64,000 nucleotides of DNA from an uncultured Flavobacteriales bacterium (GTDB lineage: Bacteria > Bacteroidota > Bacteroidia > Flavobacteriales_G > Salibacteraceae): assembly GCA_943788725.1 (NCBI GenBank), contig CALSRJ010000002.1, positions 62,001 through 126,000 on the forward strand. The letters are read 5' to 3'. The stretch's first letter is position 1, and every line of letters starts with the position of its first letter. Position numbers and translations under genes: made by a program. Below, in pieces: positions 1 to 64,000 of the stretch. The notes beneath the pieces are model-generated. The model saw only the letters and a program-made list of their open reading frames with translations. It searched no databases and was not told the origin of the DNA.

Positions 1-474
1 AGCTATAAAGTCAGTCTTTTAGCCGATGGCTTCCCTCCGAAGGTTGAATACGTTGAGGTGCCACCGTTGACCGAGGGTGTGAGCCGGATCGAGCACCGCT
101 TTGACTTCTATTCCAAAGGGTTCTTGGCCTCACGTGATTCGTTTAGCCTTCAGTCTCAAATCGACAGTTTGATCCGATTGGGAGAGGCGAATGATGGTGT
201 GTGCATCGTAGAGAAAGAGCGCGAAGAGCTCACCGAAGCTGAAATTGCTGCTGGATGCCATTTCAGATTGCAGGTAGGCGCCTATCGCAATCCTGGCAAA
301 TTCAAGTATGAATTCCTTCGCTCACTGGGCGACGTGGAGATCAAAGGCTACTCAGATGGCATCACGCGTTATTTGATGGGCCAAAAATTCACCAAAAGAT
401 CGGAAGCTGAAAAACTACGTCAACAATGTATAATGGCGGGTCAATGGGATGCCTGGGTCACCGTAAGGCGTTGA
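1..474 (+). CDS. C-terminal part of a SPOR-like domain protein (5' end outside window)
   Basis: The frame is open from base 1, so the gene enters from the left and the first in-frame start seen (GTG at 58) is not the true start. The last 75 or so residues read like a SPOR repeat: a beta strand FRLQVGAY, a basic stretch, then a second half with ITRYLMGQKFTKRSEAEKLR, the usual charged helix of a septal peptidoglycan-binding domain. SPOR domains bind glycan strands stripped of peptides. In Bacteroidota they often end longer OmpA-like or repeat-containing envelope proteins, which may be the case here, but the N-terminal part is not visible. The gene ends just before a strong terminator and converges on the fad operon. 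The family call is moderate; the function of the whole protein is unknown. Confidence 0.6.
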   Translation, partial: SYKVSLLADGFPPKVEYVEVPPLTEGVSRIEHRFDFYSKGFLASRDSFSLQSQIDSLIRLGEANDGVCIVEKEREELTEAEIAAGCHFRLQVGAYRNPGKFKYEFLRSLGDVEIKGYSDGITRYLMGQKFTKRSEAEKLRQQCIMAGQWDAWVTVRR

Positions 475-490
475 TCACAAACTAGAACAT

Positions 491-528
491 AAAAAAGGCC
501 CGCAATTGATGCGGGCCTTTTCTTTTTA
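491..528. terminator. Bidirectional rho-independent terminator
   Basis: A perfect 10-bp stem (AAAGGCCCGC at 494-503, GCGGGCCTTT at 511-520) encloses a 7-nt loop. It is followed by a T-run on the plus strand and preceded by an A-run, so it can stop both the SPOR gene and the leftward fad operon, which converge here. Confidence 0.9.
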
Positions 529-540
529 AGCTGAATCAGC

Positions 541-2313
541 TTAGAAGCTATATCGGTTGAGGTCGATGAGCTTTTGCGCTACATCTCTTCTCATATCCTT
601 CACATTTTTCGGTGAGGCCTTCGTAAATCGCTTCACCCCCATGAGCATCATACGAAGCTCATCCCCTTCAGCAAAGCTCATCAAGGCCTCTTTTCCATTT
701 CTGTGAACACGGTCTGCTGCGTCATGCACGAAAATCGTCGCCATCTTTTTGTAGACTTGATTTGATTCTTCGCCCATTTGATTGATGCGCTTATGTACGC
801 GCAACACCAATGACTCTGCTACGTAAGCGTCAATAGCCATATCTGCGATGTTCATGAGGATTTCCTGTTCTTTGGAAAGCTCCATCAGCAGTTTCTGTGC
901 TGCTGAACCGGCTACCATCAAGATGGATTTCTTGAAGCCATCGATCAGTTTGTATTCCTCTTCAAACAACTCGCCCGATGGATCTGAGAAGTCGGGGATT
1001 CCGAGCAATTCATCTTGCACAGACTTTGCAGCACCCATGAGGTCTAGCTCGCCCTTCATCGCTTTCTTCAGGATCATGTCGACGGTAAGGAGCCGGTTGA
1101 TCTCATTGGTTCCTTCGAAGATTCGATTGATCCGACTATCACGGTAGGCTTTCTCAACGCGTGTTTCTGCTGAGTACCCCATTCCGCCATGGATCTGGAC
1201 GCCTTCATCGGTCACGTAATCGAGCACCTCTGAGCCGTATACTTTCATCATAGCGCATTCTGCTGCATATTCTTCGATGCCTTTTAGGGTTGCCTTGCCT
1301 TTCTCCATGCCCTCAGCGGCACACCCGTCAATGCGGTCTTGAATGTTCTGAGAGATTCGGTACACGGAGCTTTCTAAAGCAAAAGTCCGAATCGCCATCT
1401 CGCCGAGCTTGTATCGAATGGCTCCATACTTTGAAATGGGTCTACCGAATTGATTGCGCTCATTGGCGTATACCACACTTGCAGTAACTACATCCTTGGC
1501 TGCACCTAGGGTGGCTGCGGCAAGCTTGATCCTCCCGACGTTCAAAATGTTCAAGGCGATCTTGAATCCATTTTCACGGTCGCTGAGTTGTGCATCCGTC
1601 GGCACTTTCACATCATTGAAAAAGACCTGTCGGGTAGAAGATCCTTTGATCCCCATTTTCTTTTCTTCTGGGTTCAAGGTGAGGCCTTTCGATCCTTTCT
1701 TGACGATGAAGGCGCTCAAGGTTTCGTCGTCATCGATCTTTGCGAAAACAGTGAATATATCCGCGAAACCGCCGTTGGTGATCCACATTTTCTGACCATT
1801 GATATTCCATTGATCGCCTTCGAGAACGGCCTTGGTCTTGCCTGAATTTGCGTCCGACCCTGCGCTGGGCTCCGTGAGGCAATAACATCCAAGCCATTCT
1901 CCCGTACCCAGTTTGGGAATGAACTCTTGCTTCTGCTCATCAGTGCCGTAGTATAGAATTGGCAAGGTGCCGATACCCGTGTGTGCAGAGATAGCAACGC
2001 TGAAGGAGTGTCCACCACCTACCGCTTCTGCTGCGAGCATAGAAGCTTTGAAGTCCATGCCCATTCCTCCGTATTGTTCAGGGATTGAAATGGCAAGAAT
2101 CCCCAACTCTCCAGCCTTTTTCAGCAGGCTCGGCATGAGTTCTGGATCTTCCATGGAATCGATCTTATCGATGACCGGAATCACCTCTTGCGCGAGAAAA
2201 TCTCGACACGTCTGTGCGATCATTCTCTCCTCTTCGCTCCATTCCTCAGGAATGAAAATATCTTCTGGTTTCGTTTTGCGAATTAAGAATTCGCCGCCTT
2301 TGATTGCATTCAT
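541..2313 (-). CDS. fadE: Acyl-CoA dehydrogenase (FadE-like, long form)
   Basis: This FAD enzyme makes the 2,3-double bond in acyl-CoA, the first step of beta-oxidation, and passes electrons to ETF (etfBA lie at 47-48.7 kb). The 590-residue protein has the N-terminal helical domain, the middle beta domain with CLTEPSAGSD (about 145-154) and KMWITNG (about 174-180), and the C-terminal helical domain with QIHGGMGY (about 373-380) and the EGTNEI motif whose Glu (about 400) is the expected catalytic base. The extra 180 or so residues after that match the long FadE/VLCAD-like type. It is the last gene of marR-fadN-fadA-fadE, 21 bp after fadA, the same gene set as the Bacillus fadNAE operon. Chain-length preference cannot be read from sequence. 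Confidence 0.93.
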   Translation of the reverse strand: MNAIKGGEFLIRKTKPEDIFIPEEWSEEERMIAQTCRDFLAQEVIPVIDKIDSMEDPELMPSLLKKAGELGILAISIPEQYGGMGMDFKASMLAAEAVGGGHSFSVAISAHTGIGTLPILYYGTDEQKQEFIPKLGTGEWLGCYCLTEPSAGSDANSGKTKAVLEGDQWNINGQKMWITNGGFADIFTVFAKIDDDETLSAFIVKKGSKGLTLNPEEKKMGIKGSSTRQVFFNDVKVPTDAQLSDRENGFKIALNILNVGRIKLAAATLGAAKDVVTASVVYANERNQFGRPISKYGAIRYKLGEMAIRTFALESSVYRISQNIQDRIDGCAAEGMEKGKATLKGIEEYAAECAMMKVYGSEVLDYVTDEGVQIHGGMGYSAETRVEKAYRDSRINRIFEGTNEINRLLTVDMILKKAMKGELDLMGAAKSVQDELLGIPDFSDPSGELFEEEYKLIDGFKKSILMVAGSAAQKLLMELSKEQEILMNIADMAIDAYVAESLVLRVHKRINQMGEESNQVYKKMATIFVHDAADRVHRNGKEALMSFAEGDELRMMLMGVKRFTKASPKNVKDMRRDVAQKLIDLNRYSF

Positions 2314-2334
2314 AATCTTTTCAATTCAATGTTG

Positions 2335-3507
2335 TTATAGCATTTCGATGACTCCTGCCGCTCCTTGTCCGGTGCCTACGCACATAGTGACCAAGCCGTA
2401 CTTCTGATCACGTCTCTTCAATTCGTTCAGGATTTGAACCGTGAGCTTGGCTCCGGTGCAACCCAGCGGGTGTCCGATTGAGATCGCCCCTCCGTTCACA
2501 TTGACGATATCCGGATTGAGTCCTGTTTCGCGGATGACAGCAATGGACTGGGAAGCAAAGGCTTCATTGAGTTCTACCAAATGGAGATCTTCTTGTTTCA
2601 AGCCTGCCAATTTCAAGGCCTTCGGAATTGCCTCCACGGGTCCAATTCCCATGATGCGAGGAGGAACTCCCGCCACGGCATAAGAGCGAAGGCGTGCTAT
2701 GGGTTCAACCCCCAGCTCTTTGAGCATTTTCTCAGACACCACCATAACAAAGGCGGCCCCATCGCTCGTCTGTGAAGCGTTTCCGGCTGTTACTGACCCC
2801 TTGGCGTCAAAGACAGGTCGGAGACGCGCTAAGGCCTCCATATTGGTATTTGCACGCGGGCCTTCGTCCGTATCAAACACGTACTTCCGCGACTGCTTCT
2901 TATCATCCTTGACAAAAACTTCTTCTACCTCGATTGGCACGATTTCATCCTTGAAAGCACCGCGTTTGATGGCATCCAAGGCTTTCATGTGAGAATAGTA
3001 GCCAAACTGGTCTTGATCTTCCCTAGACACGTTGAATTCGCGGGCCACTGCCTCTGCTGTCAAGCCCATACCCCAATAGTAATCGTGGTGGGCCTTGGCG
3101 ACCTTAGCGTTAGGCACGAGCCGCCAACCTCCGAAGGGAATAGGACTCATGGTTTCCACACCACCTGCAATGATGCAATCCGCAAGACCGGCATGGATCT
3201 TAGCAGATGCAATGGCGATCGTCTCCAAGCCAGAGGAACAGTATCGATTTACCGTCATGCCGGGTACCTTATCCGTATCCAAGCTCATGAGCGAGATCAT
3301 TCGTCCCACGTTCAATCCTTGCTCGGCTTCGGGGGTGGCATTTCCGACGATGACATCATCGATGCGCTCTTTGTCGAGGTTGGGAATTCCCTCTAGCATG
3401 GCTTTGATGACAGCAGCGGCTAGGTCATCGGGGCGAGTGAATCGTAATTTTCCGCGAGGGGCTTTCCCAACCGCGGATCGCTTTCCAGCTATTATATAAG
3501 CATCCAT
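2335..3507 (-). CDS. fadA: Acetyl-CoA C-acyltransferase (3-ketoacyl-CoA thiolase)
   Basis: It cleaves 3-ketoacyl-CoA with CoA to give acetyl-CoA and a shortened acyl-CoA, the last step of each beta-oxidation round. All three thiolase signatures are present: the acylated cysteine in NRYCSSG (C90), the catalytic His in SIGHPLGCTGAK (H346), and the second cysteine in CVGTGQGA (C376). Its length of 390 residues is normal. It lies between fadN (50 bp upstream) and fadE (21 bp downstream) and is surely co-transcribed with them. The operon setting argues for degradation rather than acetoacetyl-CoA synthesis. Confidence 0.95.
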   Translation of the reverse strand: MDAYIIAGKRSAVGKAPRGKLRFTRPDDLAAAVIKAMLEGIPNLDKERIDDVIVGNATPEAEQGLNVGRMISLMSLDTDKVPGMTVNRYCSSGLETIAIASAKIHAGLADCIIAGGVETMSPIPFGGWRLVPNAKVAKAHHDYYWGMGLTAEAVAREFNVSREDQDQFGYYSHMKALDAIKRGAFKDEIVPIEVEEVFVKDDKKQSRKYVFDTDEGPRANTNMEALARLRPVFDAKGSVTAGNASQTSDGAAFVMVVSEKMLKELGVEPIARLRSYAVAGVPPRIMGIGPVEAIPKALKLAGLKQEDLHLVELNEAFASQSIAVIRETGLNPDIVNVNGGAISIGHPLGCTGAKLTVQILNELKRRDQKYGLVTMCVGTGQGAAGVIEML

Positions 3508-3557
3508 ATTCTAATATTCTGATGATCCAATGTTCTAATATTCATTTCGTATTCGAC

Positions 3558-5966
3558 TTAGTTCCGAAGCACCTTTCCCGTCTTCACCATGCTCTGCAAT
3601 CGCTCTAAGGTCTTGCGTGTAGTGCATAGTTCGAGGAAGGCTTTTCGCTCCAAGTCCAACAAGTATTTCTCCGATACTTCTTGAGGGTAGCTGAGGTCTC
3701 CTCCGCACATTACCCAACCGAGCTTTTCACTGATCACGCGATCGTGCTCACTCATGTAGTTTCCAGACGCCATGGTTTCAGCACCGACGTATACCAATCC
3801 GAGCCCTTCATTTCCCATCACTCGTATATCGGTTCTTTCTTTGGGCCTTGTGTAGCCACGATCTGCCAAATGCATGGCAGCTCGTTTTGCCGCCGTAAGT
3901 TGCAGATCTCTGTTCATCACCACCTCGTCCACCCCTTCTCGTAAATACCCCAGTTCAAATGCCTCACGGGCACTGGTGGCCACTTTCGCTTGGGCTATGG
4001 TCATGAGTCTGTGCCTGAACTGGTTGCTTCGAATATCCCCATCGCGGAGCTCGTCGCTTAGTCTTAATGTGAACTCCTTGGTTCCACCACCACCAGGAAT
4101 AACGCCGACACCAAATTCAACCAATCCCATATACAACTCAGCACTTGCAACCACCTTGTCTGCATGCAGACAAAGTTCACAGCCTCCACCGAGTGTAAGG
4201 TTATGTGGTGCGGCAACAACAGGTATGCTTGAGTAGCGCATCCGCATCATGGTTTGCTGAAACTGACGGATGGCGAAATCGAGTTCATCCAATTCCTGCT
4301 CTGCGGCCATCATAAAAATGAGTCCCACGTTTGCGCCGGCACTGAAATTGCCACCTTCATTGTACACCACCAAGCCTTCGTACTGTTCCTCCGCGAGGTC
4401 AATGGCTTTGATGAGACCGGCAAGCACGTCGCCACCGATGGTGTTCATTTTTGTATGGAATTCCACATTTAAAATGCCATCTCCTAGATCAGTGATGGTC
4501 GTACCTGTATTCTGCCAAACGACTCCTCTACTTTTAGCCACGGAAAGGTTCACGCGTCCTTCTTGCCCCGGAATGTTCTTGTATTCGTTGGCAGCTCGAT
4601 CCCAGAATTGGCGTTTTCCCTCATGGATACGATAGAAGCTTTCAGCTCCTTTCGCGATCATTTCATCCAGCCAATCGGCGTACTTCAACCCTGCTTCTTT
4701 CACAGCATCTAGCCCAACCTTCAAACCGATGGCATCCCATGTTTCAAAAGGCCCCATCTCGTAGCCGAAGCCTGCTTTCAGGGCGTCATCTAAACGGTAT
4801 ACCTCCTCGCTGATTTCTGGAATGCGGTTGGTCACATAGGCCATGATGTTGGCAAAGTGAGCCCGGTAAAAATCCCCTGCCTTGTCTTTGGCGTTGAATA
4901 ACATTTTTGTTCGCTTGCCGAGATCATCCTCACCTTTGGCCATATCCACAGAGGGGAATTTCGGCCGGTTGCGAGGTCCGTATTCCATGGTCTTCAGGTC
5001 AAGCGAAAGAATCTCAGATTTCCCGTCTTCTCCTTTCACTTTCTTGAAGAAGCCTTGTTTGGTCTTGCTTCCCAGCATCTTGTTTTCGACCATGTGCTGG
5101 ATGTAATCCGGAATCTCGAAGAGGTGCTTCATCTCGTCGTTCGGAACATTGTCTTTCAAGCCATTGGCTACATGCACCAAGGTGTCTAAGCCCACGACAT
5201 CTGTAGTTCTGAACGTTGCCGACTTAGGGCGACCTATCATCGGACCGGTCAAGCGGTCAATTTCGTCTACCGTCCAGCCATTGTTTTTGACGTAATGGAA
5301 CATCCACATGATGCTAAATACACCTACGCGGTTGGCAATAAATGCTGGCGTGTCTTTGCAGAGGACCGTGGTCTTTCCGAGGAATCGTTTTCCATACTCC
5401 ATGAGAAAGTCGAGCACCAAAGGATCGGTATCTGAGCCTGGAATAATCTCAAGTAGTCGCAGGTACCTCGGAGGGTTAAAGAAGTGCGTTCCGCAGAAGT
5501 GTTTGCGGAAATCTTCGCTTCTTCCTTCGTTCATGAGGTGGATTGGAATACCCGAAGTGTTTGACGTGATCAGCGTTCCAGGCGTTCTGAATTCTTCAAC
5601 CCGTTCAAACAATCCCTGCTTGATGTCGAGTCGCTCTACGATGACCTCCATGACCCAATCGCACTCTGCGATCTTCGGCAGGTCATCGTCAAAATTCCCC
5701 GTCTCGATCAATTTGACAACAGATTTACTGTACACCGGTGAGGGGTTGCTCTTCATCGCGGCTTGCAAACTGTCGTTTACAATGCGGTTGCGAACGGGAT
5801 TGTCCTCCAAGGTCAGTCCCTTGGATGCTTCTGTTTCATTCAATTCCCTTGGCACCATATCGAGCAGCAGCACCTGCACGCCAATATTGGCAAAATGACA
5901 GGCGATGCGTGACCCCATGATACCGGAACCCAAAACGGCTGCTTTTTTAATCCTTCTCTTTTTCAT
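3558..5966 (-). CDS. fadN: 3-hydroxyacyl-CoA dehydrogenase / enoyl-CoA hydratase fusion (FadN-like)
   Basis: This bifunctional protein does hydration and NAD-dependent oxidation in beta-oxidation. The 802 residues run dehydrogenase first: a Rossmann motif GSGIMGSR (13-20), then GTHFFNPP with the catalytic His at 161, and the C-terminal dehydrogenase repeat near 385-420 (GFGYEMGPFETWDAIG). A crotonase domain follows from about residue 490 (GGNFSAGAN near 550, LTLGGGCEL near 597). This order is that of Bacillus FadN and the reverse of E. coli FadB. The start overlaps the MarR stop by 4 bp (ATGA), so translation is probably coupled. Confidence 0.93.
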   Translation of the reverse strand: MKKRRIKKAAVLGSGIMGSRIACHFANIGVQVLLLDMVPRELNETEASKGLTLEDNPVRNRIVNDSLQAAMKSNPSPVYSKSVVKLIETGNFDDDLPKIAECDWVMEVIVERLDIKQGLFERVEEFRTPGTLITSNTSGIPIHLMNEGRSEDFRKHFCGTHFFNPPRYLRLLEIIPGSDTDPLVLDFLMEYGKRFLGKTTVLCKDTPAFIANRVGVFSIMWMFHYVKNNGWTVDEIDRLTGPMIGRPKSATFRTTDVVGLDTLVHVANGLKDNVPNDEMKHLFEIPDYIQHMVENKMLGSKTKQGFFKKVKGEDGKSEILSLDLKTMEYGPRNRPKFPSVDMAKGEDDLGKRTKMLFNAKDKAGDFYRAHFANIMAYVTNRIPEISEEVYRLDDALKAGFGYEMGPFETWDAIGLKVGLDAVKEAGLKYADWLDEMIAKGAESFYRIHEGKRQFWDRAANEYKNIPGQEGRVNLSVAKSRGVVWQNTGTTITDLGDGILNVEFHTKMNTIGGDVLAGLIKAIDLAEEQYEGLVVYNEGGNFSAGANVGLIFMMAAEQELDELDFAIRQFQQTMMRMRYSSIPVVAAPHNLTLGGGCELCLHADKVVASAELYMGLVEFGVGVIPGGGGTKEFTLRLSDELRDGDIRSNQFRHRLMTIAQAKVATSAREAFELGYLREGVDEVVMNRDLQLTAAKRAAMHLADRGYTRPKERTDIRVMGNEGLGLVYVGAETMASGNYMSEHDRVISEKLGWVMCGGDLSYPQEVSEKYLLDLERKAFLELCTTRKTLERLQSMVKTGKVLRN

Positions 5967-6391
5967 GCTTCTTTCTGCGTGTGTTGATGGATGATCTGAA
6001 TGACCTCCTTGAAATGTTCTAATTTTTTTGCATCGACTTCTTCCAGTAAACGATCGTTAAAATTTACCACGGTTTTCCTTGAGATGTTTCTCAAGCGTTT
6101 GCCTTCCTGAGTGAGTTTGACACGCATTACGCGTTTGTCTGCATCGTCTTGTTCGCGCTCAATCAAACCGCGCTCATCCATCGACTTTAAGGTTCTACTC
6201 AAACTGGTGGGCTCCATTCCCATCAGTGGACCCAGTTGGGTAGAGGGTGTTCCACTTTTCGGATCGATGTTGAGCAAGACAAATCCAATTGATTGGGTCA
6301 TGCCGTGCTGGGTCGCTTCTTGGTTGTACATCTTGGCAATCCGCAACCACGCCCAACGTATGTGAAAGTCTATGGTCTCTTCTGGTTTCAT
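5963..6391 (-). CDS. MarR-family regulator of the fad operon
   Basis: This 142-residue winged-helix protein leads the fadNAE operon and overlaps fadN by 4 bp. I chose ATG at 6391 (MKPEETIDFHI) because the open frame upstream gives 46 extra residues with no resemblance to the fold. The core has the recognition-helix region (GPLMGMEPTSLSRTLKSM) and a wing with RGLIEREQDDADKRVMRV, close to the MarR consensus DxRD/K. The C-terminal helices serve dimerisation. By position it likely represses or tunes fad expression in response to an acyl-CoA or fatty acid. The ligand is inference. Confidence 0.9.
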   Translation of the reverse strand: MKPEETIDFHIRWAWLRIAKMYNQEATQHGMTQSIGFVLLNIDPKSGTPSTQLGPLMGMEPTSLSRTLKSMDERGLIEREQDDADKRVMRVKLTQEGKRLRNISRKTVVNFNDRLLEEVDAKKLEHFKEVIQIIHQHTQKEA

Positions 6392-6420
6392 CGTACGAAA
6401 ACGAATATAAAAATATTTAT

Positions 6421-6432
6421 TATGCATGCATA
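6421..6432. promoter_or_regulatory. Perfect 12-bp palindrome upstream of marR-fad
   Basis: TATGCATGCATA is a perfect palindrome ending 30 bp upstream of the chosen marR start, in AT-rich DNA where the operon promoter must lie. MarR dimers bind such palindromes, so this is a candidate autoregulatory operator. No clean TAnnTTTG box was found beside it. Confidence 0.4.
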
Positions 6433-6536
6433 GCTTTTGGGTGAAATTGATCGTGGAGTCACGACTGGCTTGGGTAGATAAATATTGGCAAGGCAACCGC
6501 TCCTGTGAACAATCCGTCCGTTCATCCATTCTATAT

Positions 6537-6565
6537 GCTTAACAGCGCTAAGCCCAGTACATTTG
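6537..6565 (+). promoter_or_regulatory. Promoter of the TonB receptor gene with upstream inverted repeat
   Basis: TACATTTG at 6558-6565 matches the Bacteroidota -7 box TAnnTTTG, 20 bp before the ATG at 6586. In the -33 position lies GCTTA-N7-TAAGC (6537-6553), a small dyad that could hold a regulator in place of the missing TTTG element. Confidence 0.5.
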
Positions 6566-6585
6566 CCGCCGATTAACAAGGATTG

Positions 6586-8934
6586 ATGAAACACATTGCC
6601 ACCGCAGCTCTCCTCCTCATTTGCCTCGCTGGTTTTACGCAAGACAAAGTGACCCTTTCGGGGTATGTAAAGGATGGCGATACTGGAGAGGGCATGATTG
6701 CCTCTACGGTTCTGGTCAAAGAGTTGGCGCAAGGAACGTCTTCAAACGAGTATGGGTTTTATTCACTTACTCTAACTCCAGGCACCTACACCATTGAGTG
6801 GAGTTTTATTGGATACACGACAGTATCGGAACAAATAGAGCTCACCAACAATACTACGCGGAACGTTGAACTGAGCTTTGGACAGCAATTGCTCAATGAA
6901 GTGGTCATTACCGGAGAGCGAGAAGACGAAGCGCTGACCAGCGTGGAAATGAGCGTTGAGAAGCTCGATATGCAGCAAGTCAAGAAAATTCCTCAGCTTC
7001 TCGGAGAGGCAGACATCATTCGATCGATCCAGTTATTGCCAGGCGTAACTACGGTAGGCGAAGGCGCAACGGGGTTCAACGTTCGCGGTGGAAACATTGA
7101 TCAGAACTTGATTCTTTTGGATGAAAGCCCGTTGTTCAGCTCTTCGCATTTGTTTGGCTTCTTCTCGGTATTCAACGCAGATGCCATCAAGGATACCAAG
7201 CTTTACAAAGGCGGTATCCCTGCTAAGTACGGCGGACGTCTTTCTTCCGTCTTAGACATTCGACAAAAAGAGGGAAACAACAAGCACTTCAGCGCAAGCG
7301 GCGGTCTGGGTCTTCTCTTCAGCCGACTGACCATTGAAGGCCCAATCCTTAAGGACAAAGTTTCCTTCATTGTATCTGGGCGGCGGAGCTATTTTGACAT
7401 TTTCTTTCCTTTAGCGAACAACGATGCAATCAATGACAGTAGACTCTACTTCTATGATCTCAACGGTAAAATCAATTGGACCGTCAACGAGAAGAACCGC
7501 ATCTACGTCAGCGGTTATTTCGGTGATGACGTTTTTAATTTGACCGACTTATTCAATACGCGCTGGGGCAACAAGACTTTTTCGGTGCGGTGGAACCACC
7601 TTTTTTCCGATCAAGTTTTCGCAAACTTTACGGGCGTCTTCAGTGATTACACCTACAATCTCGGCGCAGACTTTGGTGGCCAAGGCTTCGACTGGAGGGC
7701 CAGCATTCGTAACTACAGTGCCAAGGCCGATTTCACTTACTTCCTAAATCCAGAGAACAAAATAGAGTTTGGATGGCATAACATCCTCTACAACTTTGCT
7801 CCAGGCAAGGCCGATGCAAGCTTCGAAGTGGGAGATGAGGTGCAGGAGTTTTCGTTCGAAGTACCACAAATACCTGCCTTCGAAACTGCTGTATACATCA
7901 GCAACGAACAGAAAATCAATGCTCGACTCACATTGGCATATGGTATCCGTTACAGTGCCTTTGCACAACTCGGGGAAGGCACAATCTATGACTATGACAA
8001 CGATCAGCCTGTCGGAAATCCAATTGTGGACTCTACGCTTTTCGGCACGGGCGAGATCGTAAAATATTACCACGGTCCAGAGCCGCGTTTATCTGCCAAC
8101 TTTCAGATCAATGAAGTGTCTTCGGTTAAAGCGAGTTACAATCGGATGCGTCAATACATCCATTTGATATCAAACACTACCGCCGCCACTCCTGTAGACA
8201 TCTACATGCCATCTGGCAAGTACATCAAGCCGGCCATTGCTGACCAAGTTGGCTTGGGTTATTTCAGGAACTTTTTTGACAACCGCTACGAAAGCTCCAC
8301 CGAGGTCTATTACAAGCATTTTCAAAATCTTGTGGACTACAAGGATGAGGCAGAGCTCTTGCTCAACAACACCTTGGAAACCGAACTCTACACCGGTCGC
8401 GGTCGTGCATACGGACTGGAGGTGCAAATCAAAAAGAAGCGCGGAAAGCTTACCGGCTGGATCAGCTATACCCTATCACGGGTAGAGCGTGAAGTGGAAC
8501 AGATCAACAATGGAGAAGCCTATCCAGCCAATTGGGACAAAACCCACGACATCAGCTTGGTGCTGAGTTATGACCTTACCAAAAGGATCAACCTATCCTC
8601 CAATTTCGCCTACATGACGGGTCGACCCATTACCTACCCTGATGGACGTTTTCAGTTTGGAGGGGTGACCGCACCGCTGTACACCAACCGCAATGGAGCT
8701 AGAACTCCAGCATATCATCGGTTGGACTTATCCGCATACGTTGCCCTGCTCGATCCAGAAAAGCGGAAGGCTACCTTGGACTTAGCCTTTGGAGCATATA
8801 ACCTCTACGCTCGCAAGAATCCTTACTCCATCTTCTTCCAAGAAGATCCAGACAGTCCCGGTCGTACACAGGCCATTCAACTTTCGATTTACGCGACGAT
8901 TATTCCTTATGTCACGCTTAATTTCAGCTTTTAG
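6586..8934 (+). CDS. TonB-dependent receptor with carboxypeptidase-regulatory-like N-domain
   Basis: This 782-residue outer-membrane active transporter has a signal peptide (to about residue 20), then a CarboxypepD_reg-like Ig domain (VTLSGYVKDGDTGEGM to about 95), a plug domain with FNVRGGNIDQNLILLDE (about 163-180), and a beta-barrel ending in LNFSF with a terminal aromatic. I chose ATG 6586 over the TTG one codon earlier. A DUF4249 lipoprotein starts 3 bp after its stop; such pairs are common in Bacteroidota and presumably handle one substrate. The pair lacks a SusD partner, so it is not a classical polysaccharide system. Substrate unknown. Confidence 0.93.
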   Translation: MKHIATAALLLICLAGFTQDKVTLSGYVKDGDTGEGMIASTVLVKELAQGTSSNEYGFYSLTLTPGTYTIEWSFIGYTTVSEQIELTNNTTRNVELSFGQQLLNEVVITGEREDEALTSVEMSVEKLDMQQVKKIPQLLGEADIIRSIQLLPGVTTVGEGATGFNVRGGNIDQNLILLDESPLFSSSHLFGFFSVFNADAIKDTKLYKGGIPAKYGGRLSSVLDIRQKEGNNKHFSASGGLGLLFSRLTIEGPILKDKVSFIVSGRRSYFDIFFPLANNDAINDSRLYFYDLNGKINWTVNEKNRIYVSGYFGDDVFNLTDLFNTRWGNKTFSVRWNHLFSDQVFANFTGVFSDYTYNLGADFGGQGFDWRASIRNYSAKADFTYFLNPENKIEFGWHNILYNFAPGKADASFEVGDEVQEFSFEVPQIPAFETAVYISNEQKINARLTLAYGIRYSAFAQLGEGTIYDYDNDQPVGNPIVDSTLFGTGEIVKYYHGPEPRLSANFQINEVSSVKASYNRMRQYIHLISNTTAATPVDIYMPSGKYIKPAIADQVGLGYFRNFFDNRYESSTEVYYKHFQNLVDYKDEAELLLNNTLETELYTGRGRAYGLEVQIKKKRGKLTGWISYTLSRVEREVEQINNGEAYPANWDKTHDISLVLSYDLTKRINLSSNFAYMTGRPITYPDGRFQFGGVTAPLYTNRNGARTPAYHRLDLSAYVALLDPEKRKATLDLAFGAYNLYARKNPYSIFFQEDPDSPGRTQAIQLSIYATIIPYVTLNFSF

Positions 8935-8937
8935 ACC

Positions 8938-9948
8938 ATGGCAAAATCAATCATAAAGGGATGTGCAGCGATGGCTTGTCTGCTGTGGATGACCGCATGC
9001 CAGGAATCCATCGAATTAGACCTAGAGGATAATGTGCCTGAGCTTGTAGTAGAAGGCTACATGACACAGCGCGACTACCTTATTCCTGAAGAAGGATTTG
9101 ATTGCGGCAGCGGCTTTGCTTTGACAAAAGCCCAAATCAAATTGACTACAGACCTCACCGATGCGTTTTTGAACATCGACAGCATCGAAGCCCAAACCGA
9201 CTACTTTCCTTACAACAAGATACAGCTGACAACAACTGCCAATTATTTTGAAGAGGGAGCCACGCCGCGCGTCAGCAATGCCATGGTGCGGCTCATGAAG
9301 AATGGCGACTTGGTTGAAACCTTGACGGAGGACCCGAACGAAGCGGGGACCTATCGCATCACTCACCTTCCAGAGGTAGGAGCCTCCTATCACTTGGAGA
9401 TCGATGCCATGGATGCCTTTTATGAGACCACTCCAGAAATTTATAAAGCTGTCCCACCGCTTATTGTGCTGCCTGATTTACCCAATGTCACGTATAGACC
9501 AAACTTTATCGGTGACTCTTGTCAATACTATGTTGGGATCAACACCTACGAGGCCATTGGTCGCGGAGACCACTATCGATGGATGTTTTATCTGAACAAT
9601 GAATTTGTCAGCGATCCCGTCTTCATTGCTACGTTCGATGATTCGGATGTGGACGGTGTCTGCCTGTTACAGTTCGACATTTACGGGAATCCGCTTGAAC
9701 TAGGCGACACATTGATTGTATTCCAAATGAGCACCAGCGAGGGTTATTCCGGCTATATCAACTCCTTCCGAAACCAAACCGCGTTTGTGGGTGGCCCGTT
9801 TGACACACCTCCCGCACCGATAAAAGGCAATGTTAAAAACGTAACGACCGGCAAAGATGCCTTTGGATATTTTATCTGTGGTGGCATTGCGGCTACTGCG
9901 GTGATTGTGCCAGACACAATTCCAGCAGGTGGCTGTGGAATTGAATAA
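8938..9948 (+). CDS. DUF4249 lipoprotein, partner of the TonB receptor
   Basis: This 336-residue protein has an SPII signal peptide ending LLWMTAC (lipid Cys about residue 21). The typical DUF4249 opening follows, with a short acidic linker and then VPELVVEGYMT. The body is a beta-rich domain of unknown structure and role, probably exposed at the cell surface or facing the receptor. It begins 3 bp after the TonB receptor stop, so the two are one transcription unit. The last 20 residues hold two cysteines (ICGG, GGCGIE) that could pair. Confidence 0.88.
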   Translation: MAKSIIKGCAAMACLLWMTACQESIELDLEDNVPELVVEGYMTQRDYLIPEEGFDCGSGFALTKAQIKLTTDLTDAFLNIDSIEAQTDYFPYNKIQLTTTANYFEEGATPRVSNAMVRLMKNGDLVETLTEDPNEAGTYRITHLPEVGASYHLEIDAMDAFYETTPEIYKAVPPLIVLPDLPNVTYRPNFIGDSCQYYVGINTYEAIGRGDHYRWMFYLNNEFVSDPVFIATFDDSDVDGVCLLQFDIYGNPLELGDTLIVFQMSTSEGYSGYINSFRNQTAFVGGPFDTPPAPIKGNVKNVTTGKDAFGYFICGGIAATAVIVPDTIPAGGCGIE

Positions 9949-10014
9949 ACGCAATTGTTGATACAAGTCACAAAACTTTTTGACGCCTATGTGACAAGCA
10001 TTGAGCAGGGCGAT

Positions 10015-10042
10015 TACTTTTGTTTAGAACTATTCTAAACAA
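10015..10042 (+). promoter_or_regulatory. Promoter with a 23-bp operator-like dyad for the Cys/Lys-rich small protein
   Basis: TACTTTTG (10015-10022) is a perfect -7 box. Overlapping its end and covering the predicted transcription start is an inverted repeat TTGTTTAGAA-CTA-TTCTAAACAA (10020-10042, 10-bp arms, 3-bp spacer). A protein bound there would block RNA polymerase. The repeat is not followed by a T-run and would be only partly transcribed, so it is an operator rather than a terminator. Its form recalls metalloregulator (Fur/DtxR-type) boxes, but that is a guess. Confidence 0.65.
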
Positions 10043-10045
10043 GGA

Positions 10046-10201
10046 ATGCGCATTATTTCACCTGCCATAGCATCACTACCGCCGTGCATCGCGGTTCAGT
10101 TCTATGACAATTCCATTCTACCGATGGAATGCAAAAAGAAGTGTTGTGGCAAGTTCAAAAAGAAGGGCAAAAAGGCGTGCAAAGGCTGCCCGAAGCACTA
10201 A
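10046..10201 (+). CDS. Small Cys/Lys-rich protein (51 residues)
   Basis: Starting at ATG 10046, 3 bp after the dyad, the frame gives 51 residues ending at TAA 10199-10201. The N-half is mildly hydrophobic (IISPAIASLPPCIAVQFY). The C-half is a basic, cysteine-rich tail starting at an internal Met (ATG 10124) with the pattern ECKKKCCGKF, KKKGKKACKGCPKH: five cysteines in 25 residues, mostly paired with lysines. This looks like a metal- or nucleic-acid-binding mini-domain. The translated part could be only the internal 25-residue unit. It converges on the glycosyltransferase gene and overlaps its end by 4 bp. Function unknown; the promoter and dyad support a real gene. Confidence 0.65.
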   Translation: MRIISPAIASLPPCIAVQFYDNSILPMECKKKCCGKFKKKGKKACKGCPKH

Positions 10202-11115
10202 TCGATCTTCTTGTAGTTCTGAAAGGCAAACAATTGCCGTCCGTTCAATAGATTTCGCTCTACCCATGTCATGACCCGGTTCTTCCAGCGTTCGTGCTTG
10301 TGCTTTGGCCTTTTCATTTCTGTCGGCACCTTCACATCCCAATCCAATGTTGCTAAGCGTTCCCGCATGACCCCTGGATGAGACCCTTCAAAGTACTTAC
10401 AAACGCTGATATCCCCATAATCGAATCGTCCTTCGTAGCGCGTTACTTCATGCGAATGGATCCGGTCCAATCTATTCATCTTTTCGGTCATCAACGCAGG
10501 CGGCCTCACCCATCCGTAATGAAATACGCGGATGTCAGTCTCGATGACATTGATCTTTCTGCTCCCTTCCTTTTTCCGGTAGCTGTGTCCATCAAATGAA
10601 GGAATAGAACGAAACGACTGGGCACTTTCCCAGGAATGTATGTCGGGCCGGTTCCGAATCATGCGTATCTCTTTTGGATACCATCCGTGAGAAGCAATCG
10701 TGTGATCGTAATCGCCCCAAAAATGCAGGTATTGAAAAAGGAAGCCCTCAACACGCGCATCATCTAGGTACCTTGTTGCAAGCTCCTGCACCCGCGGCAG
10801 ATCTTCTTCATGCAAGACTTCGTCTGCCTGTAAATAGAGCAGCCAATCTCCCGTGCAGTGCGACTTCGCAAGATCGGTTTGTTGAGCGTGTACCGTTCCA
10901 TTCGGAAAACGTTTTACGTCCCATTCAGAAGACACCAGTTTGAGCTTAGGGGAGTCGATAGACGCTAACAATTCTCGGGTACGATCGTCAGCATCACCGT
11001 CGCCGATTACCATGACGAACTCATCCACCAACGGAAGCACCGAACGTACGCTTTGCTCTACTGGATAGTAGAGTTTTTCGGCATTCCGACACATCGAAAA
11101 AGCGGAGATTTTCAT
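10198..11115 (-). CDS. Glycosyltransferase family 2 protein
   Basis: This 305-residue cytoplasmic GT-A fold enzyme begins at once with the fold (MKISAFSMCRNAEKLYYPVEQS), has an acidic IGDGDADDRT stretch, and a DxD-like metal site in LLYLQADEVL (about 93-102). It has no membrane segment. The C-terminal 60 residues are basic. It lies 33 bp downstream of the MsbA-like exporter on the same strand, so it may act in envelope glycan or lipid modification. Donor and acceptor cannot be named. Confidence 0.82.
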   Translation of the reverse strand: MKISAFSMCRNAEKLYYPVEQSVRSVLPLVDEFVMVIGDGDADDRTRELLASIDSPKLKLVSSEWDVKRFPNGTVHAQQTDLAKSHCTGDWLLYLQADEVLHEEDLPRVQELATRYLDDARVEGFLFQYLHFWGDYDHTIASHGWYPKEIRMIRNRPDIHSWESAQSFRSIPSFDGHSYRKKEGSRKINVIETDIRVFHYGWVRPPALMTEKMNRLDRIHSHEVTRYEGRFDYGDISVCKYFEGSHPGVMRERLATLDWDVKVPTEMKRPKHKHERWKNRVMTWVERNLLNGRQLFAFQNYKKID

Positions 11116-11148
11116 CTGGATAAATGTACCTGAATTCGCCCAGCGTCG

Positions 11149-12960
11149 CTAAGACAAGTCCTGCAAGTCTATCAATCGCTTGTAGAGACCTCCAAGTTCC
11201 ATCAACTCGCCATGGGAGCCCGTCTCAACGATCTCTCCTTTGTCGATGACAACGATTCGATCTACGTGTTGCACGGTACTCAAGCGGTGGGCAATAATGA
11301 AGCTGGTCCGACCCTTCATCAATCGATCAAGCGCACTTTGCACCAAACGCTCACTCTCGGTATCCAGCGCGGAGGTAGCCTCATCAAAAATCATGATGGG
11401 TGGGTCATTTAAAATTGCTCGTGCGATGCTTAGGCGCTGCTTTTGCCCTCCTGACAATCGATTTCCTGCCTCACCCACGTTAGCATCCAAGCCTTCTGGA
11501 AGAGAAATCACAAAGCCGTGGGCGTTGGCCGTATGAAGCGCGTCGATCAACTGCTTTTCATCGGCATTTTCGTTGCCGACCAACAGGTTGTTTCGGATGC
11601 TGTCGTTGAACAGGATACTCTGCTGGGAAACAATGCCAAAGAGATCCCTTAGTTCATACACTTTAAAATCCCTGATGTCTTGGCCATCGATTTCGATGCT
11701 TCCATCGATGACATCGTAAAATCTCGGCATCAAGTCGACCAACGTAGACTTACCTCCACCAGACGGACCTACCAAGGCAATCGACTCCCCTTGTCGTACT
11801 TCCAAGTTGATGTTCTTTAAGACAGGTTCTCCGCCGTAGTTGAACGCTACATTCTTGAAGACGATGGATTCCTTGAACTCTTTGATCGACTTCGCGCCGG
11901 GAACCTCCATGATCTGTTCGTCGGCCTTCAGGACCTCGTCGATCCGCTCGCTGGCAGAGAGGCCTCGTTGAACGCGGACAAATGATTCAGAAAGCGCACG
12001 AGCCGGAGAGATCATTTGAGAGAATATGACCACGTACAAAATGAAGAACTCTCCATTCAACACATCGCCTTCTAGCACGAGGTTTCCTCCAAACCAAAGA
12101 ATCATTGCGATGGTAATTGCCGAAAGGGTCTCGCCTATGGGTGAGGTGAGGTATTGCTTCCTAAACAAGCGCACCATCAAGTTGAAGTGCTTGTCGTTGA
12201 CTTTGTTAAAGTGCCTTGCAAATATTTTCTCCGCGGTAAATCCTTTCACGATCCGAATGCCACCAACGGTCTCCTCCAAAGAAGTAACCACTTCGCCCAA
12301 TTCATTCTGTCCCTTTTTTGCTGTCCGCTTCAGGGATTTTCCAATGCGTCCGATGATAAATCCGCTCACCGGAAGTACGATCAATACGAAGATGGTCAGC
12401 TGCCAGCTGATTCCCAGCAGGGTGATCAAGAAGATAAGGATCATCACCGGCTGTCTAAACAGGGCTTCCAAGGCTCCCATGACCGACCACTCTACTTCGC
12501 TTACATCATTGGTGAAGCGTGCCATGATTTGTCCTTTGCGCTCGTCCGTGTAGTAGGCCATTGGCAATACCAAAAGTTTGTGGTAAATCTCTCTTCGAAT
12601 ATCGCGCACCGCCACATTTCTCAAAAAAGCCATTTGGTGTTGTGCCAGATAGCGAAATATGTTTCTGAGTATGAACAGCGCAACGATCATCAAGCTGAAA
12701 ACGAACAAAGCCTCCTGTGGGCCTTCTTCTCTGATGACCACCTCGAAGGAGTGGTTCAATTTATCCAACATGCCATTGCCCATGGCAGGATCATCCGAAA
12801 CGCGGTCTTCTTGACTATCGAATAGGATCTTCAGAAAGGGGACAATGGCAGAAAAAGAGACAACAGAAAAAGCCGCATTGAGCAGGTTGAAGAACAGGTT
12901 CAATGCAATGCGCCCCTTGTACGGCGAAAGGTATCGCAATATTTCGAAGAACTTCTTCAC
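11149..12960 (-). CDS. ABC exporter, fused permease-ATPase (MsbA-like)
   Basis: This 603-residue half-transporter works as a homodimer in the inner membrane. The first 330 residues carry six membrane segments. The ATPase domain has Walker A GPSGGGKST (398-406), signature LSGGQ (502-506), Walker B IMIFDEA (522-528) and the H-loop His 558 in IAHRLST. The family exports lipids, lipid A core, peptides or drugs, and MsbA-type lipid flipping is the default reading. The start overlaps the purB stop by 4 bp and a glycosyltransferase follows. Confidence 0.92.
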   Translation of the reverse strand: MKKFFEILRYLSPYKGRIALNLFFNLLNAAFSVVSFSAIVPFLKILFDSQEDRVSDDPAMGNGMLDKLNHSFEVVIREEGPQEALFVFSLMIVALFILRNIFRYLAQHQMAFLRNVAVRDIRREIYHKLLVLPMAYYTDERKGQIMARFTNDVSEVEWSVMGALEALFRQPVMILIFLITLLGISWQLTIFVLIVLPVSGFIIGRIGKSLKRTAKKGQNELGEVVTSLEETVGGIRIVKGFTAEKIFARHFNKVNDKHFNLMVRLFRKQYLTSPIGETLSAITIAMILWFGGNLVLEGDVLNGEFFILYVVIFSQMISPARALSESFVRVQRGLSASERIDEVLKADEQIMEVPGAKSIKEFKESIVFKNVAFNYGGEPVLKNINLEVRQGESIALVGPSGGGKSTLVDLMPRFYDVIDGSIEIDGQDIRDFKVYELRDLFGIVSQQSILFNDSIRNNLLVGNENADEKQLIDALHTANAHGFVISLPEGLDANVGEAGNRLSGGQKQRLSIARAILNDPPIMIFDEATSALDTESERLVQSALDRLMKGRTSFIIAHRLSTVQHVDRIVVIDKGEIVETGSHGELMELGGLYKRLIDLQDLS

Positions 12961-14318
12961 TTGGTAGGCATGGTGAAGATGCCGGTGTAATTGTGCGGGG
13001 TAATCAATTTCAATTCAGCTTTCACCGCATCGTCAACGTTGAGCACATCGATGAATTGTGCCAAAGATGCAGGTGTTACTTGGGCATTACCGCGGGTCAA
13101 CGCCTTGAGTGCCTCGTAAGGCTTTTCGTATCCTTCCCTTCGCAGTACGGTCTGTATGGCTTCCGCGCACACTTCCCAATGCTCATCGAGGTCCGCCTTG
13201 ATCTTGTCTTCGTTCAAAATAAGCTTATCGATTCCTCTCGTTACGGAGGCCAAGGCGACCAGGATGTGTGAAAAGGGCATTCCAATATTTCTGAGAACAG
13301 TACTATCCGTGAGGTCTCGCTGCAAACGAGAAATGGGCAGTTTTGACGATAAGTGCTCATTCATTGCATTGGCAAAGCCAAGGTTTCCTTCGGCGTTTTC
13401 AAAGTCTATTGGATTCACTTTGTGCGGCATAGCCGATGAGCCCACCTCACCTTCTTTGATGCGCTGTTTGAAGTAATCCATGGAAATATAGGTCCAAACA
13501 TCACGGCAGAGGTCCACCAAAATGGTATTGATGCGCTTCCATGCATCGAGCATAGCTGCCATGTGATCGTAATGCTCAATCTGGGTAGTCGTTTGACTTC
13601 TGTGAAGCCCCAGCATATCGTTCACAAAATGATTTGCAAATTGCACCCAATCCGTAGTTGGATAAGCCACGTTGTGCGCATTGAAATTACCGGTCGCTCC
13701 ACCAAACTTAGCTGCACATGGAATGTGAACGAGTTGTTCGATCTGCTGTTCCAATCGCTCTACGAATACGTACATCTCCTTTCCCAACATCGTTGGACTG
13801 GCAGGTTGGCCGTGAGTCCGTGCGAGCATGGGTACATCCTTCCACTCAGCGGCGAGTGAACGCAACTTCTCGACGATGACCAATAATCCAGGCAGCATCA
13901 CATTGGCCTGCGCTTCTTTGATGGAAAGCGGAACCGCTGTGTTGTTGATGTCTTGGCTGGTCAGTCCGAAATGCACAAATTCCAATAGATCATTCCTTCC
14001 AATCTTCTGCAATTGCTCTTTTACGAAATACTCCACTGCCTTCACATCATGGTTGGTCGTTCGTTCGATCGCCTTGATGGCTTCGGCATCTTGAAGTGTG
14101 AAATCCATGTAGAGACCCCTCAGCTTGTACATCTCTTGCTCGGTCAATGCAGCCACATTCTTGATTCCCAGTCCGGACAATGCAATCAAGTATTCGATCT
14201 CGACACGAACGCGGTATTTGAAGAGTGCATACTCGCTGAAATAGTCGATTAGCGGTTCCGTGTGTCTGGCATAGCGTCCATCAACGGGAGAAACAGAGGT
14301 CAAGGCCTTACGTGGCAT
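12957..14318 (-). CDS. purB: Adenylosuccinate lyase
   Basis: It acts twice in purine synthesis, removing fumarate from SAICAR and from adenylosuccinate. The 453-residue protein carries the fumarate-lyase superfamily signature GSSAMPHKVNP (293-303) with the catalytic Ser, the general-acid His in ARTHGQPAS (H169), and the start SPVDGRYA typical of PurB. A TACCTTTG box (14341-14348) lies 23 bp upstream. It overlaps the ABC exporter start by 4 bp, so a housekeeping promoter may drive the exporter and glycosyltransferase too. Confidence 0.96.
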   Translation of the reverse strand: MPRKALTSVSPVDGRYARHTEPLIDYFSEYALFKYRVRVEIEYLIALSGLGIKNVAALTEQEMYKLRGLYMDFTLQDAEAIKAIERTTNHDVKAVEYFVKEQLQKIGRNDLLEFVHFGLTSQDINNTAVPLSIKEAQANVMLPGLLVIVEKLRSLAAEWKDVPMLARTHGQPASPTMLGKEMYVFVERLEQQIEQLVHIPCAAKFGGATGNFNAHNVAYPTTDWVQFANHFVNDMLGLHRSQTTTQIEHYDHMAAMLDAWKRINTILVDLCRDVWTYISMDYFKQRIKEGEVGSSAMPHKVNPIDFENAEGNLGFANAMNEHLSSKLPISRLQRDLTDSTVLRNIGMPFSHILVALASVTRGIDKLILNEDKIKADLDEHWEVCAEAIQTVLRREGYEKPYEALKALTRGNAQVTPASLAQFIDVLNVDDAVKAELKLITPHNYTGIFTMPTK

Positions 14319-14340
14319 GGGCTACAGAATTTTAGGAGTG

Positions 14341-14348
14341 CAAAGGTA
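14341..14348 (-). promoter_or_regulatory. purB: -7 box of purB
   Basis: On the minus strand this reads TACCTTTG, a full match to TAnnTTTG, 23 bp before the purB ATG. No TTTG -33 element is visible at the usual distance. Confidence 0.55.
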
Positions 14349-14401
14349 GGACTTCAGGGCTTGAGAGAAAGCATTGTGAAGCGGAACCAAATGACGGGTC
14401 A

Positions 14402-14445
14402 GGAACAATTGTCACATTGAGGGTTCGGCGGAAACCCCATTTTTG
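14402..14445 (+). promoter_or_regulatory. Crp-type operator A and promoter of the TauE/SafE gene
   Basis: GGAAC-AATT-GTCAC (14402-14415) is a copy of the dyad seen again at 15281 and 17464. Its centre is 33.5 bp upstream of the TTTG (14442-14445) of a weak -7 box, CATTTTTG, and the ATG follows 4 bp after that. No -33 TTTG is present, as expected for an activator-dependent class II promoter. The transcript would be nearly leaderless. Confidence 0.7.
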
Positions 14446-14449
14446 CGCC

Positions 14450-15247
14450 ATGGTAGAGATACTCGGATACCTAAGCGCGCTGATCATTGGCGTCTCACTA
14501 GGACTCATCGGTGGAGGCGGTTCAATTCTTACCGTCCCCGTGTTGGTATACCTCATGGGCACCTCACCCATCATGGCAACAGCGTACAGTCTTTTCATTG
14601 TGGGCGCGTCAAGCCTTGTGGGCGGTGCACGCTATGCCATCAAAGGCTTGGTGGATTTTAAAATGGCATTTCTGTTTGGGGCGCCCAGCATCGCAGCAGT
14701 TTATTTGACAAGGCGGTATCTGGTGCCTGCCATTCCTGATGAAGTCATGCACATCAGGTCCTTCATCATGTCAAAGGGAATGCTCCTCATGGTATTATTC
14801 GCTGTATTGATGATTGTGGCTTCCATAAGCATGATCCGCAAGAAGAAGCAACGCAAAGCAGAAACTAAGAAAAGGGCCGGATGGGTTACCCCGCTTGTCG
14901 TCCTTGCTGAAGGTCTCGTGGTTGGTACCCTCACAGGGTTGGTTGGCGCAGGAGGGGGATTCTTGATTATTCCGGCCCTTGTTCTTTTCGCAGGACTCGA
15001 AATGAAGGTGGCCATTGGCACCTCACTTGTCATCATTTCGACCAAGTCCCTCATCGGTTTTCTTGGAGACGTCTCTAACTATGCCATCGATTGGAGTTTC
15101 CTTGGCATATTTACAGCTCTTGCCGTAGTCGGCATCTTCCTCGGTAGTTACCTGGCCACCAAAATTGATGGTGACAAGCTCAAGGTTGCTTTTGGATGGT
15201 TCGTGCTGGTCATGGGCATTGGGATTCTGGTAAAAGAATTCATCTAA
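14450..15247 (+). CDS. TauE/SafE-family sulfite exporter-like permease
   Basis: This 265-residue inner-membrane protein has about eight hydrophobic segments in two halves, each opening with a glycine-rich motif (LIGGGGSILTVPVLVYL near 22-38; GLVGAGGGFLIIPALVLF near 165-182), the hallmark of the family. ATG 14450 (MVEILGYL) was chosen; the open frame continues 11 codons upstream without similarity. Members export sulfite or other sulfur organics. Its place next to a persulfide-dioxygenase-like gene and the shared operator suggest it removes sulfite made by that enzyme, but transport was not shown by sequence alone. Confidence 0.88.
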   Translation: MVEILGYLSALIIGVSLGLIGGGGSILTVPVLVYLMGTSPIMATAYSLFIVGASSLVGGARYAIKGLVDFKMAFLFGAPSIAAVYLTRRYLVPAIPDEVMHIRSFIMSKGMLLMVLFAVLMIVASISMIRKKKQRKAETKKRAGWVTPLVVLAEGLVVGTLTGLVGAGGGFLIIPALVLFAGLEMKVAIGTSLVIISTKSLIGFLGDVSNYAIDWSFLGIFTALAVVGIFLGSYLATKIDGDKLKVAFGWFVLVMGIGILVKEFI

Positions 15248-15280
15248 CCCCTCTTTCCTGACGACCATCATCATTGCATT

Positions 15281-15324
15281 GTAACAGAAGTCACTCTGCA
15301 AGCCAATCAAGCCCACCACCTTTG
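15281..15324 (+). promoter_or_regulatory. Crp-type operator B and promoter of the MBL-rhodanese gene
   Basis: GTAAC-AGAA-GTCAC (15281-15294) is identical over 14 bp to the reverse complement of operator C. Its centre is 33.5 bp from TTTG at 15321-15324 (box CACCTTTG, lacking the TA). This weak -7 box without a -33 box fits activation by a bound Crp/Fnr dimer. Confidence 0.72.
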
Positions 15325-15349
15325 CACTACAAATTGAAAAACAGTGCAA

Positions 15350-16761
15350 ATGAAAATCGAACAGATCTACACAGGATGTTTGGCAGAAGCTGCCTACTAC
15401 ATCGAATCCAATGGCGAAGCAGCCATCGTGGACCCGCTCCGAGAAGTAGAGCCCTACATTGAAATGGCCAAGGAACGCGGAGCTACCATCAAGTACGTAC
15501 TCGAAACGCATTTTCATGCTGATTTTGTCTCCGGTCATTTGGACCTAGCGAAGAAGTCCGGAGCCAAGATTGTGTATGGACCTACAGCAAAAGCGAATTT
15601 CGACGCATACTTGGCTACAGATGGGGAAGAGCTTGCCTTGGGTGACATCACGATCAAAGTGCTTCACACGCCAGGTCATACGATGGAGTCTTCGAGCTTC
15701 TTATTGTTGGATGAAACTGGTAAAGAACACAGCGTGTACACCGGTGACACCTTATTCATTGGCGACGTCGGAAGACCGGATCTAGCGGTCAAAACCGACC
15801 TTACCCAAGAAGATTTAGCGGGACATCTATTTGAATCCTTGCGGAAAAAGCTGATGCCGCTGCCCGATGATGTGATTGTGTATCCAGGACATGGACAGGG
15901 AAGTGCATGTGGAAAAAACATGAGCAGTGAAACGGTGGACACCTTGGGAAACCAAAAGCGCACCAATTACGCGCTTCGCGCAGACATGTCGAAAGAAGAA
16001 TTCATCAAAGAAGTCACCACCGGTCTCGTCGCACCTCCGCAGTACTTCCCCAAAAACGCTGTGATGAACAAAATGGGCTACAGCAGTTTTGACGATGTTT
16101 TGTCCAAAGGAATGACGTTCATGGATGTGGCGAGATTTAAAGAAGCGATGAAGCAAGAGAACGCCATTATCATCGACACACGGCATCATTCAAAATTCAC
16201 CCTCGGATTCATACCCGGGTCCATCTTCATTGGGATCGATGACAATTTCGCCCCTTGGATGGGTGTTTTGATCGAAGACCTTGACGCACCGGTATTGATG
16301 ATTGCGGATGAGGGAAGGGAAGAAGAGGTGATCACACGCATGGCGCGCGTCGGCTACGACAATCCAGTTGGCTTTCTCAAAGGAGGTCTTAGAGCTTGGG
16401 TAGCTGATGGAAATGAAGTGGATTCAATGGGAAACTTGGCACCTGAAGACTTCGCCAGGCAATACGCAACCGAGAACCCAAAGGTGCTTGATGTACGCAA
16501 GGCGAGTGAATACGATTCTCACCACCTAGAAGGCGCTGAGAATTTCCCGCTTGACTTCATCTACCAAAACCTAAACAAATTGGACAAGGAAGGAAAGTAT
16601 ATCGTGCATTGCGCAGGAGGGTATCGATCCGTAGCGGCAGCTTCAAACATGAAAAATTTGGCGTTAAGGATGTGACGAACGTCCTCGGAGGATTCAACAA
16701 AATGAAGGAGATCGAAGGACTTCCACTTTCGAGTTTCCATACGCAAACTAGCATGCTCTGA
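15350..16761 (+). pseudogene. MBL-fold persulfide-dioxygenase-like protein with two rhodanese domains, frameshifted near its end
   Basis: Residues 1-240 form a metallo-beta-lactamase fold of the persulfide dioxygenase (ETHE1-like) type: THFHADFVSGH (53-63, with Phe where the classical HxHxDH has its last His), HTPGH (106-110), TGDTLF (D133) and VYPGHGQG. A first rhodanese domain (about 260-365) has no active Cys, reading MIADEGREE in the loop. A second (about 375 on) has the active loop VHCAGGYRS. One base is missing in the A-tract 16652-16656: as read, translation stops at 16675. Restoring an A gives FGVKDVTNVLGGFNKM and a stop at 16759-16761, total 470 residues, the usual length. It may be a sequencing error, a real mutation or programmed slippage. 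ATG 15350 was preferred to GTG 15344. Confidence 0.85.
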
Positions 16762-16813
16762 TACAAATTTGATTGGTGTAGATAGGCTTCCGCCAAGCGC
16801 GGGAGCAAGGTCG

Positions 16814-16848
16814 AAAACCGGGGCGCAAATGGCCCCGGTTTTTGTTTG
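16814..16848 (+). terminator. Rho-independent terminator after the MBL-rhodanese gene
   Basis: An 11-bp perfect stem AAAACCGGGGC / GCCCCGGTTTT (16814-16824, 16832-16842) with loop GCAAATG and a T-rich tail. It lies 53 bp after the frame-restored stop and separates this gene from the cupin gene. Confidence 0.9.
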
Positions 16849-16934
16849 GGGTCTCAAGATATCATACCCCGCCTTGATTGCTGTCATAAAATGACCTGCA
16901 CACTCCCTTTACCTTGCCGCCAAACTCATCGGCT

Positions 16935-17459
16935 ATGGTCTCACAAACAATAGATACGCTCGAACAACTGGTGCACAATTTGAACATGGGCCCCGGTTAC
17001 GAAGGTTACAGATCGATGGTAGAAGCCATCAATCTGAATCCAGATGAATTGATTAAACTTTGCGACGTTGAGGGTGACAACCATCAACGGATTTGCATTT
17101 ACGACACGCCCGGCATGGAGGCCGTATTGAGCTATTGGAAACCCGGACAATCCACCCGAATCCACGACTACAACTTCCAACAAGCTTGGACCAAGGTGAT
17201 CAAAGGGCAATTGATCCTAGAATTCTTTGATGTCTTTAATGGTGAACCGCATGCCGAGATTACCGAAACGCAACTCATGGATCCGGGAGACATTATGTAC
17301 ATGAACACAAGTTTTGGATTCCACCGCTATGCCAACTTAAGTGCGGCCGACTCGATTGCCATCCATATTTACGCGGATAAGATTGATGCGTGGCACGTCT
17401 ATGACGAAGATACCGGAGCCATTGAAACCGTCCCTACTACCTATTCAAGAGTATTGTAG
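16935..17459 (+). CDS. Cysteine-dioxygenase-like cupin with one altered iron ligand
   Basis: This 174-residue cupin of the thiol dioxygenase type normally oxidises cysteine (or a similar thiol) to its sulfinate using Fe(II) held by three His. Visible here are H77 in TRIHDYN, H130 in GFHRYAN, and the H144/Y146 pair (IHIYAD) that matches the Ser-His-Tyr triad of cysteine dioxygenase. The second metal ligand, His in the usual HxH, is Tyr79, the cross-linking Cys position is Ala84, and the triad Ser is Ala142. ATG 16935 was chosen; a TTG start 7 codons earlier has no support. Its sulfur-cluster position fits thiol chemistry, but the substituted ligand means activity is uncertain. Confidence 0.75.
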   Translation: MVSQTIDTLEQLVHNLNMGPGYEGYRSMVEAINLNPDELIKLCDVEGDNHQRICIYDTPGMEAVLSYWKPGQSTRIHDYNFQQAWTKVIKGQLILEFFDVFNGEPHAEITETQLMDPGDIMYMNTSFGFHRYANLSAADSIAIHIYADKIDAWHVYDEDTGAIETVPTTYSRVL

Positions 17460-17463
17460 CAAT

Positions 17464-17507
17464 GTGACTTCTGTTACTGTAGTGTTCAATCCAACATGCG
17501 TCCTTTG
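17464..17507 (+). promoter_or_regulatory. Crp-type operator C and promoter of the rhodanese-thioredoxin operon
   Basis: GTGAC-TTCT-GTTAC (17464-17477) is the reverse complement of operator B over 14 bp. Its centre is again 33.5 bp from TTTG (17504-17507; box GTCCTTTG). It starts 4 bp after the cupin stop, so the downstream genes have their own activated promoter. Confidence 0.72.
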
Positions 17508-17533
17508 CAGCATCATTACAAACAGCAAGACAC

Positions 17534-17869
17534 ATGTTCGGACTCTTCAACAAAACCAAGCATTACCAAGACCTCGATGCCTCCACTTTTGCGGAAGGCA
17601 TGAAGAAAAACAACAGCGTCGTTTTGGACGTTCGTACCAAGTCAGAATTCAATTCAGGGCATCTTCCGGGAGCGAAGCACCTCGATGTTTCGTCCCGTGA
17701 ATTTTATCAAAAAGCGCAGCAGCTCGATCGAACCAAGCACTATATGGTGTATTGCCGCAGTGGTATGCGAAGTGGCGATGCTTGCAAGCAACTTTCAAAA
17801 ATGGAATTTGAACAATTGAGCAATCTTCGGGGCGGGATCATGCAGTGGAGAGGAAAAATCAAACGGTAA
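17534..17869 (+). CDS. Single-domain rhodanese
   Basis: This 111-residue cytoplasmic rhodanese has the domain start LDVRTKSEFNSGHLPGA (31-47) and the sulfur-accepting loop VYCRSGMRSG with active Cys 74, ending in LRGGIMQW. Such proteins take sulfane sulfur and pass it to thiols such as thioredoxin. The stop overlaps the thioredoxin start by one base (TAATG), so a rhodanese-thioredoxin relay is likely. It is first in the operon behind operator C. Confidence 0.92.
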   Translation: MFGLFNKTKHYQDLDASTFAEGMKKNNSVVLDVRTKSEFNSGHLPGAKHLDVSSREFYQKAQQLDRTKHYMVYCRSGMRSGDACKQLSKMEFEQLSNLRGGIMQWRGKIKR

Positions 17870-18186
17870 TGGAAGCAACAACACAAAAAAGAGAAACGTT
17901 CTCTGAAATCATCAACTCTGGAAAAATTGTATTGGTCGATTTCTTTGCAGAATGGTGCGGCCCCTGCAAAATGATGCAACCTATCCTCAAGGAATTAAGC
18001 GCCGAGGTGGATGAAAACGTTCGCATCATCAAGATCGACGTAGACAAAAACCCCATGGTCTCAAGCAGTTTTCAGATCCGCGGGGTACCTACTTTGATCA
18101 TCTTTAAAGATGGACAGATCAAATGGCGTCAATCGGGCGTACTAACGGTTCCTCAATTGAAACAGGCCATCGACGCTGTACACTAA
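17869..18186 (+). CDS. Thioredoxin
   Basis: This 105-residue thioredoxin has the active site AEWCGPCKMM (about 33-42) and the cis-proline region RGVPTLIIF (about 73-81). There is no signal peptide, so it is cytoplasmic. ATG 17869 overlaps the rhodanese stop; a GTG start 24 bp earlier lies inside the rhodanese and was not used. Within this operon it may reduce rhodanese-bound persulfide, releasing sulfide, rather than serve as the main cellular thioredoxin. Confidence 0.95.
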   Translation: MEATTQKRETFSEIINSGKIVLVDFFAEWCGPCKMMQPILKELSAEVDENVRIIKIDVDKNPMVSSSFQIRGVPTLIIFKDGQIKWRQSGVLTVPQLKQAIDAVH

Positions 18187-18206
18187 TCTGCTCTAGCCAA
18201 ACAAAC

Positions 18207-18443
18207 ATGAAAGCCATTTCCGATTTCCTCGTTCGACACATTCGTTTTTGGGTGCTCGGCAGTCTTAGTCTCGGCCTTGCCCCGTTTTTTCCAGAACCTC
18301 ATATTTGGGGTAAAATCCAGTGGATTGCAGGCGGAGCTGTGGGCATGGCGCCTATCGACTGGTTCGACACGGTTCTTCATGGCACGCCCTGGCTTCTTCT
18401 CGTCTTATCTTTGATTTTTAAACTCAAAAACCAATCAACATGA
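18207..18443 (+). CDS. Small two-helix membrane protein of the rhodanese operon
   Basis: This 78-residue protein has two hydrophobic segments (FWVLGSLSLGLAPFF near 14-28 and TPWLLLVLSLIF near 60-71) joined by a conserved-looking loop (EPHIWGKIQWIAGGAVGM, then PIDWFD). The start is ATG 18207, 20 bp after the thioredoxin stop, and its stop overlaps the next start by 4 bp (ATGA). I do not know its function. Its fixed place between thioredoxin and a rhodanese lipoprotein suggests a membrane part of the sulfur pathway, but no transport motif is visible. Confidence 0.75.
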   Translation: MKAISDFLVRHIRFWVLGSLSLGLAPFFPEPHIWGKIQWIAGGAVGMAPIDWFDTVLHGTPWLLLVLSLIFKLKNQST

Positions 18444-18841
18444 AATACGCACTTTCCCTTCTCCTGATGACAGCACTTCTCTCTTGCAGTGCTCAACAGA
18501 ATGATCACGCAACCTCTGATACCCATTTGCAGGAAGCATCCATCATTTATTCCGACGTTAGCAACGCAGAGGCCAAGCAGCTGATGGCTGAGCGCCCGAA
18601 CCTAATGATCATCGATGTTCGCACAGATGGCGAAGTATCGCAAGGCGTCATCGAAGGTTCCATGCAAATCGACATTTCAAAGCCAAATTTTGACAGTGAG
18701 TTGGCCAAGCTAGACAAGACAGCTCCGGTATTGGTCTATTGTGCTGCTGGTGGAAGAAGCAAGACCGCGCAAAACAAAATGAAGGCAATGGGCTTTAAAG
18801 AAGTACATAACCTGTCAGGAGGATACAGCGGCTGGGAATAA
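18440..18841 (+). CDS. Rhodanese lipoprotein (envelope)
   Basis: This 133-residue protein has an SPII signal peptide (lipobox LLSC, lipid Cys 16), a short linker and a rhodanese domain with IIDVRTDGEVSQG (about 57-69) and active loop VYCAAGGRS (Cys about 99). It sits outside the inner membrane, so the operon encodes one cytoplasmic and one envelope rhodanese. This could be a relay for sulfane sulfur across the membrane, perhaps with the 2-TM protein before it. Confidence 0.9.
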   Translation: MKYALSLLLMTALLSCSAQQNDHATSDTHLQEASIIYSDVSNAEAKQLMAERPNLMIIDVRTDGEVSQGVIEGSMQIDISKPNFDSELAKLDKTAPVLVYCAAGGRSKTAQNKMKAMGFKEVHNLSGGYSGWE

Positions 18842-18878
18842 TCGCTTGACCCCTTGAGGGGTTGATTAATTGAATCGA

Positions 18879-19769
18879 ATGGAAAAGTATGGGGACGTAT
18901 TTCTGCGTTCATTCTCCGATTTTGGAGGATATCTGTGGCGTGAGATCACGTTTCAAGTAGACCCTTGGTACGTGAACTACTTCTGGTGGTTGATCTTGCT
19001 TTCACTGGTTGTGTGGGGGTTGGAAGTCGTTTTTCCCTGGCGCAAAGGTCAATCCGTTTTCCGAAAGGATTTTTGGCTCGACACCTTTTACATGTTCTTC
19101 AACTTCTACATTTTTAAACTGATCATCTTCATGGCCTTCTCCAACGTGACGGAGATGGCTTTCAAAGATGCATTCGGTGGCGACTTGAGTAGCTTAGCGC
19201 TGATTGACATTTCCGGTATGAACTGGTGGGTTCAATTGTTGTTCTTCTTTGTGGTAACCGATTTCATCCAGTGGCTCACGCACGTCACCTTGCATCGCTT
19301 TGATGTGCTTTGGGAGTTTCACAAAGTACACCACTCCGTTGAAGAAATGGGTTTCGCGGCTCACCTGCGCTACCATTGGATGGAAAATGTGTTCTATACC
19401 CCTATGAAGTACGTCGCCGTAATGCTGATCGGCGGGTTCACGCCCGAGCAAGCTTACATCGTGTTTTACTTCGCCATTGCGATTGGCCATTTGAACCATG
19501 CCAACATCCATTTGACGTACGGACCGTTGAAGTACATCCTCAACAATCCAGTCATGCACCTCTGGCATCATGCATACAACCTACCGGAAGGTCATCGGAA
19601 GGGAATGAACTTTGGCATTTCATTAAGTCTTTGGGACTACGTATTCAAAACGAACTCGATTCCAGAGGATGATGCACATGTCAAATTGGGTTTTCCAGGA
19701 TCGGAAGACTTCCCTAAAACCTTCCTTCAACAGCTCGTTCACGGTTTCGGTTCACCGAAGGGCAAATGA
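18879..19769 (+). CDS. Sterol desaturase / fatty acid hydroxylase family membrane enzyme
   Basis: This 296-residue di-iron membrane enzyme has several membrane segments and the His clusters of the superfamily: HVTLH (HX3H), FHKVHH (HX2HH) and HLWHHA (HX2HH), plus further His in between. ATG 18879 was chosen over TTG 18870. Members hydroxylate or desaturate lipids. It follows the rhodanese lipoprotein by 37 bp; a small hairpin (ACCCC-TTGA-GGGGT, 18849-18861) without a T-run lies between. Whether it belongs to the sulfur operon or only follows it is open. Confidence 0.85.
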   Translation: MEKYGDVFLRSFSDFGGYLWREITFQVDPWYVNYFWWLILLSLVVWGLEVVFPWRKGQSVFRKDFWLDTFYMFFNFYIFKLIIFMAFSNVTEMAFKDAFGGDLSSLALIDISGMNWWVQLLFFFVVTDFIQWLTHVTLHRFDVLWEFHKVHHSVEEMGFAAHLRYHWMENVFYTPMKYVAVMLIGGFTPEQAYIVFYFAIAIGHLNHANIHLTYGPLKYILNNPVMHLWHHAYNLPEGHRKGMNFGISLSLWDYVFKTNSIPEDDAHVKLGFPGSEDFPKTFLQQLVHGFGSPKGK

Positions 19770-19814
19770 ATAGACCTCCTTGCTTAATCTCCAGTCTAAT
19801 AAGGCTTGGAGGGT

Positions 19815-19822
19815 TATATTTG
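19815..19822 (+). promoter_or_regulatory. -7 box of the Crp/Fnr regulator gene
   Basis: TATATTTG matches TAnnTTTG fully, 20 bp before ATG 19843. No copy of the GKAAC-N4-GTCAC operator is found 33.5 bp upstream, so autoactivation through that site is not supported. Confidence 0.55.
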
Positions 19823-19842
19823 ATGGTAGATGTACGGAACAC

Positions 19843-20496
19843 ATGAACGCTAGGATAAAAGAGATACTAACGGACCGCTTTCCCATGTTTGAAGCCGCAT
19901 TGATCGATCGCCTCGCCATTGAGGGGACCATCAAAGAGTTTGCTGAAGGAGAGGAAATGATGCGTACCGGCCAGTATTTTCGATCGACCTTATTGGTGGT
20001 AGATGGATTGGTTAAGCTCTATCGTGAAGGAGAGGACGGTGGCGAATTCTTTGTGTACTACATCGAGCCAGGCAATGCTTGCGCACTTTCCATGGTTTGT
20101 GCATCTCAACAAAAGACATCAGAAGTCATGGCTAGGGCCATTCAACCATCCACGGCCATTCTGGTCCCTATTGACAAAATGGATCAGCTCATGTTGGAGT
20201 TCAAGTCGTGGTACTACTTCGTCCTTGAGACCTACCGATCACGCTTTGAGGAGATCCTCACCGTGGTAGATGCCATCGCCTTCAAGGCAATGGATGAACG
20301 ATTGGAGTTCTACCTGATCAAACAATCGAGAACACTTGAAACCACCGTGATTCACACCACTCATCAGGAGATTGCGAGTGACCTGAACACCTCACGTGAG
20401 GTGATCTCTAGGTTGTTGAAAAAGATGGAACAGAATGGAATGATCAGCCTCCAGCGCAATCAGATCGACCTCGCTCCACTCGTGGAAAATGTTTGA
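19843..20496 (+). CDS. Crp/Fnr-family regulator, candidate activator of the sulfur cluster
   Basis: The 217-residue protein has an N-terminal cyclic-nucleotide-like beta barrel (to about 115), a dimer helix and a winged helix with the recognition helix NTSREVISRLL (182-192). R185, E186 and R190 match the base-reading residues of CRP, and S189 fits the FNR pattern. It has only two cysteines, C80 and C86, in EPGNACALSMVCAS at the effector face. No Fe-S cysteine set is present and the cAMP-binding Arg/Ser motif is not recognisable. I infer that it binds operators A-C and senses sulfane sulfur or redox through C80/C86. ATG 19843 was chosen (MNARIKEIL). Confidence 0.9.
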   Translation: MNARIKEILTDRFPMFEAALIDRLAIEGTIKEFAEGEEMMRTGQYFRSTLLVVDGLVKLYREGEDGGEFFVYYIEPGNACALSMVCASQQKTSEVMARAIQPSTAILVPIDKMDQLMLEFKSWYYFVLETYRSRFEEILTVVDAIAFKAMDERLEFYLIKQSRTLETTVIHTTHQEIASDLNTSREVISRLLKKMEQNGMISLQRNQIDLAPLVENV

Positions 20497-20501
20497 CCGT
20501 A

Positions 20502-21281
20502 ATGAAGGCGCTCGCTGCATATGGAAAAGCATTTCGATTCCTCTTCCACAACCAGCTGGGATGGTTCCTCTGGTTCCCCACTCTGATTACAGTACTGGTC
20601 TTTTTTGGAGGCTTCTCCCTTACTTCATGGGCTACCAAGAGCATTTCAGATACGATTGATGTTTGGATAAACAGCATCGATTGGCTGCCCGATTGGGCTT
20701 CCGTAATTCAAGATATTGTCTATTGGGTTTTGTGGATCGTCATGCGGATCATTCTCTACTTCGTATTCGCATTCTTTGGTGGTACGATCATCCTGGTATT
20801 GATGACGCCCATTCTTACTTGGTTGAGCGAACAAGTTGCTCAAAAGATGGGCAAAGATGTCCCCCCTTTCAACATCACGCAGTTTACAAGAGACATCACC
20901 CGAGCAGCTGGTCTCGCTATTCGAAATGGAATGGTTCAAGGTATACTCTCGCTCGGTTGCTTTATAATCGGGTTCATCCCCTTAATCGGAGCAGTCGCTC
21001 CCTTCCTCCTTTTCGTCGTCAACGGGTACTTCTATGGATATAATTTCATGGATTACTCGCTCGAACGCCGTCGATTCACGGTAAAAGAGAGCAATCGCTA
21101 CGTTTGGAGCCATCGCTTCAGTGCACTGAGTTTGGGGGCACCTTTTGCATTTTGGATGTTGATTCCATTTATCGGCCCCATGACCGCTGGCTACTTATCC
21201 CTCTTCTCTACCGTTGCAGCTACTCTTGAAGTGGAGCGCATAGAAGGACCAACTTCGACGCATCAAGAAGTACATGCGTAA
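20502..21281 (+). CDS. EI24/CysZ-family membrane protein
   Basis: This 259-residue protein has four or more long hydrophobic segments (near 17-45, 75-105, 145-185 and 225-245) and the EI24 family hallmark PFLLFVVNGYFYGYNFMDYSLERRR. The family includes the E. coli sulfate channel CysZ, which would fit the neighbouring sulfur genes, but Bacteroidota have many EI24 proteins of unknown role. It starts 5 bp after the Crp/Fnr stop, so the two are probably co-transcribed. The last 8 bp overlap the next gene. Confidence 0.8.
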   Translation: MKALAAYGKAFRFLFHNQLGWFLWFPTLITVLVFFGGFSLTSWATKSISDTIDVWINSIDWLPDWASVIQDIVYWVLWIVMRIILYFVFAFFGGTIILVLMTPILTWLSEQVAQKMGKDVPPFNITQFTRDITRAAGLAIRNGMVQGILSLGCFIIGFIPLIGAVAPFLLFVVNGYFYGYNFMDYSLERRRFTVKESNRYVWSHRFSALSLGAPFAFWMLIPFIGPMTAGYLSLFSTVAATLEVERIEGPTSTHQEVHA

Positions 21282-21906
21282 CGTATTGCCCTTCCTTTTG
21301 ACCGCTGCGATAGCCCTATCATTTACACAGTGTTCCAAAGATGACCCAACGGGCCTCGGCAGCGTCATCGTCAAAGACGACCTGAATGACCCTTCGCTGT
21401 GGTCCTATGAAATTCAAGATTCTTCGGGGTACAATTCTGCTTCATCAAGCGGAATTTTCTCGCGCGGATCCTTAGAGATCGCTGTAAATCAAGGCGAAGA
21501 TTGCGAAATAAGCAGGGCGTTAAGAGGTCTTGAAGAATACAGCAACACCATCGAAGAAAGCCTCGAACAAAGTGACACCTTAATTTTAGCCCTCGACGGT
21601 GTGAGTGCAGATTACGCTGGTATGGGCACAGCGACCTTTGTCTTTCATTATGCGAAGAAGCAGGTCAGCGTAGACATCCCCTACGGCGCATCCTCGACAG
21701 AATACTTAATCTACATCACCAACGATGCAATCCACCGGGTGTTGATTAACGGGGCCGAAGCTGAAGCAGTTACTTCTTATGTGCGTTGGAGTGAAGAGAC
21801 GTCGCAGGCCTGGTTATTTCAGCTGGATGTACGAGCTTGCGGAGCAGACCTCTATGCGTATGCAAAGATCAGCATCGAAAGGCTGAGGCTGTATCAGAAA
21901 TCTTGA
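21274..21906 (+). CDS. Lipoprotein of unknown function
   Basis: This 210-residue protein has an SPII signal peptide (SFTQC, lipid Cys 20). The mature part starts with an acidic linker, and the rest looks beta-rich with a jelly-roll-like pattern (DDLNDPSLWSYEIQDSSG near 34-51). No family is recognised. It overlaps the EI24 gene by 8 bp and so belongs to its transcript, and it converges on the gene at 21915. Confidence 0.72.
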   Translation: MRNVLPFLLTAAIALSFTQCSKDDPTGLGSVIVKDDLNDPSLWSYEIQDSSGYNSASSSGIFSRGSLEIAVNQGEDCEISRALRGLEEYSNTIEESLEQSDTLILALDGVSADYAGMGTATFVFHYAKKQVSVDIPYGASSTEYLIYITNDAIHRVLINGAEAEAVTSYVRWSEETSQAWLFQLDVRACGADLYAYAKISIERLRLYQKS

Positions 21907-21914
21907 ATCGCCGG

Positions 21915-22478
21915 CTAGCGCAATGTGAACCGCTGAATGATCTCCTGTGCGATGGAATGGCTTTGAGAAGGTTTGCCGTCTATGGATGTATATGTTAAAA
22001 TATACGCCATCTGCCCCTTCATCATCAAACGTTGATAGTAGGATGCCTTAAGCGTTCCTTGACGACCTTTATAGGTAAGCCAATACTCACCATTTTCCTT
22101 GCGCGCTTCAAAATCCTCCAGATCCGTAATGAACTTTTGAATCAGTCCTACAGATTGGTCCATGTATGCATCGATGTTGAGGTTCTTTCCCGTAACATCG
22201 TCGACCATTAGGTTGACATTCTCCTTGAAGTAATCATTGGTAGAATCCGCAGGAGTAAACAAAATCATGGCGGTGTTCATCTTTCCTGTAGTGTCCAACT
22301 CCCAGCCTACGGGTGCGACTAAGCTATACGAAAGTGAGCTCACGTCATACAACACCCAACCTTCAGGAACTTCTATGGTAGACACAGCTTTGGAAGCAGG
22401 AGCTTCGCCATCGCCAGCGCATCCGATCAGCACGGCACAAAGCGAAAGCAGTGTTACGATGGATGGAAGCTTAATCAT
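21915..22478 (-). CDS. Lipoprotein with PsbP/DUF1795-like fold
   Basis: This 187-residue protein has a signal peptide ending LIGC (Cys about 20). Its core, YSLVAPVGWELD followed by a mixed alpha/beta pattern and a final helix with RFTLR, resembles the DcrB/PsbP-like DUF1795 family of envelope proteins of unknown role. The start ATG 22478 overlaps the stop of the upstream DUF6438 gene by 4 bp; the longer frame to 22514 lies inside that gene. It is the last gene of the yidC transcript. Confidence 0.75.
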   Translation of the reverse strand: MIKLPSIVTLLSLCAVLIGCAGDGEAPASKAVSTIEVPEGWVLYDVSSLSYSLVAPVGWELDTTGKMNTAMILFTPADSTNDYFKENVNLMVDDVTGKNLNIDAYMDQSVGLIQKFITDLEDFEARKENGEYWLTYKGRQGTLKASYYQRLMMKGQMAYILTYTSIDGKPSQSHSIAQEIIQRFTLR

Positions 22479-23161
22479 TGTCCATCGCTTTGAGCATCCG
22501 ACATCTCTTTCCAATCCTGCTCTTTGATGATTTCCTCCACCGCTCGCTCGAACGCATGCAAAGCCTCAGGGGCTCCCATTCGATCATATACCCAATGTAC
22601 CTGATCACCACTGCGCAGGATGGTCAAAACGGAAGGAACATCGGTCACGTTTGCATCGTAGCGATGCTCAAACCCAAAGTATCCGTGCTGATTGGCAAGA
22701 TCGACAATATGCTGCATGGTCTCTTGGCTGAAATCAGCCTCGAAGAATCCTATGTAATCGAAAAAGCGCTTTCCTTCTAATACGGCATGTCCTTCTAAAT
22801 CCACATCAAGGTTGTAGATAGGACATTGTCCAAAACAAGGTGAACGATACATTCCAAAAAACTGGTTCCGCCCAATGGTAGGCTCGCCTGCAGCGGGATT
22901 CGACTTGGTCTTAATACCACTCGTTTCGTCTACAGCTGCTTCGTCTGCTTTATCCTCTTGTTGCGCTTTCGGCTGCTCATTGTCCGTTTTCACACCCGCT
23001 GGATTAATCCGTGGCTTACCAATGGGTTGAGTCAAGGTTTTCCCACCGGTGGTCTTCGGTTTAGCCGCTGGCTCTTCCGTTTTAATGGTCGATTGCTCAT
23101 TGTTCTTGCAAGCCCCAAAACCTAGGGTTGCAATGACAATCAAAATACTCAAGTATCTCAT
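22475..23161 (-). CDS. DUF6438 lipoprotein
   Basis: The 228-residue protein begins at ATG 23161 with an SPII signal peptide (LGFGAC, Cys about 17) and a long Lys/Glu/Pro-rich linker (20-90). The DUF6438 domain then follows, recognised by YRSPCFGQCPIYNLDVDLEG (about 104-123) with its Cys-x3-Cys. Function unknown. It starts 4 bp after the yidC stop. The linker suggests the domain is held away from the membrane. Confidence 0.8.
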   Translation of the reverse strand: MRYLSILIVIATLGFGACKNNEQSTIKTEEPAAKPKTTGGKTLTQPIGKPRINPAGVKTDNEQPKAQQEDKADEAAVDETSGIKTKSNPAAGEPTIGRNQFFGMYRSPCFGQCPIYNLDVDLEGHAVLEGKRFFDYIGFFEADFSQETMQHIVDLANQHGYFGFEHRYDANVTDVPSVLTILRSGDQVHWVYDRMGAPEALHAFERAVEEIIKEQDWKEMSDAQSDGQ

Positions 23162-23165
23162 ACGC

Positions 23166-25061
23166 TTATTTTTTAGGGGCTTGGTAGCCACGGTCTTTCG
23201 CCATTTTCTCTAGGCGCTGTTGAAACCCAGATTTCTTGGAAGGCTTTTTCTTGTTCTCCTGAATTTGCCGATGAATCTTGTCTTCATCGATAAAGAAACG
23301 CTTCACTAAAAATTGCTGAAGCATGGTGATGACGTTCGCCGTGAAGTAGTAATAACTCAAGCCTGATGCATAACTATTAAAGAAGAACAAGAGCATGAAC
23401 GGCATGAGGTAGATCATCATCTTCATCTGAGGCATCTGTGCGTTCGCACCGCCCGACATATCCATATTGTATTTGGAGTAGAAAAATGTCGAAATCGCCA
23501 TGAAAATGGTGAACAGGCTAACGTGATCCCCATAGAAAGGAATCTCAAACGGAAGTTGCATGATTGAATCATACGAACTCAAGTCATCTGCCCAAAGAAA
23601 TGATTCTTGTCGCAACTCAATGCTCGCTGGAAAGAAGCGGAACATCGCATATAAGATCGGTAGTTGCAACACCATAGGGATACAACCCGCCATTGGGTTG
23701 ACGCCGGCCTTTCTGTACAGCGCCATTGTAGCCTGCTGCTTCTGCATGGCATCTTTGCCTTCGTATTTCTTGCCCAATTCCTCAATCTCAGGCTTCAAAA
23801 CGCGCATTCTTGCGCTGGAGACATAGTTTTTCCACGTCAGTGGGAACAGCAACAACTTGATAAAAATGGTCAGGATCAGGATTATGACACCATAGCTAAG
23901 CCCTGTGTTTTTATCCAAAAAATTGAAAGTCGGTATGACCAACCAGCGGTTTACCCAGCCAAAAATTGCCCAGCCTAGGTCAATCTGATCTTCTAGACCA
24001 ATCTCCAAATTGCTAAGTGTCTGATAGTGGTTAGGTCCAATGAAAATTTGGAATTGCGCAGAAGGGTTGCGGGAATTGTCAAAGGTCAACCCTACGTGAG
24101 CACTAAGGCCTTTGGTATAATTGACGTCCTCCAGTTCCTTGGTCTCCACCGATGCACCTTCTTTGCTGAATCCAGTTTCAGAGATCAGTGCAGCAGAAAA
24201 AAACTGCTGCTTGTAAGCCACCCATTGTATAGTGGCTTCCATGATTTCTTCTTCGTAGCTGCTTTCAGACACGTAATCAGCTTCATCATCCATGTACTTG
24301 TAATACATGGTGGTCTTCTGTTGCTCTTGTTCGCGGCTCTTTTCGTGGGTCGGAGCCTGCAAATCCCATGACAATTCCAACATATCCTCGCTGGACTCGA
24401 TCAACTCATCCATGCCCACAGCTGTGACTGCTGAGTGGATAAGGTAACTCGCGCCTTCTTCGAGTTCATAGCTTACTTCAAGGTATTGTTCTTGAGATGC
24501 ACCATACAAACGGTAAACCGCCCGACGTTCGTTCATCTCTTCTTTAACCGGGGCAAAGAACAACTCCATGCTCCGCAGTTCGGTATTCTCGTCTGTCCAA
24601 AAGTTGAAATTGAAGGTCGAAGTCTCGCTATCAAAAACGAGCAACGGCATCGAATCATGCGTAACGTATTCTTTCAACTCACCCATACGAGGAGCCGCAC
24701 CCTTGTTTGAAAGCGTAAGCTTTACAACATCATTTTCGATCGAATGAAGGACTTCATCTCCTGCAGCTGAATGCGCGAAGCTCCCGTAGCGTTGGGTTCT
24801 TCTGATCTTATCCAAAGAATCCTGCAATGCTTGGGCGGTCGAATCAAGGGCCGTTACGGTCCTTTCAACGCTGTCATTTGCGCCTCCCACTGCTCGGTCT
24901 TCGACATCAACTGTGCTCGACTCTTCAACGGTCTGTGCGGCGACTGCTTCCTGCTTTTTGCGCTGAGCCTCTATCTCCTCCTGTGAAGGTTGCATCCAAA
25001 GACTGTAGCCAATCAAGATGGCTCCAATGAGGATCAACCCCGTTAACGTATTTCTATCCAT
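23166..25061 (-). CDS. yidC: Membrane protein insertase YidC
   Basis: It inserts and folds inner-membrane proteins, alone or with Sec. The 631-residue protein has an N-terminal membrane segment (LTGLILIGAILIGYSLW), a large periplasmic P1 domain (about 60-365), and the conserved insertase core from about 375 with five membrane segments. The core includes the cytoplasmic loop LKPEIEELGKKY and NPMAGCIPMVLQLPI. The basic tail (KKPSKKSGFQQRLEKMAKDR) fits ribosome contact. A TACCTTTG box lies at 25090-25097. Two lipoprotein genes follow in the same transcript. Confidence 0.97.
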   Translation of the reverse strand: MDRNTLTGLILIGAILIGYSLWMQPSQEEIEAQRKKQEAVAAQTVEESSTVDVEDRAVGGANDSVERTVTALDSTAQALQDSLDKIRRTQRYGSFAHSAAGDEVLHSIENDVVKLTLSNKGAAPRMGELKEYVTHDSMPLLVFDSETSTFNFNFWTDENTELRSMELFFAPVKEEMNERRAVYRLYGASQEQYLEVSYELEEGASYLIHSAVTAVGMDELIESSEDMLELSWDLQAPTHEKSREQEQQKTTMYYKYMDDEADYVSESSYEEEIMEATIQWVAYKQQFFSAALISETGFSKEGASVETKELEDVNYTKGLSAHVGLTFDNSRNPSAQFQIFIGPNHYQTLSNLEIGLEDQIDLGWAIFGWVNRWLVIPTFNFLDKNTGLSYGVIILILTIFIKLLLFPLTWKNYVSSARMRVLKPEIEELGKKYEGKDAMQKQQATMALYRKAGVNPMAGCIPMVLQLPILYAMFRFFPASIELRQESFLWADDLSSYDSIMQLPFEIPFYGDHVSLFTIFMAISTFFYSKYNMDMSGGANAQMPQMKMMIYLMPFMLLFFFNSYASGLSYYYFTANVITMLQQFLVKRFFIDEDKIHRQIQENKKKPSKKSGFQQRLEKMAKDRGYQAPKK

Positions 25062-25089
25062 TTCTTCTGCTCAATGAAATTGAAGTCGC

Positions 25090-25097
25090 CAAAGGTA
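25090..25097 (-). promoter_or_regulatory. yidC: -7 box of yidC
   Basis: Minus strand TACCTTTG, a full TAnnTTTG match, 28 bp before the yidC ATG and downstream of the terminator of the previous gene. Confidence 0.55.
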
Positions 25098-25149
25098 GGA
25101 TTTGTGACCAGTGATGGGCATCCGATATGATGAATGGCAGGACAAATCC

Positions 25150-25194
25150 CAAAAACACAAAAAGCCCCGTCGCTTTGAACAGCGACAAGGGCTT
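25150..25194 (-). terminator. Rho-independent terminator of the M42 peptidase gene
   Basis: On the minus strand AAGCCC and TGTCGCT pair with AGCGAC and GGGGCTT around a short GTTCAA loop. A T-rich tail follows (the A-rich stretch 25150-25162 on the plus strand). Confidence 0.85.
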
Positions 25195-25214
25195 ACGTCG
25201 TTCGACTTGCACAC

Positions 25215-26336
25215 CTATTTCAGGTAGCGGAAGTCGTGGTTATTCTTAATCTTTTGGAGTGCGTTGTAAATCAGACGAATCACATTCTCAACATCCTGTT
25301 TTTGGACCATCTCTACGGTGGTATGCATGTAACGCAACGGAAGCGAGATCAGTGCTGACGCCACCCCACCCGCGCCAAACGCAAAGGCATCCGTATCCGT
25401 GCCCGTCCATCGGCTCGCAGCCATACGTTGGAATGGAATATGGTTGGATTCGGCGGACTCAATGATCAGACGCAGGAGGTTGTTTTGCACAGAAGGTGCG
25501 TAACTCAAAACAGGCCCATCGCCCGACTTAAAATCGCCCTGCTCTAATTTCTTGATCATCGGCGTATTGGTGTCATGGCAAACATCCGTCACGATGGCCA
25601 CGTCAGGACGAATACGCTCAACGATCATTTCAGCGCCTCGCAAGCCAATCTCTTCTTGCACCGAATTCACGATGTACAATCCGAAAGGAAGCTTCACCTT
25701 ATTCTCTTTGAGCATACGCGCGACTTCGGCAATCATGAATCCACCCATGCGATTGTCGAGGGCTCGACCCACCAGGTGATCTTCATTCAAGATCATGAAC
25801 TCATCTGGGTAGGTAATGACGCAGCCAACATGGATTCCCATATCCTCCACCGCCTTCTTGGATCGGGCTCCGCAATCCAAAAAGATATTGTCAACCGAAG
25901 GTGTCTCTTCCTTGCCCGCTTTGCGTGTGTGGATGGCAGGCCAACCAAACACCGCCTTTACAATTCCTTTATCGGTATGGATATTAACCCGCTTCGACGG
26001 AGCGATCTGATGATCCGAACCACCGTTGCGCCGCACATAGATGAAGCCGTTGTCATCGATGTAATGAACGAACCATGAAATCTCATCGGCGTGAGCTTCA
26101 ATCACCACTTTGTACTTCGCCTCGGGGTTTACTACCCCAACCACTGTACCGTAGGTATCCACAAAATACTCATCGATGTACGGCTTGATGTATTCAAGCC
26201 ATAGCTTCTGTCCCTCTGACTCAAAGCCTGTAGGAGAGGCATTGTTGAGGTAAGATTCGAGGAATTTTAGAGAACCATCGTTGAAGACCTTGGCTGGTGT
26301 AGCCTTCTCATTCTTTGCCTTGGATGTCTTTGCCAT
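25215..26336 (-). CDS. M42-family metallopeptidase (aminopeptidase)
   Basis: This 373-residue cytosolic aminopeptidase of the glutamyl/tetrahedral type has the metal-site motifs IEAHADEISWFV (about 75-86), ALDNRMGGFMIAEV (about 191-204, bridging Asp) and NSVQEEIGLRGA (about 224-235, catalytic Glu pair). A late TDTDAFAFGAGG gives the other ligands. The N-terminal 25 residues are Lys-rich and lack similarity. These enzymes trim short peptides after proteasome-like proteases. It is a single-gene unit ending in a clear terminator. Confidence 0.92.
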   Translation of the reverse strand: MAKTSKAKNEKATPAKVFNDGSLKFLESYLNNASPTGFESEGQKLWLEYIKPYIDEYFVDTYGTVVGVVNPEAKYKVVIEAHADEISWFVHYIDDNGFIYVRRNGGSDHQIAPSKRVNIHTDKGIVKAVFGWPAIHTRKAGKEETPSVDNIFLDCGARSKKAVEDMGIHVGCVITYPDEFMILNEDHLVGRALDNRMGGFMIAEVARMLKENKVKLPFGLYIVNSVQEEIGLRGAEMIVERIRPDVAIVTDVCHDTNTPMIKKLEQGDFKSGDGPVLSYAPSVQNNLLRLIIESAESNHIPFQRMAASRWTGTDTDAFAFGAGGVASALISLPLRYMHTTVEMVQKQDVENVIRLIYNALQKIKNNHDFRYLK

Positions 26337-26426
26337 TTTCTTTGTTTATGTGTTCGAAAGTAAGAAGCGTACCTGACTTGTTGAACCCTCTTCTAGGATA
26401 AGTGTTTTAGTTGCAGATTTGCATTC

Positions 26427-26609
26427 ATGTTTACTACTGGAAGGATCATATTCGCCTCATTGTTTGCCGCAGCATTCGTCGGTTACCTCATTTGGGCTTA
26501 CGCAAAAGACGCCAAACTTTCAAAAAGCTACTACAAAGGCGCTGGGTATATCCTACTGATTCTCATTGCGATATGGATCGCATTCTACACGTTCGTCAAG
26601 TTGACTTGA
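26427..26609 (+). CDS. Small two-helix membrane protein
   Basis: This 60-residue protein has two hydrophobic helices (IIFASLFAAAFVGYLIWAY, 7-25, and ILLILIAIWIAFYTFV, 42-57) joined by a basic loop (KDAKLSKSYYKG). The compact, regular layout supports a real gene. Function unknown. It precedes the lytic transglycosylase gene by 33 bp on the same strand. Confidence 0.7.
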   Translation: MFTTGRIIFASLFAAAFVGYLIWAYAKDAKLSKSYYKGAGYILLILIAIWIAFYTFVKLT

Positions 26610-26642
26610 ACCCCGCCGGATCTTTTTGCGTAAACTAGTCTT

Positions 26643-28073
26643 GTGTCTAGAATTATCATTGTCCTTCTCGTTTCACTCTTTTTCTGCCTCGGATGCTCAA
26701 CCCGAACGGAAAAAAATGCCCTACGCGAAAGCAAGGAAGTGAAAATGGTACAAAGAGATCTCGATGAGATCTTAGCCAGTGGAAAGCTTGTAGCATTGAC
26801 CGATTTCAGCAGTTCAAGCTATTTCATCTTCAAAGGGGTTCCAATGGGGTTTGAATACGAATTGCTTCAACGCTTTTGCGATGAGATCGGGGTAGATCTC
26901 TCTATTCGGATCGTGAACGACATGGACAGCGTTATTTACCTACTCAATCGAAATGAGGGCGATGTCATCGCTGCCAACTATACGGTGACCAATAGAAGAA
27001 AGCGCAAGGTTACCTATACAGAACCCGTGCTAGAAACTAGGCAAGTGCTCGTTCAAAGACTCCCCGAAAAGTGGTGGACGATGACAAGGGAGCAAATGAA
27101 CAAATCCCTGATTCGTAGTGCTGCTGGATTGGTAGGCAAAGAAGTGTACGTGCGGAAGGAGAGCTCATTCTACACGCGACTGCTCAATCTCATGGACGAA
27201 ATGGGCGGCATCATCGACATTGAATTTGCCGAGGGAATCGGTACCGAACGCTTGATTGAAATGGTTTCCACAGGAGAAATCAAATATACCGTCGCCGATG
27301 AGAACGTGGCTGTCTTAAACAAGGCGTACTTCCCAAACATTGATGTGAGCACCCCGCTGAGCTTCACCCAAAATGTTGCTTGGGCCTGCAGAAGAAACAG
27401 CCCAACGCTGATTGACACTTTAAATGCTTGGATACAAAACTTCAAGCGAACCGAAGCCTTCGCCGTCATTCATCTCAAATATTTCAAGGCACGCACCCAG
27501 CACAAGGAGCGGGTATTGAGCGAGTATTCTTCCTTGAAAGGGAGTAAAATTTCTCCCTATGACGCATTGATAAAAGAGGAGGCGAAACGCATAGGGTGGG
27601 ATTGGAAATTACTCGCTGCGATGATCTACCGAGAGTCGAAATTCGTTCCCGATTCGGAAGCGTGGACCGGAGCGAGCGGGTTGATGCAATTGATACCCGA
27701 AACAGCGGAGCGTTTTGGCGCGGATAGCTTGGGAGATCCTCGGCAAAACATACATGCGGGTGTTTCTTTTCTTCAAACGATCAGTGCGTATTGGTCCGAG
27801 CGCTTGGACGACAGCACCCAAGTGATTCCATTTTCATTGGCATCTTATAATGTTGGGCTCGGTCATGTACTTGACGCACGAAGGTTGACTCAGAAATACG
27901 GCGGCGACACGGCGAGTTGGGAGAGCGTTGCCACCTATTTGGAGTTAAAATCACAGCCTCAATACTATCGAGATGAAGCGGCACGACATGGTTACTGCAG
28001 AGGGTCCGAGCCCGTTAACTACGTTCGGAACATCATGATGTTGTGGGAACATTATCAGAACACACCGATCTAA
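26643..28073 (+). CDS. mltF: Membrane-bound lytic murein transglycosylase F-like lipoprotein
   Basis: The 476-residue lipoprotein starts with GTG 26643 and has an SPII signal (FFCLGC, Cys 18). It has a periplasmic solute-binding (SBP_bac_3) domain (about 40-285) and a C-terminal SLT lysozyme-like domain with the catalytic Glu 331 in YRESKF and the GASGLMQLIPETA motif (about 343-355). It cleaves glycan strands to 1,6-anhydro ends. The order SBP then SLT is that of MltF, in which the first domain senses muropeptides and controls the second. It converges on the gene at 28081 with 7 bp between. Confidence 0.93.
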   Translation: MSRIIIVLLVSLFFCLGCSTRTEKNALRESKEVKMVQRDLDEILASGKLVALTDFSSSSYFIFKGVPMGFEYELLQRFCDEIGVDLSIRIVNDMDSVIYLLNRNEGDVIAANYTVTNRRKRKVTYTEPVLETRQVLVQRLPEKWWTMTREQMNKSLIRSAAGLVGKEVYVRKESSFYTRLLNLMDEMGGIIDIEFAEGIGTERLIEMVSTGEIKYTVADENVAVLNKAYFPNIDVSTPLSFTQNVAWACRRNSPTLIDTLNAWIQNFKRTEAFAVIHLKYFKARTQHKERVLSEYSSLKGSKISPYDALIKEEAKRIGWDWKLLAAMIYRESKFVPDSEAWTGASGLMQLIPETAERFGADSLGDPRQNIHAGVSFLQTISAYWSERLDDSTQVIPFSLASYNVGLGHVLDARRLTQKYGGDTASWESVATYLELKSQPQYYRDEAARHGYCRGSEPVNYVRNIMMLWEHYQNTPI

Positions 28074-28080
28074 AAACCAT

Positions 28081-28860
28081 CTACTTCTTCATCCAACCCG
28101 GCATGGAATCGGGATCTCTCTTCACTTCTTTTTTCTCAGGATCTTCGTGAAAGAAATAGCTAAAATCCAAGGTCAAATAATTGCCTGAAAGCGGCAATTT
28201 GGACTCGTACTGATGGCCTGCCTGATCGGTGTAGTACATGAAGTTATCGTAGATCGTTCGGAAAGGTCGATGGTAGGAGCCTCCGACGTAGAAGTAACCG
28301 GATTCTTTCGTTCGAAACTCAAAGCCAACGTTGGCCAGTAAGCCGAGTTTAGACCAGGTCATCAATGAATTCTGATTGCCGAATCCGCGACGAATTCCAA
28401 GGGCAATAAAATCATTCTGTCTATTGGCATTCCCAACATCCGAGGGAAACATATCGAGCGCAAAACCAAAGGCTGCATTCATAAAGATTTGATCTGAGAG
28501 CTGAACAAACACGAGCCCCGTAACGGGTATCTCATATCCAATCACCCGATAATCGACCGTATCTCTAAAATCAAAGTTGGGATCAAACACATTGGTGCTA
28601 AAATTTCTACGCACGAAACTGATTCCAGATTCCAGGGAAAGCCACTTGGTTAAACCGAAGCGCATCACCCCACCCATGGAATACCCAACTCTTTGATTCA
28701 CTTCATAATCGATCCCTTCTTCCGTCTTGGCAGATTGCCCCGTCCGAAACAAACTGCTTGGGATGATAGGTTTCAGCTCGACACCAAAGGTCGTCACACG
28801 CTCCTGAGAAATCCCCAGCAACGAGCATCCAAGAAAAAGAAATAGGAAGGCGAAACGCAT
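28081..28860 (-). CDS. Outer-membrane beta-barrel protein, PorT-like fold
   Basis: I chose ATG 28860 (MRFAFLFLFLGCSLLGISQ), which gives a signal peptide and 259 residues; the frame extends 25 codons upstream without sense. The mature part alternates short beta strands with turns (SMGGVMRFGLTKWLSLESGI and similar) as in 8-stranded Bacteroidota barrels. The C-terminus has a charged tail (PEKKEVKRDPDSM) after the last strand, which is unusual for a barrel. Role unknown. Confidence 0.7.
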   Translation of the reverse strand: MRFAFLFLFLGCSLLGISQERVTTFGVELKPIIPSSLFRTGQSAKTEEGIDYEVNQRVGYSMGGVMRFGLTKWLSLESGISFVRRNFSTNVFDPNFDFRDTVDYRVIGYEIPVTGLVFVQLSDQIFMNAAFGFALDMFPSDVGNANRQNDFIALGIRRGFGNQNSLMTWSKLGLLANVGFEFRTKESGYFYVGGSYHRPFRTIYDNFMYYTDQAGHQYESKLPLSGNYLTLDFSYFFHEDPEKKEVKRDPDSMPGWMKK

Positions 28861-28915
28861 GGCGCCAAAGTTCGGCATTGTCGCCATACTTCTGACCTGA
28901 GATTGAGATTTCGGA

Positions 28916-29266
28916 CTACTTAGAAAGCAGCGCACCTAGAATGGCCAGAAAAAGGACTAGGCCTGCAATGGCGATGATAATCCACCGCATCGGGGCTGCA
29001 ACTATGAACTTATCCCGCCCCTTCCCCAAGGCAATGTAGTTGAGTTGATCTACCCTTGTCTCTTGGTGCTTAGCTACTCCAAAATAAGTAGGCCTCCGCT
29101 CATCCTCTTCATCCACTTGCGCCTCAAACTCGATGTCGGCGTCAACCAATAATTCGGTTAGGTATTCCGCCTGCTCCCGCTTGAAGTGCCGGTAAACGAC
29201 CTTCATGGGATTGGTCGGATGGCTGAGTTTGTTGGTGAAATTAAACTGCTCTTCGAGGTCGATCAT
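28916..29266 (-). CDS. Small C-terminally anchored membrane protein, DUF2007-like
   Basis: This 116-residue protein has a soluble N-terminal part with VVYRHFKREQAEYLTELLVD and IEFEAQVDEE (about 23-52), reminiscent of the small DUF2007 alpha/beta domain, and one C-terminal membrane helix (WIIIAIAGLVLFLAILGALL, about 94-113). The start overlaps the M23 peptidase stop by 4 bp, so it is translated with it. Function unknown. Confidence 0.65.
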   Translation of the reverse strand: MIDLEEQFNFTNKLSHPTNPMKVVYRHFKREQAEYLTELLVDADIEFEAQVDEEDERRPTYFGVAKHQETRVDQLNYIALGKGRDKFIVAAPMRWIIIAIAGLVLFLAILGALLSK

Positions 29267-30378
29267 ATCACGCGAAGTCGTTGACCTACATAGAGGTAAC
29301 CGTTGCGACGAATACCATTAAGCTCTGCCAGCTTATAGGTGGTAGTGCCGTAAAGCCTGGCGATTTCATAAAGGTTATCGCCCTTCTTCACGGTATAAAT
29401 GAGGATGCCTTTTGGATAGGAGATGTAACCGTGCTTCGTGCGTTTTAAAACCAATGTATCGTTTACAAGGGCTTGATCGTCAAAGGATATAAAGCTCAAT
29501 GGATTGATCGGCTTTCCCTTAAAGCGCACCTCAAAATGCAGGTGACTTCCTGTGCTTTGTCCAGAACTTCCACCCAGTCCTAATACTTGCCCAGCCTCCA
29601 CCTTATCGCCTTCTTTCACTTTGTACCGATGAAGGTGTGCATAGAGTGTTTCCAGGCCGTTGTAATGCCTAACAACAACCACACGTCCGTATCCCCCATA
29701 GCTGCGGGCCATGCGCACGACCCCTGGAAAGGCGGCAACAACAGGATCCCAAACTTCCAAATCAATGTCGATGCCATTGTGCATGCGCCCGTCTCGCCAT
29801 CCAAACTTCGAGGTCAATGTATTGATCACCGGCAGCTGAAACTCGCCCATTTTCGCATGATCGGTGAGTAAGATAGAGAGGGCAGTATCCTCTATTCCTA
29901 AGTCCCACGGATAGGGATTCGGCTTGGTATTGTCCCATTGGGGGTAAAACTCTTTTGCTGGGATAGGTATCTCCGTAGAACCTATGTAAAGGTTCTTAGG
30001 CGTCACCTTCGGCATTTCCTCAGGTCGATTTGCCAAAAAGATATTGATCTGATTAATGAGTGCGTATGGCACTTCTTCTGTCTCGAAGAGTGAATCGATG
30101 CAGGAAACCAATTGCTCTTCTGAATATGAGGTCAACGAAATGTAAAGTTCGAGGTAATCAGAGAACTTGCTTTTACCATGAAACTTCAACACGGAATCAC
30201 GCAAGTCCTTCACTTGGTTATCCGTTAATCCAGCGACAGCGTCAAAGAGCACCTCTTCCCCGTACATCACAACGGCCTGCACGGTATCGCGCTTATTCTC
30301 GCGCCCTGAAGGGCCGGAAGCGCCGGCAACGCTCACTATACTGAGCATTAGAAAAAGTAAAGAGGTTAGGGATCGCAT
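29263..30378 (-). CDS. Secreted M23 peptidase with C-terminal LysM
   Basis: This 371-residue envelope endopeptidase has a signal peptide (to about 20), an alpha-helical region, and the M23 LytM domain (about 185-300). The zinc motifs are HNGIDIDLE (first His and Asp) and HLHFEVRF (HxH). One LysM (YTVKKGDNLYEIARLYG) follows near the end and binds peptidoglycan. With both metal motifs intact it is likely an active cross-link hydrolase. A TATTTTTG box lies 13 bp upstream. Confidence 0.92.
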   Translation of the reverse strand: MRSLTSLLFLMLSIVSVAGASGPSGRENKRDTVQAVVMYGEEVLFDAVAGLTDNQVKDLRDSVLKFHGKSKFSDYLELYISLTSYSEEQLVSCIDSLFETEEVPYALINQINIFLANRPEEMPKVTPKNLYIGSTEIPIPAKEFYPQWDNTKPNPYPWDLGIEDTALSILLTDHAKMGEFQLPVINTLTSKFGWRDGRMHNGIDIDLEVWDPVVAAFPGVVRMARSYGGYGRVVVVRHYNGLETLYAHLHRYKVKEGDKVEAGQVLGLGGSSGQSTGSHLHFEVRFKGKPINPLSFISFDDQALVNDTLVLKRTKHGYISYPKGILIYTVKKGDNLYEIARLYGTTTYKLAELNGIRRNGYLYVGQRLRVI

Positions 30379-30390
30379 GGCTTAGGCGTT

Positions 30391-30398
30391 CAAAAATA
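30391..30398 (-). promoter_or_regulatory. -7 box of the M23 peptidase gene
   Basis: Minus strand TATTTTTG, a TAnnTTTG match, only 12 bp from the ATG, giving a very short leader. Confidence 0.45.
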
Positions 30399-30515
30399 AG
30401 GAATTCACTCCTCCACAAACGATGACCCGCTACGCTTACGTGTTAAAGAGAATCGGAATTTGACAAACGCCCCTTTCTGTTCGATGATTTCTTCCCTTCA
30501 GCCGATGACCGGGAG

Positions 30516-31070
30516 TTACTTCCATTTGATGTTACAACCCATGCTAGGAAATTGCTCCATTGCAACTTGGCCATCGACCAAAAGTTGATCGAGACAATGG
30601 CGCAAATCGGCTCCGGTAACTGGCTTTCCATTGCCCGGACTACTGTTATCCAATCTACCGCGGTAGACACACTTAAGATGTGCATCAAACACACTGAAAT
30701 CAGGAGTGCATGCCGCGCGATAGGCTTTCGCAACGCTCTGATCCTCGTCGTACAAATAAGGAAACGAGAACCCTAGCTCAGCGCCAAGCGCCTTCATCAA
30801 CGCTGGACCATCCTGGGGATAATGCACAACATCATTAGACGATATGGCCACAAACCCAATCCCTCGTTTTTGATAGGTCGAGGCCACGTGCACCAATTCA
30901 TCCTGTACATGCACCACGTACGGACAATGATTGCAAATGAACATCACCACCAACCCCTTTTCACCCGCCACATCAGCAAGTCGCATCACACGACCACTTA
31001 GGGTATCAGGAAGTTCAAAATCAGGAGCGGTAAAGCCCAAGGGAATGGTTTCAGTCTCGGTAAGTGCCAT
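30516..31070 (-). CDS. Thioredoxin-like (AhpC/TSA-type) oxidoreductase
   Basis: This 184-residue thioredoxin-fold protein has an N-terminal AhpC/TSA-like start (APDFELPDTLSG), the redox motif ICNHCPYVV (Cys-x2-Cys, about 45-53) and a cis-Pro region ACTPDFSVFD. No signal peptide is seen, so it is cytoplasmic. The NHCPY variant is typical of a small group of thioredoxin-like proteins whose substrate is not known. TACATTTG at 31087-31094 is its promoter box, divergent from the YceI gene. Confidence 0.85.
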   Translation of the reverse strand: MALTETETIPLGFTAPDFELPDTLSGRVMRLADVAGEKGLVVMFICNHCPYVVHVQDELVHVASTYQKRGIGFVAISSNDVVHYPQDGPALMKALGAELGFSFPYLYDEDQSVAKAYRAACTPDFSVFDAHLKCVYRGRLDNSSPGNGKPVTGADLRHCLDQLLVDGQVAMEQFPSMGCNIKWK

Positions 31071-31086
31071 GTGCCTAATATTCCTT

Positions 31087-31094
31087 CAAATGTA
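31087..31094 (-). promoter_or_regulatory. -7 box of the thioredoxin-like gene
   Basis: Minus strand TACATTTG, a full TAnnTTTG match, 16 bp before the ATG at 31070. Confidence 0.5.
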
Positions 31095-31130
31095 TAGACC
31101 GTAATCCTATTCATAGAAGGCCACAGCGTA

Positions 31131-31138
31131 TAGATTTG
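31131..31138 (+). promoter_or_regulatory. -7 box of the YceI-family gene
   Basis: TAGATTTG, a full match, 16 bp before ATG 31155. It is divergent from the box at 31087, so the two promoters share about 36 bp. Confidence 0.5.
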
Positions 31139-31154
31139 CAGCCATTTACTGAAC

Positions 31155-31745
31155 ATGCAACAACGTCTAATTTCACTCGCCTTTCTTGTTTTGATGGTCC
31201 ATGCAGGCGTGTCTCAAACGGATACCTTCCGCATCGACAATGGATTGAGTAAACTGGAATGGTACGGCACCAAGGTGACCGGCACCAATCAAGGACTTAT
31301 CGCGCTGCGTGGTGGAGAAGTTTGGATAAAGGATGCTCAATTGATCGGTGGCTCTTTCGAAGTAGATATGCAAAGTATCACAGACACGGATCTTCCGAAG
31401 GCCTATCGACCCAAACTCGAAGAACACTTGAAGTCTGCCGATTTCTTCGACGTCGAAGCCTACCCCATTTCTCAGTTCTTCATTAAAAAAGTAACGCCCA
31501 TTGAAGGAGGGAAATTCAACGCTCAAATCACTGGAGATCTAACGATCAAAGGAATTACTAAAGAGATTTCGTTTCCCGCAAAAGTCAAGGCAAGCGCCAC
31601 CAAGTTTGCCGCCTACGGCGAAATGACCATAGACCGAACCCGGTTCGATATTCGGTACGGGTCCAAATCCTTCTTTGACGATTGGGGAGACCGCACCATT
31701 GAAAATGATTTCCGCCTAGAAGTCAGCCTAGCAGCAAAGCGCTAA
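31155..31745 (+). CDS. YceI-family periplasmic lipocalin-like protein
   Basis: This 196-residue protein has a signal peptide (to about residue 20) and the YceI fold: an extended antiparallel barrel with LSKLEWYGTKVTG at the start and DLTIKGITKEISFP (about 130-143) near the end. The family binds isoprenoid or amide lipids in the periplasm and is often linked to lipid or quinone handling. The ligand is unknown here. It is transcribed alone, divergently from the thioredoxin-like gene. Confidence 0.9.
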   Translation: MQQRLISLAFLVLMVHAGVSQTDTFRIDNGLSKLEWYGTKVTGTNQGLIALRGGEVWIKDAQLIGGSFEVDMQSITDTDLPKAYRPKLEEHLKSADFFDVEAYPISQFFIKKVTPIEGGKFNAQITGDLTIKGITKEISFPAKVKASATKFAAYGEMTIDRTRFDIRYGSKSFFDDWGDRTIENDFRLEVSLAAKR

Positions 31746-31803
31746 TGGTCGCACTTCCATTTCCATCATTTGGCCGTTTCACAGTATTCTTTAATTTAGG
31801 GGA

Positions 31804-32409
31804 ATGCTAGCAACACGACTAGATCCGAATCGATTAGAAGCGGGCTGCGACGAAGTCGGTCGTGGCTGCCTCGCCGGACCGGTGGTTGCTGCATCCGTCA
31901 TCCTACCGGCAGACTATCGACATGCCGATATCAGGGATTCAAAAATGCTTTCTGAGCGCAAGCGACTCGCGATGGTAGAAGAGATCAAAGCAACGGCCAT
32001 TGCTTGGGCGGTCAGCTTTGTGGAGCCTGTAATTATCGACCGTATTAACATCCTCAACGCCTCCTTCCTGGCCATGAGTAGAGCCGTTCATCGTTTAGCG
32101 CTGCAACCCGAACATTTGCTCATCGACGGCAACCGGTTTAAAACCAATCTTGACATTGGATTCACTTGCATCATCAAGGGGGACCAAAAAAATGCATCCA
32201 TCGCTGCTGCTTCTATTCTCGCAAAGACGTATCGCGACGAATACATGAAAGCCATCCACCAAGACCATCCCCACTTCGGATGGGACAGCAACGTAGGATA
32301 CCCTACGGCCCAGCATCGTAGGGCTATTGAGAGCTTTGGACCAACCTTTCATCACCGAAAGAGTTTCCGGCTGCTACCGGATCAATTGGCCCTAAACTTC
32401 GCCGATTAA
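31804..32409 (+). CDS. rnhB: Ribonuclease HII
   Basis: This 201-residue enzyme nicks DNA 5' of a misincorporated ribonucleotide, starting ribonucleotide excision repair. The motifs are GCDEVGRGCLAGPVVAASV (about 14-32; first Asp-Glu pair with the GRG ribose sensor), LLIDGN (Asp about 109) and KGDQKNASIAAASILAK with the last acidic residue. The length is standard. It lies 58 bp after the YceI gene. Confidence 0.96.
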   Translation: MLATRLDPNRLEAGCDEVGRGCLAGPVVAASVILPADYRHADIRDSKMLSERKRLAMVEEIKATAIAWAVSFVEPVIIDRINILNASFLAMSRAVHRLALQPEHLLIDGNRFKTNLDIGFTCIIKGDQKNASIAAASILAKTYRDEYMKAIHQDHPHFGWDSNVGYPTAQHRRAIESFGPTFHHRKSFRLLPDQLALNFAD

Positions 32410-32464
32410 CATTTGTGGGCTGAGAACACTTGACTGCCCAATCATTCGCAAATAGTGGTGGACG

Positions 32465-32472
32465 TAGATTTG
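32465..32472 (+). promoter_or_regulatory. -7 box immediately before the propeller protein gene
   Basis: TAGATTTG is a full TAnnTTTG match ending only 4 bp before ATG 32477. If the start site is about 5 bp after the box, the mRNA is leaderless. Confidence 0.5.
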
Positions 32473-32476
32473 TACC

Positions 32477-34759
32477 ATGAGATGGATCATCGGATTTACG
32501 ATTGCGTTGGTACTCGGTGTGCTTGGCTGGTTTTGGTACCCACGGTTAATGGACTCCAAAGCCGAATCTCCTTACGCGCTTCTGAATGGTTCCGCCTGGC
32601 TCATCATAGAACTGGAGGGACAGGATGATCTACAACAATTAACCGACTCCACCGCGGCTTTGGCAGAGGTTGACCTCTTGCGTCAATGGCCACTTCCAGA
32701 GCAATGGGAAGGAAGTGCACCCATCGTTCTTTTTGCGTTTATGGGAGCAGAAGGGGATGGGATGGGAATCATTTCTGAGGGAGGTTTAGATTGGCTGACA
32801 GACACGCGATTTACTTTCATATCAGAACATCAGGGTTATGCAATCGCCACCACCCAGGCGTACGCTTTTGATGGTCAAAATAATGTACCTGGGGCATTCA
32901 CGCCTTCCCGAGCACCATCTCCACATAAGCTGCGTGTTCATGCAAAAGCCGAGCGCTTGCTTCAGGCGTACGCCGGTCATCTCAGCACATCACTCATCAT
33001 GATGATCATGCGCGAAGGGGAACAAAATATGTGGATAGAATTCGACATGAAGGACGACGCCAACGTCATGCAAGCAACGGGAATCGCCTCTACACGAGAT
33101 GATCAGTCCCAGAGAAGCACGGATCTTCATTTGCTTCGTTTCATTCCCGCCAATGCAGGTATGGCCATTGTATCTACTTCGGATAGTTTGAAATACGGCC
33201 TTGTGCACTGTGCCTACGGGGTCAACACTGACCCTTTTGAATACCTGTTCATTTTGTATGAGGGTGAAGCTATCGCCAGCGAAAACACAAGCCCTGACCA
33301 AAATTACCAAGGCATTCCGATTACCATTTCTTCAATTCCCAAGCACCTGAACAAGCTATCCATTCCGTGGTCCGACGAAGCATACACAGCACACATCGGA
33401 GCTGTGCACATCCAAAGCTCCAGCTTTGCCTCCTTGGTCCATTTGCTCGACGACTACCTCGCTGACGACAAGTTGATCAGTTCGCCGTACTTCACCCAGA
33501 TAGAAGGTGCGATCTCGGATGCAGGGTTTACGCTTTATGTGCGTCCAGATGAGTTGGCCGAAGACAATCCATTCATCAAGACAGACATTCCCTGGCCTGG
33601 CACTAATTCGCTCGTATTTCAAGCATTCAGCGAACTTCCAGGACAGAAGTTCTTCACCATTTCTATGCTGCACCACAAAGACATGGTGGATGAAGCCCCT
33701 GTGGTTTGGAGTGCTCTGCTCGACACGGTAGTGCAGTCGGGGCCCTGGCCTTTTGTTAATCACTACACAAATGATCAGGAGGTGTTAGTTCAAGACGCTG
33801 CGAACAAATTGTACCTGATCAACAAGGATGGGAAAACGCTTTGGAAGAAAAAATTGACCGCCGGTATCATAGGCGATATTTCCACGATAGATCTGTTTGC
33901 GAACGGCAAGTATCAAATGCTTTTCGCTACAGAAGATCGAGTCTACCTCATCGACAGAAACGGAAACCCTGTGAACGAATTCCCGGTCAAACTAACCACC
34001 GGTGCTAAGTCGGCCCCCACCATGGTGCGTTATTCAAGCAAGGATGACCCCAGGATCTTGATCGGAGATGGTAATCGACTCATCAATTTGAATGAACAAG
34101 GCATTGCGGTAAACGGCTGGAAGGAACCGAGCATGGCTTCCGAATTGGCGGCTCCTATCCGATACCTCCACTACAGCGGAAAGGATTACTTAATGGCCCA
34201 AACCAAAAGCGGAAAAGTTCACTTCTTCGACCGACAAGGCAAGGAACGCGCACGCGCCATTCAAATCGACACGCACCAGACCGCGATTTACTTCCAAGAA
34301 GGGCGCGACCTGAACTCCTGTCGATTCATCGGCCACGATTCACTCGGTAATCTGTACGATCAGCCCATTAGCGGTTCCGTCAAGGTTGAAAACATTCTTC
34401 CTTTGGGCGGCGACGTAGGCATGGTAAACATCCATTTAGGAGAACACGACCTTGCAACCATCTCAGACGACCATTTCATCACCTTGAATGCATCGCGCGA
34501 TGTAGGGCTCGACTATTTACTTCCTGAACCGATAGCGTCAGATATACAGATGCTCAACCGTCGGAAAGAATGGATTGGATTGAACGCAAAAGAGAGCGAC
34601 CATTACTACATCCTAGACTTGGATGGTCAGATGCTGGACAAGATGCCCGTCAAGGGAAAAGGAAAAGGCATGGTGTTGGATATCAACGGTAACGGAAGCC
34701 TGGAGTTGATCATTTCCGATGGGAAACGCGAGTTGAAAGCTTACACACTAGCCGACTAA
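32477..34759 (+). CDS. Membrane-anchored protein with C-terminal beta-propeller-like repeats
   Basis: This 760-residue protein has an N-terminal membrane helix (WIIGFTIALVLGVLGWFWY, 3-21) with the rest outside the membrane. Residues 30-420 form a domain I do not recognise; its LNGSAWLIIELEG start recalls DUF3352-type proteins. From about 430 there are repeating beta units typical of PQQ/WD-like propellers (VQDAANKLYLINKDGKTLWKKKL; VYLIDRNGNPVNEFPVKL; VHFFDRQGKERA; YYILDLDGQMLDKMPVKG), ending with GNGSLELIISDGKREL. A scaffold or BamB-like role in the envelope is possible but not shown. Its stop overlaps the convergent glucosaminidase gene by 4 bp. Confidence 0.75.
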   Translation: MRWIIGFTIALVLGVLGWFWYPRLMDSKAESPYALLNGSAWLIIELEGQDDLQQLTDSTAALAEVDLLRQWPLPEQWEGSAPIVLFAFMGAEGDGMGIISEGGLDWLTDTRFTFISEHQGYAIATTQAYAFDGQNNVPGAFTPSRAPSPHKLRVHAKAERLLQAYAGHLSTSLIMMIMREGEQNMWIEFDMKDDANVMQATGIASTRDDQSQRSTDLHLLRFIPANAGMAIVSTSDSLKYGLVHCAYGVNTDPFEYLFILYEGEAIASENTSPDQNYQGIPITISSIPKHLNKLSIPWSDEAYTAHIGAVHIQSSSFASLVHLLDDYLADDKLISSPYFTQIEGAISDAGFTLYVRPDELAEDNPFIKTDIPWPGTNSLVFQAFSELPGQKFFTISMLHHKDMVDEAPVVWSALLDTVVQSGPWPFVNHYTNDQEVLVQDAANKLYLINKDGKTLWKKKLTAGIIGDISTIDLFANGKYQMLFATEDRVYLIDRNGNPVNEFPVKLTTGAKSAPTMVRYSSKDDPRILIGDGNRLINLNEQGIAVNGWKEPSMASELAAPIRYLHYSGKDYLMAQTKSGKVHFFDRQGKERARAIQIDTHQTAIYFQEGRDLNSCRFIGHDSLGNLYDQPISGSVKVENILPLGGDVGMVNIHLGEHDLATISDDHFITLNASRDVGLDYLLPEPIASDIQMLNRRKEWIGLNAKESDHYYILDLDGQMLDKMPVKGKGKGMVLDINGNGSLELIISDGKRELKAYTLAD

Positions 34760-35742
34760 TGACCCAAAAAGGTCTTGCCAAAGAAGCCCACGTTACGCAG
34801 TTTTAGCTTGTCTCCTTCTTTTGGAGAGTATCCATCATCCAAGTCGTTCATCTTTAGAAGTCGCTTGATCTTTACACCGTATCGCTGTGATACGTCGCGT
34901 ATCGTCTCGCCACCCTGAACCCTATGAAATTCCTCTTGGGCATTGTTGCGTTTGGGTTGAATGTAGACCACTTCACCTTCCAGCAACTTAGCATCCTTAT
35001 TCAAGTCATTGTACTTGACGATTTGCCAACGACTGAGTCCATAGCGCTCAGCAACCGAATGGGGTGAATCGCCTTTTTTGGCTTGAACAAACTTGATATT
35101 GTTTTCACTTACGTCTATTGCGCTTACGCTCATTACGTGCGGCACCGGCTCTTCACGCGCCGCTTCCTTTCCACTTCGCATTTCAGCGACGGGTTCAGAA
35201 TCGGGCAATTTGCGCACCCGATCGTATTGCTGCAGTTCACTCTCCTCGATGATCTTGATGAGCAGATCGGCATATTTAGGATTGGTAGCATAACCCGCTT
35301 TCTTCAGTCCACGTGCCCATCCCTTGTAATCGGTCGCCTTTAAGTCGAAAAGAGACGCATAGCGATCTCGAGTCATCAAAAATTCGCTGTGATCACGGTA
35401 GGAATCAAAAGCAGAGTAATACTTACGAAAGCATTCGTTGGCCTCGTCATCGTCCTGAATGAAGCTAGGTCCTTCCCAACCTTTGTGGCACTTGATGCCA
35501 AAATGATTGTTGGCGTATTTGGCCAAAGGACTGTTGCCGTAATCGCTCTCGAGCATACCTTGTGCAAGGGTAATGCTGGCAGGAATTCCCGTACCGTGCA
35601 TTTCTCTTATGGCCTCATCCTTAAAGTTCTCGATGTATTCTGACTTCGACACCCGTGGTTCAGACGGCTGTGATTGCCCCATCATTGAAAATATGAAGAG
35701 GTTACAGAACAAGAAGAGTGCTGTTAGAATGTTACTTTGCAT
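34756..35742 (-). CDS. Secreted glucosaminidase with two LysM domains
   Basis: This 328-residue peptidoglycan hydrolase has a signal peptide (to about 25) and an N-acetylglucosaminidase domain (about 35-175) with the catalytic Glu in AQGMLESDYGNSPLA and the NNHFGIKCHKGW motif. Two LysM repeats follow (about 217-262 and 270-315; FVQAKKGDSPHSVAERYGLS and FHRVQGGETIRDVSQRYGVK). It cleaves GlcNAc linkages, likely for cell separation or turnover. The -7 box lies within a small dyad at 35754-35770. Confidence 0.92.
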   Translation of the reverse strand: MQSNILTALFLFCNLFIFSMMGQSQPSEPRVSKSEYIENFKDEAIREMHGTGIPASITLAQGMLESDYGNSPLAKYANNHFGIKCHKGWEGPSFIQDDDEANECFRKYYSAFDSYRDHSEFLMTRDRYASLFDLKATDYKGWARGLKKAGYATNPKYADLLIKIIEESELQQYDRVRKLPDSEPVAEMRSGKEAAREEPVPHVMSVSAIDVSENNIKFVQAKKGDSPHSVAERYGLSRWQIVKYNDLNKDAKLLEGEVVYIQPKRNNAQEEFHRVQGGETIRDVSQRYGVKIKRLLKMNDLDDGYSPKEGDKLKLRNVGFFGKTFLGH

Positions 35743-35753
35743 GCCGAATCAAC

Positions 35754-35770
35754 GCTTTGTAGCAAAGCTA
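35754..35770 (-). promoter_or_regulatory. Promoter of the glucosaminidase gene overlapping a small dyad
   Basis: Minus strand TAGCTTTG (35763-35770) is a TAnnTTTG box 20 bp before the ATG. GCTTTG-TAG-CAAAGC (35754-35768) forms a dyad over the box and start site, so repression by a dimer is possible. Confidence 0.45.
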
Positions 35771-35836
35771 CCGAGTTATTAACGGAGTTTTCAACAAGAA
35801 AGGGGTGGTTATCAACAATTCTACTGTTAATTACTG

Positions 35837-36757
35837 ATGTCTAGAGGGGTCGTGATCAAAAGTACCGGAAGCTGGTACAAGGTGAAATTAGAAGATGGAA
35901 CGCAAATAAATGCGCGGGTCCGGGGAAAGTTGCGTACGTCAGGAAGCAGAAACACGAACCCAGTAACGGTTGGTGACCATGTAGACTTGGATTTCGTTGG
36001 CGAGGACCACGTCATTACTGGTGTAGACGACCGGACCAATTACATCATCCGCAAGTCGACGAACCTCTCAAAGCAAACCCACATCATCGCGGCGAACTTA
36101 GACTTGGCCATTTTGGTCACCGCATTGAAGGAGCCCAAGATCAAGTTTGGTTTCGTAGACCGATTTCTCGTCACGGCCGAAGCCTATGGCATTCCCGCCA
36201 TGATCATTTTCAACAAATGCGACCTCCTTACGGATCGGGAGCTGGAGTACCTTGAAGAGTTGAGAGCGGCCTATTTGAAAATCGGATATCCATCCTTGGC
36301 CATTTCTACCACGGAGGAAGTCGGGTTAGAAGAAGTAAAGGCTGAAATCAAAGGAAAGATTACCCTCTTCAGTGGACACAGCGGTGTCGGCAAAAGCTCC
36401 CTCTTAAATGCATTGAATCCCGCTATTCAAGCGAAGGTGACCGACGTATCTGAGTCGAACGAAAAGGGGCAGCATACGACCACGTTTGCCGAGATGCATG
36501 CGATCAACGACAACACCTACATCATCGACACGCCAGGATTGAAAAGCTTTGGCCTCATCGACATTGAACCGGAGGAATTGAAGGACTTTTTTCCAGAAAT
36601 GGTGAAGCGAAGTGGCGATTGCCGTTTCAGCAATTGCCAGCATTTGAATGAACCCGGATGCGCCGTAAAGCCTGCCTATGACCAAGGTGAACTACCTTGG
36701 TTTCGTTATGAGAACTACGGTTATTTCTACGATGAACTAAAGGAGATGCGCCCATGA
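35837..36757 (+). CDS. rsgA: Ribosome small-subunit GTPase RsgA
   Basis: This circularly permuted GTPase checks late 30S maturation. The 306-residue protein has an N-terminal OB domain (to about 70). The GTPase motifs come in permuted order: NKCDL (G4, about 131-135), then GHSGVGKSSLLNAL (G1, about 180-193), then DTPG (G3, about 232). The zinc site CRFSNCQHLNEPGC (about 259-272) has the Cys-x4-Cys-x-His-x5-Cys pattern. It heads a run of five genes and overlaps dtd by 4 bp. Confidence 0.97.
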   Translation: MSRGVVIKSTGSWYKVKLEDGTQINARVRGKLRTSGSRNTNPVTVGDHVDLDFVGEDHVITGVDDRTNYIIRKSTNLSKQTHIIAANLDLAILVTALKEPKIKFGFVDRFLVTAEAYGIPAMIIFNKCDLLTDRELEYLEELRAAYLKIGYPSLAISTTEEVGLEEVKAEIKGKITLFSGHSGVGKSSLLNALNPAIQAKVTDVSESNEKGQHTTTFAEMHAINDNTYIIDTPGLKSFGLIDIEPEELKDFFPEMVKRSGDCRFSNCQHLNEPGCAVKPAYDQGELPWFRYENYGYFYDELKEMRP

Positions 36758-37206
36758 GAGCGGTGATCCAACGCGTTTCGGAAGCAAAGGTGACGGTGCA
36801 AGAAAAAGTGACCGGCAGCATCGGTGAAGGCTACTTGATCTTACTCGGCATCGAACCGGCAGACGACAAAGATGACCTTGAATGGCTAGCGAATAAGATT
36901 GTAGCATTGCGGGTATTCAGCGACGAGGAAGGATTGATGAATCGGAGTATTACAGACGTGGATGGCCACGTCTTGGTCGTCAGTCAATTCACCCTTCACG
37001 CCAAGTATAAAAAAGGCAATCGCCCCAGCTTCATTCGGGCGGCCAAACCGGAGCACGCCATCCCCGTGTACGAGTCGTTTTGCGATGAACTCGAGCGCCT
37101 CCTCAACAAACCCACGCAACGCGGCGAGTTCGGAGCAGACATGGATGTACATTTGGTGAACGATGGGCCGGTGACGTTGGTCATCGACACAAAAAACAAG
37201 GAATAA
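36754..37206 (+). CDS. dtd: D-aminoacyl-tRNA deacylase
   Basis: This 150-residue enzyme removes D-amino acids from tRNA. The two family motifs are SQFTLHAKYKKGNRPSF (about 77-93) and NDGPVTLVID (about 137-146) with the cross-subunit Gly-cisPro. The fold begins at once with MRAVIQRVSEAKV. Its start overlaps rsgA by 4 bp and the MBOAT gene follows by 3 bp, so it is in the middle of an operon. Confidence 0.96.
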   Translation: MRAVIQRVSEAKVTVQEKVTGSIGEGYLILLGIEPADDKDDLEWLANKIVALRVFSDEEGLMNRSITDVDGHVLVVSQFTLHAKYKKGNRPSFIRAAKPEHAIPVYESFCDELERLLNKPTQRGEFGADMDVHLVNDGPVTLVIDTKNKE

Positions 37207-37209
37207 CCC

Positions 37210-38613
37210 GTGCTTTTCAACTCGTTGCCCTTCCTGATCTTTTTACCCACGGTGGTGCTCTTGTACTACCTCCTACCCCATCGCACGCGCTGGATCCTCT
37301 TACTGGCCGCGAGCTATATCTTTTATGGGTACTGGAAGGTAGAATACCTGAGCTTGATCTTGGCCAGCACCACGGTAGATTACTTCGTTGCCCGTTACAT
37401 ACACGCAACGCCTTCGCGCTTACACAAGCGCATGGGGCTGGCCGTAAGCTTGATCACCAACCTTGGACTCCTCGCCTTCTTCAAGTATTCCGGATGGTTT
37501 ATCGAAGACGTGCTAGACCCTGTCGTCGGACTTACCGACGGTCAATTGGACAGCTTCCGCAAGGCTTGGGACTTCTTATTGCCGGTTGGCATTTCCTTCT
37601 ACACCTTCCAAACGCTGGGATACACGATTGACGTCTATTTCGGCAAGGCGGTCCCCGAAAAGAATCCACTCAAATTTGCGCTGTTCGTGAGCTACTTCCC
37701 TCAATTGGTGGCAGGCCCCATCGAGCGATTCAGTCATTTACATCAGCAGCTCTTCCAACGGGTTTCCTTTGAGTATGCCAACCTCCAGCAGGGCGGGCGA
37801 TTGATCCTATACGGCTTGTTCATCAAGATGTGTGTTGCCGACAATGTAAGTCCAATCGTAGATCAAATTTTTGGTCATTCCGCCGAAGCTGACGGCATCC
37901 AATTGGCCGCTGGAATGCTGCTGTTCGGACTGCAGATCTACAGCGATTTTCACGGCTATTCGCTGATTGCGATCGGAACCGCAAAGCTGCTGGGAGTGAA
38001 CCTCATGGATAACTTCAACGCACCGTACACCTCCCTTTCGATCCGCGAATTCTGGGGGCGCTGGCACATCTCGCTGAGCACTTGGTTTCGCGACTACCTC
38101 TTTATTCCGCTCGGTGGAAGCAAGGCGGGCATGACGAAATTGGCCATCAACATCCTGATCGTCTTTTTGGTAAGTGGCTTGTGGCACGGGGCCAATTGGA
38201 CGTTTGTGGTTTGGGGCGCGATGCACGGTTTGGCCTACTTAGCAGAAAGGTGGCTGTTTCCTATGCGTACAAAAAGTCGCGTTGGCAGCGCTTTGAAATG
38301 GATTTGGACCATGGTCATCGTCTTCTTCGCTTGGATCTTTTTCCGAAGTGAAAGCGTTGCGCACGGAACGGACTACATAATGCAAATGCTACAGAATACG
38401 GGAGATGGACTTACCATTGAATGGGATCCCTTCCTAGCCTCCATTGTTGGCATCTTCATCCTCAGTGACTTGCTCTTCCGAAACCGAAGTATTCACGTTT
38501 GGCTAGAGTCAACATCCACGTTGATCCGGTGGTCGGTATACGCCCTGCTCCTTTTCTTCATCACTGGTTTCGCCGGCACGGTTCAGCATCCATTTATCTA
38601 TTTTCAATTCTGA
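37210..38613 (+). CDS. MBOAT-family O-acyltransferase (AlgI-like)
   Basis: This 467-residue inner-membrane acyltransferase starts with GTG 37210, 3 bp after dtd. It has about ten membrane segments and the two MBOAT landmarks: RWHISLSTWFRDYLFIPLGG (about 284-303, His 286) and the catalytic His 326 in SGLWHGANW. AlgI- and DltB-like members move acyl groups across the membrane to exopolysaccharide or cell-wall polymers, usually with an SGNH-type partner. The next gene, which overlaps by one base, is such a candidate. Confidence 0.92.
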   Translation: MLFNSLPFLIFLPTVVLLYYLLPHRTRWILLLAASYIFYGYWKVEYLSLILASTTVDYFVARYIHATPSRLHKRMGLAVSLITNLGLLAFFKYSGWFIEDVLDPVVGLTDGQLDSFRKAWDFLLPVGISFYTFQTLGYTIDVYFGKAVPEKNPLKFALFVSYFPQLVAGPIERFSHLHQQLFQRVSFEYANLQQGGRLILYGLFIKMCVADNVSPIVDQIFGHSAEADGIQLAAGMLLFGLQIYSDFHGYSLIAIGTAKLLGVNLMDNFNAPYTSLSIREFWGRWHISLSTWFRDYLFIPLGGSKAGMTKLAINILIVFLVSGLWHGANWTFVVWGAMHGLAYLAERWLFPMRTKSRVGSALKWIWTMVIVFFAWIFFRSESVAHGTDYIMQMLQNTGDGLTIEWDPFLASIVGIFILSDLLFRNRSIHVWLESTSTLIRWSVYALLLFFITGFAGTVQHPFIYFQF

Positions 38614-39623
38614 TGAAGGTATTGATCAAAGGCATATGGCTACTCTTGACCCTACTGCTGCTGGCGGGCATTTACCCAAAGCATGCCTACGAACAATTCG
38701 TGGCTGAGCATGCAGACCAGTACTTACAGGTTCAAAAAATAAAGGACTGTGATGTGATCTACCTCTCTGCCTCCAGCAATTTCGCATCAGGACTTGCACG
38801 AGAAACGGATCCACGCAAGATCAGTCAAATGATCGCAGATCATTTTCCGGCGCTTCAATTTGAGGCGATCAATAAACCCGCTTCTCACGCAGGCATCCAC
38901 GTAAATCTCCTCGAAATGTTCAGGGAAAATGCGGAGGCAGAGACCTTTATTGTCACCATGAACTTACGGTCCTTTGGGCCCGATTGGATTTATTCTGAAC
39001 TGGAGACACCGCTGCAGCAATCCACGCTTTTCTACAACAATCGTCTGCCCCTTATTAACCGTGCCTTGGTTTCACTTCGGGCGTATGACGACCAGTCGAC
39101 CGAAGAGCGGCATGCCCAGCGGAAGTCAGCTTGGGCAGATGACCCACTGCCCTTTGACCCGCCTCAGGACAATGTAACGGATTGGTGCGCAGTTGAAAAA
39201 TGGGGCGATTGGCGAAACCCGAAACGCCAATTGGCGGATCAGTTCATCAAGCAATACGGTTTTGTCTTGGATGCGTCGAATCCACGGGTGAAAGATTTCG
39301 ATCGGATGTCAGCAATGGCAGAGGAGGAAGGCTGGACGATGGTCTTCAACATCCTAGCCGAAAACCTAGAAACGGCGGACTCCTTGGTTGGCAAGGACCT
39401 CACTTCACTCATGAGGCGCAATACACAGTGGTTGGTCGATCGTTACGAAGAAAAGGGGCATGAATTAGTGAACAACCTCGAGCAGGTTAGCCATGCACAT
39501 TTCACAGATAAAGATTTTCCTACAGAGCATTACGACGACATAGGACGCAGAATCATCGCTGACAACGTAGCCGAAGGATTGGCGCGGGCATTGGCTCAAA
39601 AGAATAGTAAAAATGACAATTGA
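38613..39623 (+). CDS. SGNH-hydrolase-like partner of the MBOAT protein
   Basis: This 336-residue protein has an N-terminal membrane helix (GIWLLLTLLLLAGIY, 7-21) and an extracytoplasmic domain. DVIYLSASSNFASG (47-60) matches the first block of SGNH-type hydrolases with its Ser, and FPTEHYDDIGRRI near residue 305 matches the last block with the Asp-x2-His type end. Such DltD/AlgX-like proteins accept the acyl group from an MBOAT and place it on a glycan. The TGATG junction with the MBOAT stop supports coupling. Family call by motif and context only. Confidence 0.7.
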   Translation: MKVLIKGIWLLLTLLLLAGIYPKHAYEQFVAEHADQYLQVQKIKDCDVIYLSASSNFASGLARETDPRKISQMIADHFPALQFEAINKPASHAGIHVNLLEMFRENAEAETFIVTMNLRSFGPDWIYSELETPLQQSTLFYNNRLPLINRALVSLRAYDDQSTEERHAQRKSAWADDPLPFDPPQDNVTDWCAVEKWGDWRNPKRQLADQFIKQYGFVLDASNPRVKDFDRMSAMAEEEGWTMVFNILAENLETADSLVGKDLTSLMRRNTQWLVDRYEEKGHELVNNLEQVSHAHFTDKDFPTEHYDDIGRRIIADNVAEGLARALAQKNSKNDN

Positions 39624-39942
39624 AGCAGCACAGCAACGGGTAGACGAATGGATCAGTACGGTGGGCGTTCGCTATTTCGACGAGTTGACGAACATGGCCA
39701 TGCTTACGGAGGAGGTAGGTGAAGTGGCGCGGATCATTGCGCGGCGCTATGGTGAACAGAGCGAAAAAGAATCCGACAAGAACAAGGACCTCGGGGACGA
39801 AATGGCCGATGTGCTATGGGTATTGCTCTGCTTGGCCAACCAAACCGGGGTAGACCTGACAAAAGCCTTGGAAAATAACTTCGAAAAGAAATCCCATCGG
39901 GATGGAGAGCGCCATCAAAACAACCCTAAACTCAAGGATTGA
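39613..39942 (+). CDS. MazG-like nucleotide pyrophosphohydrolase
   Basis: This 109-residue all-alpha NTP pyrophosphatase has the metal-binding pair EEVGEVARIIARR (EExxE, about 29-41) and DLGDEMADVLW (DExxD, about 57-67). It removes unwanted or damaged nucleoside triphosphates. It overlaps the SGNH gene by 11 bp, so it is last in the rsgA-dtd-MBOAT-SGNH-mazG run. The acyltransfer genes appear inserted among translation and nucleotide quality genes. Confidence 0.92.
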   Translation: MTIEAAQQRVDEWISTVGVRYFDELTNMAMLTEEVGEVARIIARRYGEQSEKESDKNKDLGDEMADVLWVLLCLANQTGVDLTKALENNFEKKSHRDGERHQNNPKLKD

Positions 39943-39949
39943 TTCCCCA

Positions 39950-40069
39950 CTGCGGCCGTGACCGCAGCGTATATCCTCCGCTTGGCGCAGTGCTGCGCAA
40001 CACTAGCAAGAACAGCGACCGGAGGAAGCTCGTGCTTGTGCCGATGTGAAGCCACTGCGCCGAGCGGAG
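39950..40069. repeat. GC-rich structured intergenic element with 17-bp inverted repeats
   Basis: Between mazG and the pyrophosphatase lies DNA unlike other gaps here. CTGCGG-N6-CCGCAG (39950-39967) is one hairpin. The arm CTCCGCTTGGCGCAGTG (39976-39992) pairs with CACTGCGCCGAGCGGAG (40053-40069) with one G-U. An inner hairpin GCGCAG-TG-CTGCGC (39985-39998) and an outer CCTCCG/CGGAGG pair compete with that long stem. It may be a structured RNA, a decayed repeat or a palindromic element. I see no coding sense in it. Confidence 0.55.
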
Positions 40070-40110
40070 ATAGCAGCGAAGGGCGCGAAATGTCCGCACA
40101 AACGAGCATA

Positions 40111-40140
40111 AAAAAACCCCGCTGCAAGCAACGGGGTTTA
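40111..40140 (-). terminator. Rho-independent terminator of hppA
   Basis: AAACCCCG (40114-40121) pairs with CGGGGTTT (40132-40139) around a 10-nt loop. The A-run before it gives a T-tail on the minus strand, 22 bp after the hppA stop. It could also weakly stop plus-strand transcription from mazG. Confidence 0.88.
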
Positions 40141-40161
40141 CAAAGTAATGATCTGCGATTT

Positions 40162-42465
40162 CTACTCGGCGGTGATGCTAGCTGTTTCTGTAGTAACCAC
40201 CTCTTGCGCAACCTCGATGGTTTCGATGACCTCGCTTTTACCTACTTGTTCTTCCGAAGCATCGGGCTTAATATCCAATGCAATGGATGGTGCAATGACC
40301 AAAGCAACAACGGACATCAACTTGAGGAGGATGTTCAACGATGGTCCAGAGGTATCCTTGAATGGATCGCCTACGGTATCACCTACCACAGTAGCTTTGT
40401 GTGGCTCAGAACCTTTGTAGTACATCTCGCCGTTGATCTCGACGCCTTCTTCAAACATTTTCTTAGCGTTGTCCCACGCACCTCCTGCGTTTGATTGGAA
40501 AATCGCCATGAGCACACCGGCCGACGTAACACCTGCGAGCAATCCTCCGAGCATTTCAGGACCTCCAATGAAGCCAACCAATACCGGAACCGTTACGGCG
40601 AGCAAACCTGGAAGCACCATCTCACGAATAGAAGCTTTAGTAGAAATTTCTACGCACTTATCGTACTCGGCAACACCGTCGGCTGCTTCGAAGGTGGTTC
40701 GATCTGCCTCGCTCCAATCTTCTTGCTCTTTGCCTTCGTTACGCTTCATGACTTCCAATGCTGCTTTGAGTTGTGGAAGGTCACGGAATTGACGACGCAC
40801 TTCTTCGATCATGGCCATAGCGGCGCGTCCAACGGCGTTCATACTCAATGCAGAGAATACAAAAGGAAGCATTGCTCCGACGAGCAGACCCGCCATTACG
40901 GATGGATCAGCAACGTTGATCATGCTCACGTTTGCTTGTTGCATGAAGGCTGCAAACAAAGCCAAGGCGGTGAGTGCGGCTGAACCAATCGCGAATCCTT
41001 TGCCGATGGCAGCGGTAGTGTTACCTACGGCATCCAACTTATCTGTGCGCTGGCGAACTTCTTTTGGAAGCTCTGCCATTTCGGCGATACCACCCGCATT
41101 GTCAGAAATTGGTCCGTAAGCGTCAACGGCGAGTTGAATACCTGTGTTAGCAAGCATACCGACTGCAGCGATAGCGATACCATAAAGTCCGGCGAATTCG
41201 AATGCGATCAAGATGGCCGCAGCGATCAATAAGATCGGAATGGCAGTACTCATCATACCCACTCCAAGTCCAGCGATGATGTTGGTAGCAGAGCCTGTTA
41301 AGGACTGACGAACGATCGAGCGCACGGGAGGGGTACCTGTACCTGTATAGTACTCCGTGATCTTACCGATACCTAAGCCAGCAACCAGGCCAGCGATGGT
41401 ACTCAAGAAGACACCCAATGACGAATATTCTGTGATGAGTCCAGTGAGCGGGTTGGTTCCCGTCCATTCTGCTGGAAGCATGAAATCTATGATGAAATAA
41501 GACGCGATGATCATGAGGATTGAAGAACCAAACTCACCTATGTTCAAGGCCGTCTGGGGATCTCCACCTTCCTTCACCTTCACGAAGAAGGTTCCGATGA
41601 TGGAAACGAGGATACCAATTGCAGCGAGGAAGAGCGGAAGCACAACGGCTCCAAGGCCTCCCATAAAGTCGCCTTCACCGAATCCAGTAACTCCGACGAA
41701 TGCAGCACCCAATACCATGGTACCGATGATGGATCCTACGTATGATTCAAAAAGGTCAGCACCCATACCAGCTACGTCACCTACGTTGTCTCCAACGTTA
41801 TCGGCAATGGTAGCAGGGTTCAACGGGTGATCTTCAGGAATACCTGCTTCAACTTTACCCACGAGGTCAGCACCTACGTCAGCAGCTTTTGTATAGATAC
41901 CTCCACCGACACGCGCAAAAAGTGCGATCGAAGAAGCTCCTAATGAAAAACCTGCGAGTACGTTCAGTACCAATCCGGTATTGGCAGCTCCTGGGTACAT
42001 GGCAGAATAAAGGATATACAGAAGGCTCAAACCGAGGACTCCTAATCCTACAACACCCATTCCCATCACGGAACCACCTCCAAACGCAACCTCGAGTGCT
42101 TTACCCAAGCTTGTACGTGCAGCATTGGTAGTTCGGACGTTTGCTTTGGTTGCTACGCGCATTCCAAGGAATCCTGCCAAACCAGAACAAACGGCTCCAA
42201 CAATAAAGGAGACTGCGACCATGGCGCTCGAATTGTCTTCGTTCGCTCCTTTGAACGCCAATAGAATGGCGACGGCCACAACGAAGATCGAGAGCACTTT
42301 ATACTCTGCTTTAAGGAAGGCCATTGCACCAACGGAAATGTTGTTTGCAATCCTTGCCATCTTCTCATTTCCAACCTCTTGCTTTGACACCCATGCGCTT
42401 TTCCAAGCAACATATAGCAGTGCAACAAATCCCAGAGCGGGTAACGCGTAAATCAAATTTTCCAT
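40162..42465 (-). CDS. hppA: Membrane-bound proton/sodium-pumping pyrophosphatase
   Basis: This 767-residue integral membrane enzyme couples PPi hydrolysis to ion pumping. The PPi/Mg site motifs are [12 protein letters not shown] (about 195-206) and DNVGDNVGD (222-230), with a third acidic cluster SDNAGG (about 454-459). Residues 481-486 read GNTTAA; Ala rather than Lys at this position marks the potassium-dependent subfamily. Whether H+, Na+ or both are pumped cannot be decided here. Its promoter is the best -33/-7 pair on this strand. The Glu/Thr-rich C-terminus beyond the last helix is long. Confidence 0.95.
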
Positions 42466-42522
42466 TTAATTATTGATTTTGAATAACTTAAAAGGAGTTA
42501 AACCCTCCATTTTTAAAGCGCG

Positions 42523-42552
42523 CAAAGATAGTAGCCTACAGTAATAATCAAA
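42523..42552 (-). promoter_or_regulatory. hppA: hppA promoter with both -33 and -7 elements
   Basis: Minus strand TTTG (42549-42552), 18 bp, then TATCTTTG (42523-42530): the full Bacteroidota arrangement. The leader is about 50 nt. Confidence 0.7.
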
Positions 42553-42564
42553 CGAAAGTTTACA

Positions 42565-43338
42565 TCAAAAAACGATGCTCGCTCGGAAGTAGGGACCGAT
42601 GTTGGTGAAGACATTGTCGTTGATGCGCGCTCCCTGCCAATCCGAAACCGTCTCACGCAATGTGAAATGATTGAGAGAAAGTCCTCCTTCTCCTACGATT
42701 GCCAACTTGGATCCGGTATCGTACCAAAGTCCACCTCCTAGATTACTTTGAAATACAGTAGAAAAATCACCATCAACTTGCCATGCATTACCTAAGTCGA
42801 TAAAGTAATCAGCCCATGGACCAACGGCTACTCCTCCCACGAAGTAGGACTTAGATTGCTCGGATACTTGCCATGAGCGCTTCGCCCGTGCACCAAAGCG
42901 GAGCATGACATATTTCGAAAGGTCAAGTGCTCCAAGCGCACCGATGGACCAATTGTCATTCAGCTTAAACCAATGAATAAGGTGCATGCTCAACGCAAAG
43001 TTGGAAAAGGTGTACAAGCCTCCACCTACTTCTATTAGGTACATTCGATCTAGTGGTTTAAACACTTCAGGCTTACGCTGCACGGGAGTATAGCTGCTGC
43101 TTGTAGATGACGGCAACGGGGCAGTTGATTTTTGGCGAAACACATACTTAACGCGTGATCGATCCACGCTAAAGACGCGTTCTTCACTTTTGATCAATAC
43201 AGCGTCCGTCCCAATCGCAATGATCTCCCCTTTAAAATATTCGCCGTTGAGCAAATAGACCTCATCTTCTTGCGCCACACCATTTGCGGTAAATGCAATA
43301 AGGGCAATAAATAATAGTATGAATTGCAATGTTCTCAT
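42565..43338 (-). CDS. Outer-membrane-type protein of unknown function
   Basis: This 257-residue protein has a signal peptide (to about 22) and a short Sm/SH3-like strand set, EVYLLNGEYFKGEIIAIGTDAVLI (DEVYLLNG then GEIIAIG, about 26-50), common in Bacteroidota envelope proteins. A Ser/Pro linker follows (72-90), then a beta-barrel-like part ending in FRASIVF with a terminal Phe. No family with known function is recognised. It is divergent from the LVIVD gene. Confidence 0.68.
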   Translation of the reverse strand: MRTLQFILLFIALIAFTANGVAQEDEVYLLNGEYFKGEIIAIGTDAVLIKSEERVFSVDRSRVKYVFRQKSTAPLPSSTSSSYTPVQRKPEVFKPLDRMYLIEVGGGLYTFSNFALSMHLIHWFKLNDNWSIGALGALDLSKYVMLRFGARAKRSWQVSEQSKSYFVGGVAVGPWADYFIDLGNAWQVDGDFSTVFQSNLGGGLWYDTGSKLAIVGEGGLSLNHFTLRETVSDWQGARINDNVFTNIGPYFRASIVF

Positions 43339-43417
43339 CCGTTTCCTTCAATCACTTGTGAAATATGTTTAAACAAATTCCGTTGGGTTAAAAATGCACA
43401 TAAATACTAACCTATTG

Positions 43418-43461
43418 GACGTCGAAAACGTCTGATCAATCACGAATTAACCCCATATTTG
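43418..43461 (+). promoter_or_regulatory. Promoter of the LVIVD gene with a dyad in the activator position
   Basis: CATATTTG (43454-43461) is a -7 box with one change, 20 bp before ATG 43482. GACGT-CGAAA-ACGTC (43418-43432) is centred 33 bp before its TTTG, about where operators A-C sit, but the sequence differs. Confidence 0.4.
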
Positions 43462-43481
43462 GTTCAAATCAAATCATTGCC

Positions 43482-44846
43482 ATGAAATCACTCTTGAAAC
43501 TCGGTTTTCTTTCAGCAGCCATCTTGCTCGTTGCGAGCAGCTGCCAGAAGGTTACGCAAACGACAAGGTACACAGCCAACGTGCCACAATACCTCAGCTA
43601 CGAGGATCTCAGATCTTCGATCCACAACGACAACGAGCGATCCCTGGAACGACCAGGCAAGATTTTCCTTTACAATTCACTCATCTTGATCAATGATTAC
43701 GAGACGGGAATTCACATCTACGACAACAGCAACCCCTCCTCACCCAATCACATTGGATTCATCAATATACCCGGAAACGTAGACATCGCGGTGCGCGACA
43801 ACATCTTATACGTAGATAGCTATGTAGACCTTGTAGCGGTGGACATCAGTGACCCATCGAACGTTCAGGAGATTGGGCGTGCTGAAGGCGCGCTCTCTTA
43901 CACGATTCCGTCTCAAATGGATTGGAACTACCCAGTAGCACAGATTGACCAGAGTAAAGGAGTGGTAACCGGATTTGAAGTAGGCGAAGTGGAAGAGACG
44001 TGTGAAAACGAAGCATGCCGCACCTTTTATCGAAATAACATGTCGAGTGATTGGAATGGATCATGGGGCGGTCAGATGATGAGTGACAATGGTTCACCCG
44101 TATCTTTCAGCGGCAACACCAACAACGTACGCAGCACGAGTTCAGCAACTGGCAATGCTGGCATTGCCGGTTCAATGGCGCGTTTTATGCTGGTTGATAA
44201 TTTCCTTTACGTGATCTCTGATGAGAACACGGTTAACGTTTTCGACATCACCACCAGCAACATGCGAGAGGTGAACACCTTCCAACCTTGGCAGCAAGCT
44301 GGCGGTGGACGAGGAGTGATTGAGACCCTGTTTACGTTTAAGGATCGTTTGTTCATTGGCTCGAACGTAGGAATGTTGGCATATAACATCAGCGATCCTT
44401 CCTCACCTCAATACCTATCCAGTTACAGTCACTTGACTTCATGCGACCCTGTTGTTGCAAACGATGATTACGCCTTTGTTACGCTTCGTGCGGGCACAGC
44501 ATGTGGCGCCACCAACACCAATCAAATGGATGTACTGGATATCGTAGACATTATGTCACCCACCATCGTCAATACGGTCAACTTGTCAAACCCACATGGC
44601 TTAGACATCGACAGCGAGAAGAACATGGTATTTGTTTGTGATGGAATGGACGGCCTCAAGGTATACGACTACAGCAACGTAAATGAAATTCAGAACAACC
44701 AATTGAATCACATTGCTGGATTGAATACATACGATATCATTCTAAACAACGGTATTGCGCACATGATAGGCGATGACGGACTACGCCAGTACAGCTATGA
44801 CGATGCAGGCACACTGGTTGAATTAAGCACGATTCCGTTGAATTAA
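43482..44846 (+). CDS. LVIVD-repeat beta-propeller lipoprotein
   Basis: This 454-residue lipoprotein (lipobox VASSC, Cys about 21) is built of repeated blades with the LVIVD pattern (DLVAVDISDPSNVQEIG; NVFDITTSN; GMLAYNISDPSSPQYL; DVLDIVDIMSPTIVNTV; LKVYDYSN). It is probably surface-exposed or periplasmic; the function of this family is not established. A 70-residue insert between blades (about 140-210) holds two close Cys (EETCENEACRT). A terminator at 44929 ends its transcript. Confidence 0.85.
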   Translation: MKSLLKLGFLSAAILLVASSCQKVTQTTRYTANVPQYLSYEDLRSSIHNDNERSLERPGKIFLYNSLILINDYETGIHIYDNSNPSSPNHIGFINIPGNVDIAVRDNILYVDSYVDLVAVDISDPSNVQEIGRAEGALSYTIPSQMDWNYPVAQIDQSKGVVTGFEVGEVEETCENEACRTFYRNNMSSDWNGSWGGQMMSDNGSPVSFSGNTNNVRSTSSATGNAGIAGSMARFMLVDNFLYVISDENTVNVFDITTSNMREVNTFQPWQQAGGGRGVIETLFTFKDRLFIGSNVGMLAYNISDPSSPQYLSSYSHLTSCDPVVANDDYAFVTLRAGTACGATNTNQMDVLDIVDIMSPTIVNTVNLSNPHGLDIDSEKNMVFVCDGMDGLKVYDYSNVNEIQNNQLNHIAGLNTYDIILNNGIAHMIGDDGLRQYSYDDAGTLVELSTIPLN

Positions 44847-44898
44847 CGTTTATTGACATTACCCGTGTAACAATAAGGCACTTCAAGCGTCATATTAG

Positions 44899-44965
44899 TA
44901 CATAGGTTAGTAGGTTTAGTTTAAAGACAGGCTCTCTCAATTCCCACGAGAGGGCCTTCTTTTTT
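44899..44965 (+). ncRNA. Candidate small RNA 1 (or 3' end of the LVIVD mRNA)
   Basis: The block 44899-44921 (TACATAGGTTAG then TAGGTTTAGTT) is repeated exactly at 45016. It is followed after 7 nt by a terminator hairpin: AGGCTCTCTC / GAGAGGGCCT (44929-44938, 44948-44957) and a T-run. No clear promoter of its own is seen; GGCAC lies upstream but the -12 half is missing. It could be released by processing of the LVIVD transcript, whose stop is 53 bp upstream. Confidence 0.45.
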
Positions 44966-44988
44966 ATTCCTTTTCAAAAGCAAAACAT

Positions 44989-45005
44989 TTGGCACAGCTA
45001 TTGCA
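44989..45005 (+). promoter_or_regulatory. Sigma-54-type promoter of small RNA 2
   Basis: TTGGCAC-N5-TTGCA fits the sigma-54 consensus TGGCACG-N4-TTGCA at every position but one: GG at 44991-44992 and GC at 45003-45004 are 12 bp apart. The predicted start is about 45016, the first base of the conserved block. Confidence 0.65.
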
Positions 45006-45015
45006 ACAACCTACA

Positions 45016-45079
45016 TACATAGGTTAGTAGGTTTAGTTGTAAAAAGCCCCTTGCAAGATATCCGAGCAGGGGGCTTTTT
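45016..45079 (+). ncRNA. Candidate small RNA 2 with sigma-54 promoter
   Basis: A transcript of about 64 nt would begin with the 23-nt block shared with 44899-44921 (two UAGGUU units), then GUAA. The terminator stem AAAAAGCCCC / GGGGCTTTTT (45041-45050, 45070-45079) follows directly. A free 5' seed plus terminator is the layout of a minimal trans-acting sRNA. There is no open frame of note inside. It ends 40 bp before the convergent pdhB stop, and the hairpin may also stop pdhB. Confidence 0.6.
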
Positions 45080-45119
45080 CAATTCTAAGAAGTAAGGCCT
45101 CTACGCCTCTAGGTGCTTA

Positions 45120-46100
45120 TTATACTAAGTACATGGATTCCTTTACCAAGTGAATGATACGACCTACCGTAGGAATGGCGATCTCAATCAAGTTGGGGGT
45201 GAAAGGAAAAGGTGTATCGGATTGGGTAGCGCGCGTAACGGGAGCATCTAAGTAATCGAATGCATCTTTTTGAATGCGGTATGCTATCTCACTTGACACG
45301 GAAGCATAGGGCCAGCTCTCATCAACCACAACACATCTATTTGTCTTCTTCACCGATTCAATGATCGTTGCCACATCCAACGGGCGGATTGTGCGCAAGT
45401 CAATGACCTCACACGTGATGCCATCCTTGGCCAATTCGTCAGCAGCCTCCAAGACTACTTTCATGATCTTACCAAATGAAACAATCGTAACGTCTTCTCC
45501 TTTGCGCTTGATATCAGCCTTACCAATCGGGATGAGGTACTCTCCTTCTGGAACTTCTCCTTTATCACCGAACATCTTTTCCGACTCTAGAAAGACGACG
45601 GGATCGTTATCGCGGATGGCCGACTTCAACAGGCCCTTTGCATCATACGGTGTGGAGGGAGTAATCACTTTGAGTCCGGGCACGTGTGCATAAAACGCCT
45701 CGAAACTTTGAGAGTGGGTTGCAGCAAGCTGTCCTGCCTGTCCATTACCACCACGGAAGACGATTGGCACGTTGTACTGACCACCTGACATCTGAAGCAT
45801 CTTAGCCGCAGAGTTGATGATTTGATCCGCTGCAAGGATCGCAAAGTTCCATGTCATGAATTCGACAATGGGTCTCAATCCATTCATCGCTGCACCCACA
45901 CCGATGCCAGCGAATCCAAGTTCTGCGATCGGAGTGTCGATGATGCGCTTTTCACCGAATTCATCTAACATACCCTGACTCACCTTATAGGCGCCGTTGT
46001 ATTCAGCCACTTCTTCTCCCATCAAGAAGACACGCTCGTCTCTTCTCATTTCCTCTGACATTGCCTCGCGAAGGGCCTCTCTGAATTGTATCGTTCGCAT
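45120..46100 (-). CDS. pdhB: Pyruvate dehydrogenase E1 component, beta subunit
   Basis: This 326-residue transketolase-type beta subunit has the thiamine-site Glu in DTPIAELGFAGIG (about 55-67), GGNGQAGQLAATHSQ (about 118-132), and a C-terminal transketolase domain (IRPLDVATII, VVDESWPYA). It pairs with an alpha subunit not in this window and feeds pyruvate to acetyl-CoA. Full length and intact. The promoter TATTTTTG lies 20 bp upstream. Confidence 0.94.
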   Translation of the reverse strand: MRTIQFREALREAMSEEMRRDERVFLMGEEVAEYNGAYKVSQGMLDEFGEKRIIDTPIAELGFAGIGVGAAMNGLRPIVEFMTWNFAILAADQIINSAAKMLQMSGGQYNVPIVFRGGNGQAGQLAATHSQSFEAFYAHVPGLKVITPSTPYDAKGLLKSAIRDNDPVVFLESEKMFGDKGEVPEGEYLIPIGKADIKRKGEDVTIVSFGKIMKVVLEAADELAKDGITCEVIDLRTIRPLDVATIIESVKKTNRCVVVDESWPYASVSSEIAYRIQKDAFDYLDAPVTRATQSDTPFPFTPNLIEIAIPTVGRIIHLVKESMYLV

Positions 46101-46120
46101 AATCCTTTTGTATAGGGCGG

Positions 46121-46128
46121 CAAAAATA
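46121..46128 (-). promoter_or_regulatory. pdhB: -7 box of pdhB
   Basis: Minus strand TATTTTTG, a TAnnTTTG match, 20 bp before the ATG. Confidence 0.5.
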
Positions 46129-46207
46129 AGTCGTGGGATTCACTTAGCGAAGTTTCTCTTCTCGCCGTCTAGAAGCAATGTGATGATTTCCGACCTTTGA
46201 GCATCCA

Positions 46208-46948
46208 ATGACCAGTAAGACAATCTCCATTTCTTTAACCTGTGCGCTTATTACAGTCCTTTCAGCGTGCAGACCACTCTATCGGGCCAGCATTCCGAAC
46301 CAGCCGATGTTGACCGAAAAGAATGAATTGGAGGTGGATGTTGGAGTAGAAACGGGATCAGGATACGTCAATGCGAGCTATTCACTCTCAAATCATATTT
46401 TAATCACAGCCGGAGGAAACGCATGGTCAAACAATAATACTTCAGCACAATTCGGTGAAATTGGGGTCGGCTTTTTCCATTACAATGCATCAGAAAATTT
46501 CGGCGGCAGCGTACTAGCCCAAACCGGGTTTGGAAATGCCAACGTTATCGACAATGATTTGTTTGACGACCCATTCAACGGGAATCAGACCGGACTCATT
46601 GAGTACAACGCGCAGTTTACTCGCTTCTCGTTGCAACCTGGCATCTACTGGAAAATGGAACATTTGGATGTTGGTATGGGACTTAGGAACTCCGTGGTGT
46701 ATTGGCTCGCCCCCTCCAATTACGATTCCCAAACCGTTGATGGTTACGACATTTTCGCTGAACCTGTTGTTTCCATGCAAGCAGGCTCTGCCGCTACGAA
46801 GTTCTTTTTAGAAAGCTCTCTGCAGATCCCCATTTACAGGGCCTTTCGACACCCGGTCACCCCCTTCCACCTCGGCCTAGGCATCAGTTTTCTCATTTCC
46901 AAGAAGACCCTGTCGAGCTACCCACAGCAAAAAGCCGTTGAACAATAA
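46208..46948 (+). CDS. Lipoprotein with barrel-like body, unknown function
   Basis: This 246-residue protein has an SPII signal (TVLSAC, Cys about 21). The mature part alternates strands and turns as in small outer-membrane barrels (VGVETGSGYVNASYSLSNHI; IGVGFFHYNASENFGGSV), ending with LGLGISFLISKK and a short tail. A lipidated N-terminus on a barrel-like body is seen in several Bacteroidota families. No function is assigned. Confidence 0.68.
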   Translation: MTSKTISISLTCALITVLSACRPLYRASIPNQPMLTEKNELEVDVGVETGSGYVNASYSLSNHILITAGGNAWSNNNTSAQFGEIGVGFFHYNASENFGGSVLAQTGFGNANVIDNDLFDDPFNGNQTGLIEYNAQFTRFSLQPGIYWKMEHLDVGMGLRNSVVYWLAPSNYDSQTVDGYDIFAEPVVSMQAGSAATKFFLESSLQIPIYRAFRHPVTPFHLGLGISFLISKKTLSSYPQQKAVEQ

Positions 46949-46977
46949 AGGCGTCCAAGTTTTTACTTTCTAAAAGC

Positions 46978-46985
46978 TACTTTTG
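46978..46985 (+). promoter_or_regulatory. etfB: -7 box of etfBA
   Basis: TACTTTTG, a full TAnnTTTG match, 32 bp before the etfB ATG. Confidence 0.55.
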
Positions 46986-47017
46986 CAGCTCTATTTTAAT
47001 AGGAAAAACAGACGATT

Positions 47018-47758
47018 ATGAATATTCTGGTTTGTATCAGTAAGGCCCCAGACACCACCAGTAAGATTACGTTCAAGGAAAGCAACACCTCTTTCAATGA
47101 AGACGGTGTGCAGTTCATTGTGAACCCTTACGACGAATGGTATGCGCTGGTTCGGGCCCTGGAGCTCAAAGAAACGCAAGGTGGAAAAGTGACCATCATC
47201 AGTGTGGGTGGGGCCGATTATGAGCCCATCATGCGCAAAGCGCTCGCCATTGGAGCAGATGAAGCAGTGCGCGTTGACGCTCAACCTTTGGATGCATTTC
47301 AAGTGGCCTCAGAGATAGCCGCATATGCTGCGGACAAAGGCTTCGATTTGGTTATGGCAGGTAAGGAAACCATTGATTACAATGGCGCTCAGGTAGGTGG
47401 CATGGTCGCCGCTTTGATGCACCTTCCGTACGTTTCTAATGCTACCAAAATGGATGTAGCAGGTTCAGAGGCAACGGTTGAAAGAGACAAGCAAGGAGGA
47501 ACAGAAGTGCTAAGCGTATCCTTGCCCGCTGTTATTTCAGCCGCTAAGGGCATGGCCGAGCAGCGCATTCCAAACATGCGAGGCATCATGGCCGCTCGAT
47601 CAAAACCACTTCAGGTGATTCCTTCTTCTGCACCTGCACAGCTGACAGAAACCGTGCGTTACGAATTGCCCCCTGAAAAAGGCAGCGTAAAACTCATTGA
47701 CCCTGAAAACGTAAATGAATTGGTAAATCTTCTTCACAACGAAGCTAAAGTCATATAA
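47018..47758 (+). CDS. etfB: Electron transfer flavoprotein, beta subunit
   Basis: This 246-residue AMP-binding half of ETF carries electrons from acyl-CoA dehydrogenases to the quinone pool. The typical start MNILVCISKAPDTTSKI, VNPYDEWYALVRALEL (about 34-49), GKETIDYNGAQVGGMVA (about 110-126) and the signature near LPAVISAAKGMAEQRIPNMRGI are all present. The etfA gene follows after 2 bp. The genes are 40 kb from fadE but complete its reaction. Confidence 0.96.
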   Translation: MNILVCISKAPDTTSKITFKESNTSFNEDGVQFIVNPYDEWYALVRALELKETQGGKVTIISVGGADYEPIMRKALAIGADEAVRVDAQPLDAFQVASEIAAYAADKGFDLVMAGKETIDYNGAQVGGMVAALMHLPYVSNATKMDVAGSEATVERDKQGGTEVLSVSLPAVISAAKGMAEQRIPNMRGIMAARSKPLQVIPSSAPAQLTETVRYELPPEKGSVKLIDPENVNELVNLLHNEAKVI

Positions 47759-47760
47759 GG

Positions 47761-48723
47761 ATGAACGTTTTAGTATTTGCAGACAGTGATAATGGAAAGG
47801 TAGCTAAGGCGGCTTACGAAGCAGCTAGCTATGGCGCAAACATCGCCACTAAAAGTGGTGGCAAAGCGACATTGGTCACTTATGGACAGGTTGACAACCT
47901 CAACGAGCTTGCGCAGTACGGCATATCAGACATTCTCCACGCCGAGTCTGTAGACCACGTGGACCCGATGCAGCTCGCTGCATTGGTAGATGCCGCTGCA
48001 CAATCAACCGGGGCTGACCTCTTGATCTTTTCACACGATTATACCGGCAAGACCATTGCGCCTGTTGTTTCAGCCCGCATGAAGGCCGGTATGGTAACCG
48101 GGGCTATTGATTACCCTGCTTTGGATGGAGATTTCGTTGTCAAAACCAACGTATTTTCAGGAAAGGCGTTTGCCCATGTCAAAATCAACACAGACAAAAA
48201 GGTGATCACCCTTTTACCCAACTCCGTTTCCAAGTCAAAGAGCGAAGCGAATGCGAACGTTACCGCTTTTGCACCGGACCTCGGAAACGCTTCTGTTTCC
48301 ATCAAGGAGACAAAGATCAAAGGAGGCGATGGCATTAACTTGACCGAGGCTGAATTGGTCGTGTCTGCGGGTCGTGGACTCAAGGCTCCTGAAAACTGGG
48401 GAATGATCGAGGACCTCGCACATGAACTGGGTGCAGCTACTGCATGTTCTCGTCCGGTGGCTGACGTGGGATGGAGACCGCATCACGAACACGTAGGACA
48501 AACAGGAATCGCTATTCGACCTGACTTGTACATTGCCGTGGGCATTTCAGGAGCCATCCAGCACTTGGCTGGGGTGAACGGAAGCAAGGTCATTGTGGTC
48601 ATCAACACCGATCCTGAAGCACCCTTTTTCAAGGCTGCAGATTACGGAATCGTAGGTGATGCATTTGACGTAGTGCCCAAGCTCGTCGCCGCCGTAAAAG
48701 AATTGAAAGCCAGCCAATCGTAA
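47761..48723 (+). CDS. etfA: Electron transfer flavoprotein, alpha subunit
   Basis: This 320-residue FAD-binding half of ETF has the C-terminal FAD domain with [14 protein letters not shown] (about 200-213), [15 protein letters not shown] (about 224-238), [20 protein letters not shown] (about 258-277) and [18 protein letters not shown] (about 279-297). It is co-transcribed with etfB at 2-bp spacing. Together they accept electrons from FadE-type enzymes. The ETF-quinone oxidoreductase is not in this window. Confidence 0.97.
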
Positions 48724-48732
48724 GCAAACCGC

Positions 48733-49338
48733 ATGGAGAAGGCGAAGATTAAGCTTGAGATCTTAGGACTGTCATACAGCCAAACACAAACGGGTGCTTA
48801 CGGGCTCGTACTTGGTGAGTCCGATGGAAAAAGAAGGTTGCCGATCATCATCGGCAATTTTGAAGCTCAAGCGATCGCCATAGAACTGGAGAGCATGCGT
48901 CCCAGCCGCCCCCTGACCCATGACATCTTTAAGACGTTTGCAGACACCTTTGATATCAAGGTCAACGAGGTGATTGTATACAACCTGGTAGAAGGCATCT
49001 TCTTCGCCAAATTGCTTTGTCAACGCGGCAGTGAAGAACCCATCGAAATAGATACCCGAACCAGTGATGCGATTGCCTTGGCCGTTCGCTTCCATTGCCC
49101 CATCTACACCTATGAGTTCATTCTTGGCTCTGCCGGCATCATTCTGGATGACGATGAGATCGAAAGTTTGAGTGAAGAGGTAGCCCCATCCGCAAAGGTG
49201 TCAAAAGTGATTCCCCCAAGTGGTCGTTATGGAAACATGACGTTGGAGGAGCTAGAAGTAGAGCTCGAAAAGGCCCTTTCTGACGAAGATTACGAAAGAG
49301 CATCCGAGCTACGCGACGAAATCAACAAGAGAAAGTAG
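48733..49338 (+). CDS. Bifunctional nuclease family protein with UVR motif
   Basis: This 201-residue protein has an N-terminal BFN/DUF151 domain (about 1-135; LPIIIGNFEAQAIAIELE, TRTSDAIALAVRFHCPIY) and a C-terminal UvrB/UvrC-type motif (LEVELEKALSDEDYERASELRDEI, 173-196), a helical hairpin for protein contact. The combination is usual in Bacteroidota. Nuclease activity of the family is reported for a plant member only, so the role here is uncertain. It lies 9 bp after etfA. Confidence 0.85.
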   Translation: MEKAKIKLEILGLSYSQTQTGAYGLVLGESDGKRRLPIIIGNFEAQAIAIELESMRPSRPLTHDIFKTFADTFDIKVNEVIVYNLVEGIFFAKLLCQRGSEEPIEIDTRTSDAIALAVRFHCPIYTYEFILGSAGIILDDDEIESLSEEVAPSAKVSKVIPPSGRYGNMTLEELEVELEKALSDEDYERASELRDEINKRK

Positions 49339-49525
49339 TTTTAGTCCCAGTCTGCACCCAAGCTCAAACGCTCTAGTTCTCTGGCACCGCCATTCGTGTA
49401 AAAATCATTCCACAACATTGCTGACGGTCAGTGATGAATGTAGGTTGAAAAAGTTTTGAAAGCTTTTACGCCTTGCTCTTGCCAAGCTTGACTCCTCTAC
49501 CGAATTTTGAAAGACATTTCCAAGC

Positions 49526-50431
49526 ATGCGACAGTACCACGATCTTCTTGAACACATCCTTGAACATGGAACAGATAAAAGTGACCGCACCGGAGTAGGA
49601 ACACGCAGTGTCTTCGGGTATCAAATGCGTTTTCCCTTGTCCGATGGATTTCCCTTGGTAACCACCAAAAAGGTCCATGTCAAGTCCATCATACACGAAT
49701 TACTCTGGTTTGTTCGAGGAGACACCAACCTGCGCTATCTAGTAGAAAATGGCGTCAACATTTGGAACGATTGGCCTTATCAGAATTGGTTGAACCAAAC
49801 GGGCAAAGCAGATCAATTTCCGAAGTACTCAGATGCATGGCGCGCTCAAATGAAGGAATTCGTCGAGCAGATAAAACAAGACGGCGCCTTCGCTCAACAA
49901 TGGGGAGAATTGGGTCCAGTGTATGGAAAACAGTGGCGTGATTTCAATGGCTTTGATCAGCTGAAATGGGTTATCGAGGAGATCAAACGCAATCCGAATT
50001 CTAGGCGATTGATCATATCAGCGTGGAACGCCTCTGAGATCGAAGAGATGGCAAAGGCAGGACTTCCTCCATGCCATACCATGTTCCAATTTTATGTTTT
50101 GGATGGAAAACTGTCTTGTCAATTGTATCAGCGAAGTGCTGACGTATTCTTAGGGGTACCCTTCAACATCGCCTCCTACGCCCTGCTTACGTTAATGGTA
50201 GCACAAGTATGCGGTTTAGCACCTGGAGACTTCGTGCACACATTTGGCGACGCGCATTTGTATTCAAATCATTTTGAGCAAGCGAAAGAGCAGCTGAGTC
50301 GTACGTGCAAACCTCTTCCCACATTGCAGATCAATCCTGAAGTGCACGACCTTTTTTCGTTTCGATTCGAAGACTTCACGTTGAACGAATACGACCCGCA
50401 TCCTGCCATTAAAGCTGCCGTAGCCGTATGA
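49526..50431 (+). CDS. thyA: Thymidylate synthase
   Basis: It makes dTMP from dUMP with methylene-tetrahydrofolate. The 301-residue protein has the catalytic Cys 183 in [13 protein letters not shown], the dUMP-site [17 protein letters not shown], and the phosphate-site SDRTGVGT near 19-26. An insert of about 35 residues after GDTNLRYL (about 67-130) makes it longer than the E. coli form, as in other long ThyA. It overlaps folA by 4 bp (ATGA), the classic thyA-folA pair: the dihydrofolate it makes is recycled by the next gene. Confidence 0.97.
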
Positions 50432-50937
50432 TCATTTCGCTCATCGCGGCTGTTGGCCAAAACAACATCATAGGAGCAAACGGCGACCTGCCGTGGAATC
50501 TCCCAGACGACATGAAATTCTTTTCAAAGACTACGCGGGGCCACCACGTATTGATGGGAAGAAAGAACTACGACTCCATTCCTGACAAATACCGCCCTCT
50601 TCCGAAACGGCCCAATATTGTCGTGACGAGAAATCCGGAATTCAAAGATGATCGAGTGATGGTTGCCCAGAGTATTGAGGAAGGCATAGAAGCTGCGCGC
50701 CTGGCAGGCGAAGAAGAACTCTTCATCATCGGAGGGGGTGAGATCTACCGCCAAACGCTGCATCTCGCAGATCGCTTGTACATCACCCATGTAAACGCCA
50801 CACCAGAAGGAGAAACCCACTTTCCTAGTTTTGAAAAATCCGAGTGGGAAAAGACAGTACTATCTTCTCATCCTAAGGATGCTGTTCACAACTTCTCCTT
50901 TGAAATCTGCGTCTACTATAAAAATGATTCAAATTAG
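50428..50937 (+). CDS. folA: Dihydrofolate reductase
   Basis: This 169-residue enzyme reduces dihydrofolate with NADPH. Visible are [24 protein letters not shown] (IAAVGQN then [10 protein letters not shown] with the acidic residue at about 28), [11 protein letters not shown] (about 42-52) and [12 protein letters not shown] (about 93-104). It overlaps the thyA stop and is the end of this two-gene unit. Confidence 0.97.
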
Positions 50938-50945
50938 CGAATCAT

Positions 50946-50953
50946 TACATTTG
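50946..50953 (+). promoter_or_regulatory. -7 box of the lipoprotein gene at 50971
   Basis: TACATTTG, a full TAnnTTTG match, 17 bp before the ATG. Confidence 0.55.
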
Positions 50954-50970
50954 CGTAACCCTTGTAGACC

Positions 50971-51840
50971 ATGCGTTTGAGTCAAACCATATTACCCTTA
51001 GCTCTTGCACTGATGTGCATTGGCGTTGTTTTCGTTGCTGGATGCAATAAATCTGACCGAGATGAGGACGTTGAGACCTTATCTGCTAGGGACTACGCAC
51101 TCGCTCATCATATTTTCGACGATGCGTTTCGACAGGTCCATAAATATGCCATGGGCGATACATTGTTGAACGACACAACGATCAAGCAACAAAAGTTGGA
51201 CATCTGTTTAAATCGGCGGTATTCGTTTTTGAGCGACACCCTCGCGGTTTTCCCATTGTACTTGCAATTGAACTATTCGGATGACGGCAAGTATTGCAAT
51301 GACAGCGCTAAGCGATACGGAATCATCCGCTCAGACTTTACAGGTAAGTACTTGAACAAGGGAACGCTGATGACTATCACCTTTGAAGGGTATCGAAAGC
51401 ACATATACGATGTGGACGGGGTCATTACGATCGTGAACATGGGCATCAACGACGATGGCCGCAGGTTTTACACGTTCATCGTGCAAGATGGCTTGATTAC
51501 AGGCAACAATATCAACATCCAACTCAACGGTAGCTTCACCTATGTGTGGGTAAGCGGGTCGAGTACGGACGTAGATTTCGATGACGACGTATTTGAGATC
51601 ACCGAAGGAGAAGTATACGGGCGCAATTCAAGGGGAAGTACGTTTACCAACGAGATTACCAAAGCGTACACTTCAGACTTCGCCTGTCCACACTTCACGT
51701 CAGGACGCTCCTACATGGAGGTTCAAAACCTGATTCCGAGAACATTGAATTACGGGGAGATAACAGATTGCGACAATCTGTTGATTTCAAGAAGGAACAA
51801 TACCTATCTCGACGTGGAGATTCCGATCATGCAGCCCTGA
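50971..51840 (+). CDS. Lipoprotein of unknown function
   Basis: This 289-residue protein has an SPII signal (FVAGC, Cys about 25) and then a short acidic linker. The mature part seems beta-rich with many Tyr and Asp (GIIRSDFTGKYLNKGTLM; DGVITIVNMGINDDGRRFY) and repeated Asp clusters (TDVDFDDDVFEI) that might bind calcium. No family recognised. Its end overlaps the convergent clpX gene by 14 bp, so no terminator lies between them. Confidence 0.7.
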   Translation: MRLSQTILPLALALMCIGVVFVAGCNKSDRDEDVETLSARDYALAHHIFDDAFRQVHKYAMGDTLLNDTTIKQQKLDICLNRRYSFLSDTLAVFPLYLQLNYSDDGKYCNDSAKRYGIIRSDFTGKYLNKGTLMTITFEGYRKHIYDVDGVITIVNMGINDDGRRFYTFIVQDGLITGNNINIQLNGSFTYVWVSGSSTDVDFDDDVFEITEGEVYGRNSRGSTFTNEITKAYTSDFACPHFTSGRSYMEVQNLIPRTLNYGEITDCDNLLISRRNNTYLDVEIPIMQP

Positions 51841-53071
51841 GCTTTCTAAAAGCGCTCGTTTCAAACATCCGCTTTGCGTACTCTAAGTCTACTTTAAAGG
51901 TTTCTGGTTTTTCTTCCATGGAAGGCAATTCATACATGGCGTCCATCATGATGGCTTCACAAATGGAGCGCAAGCCTCTTGCACCCAATTTGTAATCCGT
52001 CGCTTTTTCTACCACGTAATCCAACACATCCTTTTCAAAAGACAACTTGATGTCTTCCATTTCAAAGAGTCGCATGTATTGCTTCATCAAGGCATTCTTC
52101 GGCTCCGTGAGAATCCTGCGCAACGCCGAATGATCGAGTGGATTCAAAAAACTGACGAGGGGCAATCTTCCGATCAATTCTGGAATCAAGCCGTATTCCC
52201 TCAAATCTGAAGGGGAGACATATTGGAGAAGGTTCTCTTCTTCTACTTCTTCCTTGGATCGGTTTCGGTATCCAATGGCCGAGGTATTCAATCGTCGGGA
52301 AATAATGCGATCAATGCCGTCAAATGCGCCTCCGCATATAAAGAGGATGTTACGCGTATCGATCTGCACTAGTTTTTGTTCTGGGTGCTTACGCCCACCT
52401 TGAGGTGGAACGCCTACCACTGAACCTTCCAATAGTTTCAGCAAGCCCTGCTGCACTCCTTCACCGCTCACATCACGTGTAATAGATGGGTTATCGCTCT
52501 TTCGGCTGATCTTATCCACTTCATCGATAAAAACGATACCTCGCTCTGCTGCTTCAACGTTATATTCTGAGGCTTGCAGCAGTCTTGACAGAATGCTTTC
52601 GACATCCTCGCCCACATAGCCTGCTTCGGTAAGTACGGTGGCATCAGCAATGCAAAAAGGAACGTTGAGCACCTTTGCAATGGTCTTTGCAAGGAGGGTC
52701 TTTCCAGTACCTGTCTGTCCAACCAAGATCATGTTTGACTTCTCAATGAAGACATCGTCTCCATCATCTTCCCGTTGGGAGATTCGCTTGTAGTGGTTGT
52801 AAACGGCTACGGACAAATTCTTCTTCGCCTCATCTTGACCGATCACGTACTCATCGAGGTGAGATTTGATATCCGCTGGCTTGAGGAGATTCACACTTCC
52901 CAATACTGAATCGCGCAGACGAGAAGTCATCTCCTCATCTACAATTCTCGAGGCTTGTTGAATGCATCGATCACAGATATGTCCGGTAATACCAGCAATC
53001 ATAACTGCGGTCTCGTGCTTGTCGCGGCCACAGAAACTACATTTAATCTGTTCTTCGGAATGCTTAGCCAT
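51827..53071 (-). CDS. clpX: ATP-dependent protease ATP-binding subunit ClpX
   Basis: This hexameric AAA+ unfoldase feeds ClpP. The 414-residue protein has an N-terminal zinc-binding domain (CSFCGRDK ... CDRC, 11-38) for adaptor and substrate binding, Walker A GQTGTGKT (about 118-125), Walker [11 protein letters not shown] (about 179-188), and the ClpP-binding loop region near IGYRNRS. It lies 3 bp after clpP in the order tig-clpP-clpX. Confidence 0.97.
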
Positions 53072-53074
53072 GGT

Positions 53075-53755
53075 TTATTTCTTTCGGAGGAGAACCTCGT
53101 CAATCATCCCGTATTCTCGCGCCTCTTCCGAGGTCATCCAGAAATCACGGTCACTATCTGCCCAAACTTTCTTTACAGACTGTCCGGAGTGTTCAGCGAG
53201 GATGTTGTACAATTCGTCCTTTAGCTTTTTGATCTCATTGGCAGTGATCTCAATATCTGAGGCCTGTCCGCCAACGCCACCCATCGGTTGATGGATCATT
53301 ACCCTCGAGTGCTTGAGGGCCGTACGCTTGCCTTTCTCGCCAGCGCATAGAATAACGGCTCCCATTGAGGCAGCCATGCCCGTGCAGATCGTTGCAACGT
53401 CGCAACCGATGTACTGCATCGTATCGTAGATTCCCAAGCCAGCGTAAACAGAACCTCCAGGGCTATTGATATAGATCTGAATGTCCTTGCCACTATCTGA
53501 TGACTCGAGGAAAAGCAATTGTGCCTGAATGATATTTGCGATGAAATCATCGATCGCAAGTCCTAAAAAGATAATGCGGTCCATCATCAATCTAGAGAAT
53601 ACATCTACTTCTCGGAATGGCATGGGTCTCTCCTCGATAACCGTGCGCGTCATTCCATTGGGACGATTTGCCTCCCTCAAATAGTCATCCACCGATAACC
53701 CACTCATTCCGAGGTGGTTGACTGCGTAATTCCTAAACTCCTTCTCGTCTATCAT
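53075..53755 (-). CDS. clpP: ATP-dependent Clp protease proteolytic subunit
   Basis: This 226-residue serine peptidase forms the 14-mer chamber. The triad is Ser 130 (GMAASMGA), His 155 (MIHQPMGG) and Asp 200 (WADSDRDFW). The N-terminal 30 residues before the fold are longer than in E. coli and would be cut off as a propeptide or form a Bacteroidota extension. It starts 1 bp after the tig stop and is followed by clpX after 3 bp. Confidence 0.97.
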   Translation of the reverse strand: MIDEKEFRNYAVNHLGMSGLSVDDYLREANRPNGMTRTVIEERPMPFREVDVFSRLMMDRIIFLGLAIDDFIANIIQAQLLFLESSDSGKDIQIYINSPGGSVYAGLGIYDTMQYIGCDVATICTGMAASMGAVILCAGEKGKRTALKHSRVMIHQPMGGVGGQASDIEITANEIKKLKDELYNILAEHSGQSVKKVWADSDRDFWMTSEEAREYGMIDEVLLRKK

Positions 53756-53756
53756 C

Positions 53757-55166
53757 CTAGAATTTTAAAAGGTTCGAGACCTGATCCATGAATTTGCCTT
53801 TGCCGGCTTTAGTAGAGGCTAATTTAACGAATTCATCAAAGGTCACTTCCTTTTCCTGAAGCTTAACATTCGCCTGGTAGAAATCGTTCAATCGCTCATC
53901 CATCAATTGGTCGTATACTTTTCGCACCTCTTCTTCTTTCTGGAGGAAGTTTTGCGCGAACTGATCAAGCATATCATCAGCGACTTCACCTTGTCCAAAT
54001 GATGCGAATTGAGCTTTGATGTTCTCCTTTACGCGGTCTTGGATATCGTTTAACTCTACCTTGATCTCATGCTGCTTGGCAATCTGGCCTTCGATCAGCT
54101 GAATTTTAAGCATCCTGCTGTACTCATCGTATTCTCGATCGATATCCGCCTGAGTAATAGGACGCTCTTCGTTATTCGAACCTTGCTCGAGCAACCAACG
54201 CTTGATGAAGGCATCAGGAAGGTCCAATTTCAATCGCTCGATCAATTTATCGTGAATATCTCGACGCACTTTTTTCTCGCTATCGCCATCCAAGTATTTC
54301 CCTAGGTCTGCGGAAATCTTATCGCGAAACTCCTGTTCGTTTGTTGCTCCACCCGGGCCGAGTACTTTGTCAAACAACTCCGTATTCAGCGGTGCAAGAT
54401 CAATGTTATCGATGGATTCGATCACCAACTCAAACTCCTTCCCTACCTCACTTAATTCGCTGACTGGAACCCCGAGCATTTGCGAGAGGTCCACATCTCC
54501 TTTAGCAAGTTTTGCAGGCTCTACTTTAATGGTATCACCTTTCTTCTTGCCGATGAGTTTCTTCTTGGCATCCTTGTTCTCAAGGTAGTCCATTGCGATG
54601 GTGGTATGATTGTGTAACCCGTCTTCCTTGCGCTTTCCATCCTTGCCGAGCTCGTGAAGTATTCCGTAAATCATATCCGTATCTCCAACCTCCTCGGATT
54701 GAGTGGAGTTTCCATGTCGGCGTTGAAAGTCTTTGACGTACTTATTGATAAGGTCATCGTCTACCTTGATCTTGTACTTGTTGAATTTATCCTTTACGGT
54801 AAGCTCCACTTCAAAATTCGGTGCAATGCCCAATTCGTAGTTGAACTCAAAGGTCTTGCTGAAGTCCAATGGTAATTCCTCGATGTCCTCTGGTAGGGGC
54901 TGCCCAATAATGTTGATGTCATTTTCTCGTATGTGGGCATTGAGTTTTTCGGAAAGAATTCGATTTAACTCTTCTGCCAATACGGCCTTGCCGTACATCT
55001 TCTTAGCTACACCGAAAGGAACTTTTCCTGGACGAAAACCCTGGAGGGTCATCTTCTTGCGGTGATTATCCAATACCGATTTCACGGCTGGCTCATAATC
55101 CGCAGGTTCGATGGTGATGGTCACCTTCGCGTTGAGTTCATCGATGTTCTCTTGCTTGATATTCAT
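53757..55166 (-). CDS. tig: Trigger factor
   Basis: This ribosome-bound chaperone for nascent chains has 469 residues: the N-terminal ribosome-binding domain with GFRPGKVPFGVAKKMYG (about 43-59, the ribosome signature), a PPIase-like domain (about 145-250) and a C-terminal helical chaperone domain rich in Glu and Gln. The PPIase domain diverges from the FKBP pattern, as in other Bacteroidota. It leads tig-clpP-clpX, linking folding and degradation. Confidence 0.93.
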   Translation of the reverse strand: MNIKQENIDELNAKVTITIEPADYEPAVKSVLDNHRKKMTLQGFRPGKVPFGVAKKMYGKAVLAEELNRILSEKLNAHIRENDINIIGQPLPEDIEELPLDFSKTFEFNYELGIAPNFEVELTVKDKFNKYKIKVDDDLINKYVKDFQRRHGNSTQSEEVGDTDMIYGILHELGKDGKRKEDGLHNHTTIAMDYLENKDAKKKLIGKKKGDTIKVEPAKLAKGDVDLSQMLGVPVSELSEVGKEFELVIESIDNIDLAPLNTELFDKVLGPGGATNEQEFRDKISADLGKYLDGDSEKKVRRDIHDKLIERLKLDLPDAFIKRWLLEQGSNNEERPITQADIDREYDEYSRMLKIQLIEGQIAKQHEIKVELNDIQDRVKENIKAQFASFGQGEVADDMLDQFAQNFLQKEEEVRKVYDQLMDERLNDFYQANVKLQEKEVTFDEFVKLASTKAGKGKFMDQVSNLLKF

Positions 55167-55192
55167 TGTTTGAATGGATTGTTGCCTTTAGA

Positions 55193-55226
55193 CAAAAAAA
55201 GACCGTTGTTCAGGCGGCCTTTTGTT
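55193..55226 (-). terminator. Rho-independent terminator after the tRNA-Leu gene
   Basis: AAAAGACCG (55197-55205) and CGGCCTTTT (55215-55223) form a 9-bp stem with one mismatch. The A-run 55194-55200 gives a T-tail on the minus strand. It lies between tRNA-Leu and tig and would limit read-through into tig. Confidence 0.75.
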
Positions 55227-55319
55227 TAACATATGTGTGGATGGAAACCCATCCCAGTTCATTTCAAATAGGCCTTGGGTTGTAATTCCTGCCTACTACC
55301 TGTGAGGTTAAGTACTTAG

Positions 55320-55401
55320 TGCGGGTGGAGGGACTCGAACCCACACACCTTGCGGCACTAGATCCTAAGTCTAGCGCGTCTACCAATTTCGCCACACCCG
55401 C
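55320..55401 (-). tRNA. tRNA-Leu (anticodon TAG)
   Basis: On the minus strand the acceptor arms GCGGGTG and CACCCGC pair with discriminator A. The D-loop has AATTGGTAGAC. The anticodon arm is CTAGA-CTTAGGA-TCTAG with TAG in the loop, followed by a long variable arm (TGCCGCAAGGTG region) as in class II leucine tRNAs, and the T-arm has GGTTCGAGTCC. CCA is not encoded. This is the main feature of the 396-bp gap between tig and the flavin reductase gene. The rest of the gap holds the terminator and two divergent promoters. Confidence 0.96.
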
Positions 55402-55472
55402 ATGTGTGATAGAGAGTTAAAGAACTGTTCCTTCCGTTGTTACCCAATAAAAGGCTTCTTTCAAAAGGAGCG

Positions 55473-55480
55473 CAAAGATA
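55473..55480 (-). promoter_or_regulatory. -7 box of tRNA-Leu
   Basis: Minus strand TATCTTTG, a full TAnnTTTG match, 71 bp before the 5' end of the tRNA, implying a trimmed leader of about 65 nt. Confidence 0.5.
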
Positions 55481-55516
55481 CAACTAACAAATCGGAAAAC
55501 TATGCATAGATCTGAA

Positions 55517-55546
55517 TTTGATTTATGTACCCTAAGGTTACTTTTG
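55517..55546 (+). promoter_or_regulatory. Promoter of the flavin reductase-DUF3127-AtoE run
   Basis: TTTG (55517-55520), 18 bp, then TACTTTTG (55539-55546): both Bacteroidota elements at the same spacing as the hppA promoter. ATG 55563 follows 16 bp after. Confidence 0.7.
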
Positions 55547-55562
55547 CCGTGAAGCATTACGC

Positions 55563-56453
55563 ATGAAAGTCAACCCAAAAGAAGTTCCCGTTCCAAAGCT
55601 GCATGGTTACTTACTCGGGGCTATTGGTCCTAGACCCATCGCCTTCGCGAGTACGATAGACAAGGAAGGAAACCCCAATCTCAGTCCATTCAGCTTTTTC
55701 AACGTTTTCAGCGCCAATCCACCGATTGCCATCTTCTCGCCTGCGCGCAGGGGCAGGGACAACACGATCAAGCACACCTACGAAAACGTCAAAGAAGTGC
55801 CTGAGGTAGTGATCAACGTGGTCAACTTTGACATCACAGAGCAGATGTCGCTTTCCAGCACAGAATACCCAAAAGGCACAGACGAGTTCACCAAATCTGG
55901 ACTTACGCCTATTGCCTCTGAATTGATCCGTCCTTTCCGTGTCAAAGAGTCGCCCGTGCAGTTTGAATGCAAGGTAAAAGAGGTAGTAGAACTCGGCACG
56001 TCGGGTGGCGCAGGAAATTTGGTGATTTGTGAAGTGGTCATGATCCACATCGACGATGCGGTCTTGGATGCGGACGGCCGAATCGACCAAACGAAGATTG
56101 ACCTTGTGGGGCGCATGGGCGGCAATTACTACGTGCGGGCCCATGGCGATGCATTATTTGAAGTAGCCAAGCCATTGCAAAAATTGGGCATTGGGGTTGA
56201 TGCGATTCCATCAGGTATTCGAAATAGCAAGGTCCTCACTGGTAATCATTTGGGCAAGCTCGGAAATGTGGAAGAATTGCCAGATGAGACTACTGTGAAT
56301 GACTATAAATTAACTGAACTCGCCGATATCTTTATTACTTTGGAAGACGATAGCGCTGCACTAGAAGCGGCGCTCCACGAGCGGGCCCGAGACCTTCTGG
56401 ATCAAGGGTCAGTAGAAGAAGCATGGATGGCATTATTGGCATATAACGACTAA
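55563..56453 (+). CDS. Flavin reductase-like FMN-binding protein
   Basis: This 296-residue split-barrel flavoprotein of the flavin reductase-like family has the FMN-site pattern GYLLGAIGPRPIAFASTID (about 15-33), NLSPFSFFNVFSANPP (about 38-53) and DNTIKHTYENV. The C-terminal 90 residues, after VRAHGDALFEV, are an extra mostly helical region ending in an acidic repeat-like part. The substrate is unknown; it may reduce flavin or an FMN-linked acceptor. The DUF3127 gene follows by 3 bp. Confidence 0.85.
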   Translation: MKVNPKEVPVPKLHGYLLGAIGPRPIAFASTIDKEGNPNLSPFSFFNVFSANPPIAIFSPARRGRDNTIKHTYENVKEVPEVVINVVNFDITEQMSLSSTEYPKGTDEFTKSGLTPIASELIRPFRVKESPVQFECKVKEVVELGTSGGAGNLVICEVVMIHIDDAVLDADGRIDQTKIDLVGRMGGNYYVRAHGDALFEVAKPLQKLGIGVDAIPSGIRNSKVLTGNHLGKLGNVEELPDETTVNDYKLTELADIFITLEDDSAALEAALHERARDLLDQGSVEEAWMALLAYND

Positions 56454-56456
56454 GAA

Positions 56457-56846
56457 ATGAGCATGGAAGTAGAAGGAAGTATCAAAGTGGTATTCGATAC
56501 CCAAACATTCAATTCAGGTTTTCAGAAAAGAGAATTTGTCATTACCACTAAAGAGCAGTACCCGCAAGATGTGAAGTTTGAACTGATTAAGGAGAGAATC
56601 GATCTGATCGATCCATACAATCAGGGTGAAACCATCAAGGTGCACTTTAACCTTCGTGGAAATGAATACAACGGGAAGTACTTTGTCAACCTACAAGCAT
56701 GGCGCATAGAGCCAGTAAGCGGCTCCGCTGCTGCTGCCGATGGCGCTGCTTCATCAGGATCTGCATCCGGTGATCCTTTCGCGGAAGCTGGCTTTCCTGA
56801 CACCCCGAGTACAGACAATTCTAACGAGGATGACCTGCCCTTTTAA
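56457..56846 (+). CDS. DUF3127 protein: OB-fold-like with SSB-type C-terminal tip
   Basis: This 129-residue protein has an N-terminal domain (about 1-85; VEGSIKVVFDTQTFNSGFQKR and VHFNLRGNEYNGKYFVNLQAWRIE) with the strand pattern of a small OB fold. A Ser/Ala/Gly/Asp-rich disordered linker (86-120) follows, and the tail ends exactly in DDLPF. That tail matches the acidic C-terminal tip by which SSB recruits repair and replication proteins. I infer single-stranded DNA or RNA binding with SSB-like partner recruitment; nothing is proven. The AtoE-like gene begins at the next base. Confidence 0.82.
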   Translation: MSMEVEGSIKVVFDTQTFNSGFQKREFVITTKEQYPQDVKFELIKERIDLIDPYNQGETIKVHFNLRGNEYNGKYFVNLQAWRIEPVSGSAAAADGAASSGSASGDPFAEAGFPDTPSTDNSNEDDLPF

Positions 56847-58214
56847 ATGAATCGACGTTTCTTAGATACGTACGTACGCTTGGTGAAGAGTGTTTTGCCC
56901 TCCCCGCTCTCTATCGCGCTCCTACTTACCGCTGTCACGATATTACTGGTTGTCATCACAGGAGAGACAGGTAACGAGGGTGCAGGTGCAATTTTCCAAT
57001 GGTGGGCCGAGGGGTTGTGGAATCCTGGATTAATGGTCTTTGCGCTCCAGATGATGCTCATGCTCGTTCTTGGGCACGTGTTGGCCATATCGCCTTGGAT
57101 AGCCCGGATGATCGACGTGGCCGTGCGGCCGTGCACTACGAGTGCGCGATCGGCAGCAATCGTAGCCTTCTTCACGATGCTGGTCGGGCTTTTCAATTGG
57201 GGACTCGGACTCATTTTCGGAGCCATCATGGCTCGAAAGGTCGGCGAGAAGGCTCACCGCGAAGACCGCCCCATCAATTATCCCCTTATCGGCGCTGCTG
57301 GTTATACTGCCTTGATGATCTGGCACGGCGGGTTCTCAGGCTCTTCTTTGATCAAGATTGCAGAAGAAGGACACTTATCCACCCTTATGGGAAGCGACTT
57401 TGGAGCAGTCCTACCCTCAGCCATATCCCTTGGTGAAACCGCATTTTCGGGAATGAACATCACGGTGAGCATCGGCCTATTGGTCTTCATTCCGGGGGTT
57501 CTTTACCTAATGGGGTCCCGCACTGAAGGTGCCGTACCTGCACTTGCTCCCCATTCGTTTCCAGAAGAATCAACCGATGGATGGATCGGCGCAGAACGAT
57601 TGGATCGGTCTTCGTTTTTCTCTAAAGGAATTGGAGGTGCCATCCTGCTCTACGTCTTTTATCAGATGTTCTGGGAAGTTGGATTTCTCAATTTCTTCAA
57701 CCCGAACAACATCAACCTTCTCTTGCTCGGGCTTTGCTTGGTAACTCACAACAACATCAAAGCCTTCAGCGATGCGGTAGAAGAAGCGATCAAAGGAGCA
57801 AGCGGCATTCTCATCCAATTCCCGCTCTATTTTGGAATTCTCGCCATGATGCAAGAGAGCGGTATGATCGATCTGGTATCTGACTTTTTCATTCGACACT
57901 CAACGGAACTTACCTACCCCATCTTTACGTTCATCAGCGCAGGATTGGTCAACATCTTCGTCCCAAGCGGAGGAGGGCAATGGGCTATTCAAGGACCCAT
58001 CATCGTGCAATCAGCCTTGGAGCTTGGAATACCTTTGAACAAAAGCATTTTAGCCCTGGCTTATGGTGATGAAATCACCAATATGCTTCAACCCTTTTGG
58101 GCCCTCCCGCTACTCGGCATCACGCGCTTGAAAGCAAAGGATATCCTTCCCTACACTCTGGTCATCTTCCTCGTAGGCTCTTGTGTATTCATGAGCGCTC
58201 TTCTGCTCTTCTGA
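56847..58214 (+). CDS. Short-chain fatty acid transporter (AtoE/TIGR00366 family)
   Basis: This 455-residue inner-membrane permease has about twelve hydrophobic segments. Its start with NRRFLDTYVRLVKSVLPSPLSI and the motifs FNWGLGLIFGAIMARKVG (about 113-130) and FVPSGGGQWAIQGP (about 370-383) are those of the AtoE family, which takes up butyrate or acetoacetate-type acids. The start codon follows the DUF3127 stop directly. Its product would feed the FadNAE pathway. Confidence 0.9.
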   Translation: MNRRFLDTYVRLVKSVLPSPLSIALLLTAVTILLVVITGETGNEGAGAIFQWWAEGLWNPGLMVFALQMMLMLVLGHVLAISPWIARMIDVAVRPCTTSARSAAIVAFFTMLVGLFNWGLGLIFGAIMARKVGEKAHREDRPINYPLIGAAGYTALMIWHGGFSGSSLIKIAEEGHLSTLMGSDFGAVLPSAISLGETAFSGMNITVSIGLLVFIPGVLYLMGSRTEGAVPALAPHSFPEESTDGWIGAERLDRSSFFSKGIGGAILLYVFYQMFWEVGFLNFFNPNNINLLLLGLCLVTHNNIKAFSDAVEEAIKGASGILIQFPLYFGILAMMQESGMIDLVSDFFIRHSTELTYPIFTFISAGLVNIFVPSGGGQWAIQGPIIVQSALELGIPLNKSILALAYGDEITNMLQPFWALPLLGITRLKAKDILPYTLVIFLVGSCVFMSALLLF

Positions 58215-58219
58215 GTGAA

Positions 58220-59326
58220 TCAACGATCATACGGCCGCCCTTTCCACTCAAACCTAGGAGCCACCAAGGCCACCACTCCTACCGTGACATAATACCCCGG
58301 GAAGAGCATCGATAATAACAAACTGTCTATTAACCTTGCTCGGAACGAATACTTTAAAAACCATGTGCGATGGAATGCAAACTCAGCCAGCCATTTGACA
58401 ACAAACAGAGGTAAAAGCACATTCAATAAGGTCGCGGAAGTCAACCACACCAGACCCATCCACAAGAAAACAAGGTTCAACGCAAACACAAACGCCGGTA
58501 AGACCCTCGACATCAATTGCTTGTATCCTGGGTATTTGGAAGCCCACCGAATGCGTTGGCGTGCTAATGAACGCATATTAGCAGGTGGACTGGTTAAGAC
58601 GGATGCTTCAAGTGTGTAACAACCGCTGAGATGGTCCTTGTTCAATTGCTGGGCAAAAAACACATCGTCGCCACTTGCCCGATCCATTTGCATGCTTTCC
58701 ATGAATAATTGCTTGAGTTCAGCGTGCATCAAAAGGTTTCCCCCGTTCACCATGATTGGTCTTCCCGCGCGCACAAAGGCTTCGCTAATGGCCTGCGTGT
58801 TGAGATTTTCATACGCTAAGAGTCGCTCCCACAGTGTTCGGTCCTGATACAACACAGGGCCAAAGATCACTTGAACTTCTTCCGACTCCGCCCGGGTTAT
58901 GAGGCTTCGAATAGTCTTCGGACCTACCTGGCAGTCCGCATCGGTCAAGTAAATCCAACCCTCTTCGAGCCCGGATATTCCAGTTTGCAGCGCCTCCTTC
59001 TTTCCCTGACCGGCATTCTGAACCACTTCTATATTCAAGTGATGGCAATGCGATTTGCTCTCTTCGATGACCTCCAAAGATCCGTCATTGCTGTGATCAT
59101 TCACGAGCAAAACATGGATCGAATCAGCGATACCCTCGCTCTTGTTGAGGGCCGATAGACATTCGCCAAGGGTCTCCGCTTCGTTTCGAAAGGCGATCAG
59201 CACCGTGACATCCCCAACCACCTCCGCATTGATGAGTGAAGGACCGGAATGATCTCGTAATCGTCTGTGCACCCAATACATGAGCCCCACCCAACAGAGC
59301 ACGGTAAAGGCGAAAAGGAAGATCAT
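58220..59326 (-). CDS. Membrane glycosyltransferase family 2
   Basis: This 368-residue protein has an N-terminal membrane helix (MIFLFAFTVLCWVGLMYWV), a GT-A domain with VTVLIAFRNEAETLGECL (about 44-61), the metal site YLTDADCQVG (about 131-140), and the acceptor motif RQRIRWASKYPGY (about 258-270, the QxxRW type). Two to three C-terminal membrane helices follow. This is the layout of processive or lipid-linked GT2 enzymes. It overlaps the flippase-like gene by 4 bp; the pair probably builds and handles one lipid or glycan. Confidence 0.88.
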   Translation of the reverse strand: MIFLFAFTVLCWVGLMYWVHRRLRDHSGPSLINAEVVGDVTVLIAFRNEAETLGECLSALNKSEGIADSIHVLLVNDHSNDGSLEVIEESKSHCHHLNIEVVQNAGQGKKEALQTGISGLEEGWIYLTDADCQVGPKTIRSLITRAESEEVQVIFGPVLYQDRTLWERLLAYENLNTQAISEAFVRAGRPIMVNGGNLLMHAELKQLFMESMQMDRASGDDVFFAQQLNKDHLSGCYTLEASVLTSPPANMRSLARQRIRWASKYPGYKQLMSRVLPAFVFALNLVFLWMGLVWLTSATLLNVLLPLFVVKWLAEFAFHRTWFLKYSFRARLIDSLLLSMLFPGYYVTVGVVALVAPRFEWKGRPYDR

Positions 59327-60372
59327 TTCTTGGTTTTAAAGAAACGGAAGGTAAACAAGGTAATCGCGCCGATTACCGAGGGCAGCGCGACATTAATTCC
59401 CCATACCACGAATACGACAATGCTTACGCCTACAGGATCGAATTGATACAATTCAAAGTAGCCCAAGGCAAACGATTCGCGCAACAACAAATCGGGAACC
59501 GGCACAAAAGGTAGAAGGGTTATGGAAAACAAGGTGAGGATGGATGCGCTGAGCACCTCTAGCATTCCTTGAGCGGGCATCAAAGCTCGGAATACGATCA
59601 GGTACTGCACTATGAACGTAGCAAACCTTACAATTGACAGTAAGTAGATTTTAGATAACAAGGGATTCGGAAGAGAAGCAAACACCTGCACCTGCTCACT
59701 GAACTTCTTCAACCTTGGGATGCGCAGCAGTAATTCAGAGAACAAATCGATCCTATAGTAAAGGATCAAGGCCAGACACAAAGTCAACAAAACGGTTGCT
59801 TGCAAAATAATCGTAGGTATCCAACCGAGGCTTTCCGGACCAAACTGGAAGAGAAACAAGACGATTCCCATCACACCGAAGGTCAGTGTTGCCACGGTCT
59901 GTGCAATACCATTGACCATGGAGAGCAAGGCTCCTTTGATGCGCTGACCATCCCCTAACGTCAATACGCGTCCAAAGAACTCACCTACACGGTTTGGTGT
60001 GAAGAGTCCAAACGTAATTCCGCTGAGTACGCCTTTGGCGGCGCGCTTCCAGGTCAATTCGAATTGAGAGCTGACGAGGTATTTCCATTTCACCACTTCC
60101 ATGCTCCAGTTTAAGGCCATGAAAAGGCCAGCGGCAAAGGCCAAAATGACCGCACTTCCATTGAGTTGAATGCCAGAAAGAAATGCCATGACCGAGAGCT
60201 GCCGCTCTGCACTCACAAAGCGCTGATAGATAAACAGGATGACGGCAAGGCTGATGGCGCTTTTTAGAAAAAGTCCCAACACGCGATAGCCAGAACGCCC
60301 CAGTAGCTGTTCAGAACTTCCTACCCCAATGCTCGAGGCAAGGGAACGCGCTATTAACTTCGAAACTTTCAT
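59323..60372 (-). CDS. Lysylphosphatidylglycerol-synthase-like membrane (flippase-like) protein
   Basis: The 349 residues from ATG 60372 carry about seven to eight membrane helices of the LPG_synthase_TM / UPF0104 type (GVLSGITFGLFTPNRVGEFFGRV near 112-134 is the core motif). No aminoacyl-transferase domain is attached. The start is uncertain: ATG 60372 is only 2 bp from the divergent ruvC ATG, and a GTG at 60282 would give a shorter protein that starts at the first helix. It overlaps the GT2 gene by 4 bp. Confidence 0.82.
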   Translation of the reverse strand: MKVSKLIARSLASSIGVGSSEQLLGRSGYRVLGLFLKSAISLAVILFIYQRFVSAERQLSVMAFLSGIQLNGSAVILAFAAGLFMALNWSMEVVKWKYLVSSQFELTWKRAAKGVLSGITFGLFTPNRVGEFFGRVLTLGDGQRIKGALLSMVNGIAQTVATLTFGVMGIVLFLFQFGPESLGWIPTIILQATVLLTLCLALILYYRIDLFSELLLRIPRLKKFSEQVQVFASLPNPLLSKIYLLSIVRFATFIVQYLIVFRALMPAQGMLEVLSASILTLFSITLLPFVPVPDLLLRESFALGYFELYQFDPVGVSIVVFVVWGINVALPSVIGAITLFTFRFFKTKK

Positions 60373-60374
60373 CT

Positions 60375-60941
60375 ATGACTCATCCGAAACAAAGCACCAA
60401 AGAAAAGATAATTCTGGGTATCGACCCGGGGACAAACGTCATGGGATTCGGTGTGTTGAAGGTGTCAGGACAGCGCTTGGAAGTGCTTTCCATGGGCTCT
60501 GTTCAGATGAAAGACCCAGACTACGGCCTCAAGTTGAAGCGCATCTTTGAAAAGGTCTTGGAGCTGATCGATCAGTATCACCCGGATGAATTTGCCGTAG
60601 AAGCGCCTTTTTTTGGGAAGAACGTACAGTCCATGTTGAAGCTAGGACGCGCCCAAGGTGTATCTATGGCTGCTGCTTTGTACCGAGATATTCCCATTTC
60701 TGAGTACAGTCCACGAAAAATCAAGCAATCTATTACCGGAACGGGTGCCGCTTCTAAAGAGCAGGTGGCTGGCATGCTGCAAAGCATCTTGAAGATCGAA
60801 TCCCTTCCGAAATCTTTGGACGCCACTGACGGGTTGGCTGTAGCACTCTGCCACTATTATCAGTCTACAAGTGTAGTTGCCAAGTCAGGAAGCAAAGACT
60901 GGTCGTCCTTTATTGCGAAGAACCCTGGGCGAGTAAAGTAA
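60375..60941 (+). CDS. ruvC: Crossover junction endodeoxyribonuclease RuvC
   Basis: It resolves Holliday junctions with RuvAB. The 188-residue protein shows the acidic active site: D17 (LGIDPGTN), E76 (FAVEAPF) and D149/D152 (SLDATDGLAVA). ATG 60375 leaves no room for a separate promoter because the divergent gene starts 2 bp away, so its promoter must lie inside that gene. The last 32 bp overlap the convergent HIT gene. Confidence 0.96.
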   Translation: MTHPKQSTKEKIILGIDPGTNVMGFGVLKVSGQRLEVLSMGSVQMKDPDYGLKLKRIFEKVLELIDQYHPDEFAVEAPFFGKNVQSMLKLGRAQGVSMAAALYRDIPISEYSPRKIKQSITGTGAASKEQVAGMLQSILKIESLPKSLDATDGLAVALCHYYQSTSVVAKSGSKDWSSFIAKNPGRVK

Positions 60942-61329
60942 ACGCCGCCGCGATCCGCTCGCGGATTGACTCCAATTCATCTTCTGCTAGCGAAAGCTTC
61001 GGCTTACCAAAATTGATGTCGCCTACATGGTCAATGGGAACGAGATGAATGTGCGCGTGTGGAACCTCCAGTCCGATCACCGCAACCCCGATGCGTTCAC
61101 AAGGAATCACCTGTTCGATTGCCTTGGCAATTTTCTGGGTGAATTGCATGTATCGCCCTAGAAACTCAGGTGCGAGATCGAAGAGGTAATCGGTTTCTTC
61201 TACCGGAATCACTAAGACATGTCCACGGTTGAGCGGATTGATATCGAGAATCGCAAAGAATTCATCCGTCTTAGCGACGAATTTACCTGGGATTTCTCCT
61301 TGATGAATGCGGGTGAAGATGGAAGCCAT
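60910..61329 (-). CDS. HIT-family nucleotide hydrolase/transferase
   Basis: This 139-residue protein has the histidine triad HAHIHLVPI (about 95-103) and the family start IFTRIHQGEIPGKFV. HIT proteins hydrolyse AMP-linked substrates such as adenosine phosphoramidates. It starts one base inside the greA stop (TGATG), so the two are coupled. The C-terminus runs 32 bp into convergent ruvC. Confidence 0.94.
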   Translation of the reverse strand: MASIFTRIHQGEIPGKFVAKTDEFFAILDINPLNRGHVLVIPVEETDYLFDLAPEFLGRYMQFTQKIAKAIEQVIPCERIGVAVIGLEVPHAHIHLVPIDHVGDINFGKPKLSLAEDELESIRERIAAAFTLLAQGSSQ

Positions 61330-61802
61330 CAGCGCGTGATTTCAAGCACCTCAAACTTCATGATGCCATTGGGAACCTGAATTTCAGCGATATCACCCAC
61401 CTTCTTACCTAGCAGTCCCTTTCCAATGGGCGAGTCGACGCTGATCTTTCCTTCGCGGAGGTTGGCTTCGCTCTCAGCCACGAGTTGATAGTTGAATTCT
61501 TTCTTCATTGAAATATTCATCAAACGAATCTTGGAGAGGATCAAGATCTTATCGGAAGTCATTTGCTCCTCATCGATCACGCGCGCATTGCTAACAATTT
61601 GCTTCAACTTGCCGATTTTCAATTCTAGTAATCCTTGCGCTTCTTTTGCCGCATCGTATTCTGCGTTCTCAGACAAGTCGCCTTTATCGCGTGCTTCGGC
61701 AATCTGTCGGGAAATAGAGGGGCGCTCTACTATTTCTAATTGGTGCAACTCTTCCTGCAACTTTTTCAATCCCTCTTCTGTGTAGTACCTTATCTGTGAC
61801 AT
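61329..61802 (-). CDS. greA: Transcription elongation factor GreA
   Basis: This 157-residue factor rescues backtracked RNA polymerase. It has an N-terminal coiled coil with the acidic tip DLSENAEYDAAKEAQ (about 41-55) and a C-terminal FKBP-like domain (SPIGKGLLGKKVGD, then IEVLEITR-type end). ATG 61802 (MSQIRYYTEEG) was chosen; 11 further upstream codons are open but unlike GreA. The HIT gene follows by overlap. Confidence 0.97.
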   Translation of the reverse strand: MSQIRYYTEEGLKKLQEELHQLEIVERPSISRQIAEARDKGDLSENAEYDAAKEAQGLLELKIGKLKQIVSNARVIDEEQMTSDKILILSKIRLMNISMKKEFNYQLVAESEANLREGKISVDSPIGKGLLGKKVGDIAEIQVPNGIMKFEVLEITR

Positions 61803-61825
61803 GACACCCTTATTGGTTAAGACAT

Positions 61826-61859
61826 CCAAAAACAAAGGAACCGCTCAGAGAACGGTTCC
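61826..61859 (-). terminator. Rho-independent terminator of the PorV/PorQ-family gene
   Basis: GGAACCG (61837-61843) and CGGTTCC (61853-61859) form a perfect 7-bp stem with a 9-nt loop. The A-rich 61826-61836 gives the T-tail on the minus strand, 28 bp after the stop at 61887. Confidence 0.88.
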
Positions 61860-61886
61860 ACTAACAAAATTATGTAATAATTCGAA

Positions 61887-62981
61887 TTATATCCTCAAGC
61901 GGAGCCCGAAGCAATGTGTACCTCCTAATGGATTAGCAAAACGGTAAGCGTAGTCAACGCTAACACCGCTTTCATCCGATCCTTTGAATGGAAGCATAAG
62001 TGAAACACCCATGGTCGGTCCCGTATTCGCATTCAGACGTTTGCCTGGACCCAATTCACTAAATATGCTTGACTCATAAACAAGACCTGCACGTACGGCA
62101 ACGTATTGCTTGAATCCAAACTCGACTCCACCTCGGATCTGATCCTGAGAAAAGGAGTTGGAGGTGAATGTTCCTGCCAATGTCAAGCGATAATCGCTTG
62201 GTTTTACACCATCTTCCAATTCCGCACCTTCTTCCAGAACAACGGGAAGTAAATAGAAATCATACGAAGCTCCAATGTTCAACAATGCAGGCATTTCAAA
62301 GCTCTCAGCGCGCTGATTCAAGGTGAATTCAGCATCCTGAAGCAATACTACCTCGGAAAGGCCATCACCTGAATAACGCATCTTAGGTCCTACATTTCGA
62401 AGTGCAATTCCGAATTTCATTCGGTCGTAATCACCCGTCACGTATCTAATTCCTGCATCAAGTGCTACTCCTTGAGCACCAACGTCATTGATGGATTCGG
62501 AGATGATTCGAATCGCACCACCACCGTGGATACTATTGGAGAAGCTTCGTGCATAAGCTAAGGAGAGGTTTAGAAACTGAGGACTGAAAGTACCTTGACC
62601 TCCGTCTGGATTGTCGGTGGTAGTCACCTCAATATTTCCAAAACTCATGGCGTTGACGCAGATTCCCAAAACACCTTGCTCACCTACTCGCTGACCTAAC
62701 GCCAAGGAATTAATGCTGATGTCAGATCCAGAAAACAACATCACGTTGCTGAAGTAGAGCTCGGTCTTATTGATCGAACTCAATCCGGAAATATTCAAGT
62801 TGAATGCTTCCACACCCGTTACGAAGGCCGAATTTGCTCCACCAAACCCCGTGCTGCGCGCCCAAGGATTAATCAATAGTTCATTGGCTCCTGCCTGACC
62901 GATCCGCTCTTTGTTTCCCGCAAAGGAAGACATGGACGCTACGGTCAAGAATGCTGCTACGATATATTTCATATTTCTCAT
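61887..62981 (-). CDS. PorV/PorQ-family outer-membrane barrel protein
   Basis: This 364-residue outer-membrane protein has a signal peptide (to about 22) and the PorV/PorQ (UPF0164) pattern: NPWARSTGFGGANSAFV (about 38-54), an NLNISGLSSI block and many amphipathic strands ending in HCFGLRLRI. It differs from true PorV at the N-terminus, so I do not name it porV. It lies 20 bp downstream of a large secreted protein gene, a pair often seen in type IX secretion organisms. ATG 62981 is used; ATG 62972 is equally possible. Confidence 0.85.
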   Translation of the reverse strand: MRNMKYIVAAFLTVASMSSFAGNKERIGQAGANELLINPWARSTGFGGANSAFVTGVEAFNLNISGLSSINKTELYFSNVMLFSGSDISINSLALGQRVGEQGVLGICVNAMSFGNIEVTTTDNPDGGQGTFSPQFLNLSLAYARSFSNSIHGGGAIRIISESINDVGAQGVALDAGIRYVTGDYDRMKFGIALRNVGPKMRYSGDGLSEVVLLQDAEFTLNQRAESFEMPALLNIGASYDFYLLPVVLEEGAELEDGVKPSDYRLTLAGTFTSNSFSQDQIRGGVEFGFKQYVAVRAGLVYESSIFSELGPGKRLNANTGPTMGVSLMLPFKGSDESGVSVDYAYRFANPLGGTHCFGLRLRI

Positions 62982-63001
62982 CTGTTAACGCTTTTGTTCA
63001 A

Positions 63002-64000
63002 TTAGAAGGAGTTCAGGTCGATCGGACGAAGTACACCGAACCACTTGATCACCTTCTCACCAATACCTGGGACATTTATGTGAATCACATACAAGCCACT
63101 GGCAACGGTAATGTTGTCTTGGTTCTTCAGATTCCAGTCTATGCTAGTTGAGGTAGCATCATCTTTCTCAAAGGTCCTTACCAATGTACCATTCACTGTA
63201 AAGATGCTAACGGTACATGTTTTTGGCAGATTAATGATCTTAACCAAGTAATCAAGGCGCTGCTGCTCGTATTCGCTGTAGGCATAATACGGGTTAGGAA
63301 CAGCCTTAATATCTGACAAGGCATCCTCTCCAATGGCTATATCGATGGTCGGAGCCACCTTGTAGGTATTGAAGTTATACATCGGCAGACCTGCATTGAC
63401 AGTTTCAATCAGTACAAGTCCATTCGAAGAGCTGATTGAACCAGACTCAATCGCCTTGAACGTCTGTCCTTTGTAGTAATCCCGAGCAACGATGGTGGTA
63501 TCCCCAGCTCCATTGATGCTGTATTGATTTACCTCAACACTACCGTCAGAAATATAATAGGATGCACCTGCAGCAATGCTCGATGCAGCAATACCATACT
63601 TTGATGGAGAATATGGCTCATAAGGCTTAGATGTCCTCAACTTAACCGTTACATGGTTGTTTCCTGAAGCACCCCACATTTCAGCACCTTCCGCCAGTAC
63701 GGGGTATCCAACCCATGCACCTGCGCGCATTACGGACATGTAGTACTGATAAATAGTGTTGTTAGGATCAAACAATGCTCCAGCAGCTAGGCGATCGAAT
63801 CGCACCAGGTTGCGGAAGGTAAATGTACCTCCTTCATAAGCAGGCATCATCTGCTCTGCATCTTGCAATTTAGAACCATCCTCCAAGTTATCCCGGAAAA
63901 CGTATACCATGTGCATTCCACCGAATCGCAATTCGTTGAACAACGGCTCGGTCAACTTATCGGTCGGATTCCATTGCATATCCGCACCGTTTTCACTTCC
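63002..64000 (-). CDS. C-terminal part of a large secreted surface protein (5' end outside window)
   Basis: The frame is open to the right edge, so only the last 332 residues are seen. Most is beta-rich. The end has a conserved-looking block: AVPNPYYAYSEYEQQRLDYL, then IINLPKTCTVSIFTVNGTLVRTFEKDD, then SGLYVIHINVPGIG and IKWFGVLRP. This is a FlgD-Ig-like C-terminal domain, as in type IX-sorted proteins (described in pieces here). It is followed 20 bp later by the PorV/PorQ-family gene, so the two are likely made together. Its role is unknown; a cell-surface or gliding-related role is possible. Confidence 0.75.
   Translation of the reverse strand, partial: GSENGADMQWNPTDKLTEPLFNELRFGGMHMVYVFRDNLEDGSKLQDAEQMMPAYEGGTFTFRNLVRFDRLAAGALFDPNNTIYQYYMSVMRAGAWVGYPVLAEGAEMWGASGNNHVTVKLRTSKPYEPYSPSKYGIAASSIAAGASYYISDGSVEVNQYSINGAGDTTIVARDYYKGQTFKAIESGSISSSNGLVLIETVNAGLPMYNFNTYKVAPTIDIAIGEDALSDIKAVPNPYYAYSEYEQQRLDYLVKIINLPKTCTVSIFTVNGTLVRTFEKDDATSTSIDWNLKNQDNITVASGLYVIHINVPGIGEKVIKWFGVLRPIDLNSF

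Follow-up and report, generated by a model that had tools for sequence, protein, structure and literature searches.

Predicted sibling small RNAs behind sigma-54 and ECF-type promoters form a conserved tandem locus beside pdhB in Salibacteraceae

The gap between an LVIVD-repeat gene and pdhB of an uncultured Flavobacteriales bacterium (Salibacteraceae) harbors a real, new, and strongly conserved locus of sibling small RNAs (sRNAs): two tandem, terminator-ended genes for predicted RNAs of ~65-70 nt. What sets this twin locus apart is that one copy lies behind a sigma-54 and the other behind an ECF-type promoter; the functional steps proposed below are predictions from sequence. Regulation by sRNAs in Bacteroidota lacking Hfq is largely open, FopS with RbpB being the main worked example. 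The locus adds a compact, strongly conserved sRNA family from another branch of the Bacteroidota, with siblings behind different alternative-sigma promoters and a box that is common, in the same sense, to the 3' ends of oxidative-stress mRNAs. Coordinates refer to the window, i.e., the whole stretch of 64,000 nucleotides analyzed, and are collected in Table 1.

Table 1. Features of the twin sRNA locus and its neighbors in the window.
Feature	Position	Strand	Basis or remark
LVIVD-repeat gene	43482-44846	+	Convergent with pdhB; dispensable for the sRNA locus (missing at this site in G009/L069)
Upstream element TTAACGTTTrTTrgCA (window: TTAACGTTTATTGACA)	44843-44858		Conserved; upstream sequences compared by eye
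ECF-type promoter of copy 1, TGTAAC (44866-44871)-N16-CGTC (44888-44891)	44866-44891	+	Like elements in all copy-1 and single-copy orthologues
Block copy 1, predicted 5' end of sRNA-1	44899-44921	+	Repeat, uniqueness, conservation
sRNA-1 terminator hairpin and U tail	44923-44966	+	Fold; compensatory changes
Sigma-54 -24/-12 promoter of copy 2, TGGCAC (44990-44995)-N5-TTGC (45001-45004)	44990-45004	+	Motif; conserved in orthologues
Block copy 2, predicted 5' end of sRNA-2	45016-45038	+	Repeat, uniqueness, conservation
sRNA-2 terminator hairpin and U tail (arms 45041-45054 / 45066-45079)	45040-45083	+	Fold; compensatory changes
pdhB, pyruvate dehydrogenase E1 beta	45120-46100	-	Convergent neighbor; synteny anchor

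The 23-nt block (TACATAGGTTAGTAGGTTTAGTT) occurs twice in the gap, as the first-pass annotation had reported, in copies that are 100% identical and spaced 117 nt apart. Its further description also held: identity ends at the block edges, and a strong terminator, different for each copy, follows as a hairpin with U tail that starts 1-2 nt past the block. When up to three mismatches were allowed, exactly two copies were found within the 64-kb window, none in 100 shuffles, and exactly two across the whole 2.93-Mb genome; the wide occurrence in coding or non-terminator settings that had been named beforehand as fatal to the sRNA reading was not observed. The hairpin of copy 1 has a minimum free energy of -19.9 kcal/mol (z -3.4), that of copy 2 of -26.1 kcal/mol (z -5.3). 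In the predicted fold, the UAG-rich 5' box is single-stranded and precedes the terminator hairpin, in support of the claim that the 5' block is unpaired. The first-pass annotation had also contrasted the conserved block with variable hairpins. The hairpins do differ, but their stems are constrained, since in the orthologue alignment 9 of the 13 pairs of the stem show double compensatory changes that preserve pairing. The terminator loop is partly conserved (approximately AGATATCCAA) in sigma-54-type and single copies and differs in the first copies (approximately AATTACTCG; both alignment A1); possibly, it is a second functional element.

Beside pdhB, the sRNA unit is present in 12 of the 13 genus members; outside the genus, it was found in G015, a genome from a sister genus. 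For G002, the remaining genus member, a pdhB paralogue was all that could be found; the locus itself is therefore absent from its assembly. It persists where the LVIVD gene is lacking (L069) and where an additional gene stands next to it (L078). When ~85,000 species genomes were screened for a 20-nt pattern, all 13 stretches retrieved lay at the pdhB locus; their records bear the names Salibacteraceae or Flavobacteriales, with a single exception. The exception, L070 (NEED01000077.1; 'Unicellular cyanobacterium SU2'), evidently comes from a mislabelled or mixed assembly, and the locus it carries is flavobacterial. Viral contigs gave no match. Among 19 copies, the block core averaged 98.8% identity and the remainder of the RNA 60.6%; at fourfold sites of pdhB, which are saturated, the mean was 32.5%. 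Two copies are present in G000, G003, G005, G007, G008, and L070, one in G001, G004, G006, G009, G010, G012, and G015, and three in G011, the middle one being diverged. This middle copy (L024) carries an insertion in the box, and the upstream TTGACA...TACATTTC resembles a Bacteroidota housekeeping promoter. The conserved upstream element lies directly after the LVIVD stop codon, is partly retained (GAACGTTTTTAGCA) where the LVIVD gene is absent, and is a possible regulator or enhancer site.

The proposed sigma-54 promoter before copy 2 proved to be a clean -24/-12 element. It ends 11 nt upstream of the second block, which places the predicted +1 at the first block base, 45016; the GG-N10-GC arrangement ~11-12 nt before the start is kept in orthologues. 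The pattern TGGCAY-N5-TTGCW matched three sites in the genome, and only the one at the twin locus combines TGGCAC with TTGCA. The element before the last copy is conserved in six further genomes: the final copy of every multi-copy locus is preceded by TGGCAY-N5-TTGC (TTGT for TTGC in one case, L070), at exactly 11 nt from the block in six of the seven sigma-54 copies. RpoN is encoded in 34 of 35 genomes of the family. Within the genus, G009 (82% complete) is the only member in which rpoN was not detected; its locus (L030, L069) is also the only single-copy one whose sRNA lacks a TGGCRY element. Strict-consensus sigma-54 sites numbered 3-6 per genome, which is chance level except for the twin-locus site, so that no sigma-54 regulon could be read from them.

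For copy 1, the first-pass annotation had named no promoter; an ECF-type promoter-like element conserved in relatives precedes this copy. Every copy-1, single-copy, and second-family member (see below) shows CGT[CT] with a -35-like element ~16 nt upstream, and the CGT box of copy 1 is similar to motif SM6 in Flavobacterium psychrophilum (PMC9723704). Furthermore, at six single-copy loci (G001, G004, G006, G010, G012, and G015; L025-L029, L031), TGGCRY-N5-TTGA lies 29-30 nt upstream of the block and overlaps the ECF -35 element (TTGAAATAAA); every one of the six has GA in place of GC. This overlap points to a possible shared ancestral gene: a sigma-54-like and an ECF element may originally have served one gene and later been divided between duplicates, the order of events being inferred.

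Sibling sRNAs with alternative promoters have precedents. The Qrr sRNAs are sigma-54-dependent. Qrr and GlmY/GlmZ resemble the twins as sibling sRNAs with sigma-54 promoters and differ from them in sequence, host phylum, helper proteins, and genome layout. For GlmY, overlapping sigma-54 and sigma-70 promoters are reported in a work that PMC4211561 cites, an arrangement that the single-copy orthologues may resemble. In F. psychrophilum, the sRNA Rfp36 lies behind a sigma-54 promoter (SM4) and Rfp11 behind an ECF-like CGT-box promoter (SM6; PMC9723704); these flavobacterial sRNAs are likened to the twins by promoter type, but were not reported as siblings.

A covariance model (R1) built from the 19 copies was run against 42 genomes of the order, followed by a second model (R2) whose training data included some of its own matches; the E-values of the models are rough. 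Matches were chosen by score, blind to gene identity, which was checked via Pfam and NCBIfam. Many weak matches (below ~30 bits) looked like plain terminators and were discarded; a few with R1 scores close to those of the accepted boxes (e.g., G009:C226, G010:C4:6104) were unconvincing. A UAG-rich box with a terminator of like design was found a few times per genome, and these additional units, after inspection, support the suggestion of a sibling family with further members. A second candidate for a free-standing sRNA consists of TTAGGGTAGGTTTAGT and a terminator, preceded by CCAACC-N16-CGTC/T. It lies beside smpB in G000, G008, G005, and G001 and at a different site, shared among them, in G006, G010, and G004 (G000:C3:666256-666324; orthologues L171, L174, L176, L222, L172, L229, and L237). 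The box also directly follows the stop codons of dps, adjoining an OxyR-like regulator (G011, G007, G008, G003), of a thioredoxin-like gene (G000, G005, G007, G008; weaker in G001 and G002), of yceI (G010, G006), clpB (G010), and katG (G011), and, in another genus, of hsp20 (G020). Model R1 picked up the boxes after dps, the thioredoxin-like gene, yceI, clpB, and katG. Such 3'-end boxes occur in some relatives only; the genome to which the window belongs yielded, as its only further units, the thioredoxin-like tail and the sRNA beside smpB, and its dps gene, looked for by synteny, was not located. The box is rare: across 464 kb of own sequence taken without selection, the twin locus alone scored above 32 bits. 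A general terminator feature was also considered and ruled out, as the box is not usual at terminators and rare in unselected sequence. In the dps, trx, clpB, and G011 copies, the box tolerates insertions and altered UAG spacing. A box common to sRNAs and oxidative-stress mRNA 3' ends suggests post-transcriptional stress control in an Hfq-less setting, and the twin locus is probably linked to the oxidative-stress response.

The closest known counterpart in build is FopS of Bacteroides thetaiotaomicron, RNAs of ~65 and 70 nt with a single-stranded 5' stretch and a terminator that are bound by RbpB and include one 3'-UTR-derived member (PMC11697453). The twins share with it a multi-member family, a size of ~65-70 nt, a single-stranded conserved 5' part before a terminator, a 3'-UTR member, and an Hfq-less Bacteroidota host with an RRM protein. 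With the predicted ends, the unpaired conserved 5' region stands directly before the Rho-independent terminator and the RNA spans ~65-70 nt; several paralogues, including a putative 3'-UTR-borne one, were recognized. FopS itself is induced by stress (bile), and the twins have stress-type promoters; FopS genes, however, use housekeeping promoters, whereas the tandem copies use sigma-54 and ECF-type ones. An Rfam cmscan of 44850-45100 (E ≤ 10) listed no FopS, and all matches were below the gathering score. Hence, the twins are FopS-like in build and not a FopS member by covariance model.

Hfq was not detected in the genus (0 of 13 genomes). RRM proteins were present in 11 of the 13, the two genomes without a match being G012 (92% complete) and G002 (78%), and the RRM protein of the window's own genome matched many RRMs of known structure. 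The block contains four UAG words and, by pattern check, GUUAGU and GUUUAGU, which fit RUnAGU, the consensus of the eukaryotic RRM protein Musashi-1 (PMC10942595); as this consensus may not hold for a bacterial RRM, the fit is no more than a lead. By analogy with RbpB and FopS, the box would most likely dock an RNA-binding protein, namely an RRM protein in place of Hfq, and may additionally pair with targets as a seed. FopS sets a precedent for both: RbpB binds within its conserved 5' region, where the seed lies as well; hence, the two roles are not exclusive. An ECF sigma factor would drive sRNA-1 and sigma-54 would drive sRNA-2, letting a single RNA function respond to two stress signals. 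We give an even chance to the reading that UAG-box sRNAs and mRNA 3' ends form a FopS-like stress family with an RRM-docked box that is perhaps also a seed. Stand-alone sRNAs and stress-mRNA tails might then share, or compete for, the box-binding protein. A more specific version is offered tentatively, as we consider it rather improbable: box and terminator would be an Hfq-independent 3' docking module, bound by a dedicated RRM protein on the sRNAs and on the tails of the oxidative-stress mRNAs of dps, katG, thioredoxin-like, yceI, and clpB, and the sigma-54- and ECF-induced twins would titrate or redistribute the protein. If true, this docking and titration model would bring several stress signals together on a single post-transcriptional regulon. 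The locus allows a direct test of RRM recognition of a defined UAG motif on sRNAs and mRNA tails.

The first-pass annotation had favored a different role for the block, as a seed pairing with mRNAs. In full, this would make the twins classical antisense siblings like OmrA/OmrB or FopS, in which the copies add inputs and the 3'-UTR copies are processed to sRNAs. An unpaired 5' block, a length of ~65-70 nt, a terminator, near-total conservation, and siblings with different promoters all agree with it, and FopS members pair via their conserved 5' region (PMC11697453). OmrA/OmrB of Escherichia coli likewise are tandem siblings whose first ~21 nt are nearly identical and whose promoter regions differ (PMC4211561); they depart from the twins in having shared 3' ends as well, in working with Hfq, and in that their antisense targets are known. 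A genus-wide pattern search for antisense sites (CCTACTAACC-type; 13 nt, ≤1 mismatch) yielded few, scattered matches, none conserved and not at conserved genes or start codons, and a k-mer test at 350 sampled start regions gave no clear enrichment of complements; short seeds may have escaped these searches. A shortfall of antisense matches relative to a reversed control may reflect the rarity of CTA/TAG words and was therefore excluded as evidence. Insertions and altered UAG spacing suit protein sites better than a contiguous seed; together with the same-sense copies at stress-mRNA 3' ends and the lack of conserved complements, they favor protein docking over a pure antisense seed, and we regard purely antisense siblings as possible, though doubtful.

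Two further explanations dispense with sRNAs or with an RNA-level role. The hairpins lie between convergent genes, and similar boxes occur in other 3' UTRs; hence, they might only terminate LVIVD and pdhB transcription, the block being a 3'-UTR element of the LVIVD mRNA. Against this, the locus is kept without the LVIVD gene (L069) and with another gene as neighbor (L078), two promoter types stand at a near-fixed distance from the block, and plain termination has no need of an invariant 23-nt block or of its repetition; this explanation is very improbable. Still further down we place the block as a DNA operator or enhancer, e.g., for a sigma-54 activator. Two copies ~117 nt apart would suit it, but a terminator immediately follows the box, the orientation is fixed, the box recurs at mRNA 3' ends, the second sRNA family combines box and terminator without sigma-54, and hairpin pairing is conserved. 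In another genus, free-standing units of AATAAGGGTAGAAGGTTTAAGG and a terminator (L150 in G033, L151 in G030) are possible distant siblings of the twins; the G033 unit stands in tandem with a weaker copy.
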